Source of the DNA: a virus
DNA length: 20,006 nucleotides
IMG/VR virus record: IMGVR_UViG_3300009149_000377
Span: 1-20,006 of that record
Reading direction: 5' to 3' (one strand)
Made by a program: the position numbers and the translations under genes. This document shows positions 1 to 20,006 of this stretch, piece after piece (positions within the stretch are counted from its first letter, which is position 1; each line of letters begins with the position of its first letter). The notes below the pieces were generated by a model, which was given only the letters and a program-made list of their open reading frames with translations, ran no database searches and was not told the origin of the DNA.

Positions 1-195
1 CCAATATGCTTACTTTATTGTGCATTACGTAAACCAATCAGTTTACAACTCACAACATTGTGACTCACAATCTTATCACATCAATCAGTTACCACTATCT
101 CGTTCTATTTAGTTTTGTTCGTTCACAACAGTAGCCATGAGTCGTGCCGACTTCATAGCAGCTTGTTGTATTTAATTGCCTTATCATTTCCCATA
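1..195 (-). ncRNA. possible structured small RNA (or leader with tiny ORFs)
   Basis: No gene of normal length is seen here, but a near-perfect host-type promoter (199-229) fires into it on the minus strand. The transcript would fold into a long imperfect stem: 164-169 with 125-130 (6 bp), 154-159 with 134-139 (6 bp), a bulged A, then 148-152 with 140-144 (5 bp) closing a 3-base loop. One pair is G-U only in the minus-strand RNA and would be an A-C mismatch in plus-strand RNA, which fits the promoter direction. Two more hairpins lie at 57-71 and 29-46. Two tiny ORFs, of 13 codons (from 194) and 15 codons joined by an ATGA overlap, are also present and could be translated instead. No known RNA family is recognised, and the 3' end is not visible or lies outside the window. 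Confidence 0.35.
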
Positions 196-198
196 AAA

Positions 199-229
199 CA
201 AAAATACTGAATAAATCTGACATAACCAA
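199..229 (-). promoter_or_regulatory. Bacteroidota-type promoter
   Basis: Read on the minus strand: TTG (227-229), exactly 20 bases, then TATTTTTG (199-206). This matches the Bacteroidota primary-sigma consensus TTG-N19/20-TAnnTTTG in every fixed position. Transcription would start near 194 and run to the left edge. Confidence 0.65.
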
Positions 230-252
230 ATTTATTCCGTATTAAGTGGATA

Positions 253-549
253 TTATACCCTAGTGTCATCCCAATCTTGAAGTAGTGGTAAGAATAATTC
301 ATTTTTAAGCATGTTGTTATACTCATCTGAAAATAATTCTTCGACTGTAATGAATCCAACACCGAAGTCTTTTTTATTCATCCACTCTTCTAGACTTTCA
401 TCTGGGTAACCTGAATATAACCCCAGTGCTATCTGGAATTTTATATAACTCCCATAAAAAGACATCTTCTCGAATGTTGAATTCTCAAGCCATAGGTCTA
501 ATCTTCGTTTGGCTTCTACCCTAATCTCTTCTTTTCTTTCTTCAGTCAT
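253..549 (-). CDS. hypothetical protein, 98 aa
   Basis: A small soluble protein of 98 residues that I do not recognise. It is rich in charged and aromatic residues (N-terminal EERKEEIRVEAKRRLDLWLE helix), with no signal peptide, membrane segment or cysteine motif. The ATG at 549 lies about 20 bases after a very good host-type promoter (568-598), which supports both the start and a separate transcription unit. The promoter overlaps the end of the upstream endonuclease gene, so this gene can be read alone. Function unknown. Confidence 0.75.
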   Translation of the reverse strand: MTEERKEEIRVEAKRRLDLWLENSTFEKMSFYGSYIKFQIALGLYSGYPDESLEEWMNKKDFGVGFITVEELFSDEYNNMLKNELFLPLLQDWDDTRV

Positions 550-567
550 GATATTAATAGTTTAACG

Positions 568-598
568 CAAAGATACATAATTAATTCAAGAATGTCAA
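568..598 (-). promoter_or_regulatory. Bacteroidota-type promoter of the 98-aa gene
   Basis: On the minus strand TTG (596-598), 20 bases, TATCTTTG (568-575): a full match to TTG-N20-TAnnTTTG. It overlaps the last codons of the GIY-YIG gene and lies 19 bases before the ATG at 549. Confidence 0.75.
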
Positions 599-1414
599 AT
601 GTGACCAAGTTTTACCATTCTTAATATCATATATTGTTGGTCTGGACACCCCGAACCTTTTTGCAATGTTGGTGGTTGATATCTTATCTTCAGACAGTAA
701 CAACTTCTTGATTTCTAACACACTCTCTTCATCTAATTTACTATTACCGTTTGAAGCACCAAACTTCTTATTAGAAGGTGGTTTAATGTAATTACTTCTA
801 CCTTTACTCCACCCATTAGTTAAGTAACCTGTTAATTCTAACACATTCACTTTCTTATCTTCACCACATTTGGTTATCCAACAAGTACCGTATTGTGAGT
901 TATTGTTACCAGTGTAAGTACCAGATTTAGATTTACTAATATTGGATTTATGCTCATCTGTAAACGTTTTACCAGACCAAGAATAAGTGTGAGACCAATT
1001 TTTATGTTCACCAGATTGGACACGTTTATTATTAGTCTCGGTCATTCTCTTGGAGAATGTAACCCTAAACGATTCGTCAGTCTCCATCTTACGTCTGAAG
1101 GCGGCATTAGCATACTTGTGCCAACCACCCTCACCACCAACTTTCAAGTTAAGACATAAGTCTTCTTTAAGTAAATCGTTAGTTACCATTTCCGATTCTC
1201 GTTTCCTTAACTCTTCTCTACTATCACAAAACTCTAATATCTCTACGGAATGGTTATCTTTACCATGATAATTCATTGAACTCCATAACCGCTTACCAGA
1301 CCCCATATAACCATCTTCTAAGTTATGAGTTGAGTGCATACCAATATAGTATTTACCATTTAGGTTGTTGGTAGTCTTATAAATGTAGTGGTATTTCTTC
1401 TGTTTCCTAGCCAT
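581..1414 (-). CDS. GIY-YIG homing endonuclease with NUMOD3 and HTH DNA-binding modules
   Basis: A 277-residue free-standing homing-type endonuclease. The GIY-YIG nuclease domain is at the N-terminus (YIY at 10-12, YIG at 23-25, then a DGYMGSGKRL block at 34-43 typical of phage Seg-like enzymes). A NUMOD3-like stretch follows at about 146-165 (WSGKTFTDEHKSNISKSKSG). The C-terminus carries a helix-turn-helix, about 225-272 (TTNIAKRFGVSRPTIYDIKNGKTW), which would read DNA. Such enzymes cut an allele lacking the gene and spread by repair copying. It sits directly downstream of the tmRNA gene, so the tmRNA or the adjacent intergenic DNA may be its target. Its own phage-type TATTTATA promoter lies at 1431-1438, 16 bases before the ATG. 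The gene looks intact; the exact target is unknown. Confidence 0.9.
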   Translation of the reverse strand: MARKQKKYHYIYKTTNNLNGKYYIGMHSTHNLEDGYMGSGKRLWSSMNYHGKDNHSVEILEFCDSREELRKRESEMVTNDLLKEDLCLNLKVGGEGGWHKYANAAFRRKMETDESFRVTFSKRMTETNNKRVQSGEHKNWSHTYSWSGKTFTDEHKSNISKSKSGTYTGNNNSQYGTCWITKCGEDKKVNVLELTGYLTNGWSKGRSNYIKPPSNKKFGASNGNSKLDEESVLEIKKLLLSEDKISTTNIAKRFGVSRPTIYDIKNGKTWSHLTFLN

Positions 1415-1430
1415 ATCTATATTGTTTTAA

Positions 1431-1438
1431 TATAAATA
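1431..1438 (-). promoter_or_regulatory. phage-type promoter motif TATTTATA
   Basis: Minus-strand TATTTATA ends 16 bases before the ATG of the GIY-YIG gene. The same octamer (or a one-base variant) with the same spacing precedes several other minus-strand genes (12448, 18158, 9059; 17 bases at 8537). No consistent upstream element was found. Confidence 0.5.
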
Positions 1439-1462
1439 TGTTGCTAGGTACAAAAGTTCTAG

Positions 1463-1836
1463 AGGAGTTGGAGGGAATCGAACCCTCGTCCAACAAACGT
1501 TACATATACTTTCTACAAGCTTAGTCCGATTTTCTAACCTGACAAACTAGAAACTCTTTATAGGAAGTTCCAAACCCACCTTTCTTTGTAGTTATGACCT
1601 CATCAATGAAAGAACACTGAGGTTTTTATCAGGCTTCTCCTGATTTGGCGTTAATTATGCAGTTAACGCTAACTTCCCATTGAATTCCGCTTCAAGCTCG
1701 TTCAAAAAGTATTTTGTTGTACTAACGGTATTATCGTCATTTATAAAGTTTTCAAATACATTTTATACTGGTATAATCTGAACTCCCAGTGCTTGCTTAT
1801 ATACCCAATCAATTGCAGTCAAAACCAGTCAACCCC
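1463..1836 (-). ncRNA. ssrA: transfer-messenger RNA (tmRNA)
   Basis: A complete tmRNA of about 374 nt, which rescues stalled ribosomes and tags the unfinished protein. The 5' end (1836) reads GGGGTTGACTGG and pairs over 7 bp with CAACTCC at 1470-1464, keeping the G3-U70 wobble that marks alanine acceptors. The T arm is perfect (GAGGG TTCGATT CCCTC), and just before it lies GGACTAAGCTTGTAGA, close to the conserved GACTAAGCATGTAG of bacterial tmRNA. The tag frame ends at a TAA inside a hairpin (GCGTTAA...TTAACGC), and a second stem (ATCAGG/CCTGAT) fits the start of a pseudoknot. CCA is not encoded, and the base after the acceptor stem is U instead of the usual A. It lies downstream of the dnaJ-clpP cluster and is either read from it and processed or made from a weak promoter near 1853-1860. 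Confidence 0.95.
1655..1738 (-). other. ssrA: tmRNA tag-peptide reading frame (about 27 codons, ends LALTA)
   Basis: The frame inside the tmRNA that closes at TAA 1655-1657 is open only back to an in-frame TAA at 1742-1744. The tag therefore has at most 28 codons; the most likely resume codon is GAC at 1738. The peptide starts DDNTVSTTKYF, is acidic in the middle (NELEAEF) and ends NGKLALTA. Bacteroidota tags are usually 9-10 residues ending YALAA. This one is about three times longer and its last residues are L-T-A, a change in the part that ClpX and other adaptors read. The resume codon is inferred from similarity of position, not proven. Confidence 0.75.
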
Positions 1837-1852
1837 AAATCACTTGTGCAAT

Positions 1853-1860
1853 ATTAAATA
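1853..1860 (-). promoter_or_regulatory. possible weak promoter of the tmRNA (TATTTAAT)
   Basis: TATTTAAT matches six of eight bases of the phage-type TATTTATA motif and lies exactly 16 bases before the tmRNA 5' end, the same spacing as to ATG elsewhere. A one-mismatch host-type box (TAATATTG) overlaps it but lacks a TTG element. Processing from the upstream operon is an equally good explanation. Confidence 0.25.
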
Positions 1861-1862
1861 TC

Positions 1863-1884
1863 TGGGTGTTCCTAAGAACACCCA
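1863..1884 (-). terminator. strong hairpin between the 100-aa gene and the tmRNA
   Basis: A perfect 9-bp stem (1863-1871 with 1876-1884) with a 4-base loop starts six bases after the stop of the 100-aa gene. It is followed on the minus strand by AT-rich sequence (AGATATTTAATATT) and not by a run of T, so it may be a weak terminator, an mRNA 3'-end stabiliser or a processing site that frees the tmRNA. Confidence 0.45.
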
Positions 1885-1889
1885 AATCA

Positions 1890-2192
1890 TTACCCATATG
1901 TTATTTTTGTTTTTTGAAATACTTCGGTTAACCCTTTATCCCATTCACCAAAAATATATTCTCGACTAGTATCCCACACATCAAACTTAAAGAATTTACC
2001 ATCCGATTCTCGTTTGACTATGGTATCCCAGCATATACCCTCACATCTCCAATTAGCATAAATTTGTTCAACAAATGTATACTTTTCATCATTTATAACC
2101 CAAGTACCACTAGTACAAGTGAAATCATGCTCTGGGTTTTGTTCGTCAAACTCAGATTGGGTAACCTCGATAAACTCCCTTACATCTGTCAT
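1890..2192 (-). CDS. hypothetical protein, 100 aa, last gene of the clpP cluster
   Basis: An unrecognised acidic protein of 100 residues with many aromatics (seven W/Y in the second half) and three cysteines (residues 26, 50 and 54 region). Its ATG overlaps the TGA stop of clpP (ATGA), so it is translationally coupled to clpP, and a hairpin follows its stop. The coupling suggests a job connected with the protease or the following tmRNA, but nothing in the sequence shows which. No membrane segment or signal peptide is present. Confidence 0.75.
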   Translation of the reverse strand: MTDVREFIEVTQSEFDEQNPEHDFTCTSGTWVINDEKYTFVEQIYANWRCEGICWDTIVKRESDGKFFKFDVWDTSREYIFGEWDKGLTEVFQKTKITYG

Positions 2193-2902
2193 TTCTTACC
2201 TATAATCTCATCGATAATTCCGTACTCTAATGCTTCAGGTGCATCCAACCAGAAATCTCTAGTTGCATCCTTCATTACATCTTTTGGATTCTTATCTGTA
2301 TAAGAACCCAACAATTCGAATAATTCCTCATTGTATTTAACGGACTCTCTTAACGTTATCTCCATATCTTGGACATTACCTTGGGCACCTGCACTTACTT
2401 GGTGTAGCATGACCCTAGAATGCTTCAGTGAAGCTCGTTTACCTTTGGTTCCACATCCTAATAGGATACTACCCATACTTGCAGCCATTCCCATGTTAAC
2501 AGTAGCTACATCTGGTTCGATATAATCGATTGTATCAACGATACTCAATCCAGATTTAACTGACCCACCTGGACTATCCACATAAATGGTGATGTCACTT
2601 TTAGGGTCTTGTTGGTTCATCCACATAAGTTGTGATACTACCACACTTGACATGTTATCGTTTACGACACCACCTAACCAGATAATCCTATCCATCATAA
2701 GTCTGGAGAAAATATCCATTTGGACACCACGCTTCTCCATTTCCTCAATAATATATGGGGTCATTGAACCAGATGCTGGTGTTGCTAACATCTTATTGGA
2801 ATAAATGTTCTCTTGGAGCTTATTCCAATAGTAAAGCTGCATGCTACTAACACCTAAGTGGTGAATAGCGTAGTTATTGAAATCTTGTAGTAGGTTCTCC
2901 AT
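2189..2902 (-). CDS. clpP: ATP-dependent Clp protease proteolytic subunit
   Basis: A full-length ClpP serine protease of 237 residues. Catalytic triad residues are in place: Ser142 in GMAASMGS, His167 in VMLHQ, Asp216 in ATRDFW. The YVDSPGGSV segment at 107-115 matches the family's N/D-SPGG substrate-strand motif. The N-terminal stretch MTPYIIEE...MDIFSRLMMDRIIWLG (47-77) resembles Bacteroidota ClpP more than proteobacterial ones. A further N-terminal extension (1-45) could be a phage-specific arm or propeptide. The ATG overlaps the preceding stop (TAATG), and the next gene overlaps its stop. No Clp ATPase is encoded in the window, so it would need a host ClpX/ClpC or one elsewhere in the phage. 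It could serve in capsid maturation as well as in general proteolysis; the closeness of the tmRNA favours handling of tagged proteins. Confidence 0.95.
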   Translation of the reverse strand: MENLLQDFNNYAIHHLGVSSMQLYYWNKLQENIYSNKMLATPASGSMTPYIIEEMEKRGVQMDIFSRLMMDRIIWLGGVVNDNMSSVVVSQLMWMNQQDPKSDITIYVDSPGGSVKSGLSIVDTIDYIEPDVATVNMGMAASMGSILLGCGTKGKRASLKHSRVMLHQVSAGAQGNVQDMEITLRESVKYNEELFELLGSYTDKNPKDVMKDATRDFWLDAPEALEYGIIDEIIGKK

Positions 2903-3324
2903 TAAACTCTAATTTCTTGAGGTTCTGTTTCACCTACTGAATATGCCGCTTTGACAATATCACGTTCAGCCAACATTTCGTCACATGAGTACTTTTGTAA
3001 GATAAGTGTGAATGTAGCAAAATCTGGCTTACTTATCACCAACTTATCCTTGTCGTTATCCCAACTTATTTCAGCTAAGGTTTCATCGACAACCATAGAT
3101 TTATGGAGGTCATTCAACTGCTCAAATATAACCTCATTAACTGTGATTATAACGTCAGTCTTACCTAGATACCGAAGAATAGGTGTTGCTTTGGCTACCT
3201 TGGTAACAGTCTTTTGGGTGTTGCACCCTAGAACTTTAATGTTAACCTTATGTTCAAGGTCTGCGGCTGAGATTGCGTTCAAGAATTTATCTTCAACGTC
3301 TTTAAATAATTCGAAATATTCCAT
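2902..3324 (-). CDS. conserved-looking phage protein, 140 aa
   Basis: An unrecognised 140-residue protein beginning MEYFELFKDVEDKF. The start was placed at 3324, not at the ATG at 3447, because a perfect host-type promoter (3365-3395) and a CAAC-rich leader lie between them and the longer form would overlap dnaJ. The middle (ILRYLGKTDVIITVNEVIFE, then VVDETLAEISWDNDKDKL) has the layout of a family of phage proteins in which a short helix with a putative metal site follows a beta strand. No HExxH motif is present, so enzymatic activity should not be assumed. It is coupled to clpP by a TAATG overlap. Confidence 0.75.
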   Translation of the reverse strand: MEYFELFKDVEDKFLNAISAADLEHKVNIKVLGCNTQKTVTKVAKATPILRYLGKTDVIITVNEVIFEQLNDLHKSMVVDETLAEISWDNDKDKLVISKPDFATFTLILQKYSCDEMLAERDIVKAAYSVGETEPQEIRV

Positions 3325-3364
3325 TGTGTTGTTGTGTAAAAATTTTGTTGTTATTACTATAGAG

Positions 3365-3395
3365 CAAATATACCACAAAACTTCTACACAATCAA
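3365..3395 (-). promoter_or_regulatory. Bacteroidota-type promoter of the clpP unit
   Basis: On the minus strand TTG (3393-3395), 20 bases, TATATTTG (3365-3372): full consensus match. It lies just before and inside the dnaJ stop region, so the 140-aa gene, clpP and the 100-aa gene can be transcribed without dnaJ. The leader that follows (3325-3360) is CAACA-rich and unstructured. Confidence 0.8.
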
Positions 3396-3397
3396 CC

Positions 3398-4456
3398 CTA
3401 AGTCGTAACTTTATCAGCAATCGCTTGTAATTGTTCCAATAACTCACGTTCTTCGTCAGTAATTGCTGTCGGCATCTTCAACGTTGGGTAAACGTACATA
3501 TCACCAAACTTATCAGTAACTTTAGGTTCACCATTAGCCTGACGCTCAACCACCTTTAACCCCTTACCTTTAACTCTAAGTTCATCACCTTCGTGAGTCA
3601 ACTTTGGTATGGTTATTTTAATTTTACCACCAGATATTGTTGGTATTATTTTGGAGCAGCCTAAGACCATTTCAGCATAAGTCAACCCAACCCAATGTGC
3701 CAACGAGAATGGGTCTTTATCTGATACTCTAAATCTATCTTCTGGGATATGTTTTATTGCCACGATTAGATTCCCAAACACACCTTTACGCACTTCATTA
3801 CCTAGATTACCAAAGGTTATTGTATCACCATGTAATACACTTGGGATGATGTCTATTGTGGTTGTAAATGGTACTTGTTGGTACCCAGTAACATCGCAGT
3901 CAGTGCATGACTCTTCGAACGTTTCACCAGAACCATTACAGACACCACATGTTGTCATAACCAACATATTACCAAGACGCCTCTGTACTCTACCAGCACC
4001 ATTACATGAACTACATGTGGTAGGATTCTTACCACCTTTACCGTCACAGGTACCACATATCTCGTATCTACTGTATGTTATAGTACTTTCTCTACCGTTA
4101 TACACAGCATCCATCGACATATTCATGGTCACTCCAATGTGCGGATTAACACTAGTCGCTCTACGTCTGGCATTATTTTGTGCTGCTTGGAATTGTTCGA
4201 AGAAATCACTCATGTCATTATGCGTGAAGCCTCCACCACTCTTCATCCCCTCATGACCAAATTGGTCGTACTTAGCCTTCTTATCCGCATCACTCAGCAC
4301 CTCGTAGGCTTCTGCCGCCTCTTTGAATTTCTCTTCGTCACCACCCTCCTTATCTGGGTGATGAATTTTAGCTAGATTTCTATATGCTTTCTTAATCGCT
4401 TTATCATCGGCATCCTTCGCCACACCCAATACCTCGTAATAATCTTTCTTAGCCAT
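3398..4456 (-). CDS. dnaJ: DnaJ (Hsp40) co-chaperone
   Basis: A complete type I J-protein of 352 residues that would stimulate DnaK ATPase and deliver unfolded substrates. The J domain spans 1-70 with HPD at 33-35. A Phe/Gly-poor linker is followed by the four-part zinc domain with cysteine pairs C134/C137, C148/C151, C170/C173 and C184/C187. The fourth repeat reads CTDCDVTG in place of CxxCxGxG. The C-terminal substrate-binding domains follow to the end. Length is slightly below the usual 370-390, mainly from a short linker. No DnaK or GrpE lies in the window, so it presumably works with the host DnaK. It is first in the run leading to clpP and the tmRNA and has its own host-type promoter at 4474-4504. 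Confidence 0.95.
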   Translation of the reverse strand: MAKKDYYEVLGVAKDADDKAIKKAYRNLAKIHHPDKEGGDEEKFKEAAEAYEVLSDADKKAKYDQFGHEGMKSGGGFTHNDMSDFFEQFQAAQNNARRRATSVNPHIGVTMNMSMDAVYNGRESTITYSRYEICGTCDGKGGKNPTTCSSCNGAGRVQRRLGNMLVMTTCGVCNGSGETFEESCTDCDVTGYQQVPFTTTIDIIPSVLHGDTITFGNLGNEVRKGVFGNLIVAIKHIPEDRFRVSDKDPFSLAHWVGLTYAEMVLGCSKIIPTISGGKIKITIPKLTHEGDELRVKGKGLKVVERQANGEPKVTDKFGDMYVYPTLKMPTAITDEERELLEQLQAIADKVTT

Positions 4457-4462
4457 TAATAG

Positions 4463-4492
4463 TTGATTTTACGCAAATATACGGTATTTTTA
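4463..4492 (+). promoter_or_regulatory. probable promoter of the 219-aa plus-strand gene
   Basis: Plus-strand TTG (4463-4465), 19 bases, TATTTTTA (4485-4492): one mismatch to TTG-N19/20-TAnnTTTG. It is interleaved with the opposing dnaJ promoter, so the two would compete for polymerase. Confidence 0.45.
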
Positions 4493-4504
4493 TGAGACAA
4501 CCAA
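4474..4504 (-). promoter_or_regulatory. Bacteroidota-type promoter of dnaJ
   Basis: Minus-strand TTG (4502-4504), 20 bases, TATATTTG (4474-4481): full consensus match, 17 bases before the dnaJ ATG. Its TTG element directly abuts the ATG of the divergent plus-strand gene. Confidence 0.8.
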
Positions 4505-5164
4505 ATGTATAGGACAATTTTAGTGGGGAATGGTGAATATCGTAAGACGATGCACCGATGTAAGACCATTCAAACGGCTTACCAGAATTTCCATCGTATT
4601 AAGGAAGAGAATGAGACCGTTGTATTTCCTAAACGGTTCATAAACGATGGTGCCATAAAACCAGTAAAGTACGAGATATTCCTAGTGAAAGACATCGAAG
4701 AAGATGATAAACACCGATTTGTTAGAGATGAATTGGGTAGGGTATATGAGGAAAAGGCTATTTTTGACTACTGGACTGTCATCAATTCAAACGAATATAA
4801 CATTGAAGAAGAATTCTGGCTGTATGGTCACTCATCTAATACAGATAGAAAGTCTATCCACGATATTGCTAGGTTAGTAATGAATGATGCTAAAGATATT
4901 AAAAGTAGTCGGCAGGTAATCGTAGTTCATAATAAACTGGTTATCCATAATGAAGAACGGTTTGACATGGTGGTATGTAAAAACAAAAAGGATTGTCAGC
5001 GTTTACACCACATGCTTAGTGCTGAGGCTAAGAACTTCAAATTAAAAGGGTTAGTATTTATGGGTACATGCTCTGATGCTAACATACCAATGCTATACGA
5101 GATTATCCACGAAAATACTGGGTGGGCTTATAGAAAGATTCGTAGAACTTCTACTAGACCTTAA
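4505..5164 (+). CDS. hypothetical protein, 219 aa
   Basis: One of only two convincing plus-strand genes. The 219-residue protein starts MYRTILVGNGEYRKTMHRCK, an alpha/beta-looking opening, and is rich in His, Lys and Glu. It has no membrane segment or signal peptide and a basic C-terminus (YRKIRRTSTRP). I do not recognise the family. The segment VVCKNKKDCQRLHHML could bind metal or nucleic acid but this is only a composition argument. It is divergent from dnaJ with a promoter embedded between the two starts, and it ends tail to tail with the minus-strand small genes. Confidence 0.8.
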   Translation: MYRTILVGNGEYRKTMHRCKTIQTAYQNFHRIKEENETVVFPKRFINDGAIKPVKYEIFLVKDIEEDDKHRFVRDELGRVYEEKAIFDYWTVINSNEYNIEEEFWLYGHSSNTDRKSIHDIARLVMNDAKDIKSSRQVIVVHNKLVIHNEERFDMVVCKNKKDCQRLHHMLSAEAKNFKLKGLVFMGTCSDANIPMLYEIIHENTGWAYRKIRRTSTRP

Positions 5165-5264
5165 CTGTTTCGCAGTTCAATATTTTAACGCACCCCATTA
5201 ATGTACTCTTATATTCTTCGTCAGTTTTATACTTGTCTCTTAGTGGTACCACTTGGTTACCCAC
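5154..5264 (-). CDS. small hypothetical protein, 36 aa (GTG start)
   Basis: A GTG codon at 5264, 16 bases after the stop of the 96-aa gene, opens a 36-codon frame ending at TAG 5154-5156. The product (beginning M/V-GNQVVPLRDKYKTDEEYK, ending CVKILNCETVKV) has normal composition for this genome, and the frame fills what would otherwise be a 115-base gap. It overlaps the last 11 bases of the convergent plus-strand gene. An in-frame TAA directly before the GTG fixes the start. No homology is recognised and no promoter of its own is seen. Confidence 0.45.
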   Translation of the reverse strand: MGNQVVPLRDKYKTDEEYKSTLMGCVKILNCETVKV

Positions 5265-5279
5265 TTACAATCTTCTGAT

Positions 5280-5567
5280 TTAATCGAGCTTACCTTCATC
5301 AGCACCTTGTCCTATATCAAATTTAGCTTTGATATCCGCTATTAGTTTATTCACTGGCTCCATATCACTTTCTGAATATAGAACTGGGTTAATGCACTCG
5401 ATGCGTTCTTCACCGTCTGTTGGTAGATACCACGCATATATGTTATCACCCTTTTCAGCGATTAGGGTATTCAGGTTAGTGTTCAGAATACCCATAATTT
5501 GTTTGTTCCCTGCCAATTCTCTATCTATATAGAAAACCAAGCATAGTGGTGTTTGTTTACTCATCAT
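5280..5567 (-). CDS. hypothetical protein, 95 aa
   Basis: An unrecognised 95-residue protein. The core CLVFYIDRELAGNKQIMGIL followed by a YAWYLPTDGEERIECINP strand pair looks like a small alpha/beta fold of the kind common in large myoviruses, function unknown to me. The start is one of two tandem ATG codons (5567 or 5564) that overlap the last codons of the upstream gene (GATGATGAGTAA), so translation is coupled. A TTG three bases further upstream (5570) is an unlikely start. The C-terminus is Gly/Asp-rich. Confidence 0.75.
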   Translation of the reverse strand: MMSKQTPLCLVFYIDRELAGNKQIMGILNTNLNTLIAEKGDNIYAWYLPTDGEERIECINPVLYSESDMEPVNKLIADIKAKFDIGQGADEGKLD

Positions 5568-5817
5568 CAAATTGTGTTAAAAACTCACTGAAGGTTACTT
5601 CTTCAACAAGTCCCTCCAAATAATCATTATTATCAATACCGAAATTATCAGTTAACAATTTGTCAACCAACTTATTCTTATCGTTCACACCATAAACCGC
5701 TTCAGCGCTTATAGGTACCTCATCATCTAATAAATACACTAGGTATTCATCTACAACCTTTTGTGGGTGTACTAGACTACTCAACTTGTCGCTATTCTTA
5801 ACTATTATCCTTTTCAT
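5557..5817 (-). CDS. hypothetical protein, 86 aa
   Basis: A small acidic protein of 86 residues starting MKRIIVKNSDKL and ending FLTQFDDE. It has no recognisable motif, signal or membrane segment. A host-type -7 box (TAGCTTTG, 5822-5829) stands close to the ATG, so it probably heads the unit with the 95-aa gene, whose start overlaps its stop. Confidence 0.75.
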   Translation of the reverse strand: MKRIIVKNSDKLSSLVHPQKVVDEYLVYLLDDEVPISAEAVYGVNDKNKLVDKLLTDNFGIDNNDYLEGLVEEVTFSEFLTQFDDE

Positions 5818-5821
5818 AATA

Positions 5822-5829
5822 CAAAGCTA
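5822..5829 (-). promoter_or_regulatory. host-type -7 box of the 86-aa gene
   Basis: Minus-strand TAGCTTTG fits TAnnTTTG in the 40-base gap before the 86-aa gene. The -33 region reads TTT, not TTG, so the promoter is weaker than those at 199, 568, 3365 and 4474. Confidence 0.45.
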
Positions 5830-5857
5830 TTGAATTAAATTGACATAGTAAATAGGT

Positions 5858-6100
5858 TTATTCACCTTTCGTGATAATAATTTCAATACCACCTAATGTG
5901 ACCTCAATAACATCTTGGTGTACGAAGTCTCTACCATCTGGGTTTGACTTGTAATAAAGAGTCTCATCTAATTTCATGTGATTGCGCTCTGATACTGAAT
6001 ATTTAAGTGTTAAACCAGTTTTGTTAATTCTCCCGTCTTCTACAATAGCGGAAACGGTTCTTACTATATCATTATAGGTTAATGTGTATTCATTCTTCAT
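5858..6100 (-). CDS. hypothetical protein, 80 aa
   Basis: An 80-residue protein with a mainly beta-strand look (YTLTYNDIVRTVSAI, then VIEVTLGGIEIIITKGE). Nothing identifies its function. Its ATG is one base after the stop of the 109-aa gene (TAACATG), so both are in the operon led by the NUDIX gene. Confidence 0.7.
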   Translation of the reverse strand: MKNEYTLTYNDIVRTVSAIVEDGRINKTGLTLKYSVSERNHMKLDETLYYKSNPDGRDFVHQDVIEVTLGGIEIIITKGE

Positions 6101-6101
6101 G

Positions 6102-6431
6102 TTAAAACTTGGTAAATAGGTTACGTAATTTATCGGCTAAACTGACTTTGATTTTGACGTTGTCCTCGACAACTCTCTTTACACCCTGATTCAATTTGAT
6201 TTCTTTACCCAAGCCAGTTTTTAGCTCCGCAATAAACTTAGCCTTCTTCATATCAGTATTTATGATATCAGCCTTCATTTCATTTCTAATTACATCAACA
6301 TCTTCAACACGGTTATCTTCCCGAAACTGTTCGTCTTCCAGTTCCTCAATAAACGCTTTGGTCTGCTTGATGTTCTTGTCCATTATGTCTTGGACTAACA
6401 TGTACTTACCTTTGTTTACTTCTTCTTGCAT
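6102..6431 (-). CDS. hypothetical helical protein, 109 aa
   Basis: A charged, mostly helical protein of 109 residues (AFIEELEDEQFREDNRVEDV and a second helix rich in Lys), possibly a coiled coil. The ATG at 6431 overlaps the last 16 bases of the NUDIX gene. An internal ATG ten codons on (MLVQDIMDKN) is a possible alternative start without that overlap. No known domain is recognised. Confidence 0.7.
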   Translation of the reverse strand: MQEEVNKGKYMLVQDIMDKNIKQTKAFIEELEDEQFREDNRVEDVDVIRNEMKADIINTDMKKAKFIAELKTGLGKEIKLNQGVKRVVEDNVKIKVSLADKLRNLFTKF

Positions 6432-6847
6432 GCGTCTTTAATCTTCTCTTCAAGTTTAGGATATAGTGGTTCTGGTAGGTCATCCTCTGAGTACCAACCA
6501 TAAGCCTCATTCTCACTATCTAATTTAGGTATAAATTCGGTAGAAGTCAACCCCTCATAGTAATGGAATATATCACCACCATTGTTCTCAGTTCGAATAA
6601 AGGTTAAATCCAACTTCTCATCAGCATCTACCTTAATCTCTTCCATTATCTCACGCTTAAGGGTTTCCAGCTTGTTTTCACCATCTTCCATACCACCACT
6701 CAACATTGACCAACAACCTTTGTGTGGTGCCCAACCTCTTTTCAATAACAAAACCTTATTTGTGTCCTTAGCACGTATCATCGTACCAACAGCCTTTTTA
6801 CTGCGGCTCTCCAATATCATCTCTCTAAGTCTACCTTTTATATCCAT
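6416..6847 (-). CDS. NUDIX hydrolase
   Basis: A 143-residue NUDIX family pyrophosphohydrolase. The Nudix box runs from G51 to V73: G51, E57, R65, E66, E69 and E70 are in place, which supplies the metal-binding glutamates. The late glycine of the consensus is a lysine (K72). The preceding strand (AKDTNKVLLLKRGW) and W46 of GCWSMLSGG follow the MutT/MTH1-like layout, where the substrate is usually a nucleoside triphosphate. Substrates in phages also include capped RNA and ADP-ribose compounds, and the motif cannot tell these apart. It heads an operon with two small unknown genes; a TATTTACA motif lies 21 bases before the ATG. It faces away from the small membrane-protein gene at 6905. Confidence 0.9.
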   Translation of the reverse strand: MDIKGRLREMILESRSKKAVGTMIRAKDTNKVLLLKRGWAPHKGCWSMLSGGMEDGENKLETLKREIMEEIKVDADEKLDLTFIRTENNGGDIFHYYEGLTSTEFIPKLDSENEAYGWYSEDDLPEPLYPKLEEKIKDACKKK

Positions 6848-6868
6848 ACCCTTTACTTATTCGTTAAT

Positions 6869-6876
6869 TGTAAATA
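6869..6876 (-). promoter_or_regulatory. phage-type promoter motif TATTTACA in a divergent region
   Basis: TATTTACA on the minus strand, identical to the motif before the 163-aa gene at 9059, lies 21 bases upstream of the NUDIX ATG. On the plus strand the overlapping palindromic AAATATATTT gives TATTTCTA (one mismatch), 20 bases before the ATG at 6905. The intergenic region thus may fire both ways. Spacing differs from the 16 seen elsewhere. Confidence 0.35.
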
Positions 6877-6904
6877 TATTTCTAACTAATCAAAAGACGA
6901 TAAC

Positions 6905-7240
6905 ATGCAATTACTTACAACTTACTTAGTATTCTCATTCCTAGCTTATGGCTGGACTAACATTATGGTATATGGTAGTAGTATCATAGGTGTATGGCGA
7001 GACTTCTGGATTAAAGTCAGCCCTAAATTCTTCGGTAAATTATTCAGTTGCCCAATGTGCCTTGGTACTTGGGTTGGATTCCTGTTATCCTATGGTTTGG
7101 GTTATTTTGACTTCAACACACCTATGGCGCTGTATGGTGTTAACATACTATGGTTACGTGTTTTCTTGGATGGTGTTTTAACCTCTGGAACCGTTTGGTT
7201 TATCCATACAGTTCAGGAATGGTTCGAAGCTAGACCTTAA
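6905..7240 (+). CDS. small membrane protein with CPMCxGxWxG motif, 111 aa
   Basis: A plus-strand gene for a 111-residue inner-membrane protein. It has an N-terminal hydrophobic helix (LLTTYLVFSFLAYGW), a short soluble part, then the motif CPMCLGTWVGF at about 49-59 entering a second helix, and a third hydrophobic segment near 80-100. Paired cysteines followed by GxWxG at a membrane entry are reminiscent of DUF1360-type small membrane proteins, function unknown. Its stop overlaps the stop of the minus-strand 212-aa gene (TTAA shared). Confidence 0.75.
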   Translation: MQLLTTYLVFSFLAYGWTNIMVYGSSIIGVWRDFWIKVSPKFFGKLFSCPMCLGTWVGFLLSYGLGYFDFNTPMALYGVNILWLRVFLDGVLTSGTVWFIHTVQEWFEARP

Positions 7241-7875
7241 TAATCTGTACAATCAGGGCAAGATTCGCCAGCACCACAGTTACATCCATGACCATCAAAT
7301 GTTTCCAATACTGGCTTCTCTGGTTTACCAGCTTTCTTAGGTGGTAAATCAATTTTAGCACCACTCTTAGTTTGGTGTACTACTGGTTCTTTTTCAGTCT
7401 GTTCGACCTCTTTTTCACTTTTCTCGACTACCTCTTCTTCAATCACTTCATCTGATTCGACCTCTGGTTCTTCAGTTTCACCATCAAGCTCACCCAGTGG
7501 AATAGTATCCACTTTATCGTCTTCGAATGTAAACCTAAGTTTATTCAACATTGACAGTGAGTGCTTACTAAATACCTTTGTCAGTTCTGCGATTTGCTCT
7601 TTAAGTAACACATGTTTCTTCTCACGTTCAATGTTAAGTTTAATAGCCCTACCAATGTAGTCTAGCAACTCGTCTATCGATACTTTAGTATCTGCGTTAC
7701 CGTAAATCAAACACTTGATTACATTTTCATCAGAATCTACTTTACTGACACCGATGGTCTTAGATTCAGGTACTCCCCAAGTCTTTGGTATTGATATGTC
7801 TACGATTGGTATATCCGCATACCTGATTGCCGTTACATACGGAGTCATTTCATCTAATCTTTCTTGTATTGTCAT
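7237..7875 (-). CDS. hypothetical protein with acidic linker and Cys-rich tail, 212 aa
   Basis: A three-part protein of 212 residues. The first 125 residues look like a folded alpha/beta domain. Residues of about 128-165 are a highly acidic low-complexity linker (EVESDEVIEEEVVEKSEKEV). The last 17 residues carry CNCGAGESCPDC, a CxC-x5-CxxC cluster that could bind a metal. No family is recognised. It is followed by a convergent gene whose stop overlaps its own, and is preceded 11 bases upstream by the small membrane protein in the same direction. Confidence 0.75.
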   Translation of the reverse strand: MTIQERLDEMTPYVTAIRYADIPIVDISIPKTWGVPESKTIGVSKVDSDENVIKCLIYGNADTKVSIDELLDYIGRAIKLNIEREKKHVLLKEQIAELTKVFSKHSLSMLNKLRFTFEDDKVDTIPLGELDGETEEPEVESDEVIEEEVVEKSEKEVEQTEKEPVVHQTKSGAKIDLPPKKAGKPEKPVLETFDGHGCNCGAGESCPDCTDY

Positions 7876-7886
7876 TATATCTTAAT

Positions 7887-8099
7887 TTAAAACAACCCCA
7901 CAATAGCTGTGAGTATTATGGCAATCGATGCCGCTAGTATTGCTAAGTCTTTTTGCTCCAACAGGTATCTAACATTCTCATCATTATCGCTCATGTAATA
8001 TGATTGGATGACGTTGTAAATGTGTCTAATGGTGTTCAAAACCGCCATGAATAATACAAAAATGAATACCTTGTTTAATATTAACGTTATTAGTCCCAT
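7887..8099 (-). CDS. small two-helix membrane protein, 70 aa
   Basis: A 70-residue protein with two hydrophobic helices (about 4-22, and 52-69 DLAILAASIAIILTAIVGLF) separated by a charged loop. Size and topology are those of a holin, but also of many phage membrane proteins, and the amidase gene is not adjacent. Its ATG overlaps the last 10 bases of the histone-like gene. Confidence 0.65.
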   Translation of the reverse strand: MGLITLILNKVFIFVLFMAVLNTIRHIYNVIQSYYMSDNDENVRYLLEQKDLAILAASIAIILTAIVGLF

Positions 8100-8299
8100 G
8101 GTGCTTTGTTTTCTTTACCCTTCTTGTTAATTTTTTTAGTGGCTAGCACGTCATCTCTAAGTGCGTGTGCTAACTCCTTTAAGCGTTGCATTCCCACTGT
8201 TACTCTAGTACCTGTGGAAGAAAACCCCTTACTGTAGAACTTGATAACATCAGGCTCCAATTTGTCTATGAAATCTTTTATGTCTTGAAACTTATCCAT
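8090..8299 (-). CDS. histone H1/Hc1-like DNA-binding protein, 69 aa
   Basis: A 69-residue protein with the layout of the Bacteroidota Hc1/histone H1-like family: an N-terminal amphipathic helix (KFQDIKDFIDKLEPDVIKFY), the signature SKGFSSTGTRVTVGMQRLKELA (compare the family pattern KGNxAAGTRxRKxMQxLKxLA), and a lysine-rich tail (KKINKKGKENK). Such proteins bind DNA non-specifically and compact it. In a phage this could help organise intracellular or packaged DNA, or affect host nucleoid and transcription. It is coupled to the 75-aa gene upstream (8-base overlap) and the membrane protein downstream (10-base overlap). Confidence 0.75.
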   Translation of the reverse strand: MDKFQDIKDFIDKLEPDVIKFYSKGFSSTGTRVTVGMQRLKELAHALRDDVLATKKINKKGKENKAPWD

Positions 8300-8519
8300 C
8301 TTTCCGTTCTTCTAGTGCCGTTTGGCTCTGTTCGTGTAATTCTCGCCATTTGGCAATCAGTGGGTCTATTTCAATAAGCCTTCTCAACGTCTCAGTTATC
8401 TCTTCAGTCATAATTTTGACTGGAGTACTCTCTGTATTTACTAGTCGTTGAAGCTCTGCCTCAATCATAACCTTATCACTTAGTAATTTGGTTAACATTA
8501 CGTTATAAATATTCCTCAT
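8292..8519 (-). CDS. hypothetical helical protein, 75 aa
   Basis: A short, mostly helical protein of 75 residues (ETLRRLIEIDPLIAKWRELH), probably a small coiled coil or dimer. No known family is recognised. It heads the unit that contains the histone-like gene, with a TATTTATA motif 17 bases before its ATG. Confidence 0.7.
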   Translation of the reverse strand: MRNIYNVMLTKLLSDKVMIEAELQRLVNTESTPVKIMTEEITETLRRLIEIDPLIAKWRELHEQSQTALEERKDG

Positions 8520-8536
8520 GATACAAGTATAGTCAC

Positions 8537-8544
8537 TATAAATA
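8537..8544 (-). promoter_or_regulatory. phage-type promoter motif TATTTATA
   Basis: Exact minus-strand TATTTATA, 17 bases before the ATG of the 75-aa gene, in the 31-base gap after the 163-aa gene. Confidence 0.5.
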
Positions 8545-8550
8545 GAAAAA

Positions 8551-9042
8551 TCAACCCTTTTTGTGGCTTTTTAGTGCCCCATTGAATAATCCATAGATTT
8601 CCAGAAAGGAATCTACGTCTGAATGCGTCTTAACACCCTTGTAGTCAAATAACTTTCCCCATAGGTCATTTATCCTGAGAACTATAGGGCTGTTAAGTGA
8701 TTTGTCTGGTGCGGTATAGTACACTTCAAACATGAAACTGCTGAAATATTCTCTAAGTTCAGTATCGTTATGGAAGTGAATACCCTCTTTACTGAAGTCC
8801 TCCATGGTTTTATTCCAACACCAATTGAAGTGGTTGAATCTTTGCTCTGCAAGTGTGAACTTTTCACTTTTAATGTCATCACCCATATAGGTGTCAAATG
8901 CATGTGCGAAGAAAGATAGTACTACATCACCAAATAATCTGGTCTTCTCATATAACACACCATTGTTTTGGTATAACATCATAATGCTACCCTCACTCAA
9001 CGGTGTTTTTATATACTTAAAGAATTCAAAACTCTTACTCAT
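8551..9042 (-). CDS. hypothetical protein, 163 aa
   Basis: An unrecognised protein of 163 residues, rich in Phe, Tyr and His (for example RFNHFNWCWNKTMEDF), with no signal peptide or membrane segment. It looks like a compact helical domain. It is transcribed alone or as the last gene after the amidase unit, and has a TATTTACA motif exactly 16 bases before its ATG. Confidence 0.75.
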   Translation of the reverse strand: MSKSFEFFKYIKTPLSEGSIMMLYQNNGVLYEKTRLFGDVVLSFFAHAFDTYMGDDIKSEKFTLAEQRFNHFNWCWNKTMEDFSKEGIHFHNDTELREYFSSFMFEVYYTAPDKSLNSPIVLRINDLWGKLFDYKGVKTHSDVDSFLEIYGLFNGALKSHKKG

Positions 9043-9058
9043 ATCTACAATCTCTTAC

Positions 9059-9066
9059 TGTAAATA
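9059..9066 (-). promoter_or_regulatory. phage-type promoter motif TATTTACA
   Basis: A one-base variant of TATTTATA on the minus strand, ending 16 bases before the ATG at 9042 and followed by GTAAGAG, close to the GTAAAAG after the motif at 12448. Confidence 0.45.
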
Positions 9067-9097
9067 ATAAGCATGTTAACCGTAAAGTGAATAGGTG

Positions 9098-9200
9098 TTA
9101 TAAATTATTCAGTAAATTGACTAATTTTGGTTGTGGAGAACAGTCTTCACCAAATTTATCTAGAATCTAAAGTATTAACTATTTCGTATACTACTCCCAT
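9098..9200 (-). pseudogene. small gene apparently broken by a 7-base duplication
   Basis: The stop of the amidase gene overlaps an ATG (TAATG), the same coupling used by several real genes here. That frame runs MGVVYEIVNTLDSR and stops after 14 codons. Directly at the break the DNA repeats seven bases imperfectly (ATCTAGA-ATCTAAA, plus strand 9159-9172). Removing one copy restores a single frame of about 31 codons: MGVVYEIVNTLDKFGEDC, continuing to LLNNL, stop at 9098-9100. It is either a recent frameshift, a sequencing error, or a genuine 14-codon ORF followed by non-coding DNA. Confidence 0.35.
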
Positions 9201-10141
9201 TACAATGACTTTAACATGGCTACCAGCCTAGAATCTGGGTAGCAATCTGTTTTGTCTCTCCTTACATTGGTGTGGGTTAATATCCCGTTGATTTCACCGT
9301 TATACGCTGCTTTATTAAATCCGAACGCCTCAAATTCGTCCATGTTCATTAACATCTGAGGTAATCCTAGATTAATGTTTATTTTAGGGTGCCTCCTTTT
9401 GATTTCGTAAATCAATAACTTAAGCGCAGCTAATTGTGCGTCTGAATACATGTGGTAATAATAATGACCGTTGAATTTTTTCCTCAACTTGACCACTTGT
9501 TCTTTAGGAACTTTAATATCAACATAATTGTAATAATCGTCACCATCTTTATATAAATATCCCCAATTGTTCAGTTCGATACCAACTGAGTGCTTATGCA
9601 TGTGGTGACTACCTACTTTACCTAGATGCCAAGCATAATATTCGTCTGGAAATGCTTCAACAACGACACCATCATTCTCTGTATCACCGTTTATTGATTT
9701 ACCACCAATACAATACTGGGTGGCAATTCTACCCCTAGTATCTAGATTCCAGTTCTTAACTGTTTTAAATGGGTTTGACCTACCTGCGGTATGGTGAATG
9801 AATAGCGTGTCCTTATCTGTCGTACCAGCGTCTGTAACGTATTCATCGGTGTCCATATACATTTTATGGATGATAAGCCCGTCAGAGGTCGTATAAGTAC
9901 CTCTATCGTCAAGTATACCATCATTATCAATGAAGGTTCCATCAGAAACATCACTTGTATATGCAATCATGGCTGCATAGGTTTTATTACCTACGATACC
10001 ATCTGCTAATAACCCTCTACTTGATTGGAATTTCTTTACGGCTGCTTCAGTTTTAGCACCAAACTCACCGTCAATTGTTAACCCTAATAATTTTTGTATC
10101 TCTTTAACAGATTCTCCACTATTTCCCTTCTCTATTCTCAT
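9200..10141 (-). CDS. N-acetylmuramoyl-L-alanine amidase with peptidoglycan-binding domain (endolysin)
   Basis: A 313-residue peptidoglycan hydrolase. Residues 3-60 form a PG_binding_1 domain (NSGESVKEIQKLLG, then DGEFGAKTEAAVKKFQ and DGIVGNKTY). Residues from about 110 form a zinc-dependent type 2 amidase: FIHHTAG (H116/H117), a GIELNNWG strand (E189) and THTNVRRDKTDC near the end (H290, K297, and D299 or C300 as last ligand). It would cut the bond between MurNAc and L-Ala. The start was set at 10141, two bases after the preceding stop, because the longer reading adds only residues overlapping the upstream gene. There is no signal peptide, so it needs a holin or is a virion-associated lysin. 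Confidence 0.92.
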   Translation of the reverse strand: MRIEKGNSGESVKEIQKLLGLTIDGEFGAKTEAAVKKFQSSRGLLADGIVGNKTYAAMIAYTSDVSDGTFIDNDGILDDRGTYTTSDGLIIHKMYMDTDEYVTDAGTTDKDTLFIHHTAGRSNPFKTVKNWNLDTRGRIATQYCIGGKSINGDTENDGVVVEAFPDEYYAWHLGKVGSHHMHKHSVGIELNNWGYLYKDGDDYYNYVDIKVPKEQVVKLRKKFNGHYYYHMYSDAQLAALKLLIYEIKRRHPKININLGLPQMLMNMDEFEAFGFNKAAYNGEINGILTHTNVRRDKTDCYPDSRLVAMLKSL

Positions 10142-10143
10142 TA

Positions 10144-10491
10144 TTAAACCCCATTTGTCAATTTCATTAGCCATTCTCCAGCTTTCTTAGCAGCTTCAGC
10201 TTCACTAACCTTTCCAGCACGACTAATGTAACTTATCAACTGCTGATTCAATTTATGGACGTGGTCGTCATTTTGAATGTCGAAAGTACCTTTATAGTTA
10301 CTGTCTGCTGGTATATCATCTATTAGTTTAACTTCTTGTACTTGATTACCACCATCGGTGTCATCACCAAGACCTTGTAATGTTTGAATCATCGCCCATG
10401 TTTGGTCTGACACCTCTATATTTTGACTACCACTGCTGGTAATCGTTTGATATATATCATCAACAACCTTAGTAATTATCTTATTCGTCAC
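10144..10491 (-). CDS. hypothetical protein, 115 aa (GTG start)
   Basis: An unrecognised acidic protein of 115 residues. The GTG at 10491 overlaps the end of the upstream gene (GTGACGAATAA), which is the best available start. The N-terminal half is helix then Asp/Gly-rich linker; the C-terminal half (HKLNQQLISYISRAGKVSEA, then KKAGEWLMKL) is helical. It lies directly before the endolysin and may be part of the same late unit. Confidence 0.7.
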   Translation of the reverse strand: MTNKIITKVVDDIYQTITSSGSQNIEVSDQTWAMIQTLQGLGDDTDGGNQVQEVKLIDDIPADSNYKGTFDIQNDDHVHKLNQQLISYISRAGKVSEAEAAKKAGEWLMKLTNGV

Positions 10492-10972
10492 CGAAACCCA
10501 ACTTGTTCTTTATCTCACCCCAGAATTGTGCAATGAATGCCGTTGCCGCAGCAGTTGGCATTATACCCATAATCATAGTAGCTAAATTCTTAGGTATTGA
10601 TTCCCCACCAACAGATACCATACCACCACCCTTTACCCATTCACCTGCAATGTCAATCATGTTAATGAGAACATTTGGGTCTAAGGCGCCTTCAGTTAAC
10701 GCAGCTTCATCAACTGGTTGTGGTCTATCAGGCTCTTGTTTGATTTGTGGAGGTCCTGCTTTATGTGGCGCCACTCTAGGTCTATCCTTTTCTTGAGCAA
10801 CATTAGGCGGTCCTGCCTTGTATGGTGCCACCCTAGGTCTATCCTTTTCCTGAGCTACGTTAGGTGGTGTGGAATGTGAAGTTTCAGTAACCAAACCCTT
10901 TGATTCCAGATACCGTTGTTCAGCCAAATAATTCACTCGGTCTATATGTCTTAATTTACTTCCACTCCGCAT
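10481..10972 (-). CDS. membrane-anchored protein with Pro-rich tandem repeats, 163 aa
   Basis: A 163-residue protein built of a basic N-terminus (MRSGSKLRHIDRVNYLAEQR), then two near-identical 19-residue repeats (PPNVAQEKDRPRVAPYKAG) plus a decayed third, and a C-terminal part with one hydrophobic segment (MIMGIMPTAAATAFIAQFW). The start at 10972 overlaps the upstream gene by 17 bases; a start at 11017 would overlap it by 62. The repeat region is probably an extended, flexible linker that could span the periplasm or cell wall. No family is recognised. Together with the next two genes it may belong to the lysis or virion set. Confidence 0.7.
   Translation of the reverse strand: MRSGSKLRHIDRVNYLAEQRYLESKGLVTETSHSTPPNVAQEKDRPRVAPYKAGPPNVAQEKDRPRVAPHKAGPPQIKQEPDRPQPVDEAALTEGALDPNVLINMIDIAGEWVKGGGMVSVGGESIPKNLATMIMGIMPTAAATAFIAQFWGEIKNKLGFGDE
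10690..10868 (-). repeat. 57-bp tandem repeat inside the 163-aa gene
   Basis: A unit of 57 bp (19 codons) occurs twice in near-identical form (about 10747-10803 and 10804-10860) with a degraded third copy on the left. Differences are mostly at third codon positions, and one gives Tyr in place of His. Confidence 0.8.
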
Positions 10973-12431
10973 ATTTAGTTTCTTCTGGTTTCTTGTAATT
11001 GAATTGTTGAAGCTCATTTGGTGATATGGTGGTTTTGAATTCTATCTTAGCTATATGAGCTATAATATTAGCAAAACCTCTGTTTACCTCTAAAGACTCT
11101 TTACTGTTCATCCCTAGCACCCTTATGTGCCCCTGACCATCATACTGTAATAGAACACCACCCCTCTCACCTTCCGTTTCTGCTGTATCAACTAATACAA
11201 CAACCGAGTCTGGTTCACCTGTTTGTCCTCTGTATTCTTTTACCTGCTTAATTTTACCAGCAGTTGGGTTCTCATCGATTCCGCTTGTTTTAAACACCAC
11301 ATCCTTACCAATAAGGTCTCTATACTTAAGACCCTTTGCGGTTGTTTCGATATCCGTCCCACGAGAATCACCCCTATTTGCCCCAGCAGTTGCAGCAGCA
11401 TCATACGCTTGCGGTGATAATTCATTTACTGCGGATTCATTAAATGCGTCAGTAAATGTACCATCTGTGTTAATCTCCATAAACGGTTCCATACCGTTAT
11501 GACCACGAGCCGAAGTTTCGGTCACAACCTTTTTGAATAATGATTTGAATTGCTCATTCTCATTCAGTCTTTCAACTGGATTAAGTCTACCTAGGTCTGA
11601 CTTGAAGCCCATAAGGTGCTTCATGTGTTCCATGTCCTCATTAACTGCTGTTTTAACAGATGATTTAAGTGCAACAGCTTCACCTGTTTTATCACCTTCC
11701 CATCTGAATCTGTAATTCTCGTTACCATCAGTTACTTCGAATACTTTCTTATCAACCTTGTAGCTTTCTGGAATGATAGCTTTAGCGTTGTTAAGTCCAC
11801 CGATTTCGTTCTTGAATGTTAGTCTCTTAATTTTCTTACTTTCCATGATTGTTCCTTTCTTTTCTATTTTTGATTCAACAGCTACTTTTTTACCTGCTGC
11901 ACTTGGTTTTATTGCACTCTTAGTACCTGCAACCCCTACATTCTTTTCTTCGATATCATCTCCGAATTGGTCTAGCGCTGATGTTGCGTCTTGTCGTTTC
12001 TTTTGTGAGGATTTAATTCTAGCCACTAATGTCTTACCGTAATCTGGGTCACCACCTTGACCTTTCTCAACAATGTTAGCCCATTTTGGACTATTACCCA
12101 TCATAGCATCACCTTCAATTGACATCGTAGCTCTCTCTACGAATTTCTTGTCTGGGTTGTTTTGATAGTGAAGCATTTCTTGACCATTCATGATTTCCAT
12201 GTCCTCATGGTATTCCTTAGCCCAATCGTCAGTGTAATTTGTCATTACAGGTTCGATTTTGTCTTTACCACCCTTAGTGGTATCCTTCTCATATCCAGCC
12301 ATTTTCTTCTCAACGTCCTTATAGTAACCCTTATTCTCTTTCCCAGTCTCTTTCTGAACTTTTTCAGTTTGAGCAATTCCAGGAACTTTGGCTTCCATAC
12401 GTAATTGATTCTTTATGATATTCTTATCCAT
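10956..12431 (-). CDS. large probable virion protein, 491 aa
   Basis: A 491-residue protein with no recognised family. The N-terminal 200 residues are highly charged and low in complexity (Lys/Glu/Gly), and an internal stretch runs EDMEHMKHLMGFKSDLGRLN. The last 150 residues look folded, with beta-rich segments such as SVVVLVDTAETEGERGGVLL. Size, single phage-type promoter and position among the amidase and other large genes suggest a structural or virion-associated protein, but this is inference. A second Met at about residue 196 (MESKKIKRLTF) could be an internal start or processing point. The start at 12431 is supported by the TATTTATA motif at 12448-12455, 16 bases away. Confidence 0.75.
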   Translation of the reverse strand: MDKNIIKNQLRMEAKVPGIAQTEKVQKETGKENKGYYKDVEKKMAGYEKDTTKGGKDKIEPVMTNYTDDWAKEYHEDMEIMNGQEMLHYQNNPDKKFVERATMSIEGDAMMGNSPKWANIVEKGQGGDPDYGKTLVARIKSSQKKRQDATSALDQFGDDIEEKNVGVAGTKSAIKPSAAGKKVAVESKIEKKGTIMESKKIKRLTFKNEIGGLNNAKAIIPESYKVDKKVFEVTDGNENYRFRWEGDKTGEAVALKSSVKTAVNEDMEHMKHLMGFKSDLGRLNPVERLNENEQFKSLFKKVVTETSARGHNGMEPFMEINTDGTFTDAFNESAVNELSPQAYDAAATAGANRGDSRGTDIETTAKGLKYRDLIGKDVVFKTSGIDENPTAGKIKQVKEYRGQTGEPDSVVVLVDTAETEGERGGVLLQYDGQGHIRVLGMNSKESLEVNRGFANIIAHIAKIEFKTTISPNELQQFNYKKPEETKYAEWK

Positions 12432-12447
12432 TTATTCTAGCTTTTAC

Positions 12448-12455
12448 TATAAATA
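12448..12455 (-). promoter_or_regulatory. phage-type promoter motif TATTTATA
   Basis: Exact minus-strand TATTTATA ending 16 bases before the ATG of the 491-aa gene, followed by GTAAAAG. It directly follows the 3' arm of the hairpin at 12457-12486. Confidence 0.55.
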
Positions 12456-12456
12456 T

Positions 12457-12486
12457 CTGCGTATTCATTAAAGTTAGGTTACGCAG
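12457..12486 (-). terminator. possible hairpin after the 495-aa gene
   Basis: A 7-bp stem (CTGCGTA at 12457-12463 with TACGCAG at 12480-12486) encloses a 16-base loop just after the stop of the 495-aa gene. There is no T-run, so it is a weak terminator at best; it may mark the unit boundary before the promoter. Confidence 0.3.
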
Positions 12487-12491
12487 TCTTT

Positions 12492-13979
12492 TTAATGTGG
12501 TTCAATTGACACAACGCCATCATCACCTTCACCGCACCCACCGTTCTGAGCCACTTTATTGTTATTTAATTTGGTGCAGTCATCAAATTTGACTTTACCA
12601 CCCTTACTCATATCATCCTCTTTGAGGTCAGGTAACGCATTAGCGTCAAATGCTATCGCACCACCAGAAGCAGATATACCACCAGAAGTGGTTGATTCTA
12701 CATTCAACTGAGCTTGTTTAAATAATACATTACCAATCTTATTCAAACTATCGTGGAATTGTACTGGTATCATCTTTTCAGCATCGTGTAGCGATTCGAA
12801 GTCGTGGTTGAATAGCGCACGTACTTTTCGATTCTTCAAATCAATCTTAAATAGTAAGTGACTCTCAATGATATTACGACCAGTTTCATCTTCTTGGGTT
12901 AATTGAACTAAATAATCTATTGTACCACCCTTACCAATTACTTTATCCTCTACACCTGCTACTTGGAAAATCTCTTCGTTAGTCCCAATTGGTAATCCGA
13001 TTATTTCTTGAAATGGGCTTTCAGAATCAGTTAACATACTGTCACCAGCATTTGCTATTTGTGTACTTGGGTCTAATTTATCATCGTGCCCCTTAAAAGG
13101 ACCTGCTCCCATTCCACCAGTGAATGAACCAGATGATGCTGCACCAGTATCTTCAGTAGTACCCCATTGTTTCAAGGTGTTGCCCTTTGCTTGAGTATAC
13201 CAATCTTGCCATTCTTTAAATTCTGGGTTCAGTACTTCAATTTGGTTACCAGTTATTGAGAATACTGGCATTTCACCGAATTTCTTGGCGAATTCCTTAA
13301 TATACCCATCTTCCGTTATAACCTTACCGATACGTGTTGTAAATTGCCGTCCAGTGAAAAATTCTTTATCATGTATTATAGATTGACCATCACCATTCTC
13401 TAAACTTGGTATGCGGTATTCCTTTCGGTTGCTCCAATCAACTTCTGCTCTGGTAGCTGGTAAATCCAACATACCGATTAATTGTTCTGGTTTAATACCA
13501 CCTTGTTCTGCCTCGCCTAACCTAACACTTTCAGATTTACCCTTCAAGTCACTATATAGACCTGTGATAGCCTTTTTGATGGCTTGAATCTTCTCGTTAT
13601 ATGTGTATTGGTAAAATGTCATACCTATTAACCCTGCATCTGTTAGAACTTGGAATAACTCACCTCTATGGATACCCATCTGTCTGAAGATAGGTGATAA
13701 CCCATGGCTGGTGTCATTATTCAACTCTGCCAAGATGAAGTCAATCACACCTTTAATAAGTTCCAAAAGCTCTACCGTAAGACCACCTTCATTGATTGTA
13801 CTTTCAAATTGTGGTTTCGGTTTATGACCTTGGAATTCCTTTTTGAAATTATCGGATATTGAGTCACCCAGACTCTCCCTGATTGCGTTCAGTTGTGAAG
13901 TCGTAATCCTAACCTTCCTTTTCAAGGGAATAGTCATCAATATGTTAGCTTGCGCCTCAGTAATTCTAATCTTCTTCAT
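12492..13979 (-). CDS. large probable virion protein, 495 aa
   Basis: A 495-residue protein. Its N-terminus holds two copies of a short motif, KIRITEAQANIL and KVRITTSQLNAI (residues 3-14 and 21-32), a type of N-terminal tag seen on several large-phage virion proteins and possibly trimmed during assembly. A Gly/Ser-rich stretch (GAASSGSFTGGMGAGPFKGH, near 285) separates two parts, and the C-terminus is Gly/Asn-rich (NNNKVAQNGGCGEGDDG). The function is not recognised; a structural role is inferred from size, composition and neighbours. Its ATG overlaps the stop of the HNH gene (TAATG). Confidence 0.75.
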   Translation of the reverse strand: MKKIRITEAQANILMTIPLKRKVRITTSQLNAIRESLGDSISDNFKKEFQGHKPKPQFESTINEGGLTVELLELIKGVIDFILAELNNDTSHGLSPIFRQMGIHRGELFQVLTDAGLIGMTFYQYTYNEKIQAIKKAITGLYSDLKGKSESVRLGEAEQGGIKPEQLIGMLDLPATRAEVDWSNRKEYRIPSLENGDGQSIIHDKEFFTGRQFTTRIGKVITEDGYIKEFAKKFGEMPVFSITGNQIEVLNPEFKEWQDWYTQAKGNTLKQWGTTEDTGAASSGSFTGGMGAGPFKGHDDKLDPSTQIANAGDSMLTDSESPFQEIIGLPIGTNEEIFQVAGVEDKVIGKGGTIDYLVQLTQEDETGRNIIESHLLFKIDLKNRKVRALFNHDFESLHDAEKMIPVQFHDSLNKIGNVLFKQAQLNVESTTSGGISASGGAIAFDANALPDLKEDDMSKGGKVKFDDCTKLNNNKVAQNGGCGEGDDGVVSIEPH

Positions 13980-14695
13980 TATGTAGTTTTGTTACTCAAA
14001 CCTGATTTCCAGAAGTTTCTCTTAATATCCCGATTAACTTTACTACATAATGGCTGTAGATTAGTGTAGTGATTTAATCTAATTATATCTTCTTCAGTTA
14101 TTGCTGAATCTAATGGTATTATATGGTCTATATCCCACCCATAATCGCATTCTCCGTTATATAAACCCCTATTATCCCAGTTCATCCACGGTTCCCATAG
14201 AAACTCTAGGTGTTGTTTAAATTCATCGAACGAACACCCAAGTATATCAGTTGTTTTAGATTTCTTAATATAGTTACGACTTTTAAAGGATGTTCTAATT
14301 AATGAGCTAATATTATGTTTCAGTTTATATAACGGGTCTATGTTAAACCTATTTTTAACATATATTCTACGTTTGGCTTGTAGCGTATCAACATTATCAT
14401 TGTAATACGCCTTTATCTTATCAACATTCTTTAATCTATACTCTTTACCCAATTGTCGTATCTTATCCTCATTATCCTTCCTATATGACGCTTGGTATGT
14501 TGCTACCATCTCTTGGTTTTTTTCTCTGTAGTTGGTAACCCACTCTTTAATTATATCGACATTCTTAACGTAATAGTCTTTAGTCTCCACCTTACGACAC
14601 GCCTTACACCTTCCTCTATACCCATCACTAGCTGACGTTTGTTTGTGGAATTCGATTAACTCTTTTGTGATATTACAAACGATACACTCTTTCAT
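13979..14695 (-). CDS. HNH homing-type endonuclease
   Basis: A 238-residue endonuclease. An N-terminal zinc ribbon (C4, C7, C30, C33) is followed by a long helical, Tyr/Asn/Lys-rich DNA-contacting region with repeats such as YRKDNEDKIRQLGKEYRLKN. The HNH core is at 187-224 (DIDHIIPL with H191, HYTNLQPL with N212, then KVNRDIK). The last 15 residues (IKRNFWKSGLSNKTT) are unusual: they copy the tail of the protein encoded just upstream (VKRNFWSSALSNKPT). The gene sits between the 82-aa gene and the 495-aa gene without disrupting either, ends in a TAATG overlap, and looks intact. Spread by homing into this site is likely. Confidence 0.9.
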   Translation of the reverse strand: MKECIVCNITKELIEFHKQTSASDGYRGRCKACRKVETKDYYVKNVDIIKEWVTNYREKNQEMVATYQASYRKDNEDKIRQLGKEYRLKNVDKIKAYYNDNVDTLQAKRRIYVKNRFNIDPLYKLKHNISSLIRTSFKSRNYIKKSKTTDILGCSFDEFKQHLEFLWEPWMNWDNRGLYNGECDYGWDIDHIIPLDSAITEEDIIRLNHYTNLQPLCSKVNRDIKRNFWKSGLSNKTT

Positions 14696-14697
14696 GA

Positions 14698-14946
14698 TTA
14701 TGTGGGTTTATTGGATAATGCTGAGGACCAAAAGTTCCTTTTTACCCACAACGCTTTAAATAATTGCGTTAGTACGTTCTTAGTGATTTGTACAACTTGG
14801 TCGTCCATCTCACGATTGTTCTTAAGCTTCTCCTTTACTATCTTGGCGATTTTATCTTCTAAATCCCTTGAATCTATTACATATTTCTTAGCAGCAGACT
14901 TATCAGCCTGACTCAATTCCTCTAAGATGCGTTCCTTTCTAGTCAT
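14698..14946 (-). CDS. hypothetical protein, 82 aa; likely HNH insertion neighbour
   Basis: A small helical protein of 82 residues ending MDDQVVQITKNVLTQLF and then ALWVKRNFWSSALSNKPT. The C-terminal part resembles the end of the 150-aa protein at 15843-16295 (EMDDQVLEEIT...YREVWVDEW), so the two may be paralogues. Its final 15 residues recur at the end of the following HNH protein. A TATTTATA motif ends only three bases before the ATG, which would give a leaderless message if the usual geometry holds. It is the first gene after the terminator at 14972-15000. Confidence 0.75.
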   Translation of the reverse strand: MTRKERILEELSQADKSAAKKYVIDSRDLEDKIAKIVKEKLKNNREMDDQVVQITKNVLTQLFKALWVKRNFWSSALSNKPT

Positions 14947-14949
14947 ACA

Positions 14950-14957
14950 TATAAATA
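14950..14957 (-). promoter_or_regulatory. TATTTATA motif next to the ATG of the 82-aa gene
   Basis: Exact minus-strand octamer, directly downstream of a terminator, but only three bases before the ATG instead of 16. Either transcription gives a leaderless mRNA, or the motif here is chance. Confidence 0.35.
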
Positions 14958-14971
14958 GGCACCCACCCTAT

Positions 14972-15000
14972 AAAAAAAGCCCCTAATCATAGAGGCTTTT
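14972..15000 (-). terminator. intrinsic terminator after the 177-aa gene
   Basis: On the minus strand a 9-bp stem (15000-14992 with 14983-14975, one G-U pair) with an 8-base loop is followed by seven T residues (14978-14972, overlapping the stem base). It lies 22 bases after the stop at 15022 and ends the unit that begins at 18141. It is the clearest terminator in the window. Confidence 0.85.
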
Positions 15001-15021
15001 CAATTTGAATTCATGGTTACG

Positions 15022-15555
15022 TTACTTGGCTAAGAAAAAACCTATAATTATCCCTAATCCGACCCCACCTAACGTACCACCGCCAAGCGCAAGCCCCTTC
15101 TTTATTTTCTCCTGTTTAACCTTCTTCTCAACGTTTTCAATAGTGAGGTCTTTGAACCCACCTATCTCCTTTATATTGTCTATTATAGCATTTAGATTAT
15201 GTAGTTGTTTCTCACAGTTACTACTTTGTAGTTGAAGTTCCATAATCTTAGATAGATTTAGCGTAATAGCTTTGGTTTGTAATGAATCTCTATTCTCATA
15301 TTCGGGTAGGATACTGTCTACAATTAACTCATAATCCAATAAGTCGGTCAATATAAGTCTTGCATCTTCAACGTGCATGTGAAGATATAGGTTTCCAGCC
15401 TTATCGGTTGTCCCTATAAGTGTACCCCTAGGGATACTGTCTGTGTACGTAATTGGGTTACTTTTGGTGCTTCTCAATTCGCCTCTGGAGATACCCTGTG
15501 AACTCCCCAATAATGGCATCATCAGAAAGACCATCAACATAATCGCTTTTACCAT
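15022..15555 (-). CDS. secreted/membrane protein with signal peptide and C-terminal TM helix, 177 aa (spanin-like partner)
   Basis: A 177-residue protein. It has an N-terminal signal sequence (MVKAIMLMVFLMMPLLGSSQG, cleavage after about residue 19), a periplasmic middle with a coiled-coil-like region (NLSKIMELQLQSSNCEKQLH), and a C-terminal glycine-rich membrane helix (LGGVGLGIIIGFFLAK). No lipobox cysteine follows the signal. This is the topology of a unimolecular spanin without the lipid anchor. Its first 98 bases overlap the end of the upstream TM/coiled-coil gene in another frame, a nesting typical of Rz/Rz1 pairs. The spanin reading is inference: no member of a named family is recognised. 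A terminator follows it. Confidence 0.75.
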   Translation of the reverse strand: MVKAIMLMVFLMMPLLGSSQGISRGELRSTKSNPITYTDSIPRGTLIGTTDKAGNLYLHMHVEDARLILTDLLDYELIVDSILPEYENRDSLQTKAITLNLSKIMELQLQSSNCEKQLHNLNAIIDNIKEIGGFKDLTIENVEKKVKQEKIKKGLALGGGTLGGVGLGIIIGFFLAK

Positions 15556-15853
15556 CTGTCGGTCTTAATTTTTTCAATCTATCTAGTTCCTCATTGCTAC
15601 GAACTAGGTCTATCATTGTTAATCTATGTTCAGCATCCAACTTTTTATACCTCTTTTCAGATTCCTTGTTGCTTTTACTGAATTTAATGTTATCCTTCTC
15701 TAAAACGTCATTAATTGTGGTCAATGTCGCAATTTCAGCCTCATATTTCTCCACTGGTTTATTTCTACCAAAAGCTATAAATAAAACCAAGGCAACACCC
15801 AATAGGACGTTACCAACCATTGACACTATTACAATTTTAGTACTATCCTGCAT
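15458..15853 (-). CDS. N-terminally anchored coiled-coil protein, 131 aa (i-spanin-like)
   Basis: A 131-residue protein with one N-terminal membrane helix (about 6-29, IVIVSMVGNVLLGVALVLFI) followed by a coiled coil (EKDNIKFSKSNKESEKRY and beyond) and a soluble tail, the topology of an inner-membrane spanin. The start at 15853 is an ATG overlapping the TAG of the upstream gene; the ATG at 15901 would overlap that gene far more. The final third of its gene overlaps the signal-peptide region of the next gene by 98 bases. The lysin gene is 5 kb away, which weakens the lysis reading. Confidence 0.75.
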   Translation of the reverse strand: MQDSTKIVIVSMVGNVLLGVALVLFIAFGRNKPVEKYEAEIATLTTINDVLEKDNIKFSKSNKESEKRYKKLDAEHRLTMIDLVRSNEELDRLKKLRPTDGKSDYVDGLSDDAIIGEFTGYLQRRIEKHQK

Positions 15854-16295
15854 CACTAGCTGGTACTTTATATTCTTTAGCCAATTTGATTGACCATTCA
15901 TCGACCCAAACCTCTCGGTATTTCTTAAGGTTAGTAATCTCTTCTAAAACTTGGTCGTCCATCTCATAATCACCACCCATCTTTAAGTCTTCTCTTACAG
16001 ACATTCTCCACTTTAGACCACTAAGATTTTGACCTTCCCATTCAACGTTCTGGTCACTTGGGTATATCTTGAAGGCGCCAAATTGAACTCTGGGTGTTAC
16101 TTGCTCCCTAAATTTATCTTCTTCAGCTTTTAATTCATCAGAGTTCAAATCTAAATCACCACCATCTATGTTGATGTCGGTATCATCTTCGGTCAAAATA
16201 CCCTCACGTAGTGCATTAATCATATTCTTCGTAAGGTCGTGCTCATTAATTAACGGCTTTTCATTTGCTCGTCTGGCTAATTTCTTTCTACTCAT
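15843..16295 (-). CDS. hypothetical protein, 150 aa
   Basis: An acidic protein of 150 residues. It has a basic start (MSRKKLARRANEK), a helical section, an Asp-rich linker (DDTDINIDGGDLDLNSDE), a probable small beta domain (VQFGAFKIYPSDQNVEWEGQ) and the C-terminal EMDDQV-to-W segment shared with the 82-aa protein. A 19-base DNA stretch (15948-15966) is identical to 14794-14812 in the 82-aa gene. The ATG overlaps the stop of the amidase-like gene (ATGA). Function not recognised; a virion role is possible. Confidence 0.75.
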   Translation of the reverse strand: MSRKKLARRANEKPLINEHDLTKNMINALREGILTEDDTDINIDGGDLDLNSDELKAEEDKFREQVTPRVQFGAFKIYPSDQNVEWEGQNLSGLKWRMSVREDLKMGGDYEMDDQVLEEITNLKKYREVWVDEWSIKLAKEYKVPASDAG

Positions 16296-16891
16296 AATTT
16301 CATTCTTTCTTTTAGTAGTTCAAAATCCCACGCTGGAGATAAATCACTGTAATGTTTATCGAAGTTACTTCTACACATAATACCACTAAAGGTATTCGGT
16401 GCATCAATTGTCGTGTTGTGTGAAACAACATTATTACCTATCGTGTGTTCCTCACACAGGTACTCCAGTAGTTCCACCACAGATTCCATTTGTTCTTCCG
16501 TATACGGCTCCCAGAATCTATGTCCACGCCATCGTCTTTCAACAACCTCTCCATTATAAATATCTCCCAACCACGTAACGTACTCATTGGTTTCTTTATC
16601 CAAGGTTAAAAACCCCAAATTTACCACCGAAATAACAATTAAGGTGTCATCTATTTTACGATTAAGTATCTCACCGTAATAAGCTGGGTCAAAATGTTCA
16701 TACACACTACCATCCTTATCAACGGTATATGCAGTCGTAGATTTATACTTACCACCAAGCCTAGTATTCCAACCAACATAGTGGTTCATCCCAGTATTGA
16801 AGGTGTTTACCAACATAATCCTACTTTTATCTGTAACCCTCTTAACGAAATTCTTTGACATTAATGGGTACGTAATTCTATCTATTATCAT
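16292..16891 (-). CDS. amidase-fold protein lacking catalytic residues, 199 aa
   Basis: A 199-residue protein whose layout follows a type 2 amidase: a strand RIMLVNTFNTG where the zinc histidines would be, a YTVDKDGSVYEHF hairpin, a VISVVNLGFL strand, a WRGHRFWEPYTEEQMESV helix, and a tail VVSHNTTIDAPNTF ... DLSPAWDFELL. The expected IHHT is VNTF and the glutamate strand (GIELNN) is SVVN, so zinc binding and catalysis are probably lost; one late His is kept. It may bind peptidoglycan or a glycan as part of the virion, or it may be a divergent enzyme with different ligands. ATGA couplings join it to the genes on both sides. Confidence 0.7.
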   Translation of the reverse strand: MIIDRITYPLMSKNFVKRVTDKSRIMLVNTFNTGMNHYVGWNTRLGGKYKSTTAYTVDKDGSVYEHFDPAYYGEILNRKIDDTLIVISVVNLGFLTLDKETNEYVTWLGDIYNGEVVERRWRGHRFWEPYTEEQMESVVELLEYLCEEHTIGNNVVSHNTTIDAPNTFSGIMCRSNFDKHYSDLSPAWDFELLKERMKL

Positions 16892-18141
16892 GTTTTCTTC
16901 TTACTCCACGTCTTACCCAATACAGTTGGTTCTGGTGCCTTAGTAATTGTTGGTTCTACCTTTGGTACTGGAACATCTACTGAGTAACCTCTAGACTTCT
17001 TCTTTTCATTATTACGTATTACATCCAAATCTTCAGGACCTATCTTACCCCTAGCCACAATACCCCCTTCCTTCACAGGCGCTTTATAATCTTCGTTAGG
17101 TACTAACTTAGCTTCAACTTTAGTTGCCAATGGGATTTCAACCCTATCAACTCTATCGTCTATTAATGGCTCACCTTTGAATTCATCCTTAATCTCGAAT
17201 AGTTTATAGTTTTTAGGTTCTTCATCAGTCTCATTTGGTGGTATAGTTGCTTTTGGTAGTTTGATACCCTTAAACGCACCCTTGACCCTTTCAATAAATG
17301 ATTTAGATGATTTATTTGGTTGTTTCATGATTAACGTAGGTTTATTGTCTTCTTCTATCTTTAGGATACTACTTGCCAATATCAATAAACCTACAGCAGT
17401 CGGGTCAAATACACCCATAATAAGGAATATCAATATATTAACCACAACAGCCATTTCCAACCCAGTCAAGTTTGATAAATAGATTAGAGGACCTAATTCA
17501 GATGTCACTTCGGAAGCTTCCATAACTTCACCAATTCTTTCCTTATATACACCAACTGAGTCAGCTAACGCACTGTTTTTAACTAAAATATCATCAATGT
17601 CGTCACTAAGTATTTGAATCTCCTTAGTTGCAGCATCGATATCCTGTCTAACCTTGTTAGCATTGGTTATGTAATTCTTGGCATATAAAGAGTCCAGTCT
17701 AACCTCTTGTTGTGCTCTAAGGCTGCTTAACGTAGCTGAACGCTTATTCTTACTCTCAATAAGCTTATCGTTTTCTGCAATTCTGTCAGTAAACCTAGCA
17801 GCTTTGTTAGATAACAACTCGGTCTTACCAGATTCAATCTCATATTGAGATGCGGTCTGTTGATACCCATCAGATAGGAACCCGTAAATACCCAATGATG
17901 TTAATCCCATCATTATCACAACGATAAAGGCTAATGGGAATTTAAGTAATGAATGTAGCTTACCCCAATACCTATGTAAGGCGGCTGCAAGTACTAGTTT
18001 GCCGAACTCGATACCACCAACCATTACTTTTACAATAATACCTGCACCAGCAAATAATTGACCTAGACCGAATATTGAAACTAGTGCCCCACAAGCTGCC
18101 AGAATAAAGGCAGAAAATAGTACTAAATAATTATACTTCAT
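16888..18141 (-). CDS. multi-pass membrane protein with long coiled coil, 417 aa
   Basis: A 417-residue integral membrane protein. Hydrophobic helices cover about 4-28, 30-56 (LFAGAGIIVKVMVGGIEFGK) and 68-90. A periplasmic or cytoplasmic coiled coil of about 120 residues follows (95-215, ENDKLIESKNKRSATLSSLR), then a further pair of helices (225-260, MAVVVNILIFLIMGVFDPTA) and a long hydrophilic, Pro/Lys-rich tail (from about 270). Similar layout occurs in large phages of aquatic bacteria, but I cannot name the family. It heads the unit ending at the terminator 14972-15000, with a TATTTATA motif 16 bases before its ATG. Confidence 0.75.
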   Translation of the reverse strand: MKYNYLVLFSAFILAACGALVSIFGLGQLFAGAGIIVKVMVGGIEFGKLVLAAALHRYWGKLHSLLKFPLAFIVVIMMGLTSLGIYGFLSDGYQQTASQYEIESGKTELLSNKAARFTDRIAENDKLIESKNKRSATLSSLRAQQEVRLDSLYAKNYITNANKVRQDIDAATKEIQILSDDIDDILVKNSALADSVGVYKERIGEVMEASEVTSELGPLIYLSNLTGLEMAVVVNILIFLIMGVFDPTAVGLLILASSILKIEEDNKPTLIMKQPNKSSKSFIERVKGAFKGIKLPKATIPPNETDEEPKNYKLFEIKDEFKGEPLIDDRVDRVEIPLATKVEAKLVPNEDYKAPVKEGGIVARGKIGPEDLDVIRNNEKKKSRGYSVDVPVPKVEPTITKAPEPTVLGKTWSKKKT

Positions 18142-18157
18142 AGCGAATATAGTTTTA

Positions 18158-18165
18158 TATAAATA
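18158..18165 (-). promoter_or_regulatory. phage-type promoter motif TATTTATA
   Basis: Exact minus-strand TATTTATA ending 16 bases before the ATG at 18141, in the 29-base gap after the sigma factor gene. Confidence 0.55.
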
Positions 18166-18170
18166 TGAAC

Positions 18171-19016
18171 CTACTCGTTCATCGCCATAAATAGACCATG
18201 TGCGTTATGTCGTAACTTTCTGATAGCTTTTGACTTTATTTGTCTAACTCGTTCTTTGGTTAATTCATATCTATCACCTATCGCTTCAAGCGTCATCGGT
18301 TCACAACCAGTGTCAATACCAAAGTAACATTTCACAATGTCACGTTCTCTTCTAGTTAAGATAGTAAGCGTTTTTTCTAATTCAATACGAATTCTAGAAT
18401 CTACCTCATAAATACTTTCTTCCACCTTACCATTCACGTCCTCATCCAACAAATCACCCCATTCATCACTATCACTGTCGTGCCAAGCCTTATTGTTAAG
18501 CGAGAAACATTCGGAGTCCAGATTAATGTCATATTTAGAATTATCTTCACCAATAGTCTCACCGAATTGTGGCTCACGCTGGTATTTCTGCTCAAAATGT
18601 TCGAAATCCCTCTTCAATTTAGACATCTTATTCAAAAGGTTAGCTGGTAATCTGACCGTCCTTGAATCTTCATTCAATGAATGCATAATCGCTTGTCTTA
18701 CCCACCAAACAGCGTATGATATGAATTTAAAACCCCTATCTGGGTCAAACTTCATTGCTGCCTTGATTAAGCCGTAATTACCCTCACTTATTAGGTCTGG
18801 TAGTGGAACACCATTACCCTGATACTCCTTGGCGATTGAGACTACGAATTTAAGGTTAGAATTAACCAATTTCTCCATGGCATCGCTATCACCACATTTT
18901 ATTAGAATAGCCAACTCCTTCTCTTCCGCTTTAGTCAAAAGCTTTGTCCCCCTTACGTCATTAAAATACTGACCAATGGTTTTCTCATTCTTAAAATCTA
19001 TAAATTTCATCTTCAT
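18171..19016 (-). CDS. RpoD-like RNA polymerase sigma factor
   Basis: A complete sigma-70 family factor of 281 residues, close in style to the short primary sigma factors of Bacteroidota. Region 1.2 (IGQYFNDVRGTKLLTKAEE) is followed by region 2 at about 46-115 (NLKFVVSIAKEYQ, DLISEGNYGLIKAA, RGFKFISYAVWWVRQAI), a shortened and acidic region 3 (GEDNSKYDINLDSECF, DSDSDEWGDLLDEDV), and region 4 with the helix-turn-helix (TLEAIGDRYELTKERVRQIKSKAIRKLRH). It should direct host RNA polymerase to selected promoters. The TATTTATA motifs in the window are candidates for its targets. The start is either of two ATGs two codons apart. The leader holds a perfect palindrome (19036-19050) and a CAACAACG-rich stretch. 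Confidence 0.93.
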   Translation of the reverse strand: MKMKFIDFKNEKTIGQYFNDVRGTKLLTKAEEKELAILIKCGDSDAMEKLVNSNLKFVVSIAKEYQGNGVPLPDLISEGNYGLIKAAMKFDPDRGFKFISYAVWWVRQAIMHSLNEDSRTVRLPANLLNKMSKLKRDFEHFEQKYQREPQFGETIGEDNSKYDINLDSECFSLNNKAWHDSDSDEWGDLLDEDVNGKVEESIYEVDSRIRIELEKTLTILTRRERDIVKCYFGIDTGCEPMTLEAIGDRYELTKERVRQIKSKAIRKLRHNAHGLFMAMNE

Positions 19017-19035
19017 TATTGTCGTTGTTGTGTTA

Positions 19036-19050
19036 TACCTATTATAGGTA
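19036..19050 (-). promoter_or_regulatory. 15-bp palindrome before the sigma factor gene
   Basis: TACCTATTATAGGTA is a perfect inverted repeat (7 bp arms, 1-base centre) 20 bases before the ATG. It overlaps a TATTTACC box (19047-19054), a two-mismatch version of the phage-type motif with 30 bases to the ATG. It could be an operator or a small hairpin. Confidence 0.4.
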
Positions 19051-19066
19051 AATAGCTACTAATCAG

Positions 19067-20006
19067 TTATTTACAGCTAATTGTGGAGATATTTCCCTCT
19101 TTATTTACTGTAATTATCTTGTTAGACCAATCCTTAGCCATCTCATTATGTGTTATCAAAAATAGCTTATCATATGAGTCAGCTACCTTATCAAATAGTG
19201 GTTTCATCAGTGGAATGTTAACCATTGCAATCTTATCCAAAACCTCATCAAATACAATGAAATTAGGCATTGGTAGTGTTGATACTACACCCAGTACGCA
19301 TCTAAGCGCAACCGCACTTACGGTCTTCTCTAAACCACTGGTAGATTTAAGTAACCCCTCTACACCATCTTTGATAATCATTAGGTTAACATCGTTCTTA
19401 TCATCTATACGCACTTCTACTTCAAAGTCGCATACACCCTCCAATAATCTATCCAATTCACTATTAATGATTGGAATTACTGACCTTAAGATAATCTTGG
19501 ATACGCCTTTCTTACCTACCATCTCGATATAGAGTTTATACATTCTCTCTACCTCGGCTTCTTTACCCATTTTAATAAGTAGACCCTTATTAACCTCAAT
19601 ACTGGTCTTATGTTTATCAACCTCACCCTTAGCTAATTCAATAACCTTAATAACGTTGTCCTTACTATTTCTTAAAACCTGTAGTTTAGATGTTAGAAGA
19701 TTAACTTCATTATCAATTTCTTTATTACGTTCAATAGCCTTACTATTTAGTTCGAACTCCTTCTTAGTATTCTTGATATCGCTAAGTTGGTTTCTTAAAG
19801 TGTCCATCCTAAGTTTGACCCTTTCAATCTCAATCTCGATACGTTGCTTCCTATCCAAATCAGCCTTTAGGGTTTTAAACCCAGAAACTTCTATCTCTAA
19901 GTTAGCTAATTCTGATTCTAATACTTTAATCACCGCAATATGTGCGGTGATTGTTACGTTAATTGCCGCAATCGTATCAGTATTATAATCAGAATTAGCT
20001 AACTTA
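19067..20006 (-). CDS. SbcC/Rad50/gp46-like recombination ATPase, 3' part only
   Basis: The C-terminal 313 codons of an SMC-like ATPase; the frame stays open to the right edge, so the N-terminus with Walker A lies outside. From the edge inward there is a coiled-coil arm (IEIEIERVKLRMDTLRNQLS, then NKEIDNEVNLLTSKLQV), the signature loop STSGLEKTVSAVALR, Walker B FIVFDEVLDKI and the H-loop LFLITHNEM. In phages this subunit works with an Mre11/gp47 nuclease on double-strand ends in repair, replication and host DNA degradation. A GTG at 19933 is not the true start because 24 more open codons precede it in the window. The edge-most 110 bases contain a large inverted repeat that could be an artefact. 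Confidence 0.88.
   Translation of the reverse strand, partial: KLANSDYNTDTIAAINVTITAHIAVIKVLESELANLEIEVSGFKTLKADLDRKQRIEIEIERVKLRMDTLRNQLSDIKNTKKEFELNSKAIERNKEIDNEVNLLTSKLQVLRNSKDNVIKVIELAKGEVDKHKTSIEVNKGLLIKMGKEAEVERMYKLYIEMVGKKGVSKIILRSVIPIINSELDRLLEGVCDFEVEVRIDDKNDVNLMIIKDGVEGLLKSTSGLEKTVSAVALRCVLGVVSTLPMPNFIVFDEVLDKIAMVNIPLMKPLFDKVADSYDKLFLITHNEMAKDWSNKIITVNKEGNISTISCK
19898..20006. repeat. 28-bp inverted repeat around a 10-bp hairpin at the right edge
   Basis: Bases 19898-19925 are the reverse complement of 19979-20006 with one mismatch; the arm runs exactly to the window end. Between them 19928-19937 pairs perfectly with 19943-19952 (10 bp, 5-base loop). Both arms fall inside an open coding frame. 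Confidence 0.85.

Follow-up and report, generated by a model that had tools for sequence, protein, structure and literature searches.

The window analysed here, a 20,006-nt stretch of viral DNA (IMG/VR record IMGVR_UViG_3300009149_000377), carries on one strand a conserved phage gene encoding an 82-aa protein, a gene for an HNH endonuclease and a third gene, in that order (Table 1). The HNH protein is made up of an N-terminal CxxC zinc-binding part, a helical linker and, near the C-terminus, the HNH motif (DIDHIIP..N..NLQPLC..NR), whose residues were conserved across 40 homologues. In a profile search, PHROG 1035 (endonuclease VII) matched residues 1-225 (E=3.1e-18); Pfam HNH was detected in 8 of the 40 homologues and not in the window protein itself. 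The AlphaFold2 model had a mean pLDDT of 85, with values of 49-68 over the HNH part and the tail (59-68 in the HNH part, the tail having the lowest confidence). As to a beta-beta-alpha-metal fold in this model, a Foldseek search gave only a weak match to Hpy99I (E=2.2) at pLDDT 59-68 over the HNH part, and searching solved structures by sequence returned low-complexity or weak matches only. The HNH protein ends in IKRNFWKSGLSNKTT and the 82-aa protein in VKRNFWSSALSNKPT.

Table 1. Features of the split gene end and its surroundings, in window coordinates.
Feature	Positions	Strand	Support or remark
82-aa target gene (conserved phage gene), body and present 3' end	14698..14946	-	homologues in ~12 viral contigs
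Replacement 3' end of the 82-aa gene (KRNFWSSALSNKPT, stop)	14698..14743	-	starts at third base of GTA codon
Putative inserted element, ~718 nt (replacement gene end, TC spacer, HNH frame up to GGGATA)	14026..14743	-	comparison of empty L003 and L004 with occupied L007
HNH endonuclease gene, 238 aa	13979..14695	-	PHROG 1035, motif conservation, AlphaFold2 model
Orphaned native 3' end of the 82-aa gene (TTAAGAGAAACTTCTGGAAATCAGG...ACATAA), in-frame C-terminal tail of the HNH protein	13979..14025	-	near identical to L003/L004 native ends
Next gene, 495 aa	12492..13979	-	ATG overlaps native stop codon (TAATG)
Empty-site sequence of the L003 type: TTTGGGTTAAGAGAAACTTCTGG			

A first-pass annotation had noticed that these two ends resemble each other, and the resemblance was reproduced: the last 15 residues of the HNH protein were identical to the end of the 82-aa protein at 11 of 15 positions, both DNA copies end in ACATAAT (ACATAATCATG, which precedes the HNH start, and ACATAATG, which overlaps the next gene's start), and Ser codons read TCC in one copy and AGT in the other. 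The accompanying statement that the DNA differs mainly at silent sites held for about half of the differences, since 17 of 45 bases differ, of which eight are silent and nine fall in four residue-changing codons. The HNH tail aligned to the upstream sequence with a score of 63; when nuclease tails and upstream sequences were permuted, the highest score in 1,368 pairings was 52.

We then asked which of the two ends is native, using relatives found by scanning viral contigs with the 82-aa protein; no relative of the gene was found when genome contigs were searched. The gene occurs without a nuclease in L003-L006 and L032-L036, and in nearly all homologues the "MKKIRITEAQ" gene, the counterpart of the 495-aa gene of the window, lies directly downstream with no nuclease between them. 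The TAATG stop/start overlap is present in the empty L003, L004, L005 and L006 and was retained in the window after insertion. Native ends read LWVKRNFWKSGLSNKAT in L003 and LWVKRNFWKSGLKNRAS in L004. From TTAAGAGAAAC onward, the DNA of the HNH tail differed from the native end of its sister L003 at 4 of 45 bases, whereas the present end of the window's 82-aa gene differed from it at 17 of 45. The native match begins abruptly at TTAAGAG, after the nuclease's ...CGGGATA, and extends past the stop codon and on into the following gene; divergence of the 82-aa gene from the native sequence rises at TGGGT^. These comparisons of aligned DNA thus place the insertion point of the nuclease at TGGGT^TTAAGAG, within the final 16 codons of the 82-aa gene. 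It follows that the polarity proposed in the first-pass annotation, which took the HNH tail for a recoded copy, is reversed: the tail is native, and the divergent copy is the one in the 82-aa gene. Most native ends retain the bases GTT AAG AGA, and both replacement ends differ there, a pattern from two occupied sites that is suggestive only. Separately, both occupied phages have GTA as the Val codon before the insertion point (window 14740-14746), where most native ends have GTT, a difference seen in too few phages (n=2) to carry weight.

The second occupied site, L007, lies on a 152-kb contig from a different metagenome and encodes a 63% identical HNH protein at the same site, with the same NRDIKRNFW junction; the insertion junction is identical in the two phages. 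Its HNH tail (KSGLKNRTS) differed from the native end of its own sister, the empty L004, at 9 of 45 bases, and the end of its 82-aa gene, KKGFWTSGLSNKSS, is divergent (19 of 45 differences). Together, the empty sites and this second case agree with the earlier suggestion that an insertion rebuilt the gene boundary and left two versions of one gene end. In a tree of flanking proteins, the window paired with L003 (0.91 in FastTree, 78 in UFBoot, ultrafast bootstrap) and L007 with L004 (1.0 and 100, respectively). Each occupied phage is therefore sister to an empty one, and the nuclease must have been gained or lost at least twice. As the identity of the two HNH proteins is no higher than that of their best-conserved flanking gene, recent transfer between the window phage and L007 is not proven. 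At L039 (5147-6195), a GIY-YIG-like ORF (Pfam E=0.003) directly follows an 82-aa homologue and may be an independent nuclease at the same gene end.

The first-pass annotation named as its own refutation a tail that homologues at other loci also carry, which would make it an ordinary part of the enzyme. About 135 such homologues end around NR.IKRDN, followed by a few unrelated residues, and lack the tail, so this check did not refute the insertion reading. Likewise, the PHROG 1035 profile stops at residue 225, and the 13 residues by which the window protein runs beyond it are all captured target-gene sequence. Judged from sequence, the HNH tail is site-specific and not part of the enzyme. Could it nevertheless serve the nuclease, for instance by binding the partner of the 82-aa protein or by completing DNA recognition? 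Both HNH tails are open and protein-like in two diverged phages, and in the predicted AlphaFold model the conserved final helix appears to extend into the tail. A functional role of this kind is decidedly unlikely given the absence of the tail from every homologue elsewhere, and each tail tracks the native end of its own lineage (KSGLSNK.T versus KSGLKNR.S), as target DNA would. Moreover, at L013, L237, L083 and other loci with the arrangement described below, the orphaned piece lies outside the nuclease frame altogether.

We also considered that the nuclease sits within a group I intron or an intein, splicing of which would join LWV to KRNFWKSGLSNKTT. The exact insertion point and the coding-sequence target would suit such an element, but no Rfam intron match was obtained, and the 718-nt insert is almost wholly coding, with too little other sequence to hold a ribozyme. 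Nor is the insert an in-frame intein, since the upstream gene is complete and terminates at its own stop codon ahead of the HNH gene. We give splicing hardly any credence.

Recurrence of this arrangement was surveyed at 137 nonredundant nuclease genes by comparing the sequences that directly adjoin each gene on its two sides, counting split copies in the same orientation that reached a cut-off of 28 bits or more. Split copies of one gene end flanked a minority of the loci, 12 of the 137, compared to none among 816 permuted pairs (Fisher 5e-11). L007 and L112 fall below the cut-off, yet have the same arrangement. This strict version replaced an earlier survey with 1.5-kb flanks, which was too noisy (67/137 versus 56/270 permuted). 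The orphan piece on the far side of the nuclease was C-terminal at most loci and N-terminal at L086 and L049, and N-terminal versions and antisense orientations exist among related loci. Intact targets identified with profile support were a Nudix protein (L013), a HAD protein (L237), a primase (L104), a sigma factor (L233) and IF3 (L265); that of L083 is a RuvC-like protein. At L336 (2491-4784), a HAD-family gene (intact at 3277-3894) has a nuclease gene on either side, an HNH gene accompanied by an orphan C-terminus and a GIY-YIG gene accompanied by an orphan N-terminus. The cases all came from metagenomic contigs: none of 13 loci checked in a phage-record collection had split gene ends, and HNH relatives in bacterial and archaeal genomes and phage records had no flanking split gene except L288, a Bacilli MAG contig in which an HNH frame lies between two intein-like C-terminus copies (1-132 and 1616-1726; YDIIGVEDNHN.VAN.MVVHN).

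One such case, L112, lies on the contig that also carries L003. Here, another HNH protein of the family follows a 708-aa virion gene ending in NTITAELSIDF and itself ends in KRGKINAELSIDF. In the phage of L007 the 708-aa gene is uninterrupted and ends in LELSIDF. The L112 nuclease tail has TCAATAGACTT in common with this LELSIDF-type native end, whereas the present end of the 708-aa gene is AGCATCGATTTT. An empty site for the virion gene was found (L116), and three assemblies of the locus were concordant (L110, L112, L113). That agreement bears on the possibility of an assembly artefact or a chance resemblance, which might be raised for findings from metagenomic contigs only. We attach next to no weight to it: the window junction recurs in another metagenome (L007), the two copies are divergent and not identical, and the permuted controls were far exceeded.

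Several other arrangements were seen at or near these nucleases. In the phage of L007, an HNH gene abuts the 3' end of the same HAD gene as at L336, with a decayed fragment beyond it (L335). In L044 (863-1020; IMGVR_UViG_3300035660_000202), an orphan terminase N-terminus precedes an HNH gene, and the terminase gene that follows is interrupted in its Walker A motif by ~50 nt; this interruption folds into a hairpin of 21 bp (-36 kcal/mol, z -7.3) and has in-frame stops, its removal would restore GGTSASKTFS, and it recalls the bypassing of T4 gene 60. The window also encodes a phage tmRNA (1460-1836, minus strand) with the tag DDNTVSTTKYFLNELEAEFNGKLALTA, and a GIY-YIG homing endonuclease gene (581-1414, minus strand) lies ~46 nt past the tmRNA 3' end; no split copy of the tmRNA was found beside this gene.

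If the upstream gene end is a replacement, it should look foreign and the orphan native. The clearest case was L083, compared with its relative L294: amino acid identity was 84% for the body and 88% for the orphan end, and 60% for the intact gene's own end, which was below the body (Fisher 0.0007) and below the orphan (Fisher 0.003). This L083 replacement has KKEN.DM.DAY in common with another lineage. Synonymous codon agreement between L013 and L278 was 47/77 in the body, 20/34 in the orphan and 7/23 in the replacement. Pooled over four cases, agreement with relatives was 16/50 in the replacement, against 39/65 in the orphan and 327/638 in the body (Fisher 0.0045 and 0.012). At L237 the replacement was closer to L309 (0.72) than the body was (0.48), and the orphan was not clearly native-looking because the nearest relative, L308, is itself interrupted. 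Where a nuclease-free ortholog permits comparison, the orphan thus looks native and the end of the intact gene foreign. The downstream version is native in the window, L007, L013 and L083; the foreign character of the upstream version is clear in L083 and is supported by the pooled codon test. In the window the upstream end is divergent and no donor lineage was found, the closest native end to SSALSNKPT being that of L005 (14/45 differences).

Recoding of the gene end to escape cutting, as the first-pass annotation put it, is a plausible idea, but codons of the replacement and native ends agreed at 20 of 50 positions, which equals random synonymous choice (18.3 expected). Random synonymous draws showed no excess that would point to active silent-site recoding, so a foreign or long-diverged source suffices to account for the silent divergence, without selection. 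The earlier interpretation is, overall, partly supported. The same agreement is what drift alone would give, and another explanation is that the insertion made a local duplication of the gene end whose upstream copy then drifted, with nothing imported and nothing recoded by selection. With no donor phage found for SSALSNKPT, the window replacement could be a diverged local duplicate of this kind. We regard local duplication as rather unlikely, as the L083 replacement is 0.60 identical to close relatives, against 0.84-0.88 for body and orphan, and resembles another lineage, and the L237 replacement is nearer to L309 than its body is. Furthermore, as the functional copy under selection, the present end would be expected to drift at a lower rate than the orphan, not at a higher one.

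Our preferred reading, which we consider quite probable, is that a free-standing HNH homing endonuclease gene inserted in the last 16 codons of a conserved gene and supplied a replacement end. The original right half of the 82-aa gene was kept as the in-frame tail and stop codon of the nuclease, overlapping the next start as before, and the upstream gene carries a divergent version of the lost 15 codons and so is still complete. The predicted HNH enzyme would cut the intact site in empty phages, and recombination, with the gene body as left arm and the native end as right arm, would copy in the replacement end and the nuclease. Because the insert splits the putative recognition site, whose right half is missing from the replacement end, the occupied genome would be immune to cutting. 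The replacement end would do the job that splicing does in introns and inteins, and was probably imported with the element from another phage lineage, as in fungal mitochondrial mobile ORFs.

To insert, homing genes usually depend on an intron, an intein or a landing place between genes. A spare gene end would let a nuclease gene tolerate insertion in coding sequence, and selfish genes could in this way invade without splicing. Such exchange would also explain orphan gene fragments beside phage nucleases and provide a route for single gene ends to move between phage lineages. The target site is marked precisely here, and the empty-site DNA is the predicted substrate. More broadly, we lean towards a recurrent class of splicing-free phage homing elements, in which an HNH (or in some cases a GIY-YIG) nuclease brings along a foreign end to replace that of the gene it cuts, while the native end is orphaned or captured as a tail; the products would be hybrid genes across phage lineages, some of essential type (primase, sigma factor, IF3). 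This class is apparently undescribed: no phage precedent for gene-end replacement was found in the open-access literature, subscription papers being mostly outside the search, and replacement gene ends are not described in the available parts of a T4 homing endonuclease review (PMC2988022) or of a survey of phage nuclease genes (PMC10448857).

Among known systems, the window HNH protein shares N-terminal CxxC pairs and the DH..P..N..N..C motif with PHROG 1035 "endonuclease VII" / HNH (PF01844) proteins. In the available parts of the T4 review, free-standing homing endonucleases (seg, mob) are intergenic and cut hundreds to thousands of bases away, and mobA and mobE split genes (PMC2988022). 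As far as that source goes, the window element resembles them in being a free-standing phage nuclease between conserved genes, without an intron, the HNH family being among them, and departs from them in its insertion inside coding sequence, at the site split by the insert. An intergenic insertion of the T4 type that leaves the target unaltered was rejected, since the insert lies within the 82-aa gene. By analogy, the window element would work like the gene-end-exchanging mobile ORFs (mORFs) of fungal mitochondria, known from Allomyces macrogynus atp6 and Glomus sp. atp6, atp9, cox2 and nad3 (PMC3630166). Their order is gene body, inserted foreign C-terminus, endonuclease ORF and orphaned native C-terminus; the native end matches close relatives at 91-98% and the inserted end at 64-81%, and protein identity stays high (PMC3630166). 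As expected of an element of the mORF type, the endonuclease ORF of the window lies between two versions of one gene end, the downstream version is native, and presence or absence differs between close relatives (window and L007 occupied, L003 and L004 empty). The fungal atp6 case involves a LAGLIDADG enzyme in mitochondrial hosts (PMC3630166), whereas the window, from a tailed phage, has an HNH enzyme belonging to the endonuclease VII group, and its related loci differ further in including N-terminal versions and antisense orientations; and, unlike in the fungal mORFs, the native end in the window is fused in frame as the nuclease tail, with the next start codon still overlapping.
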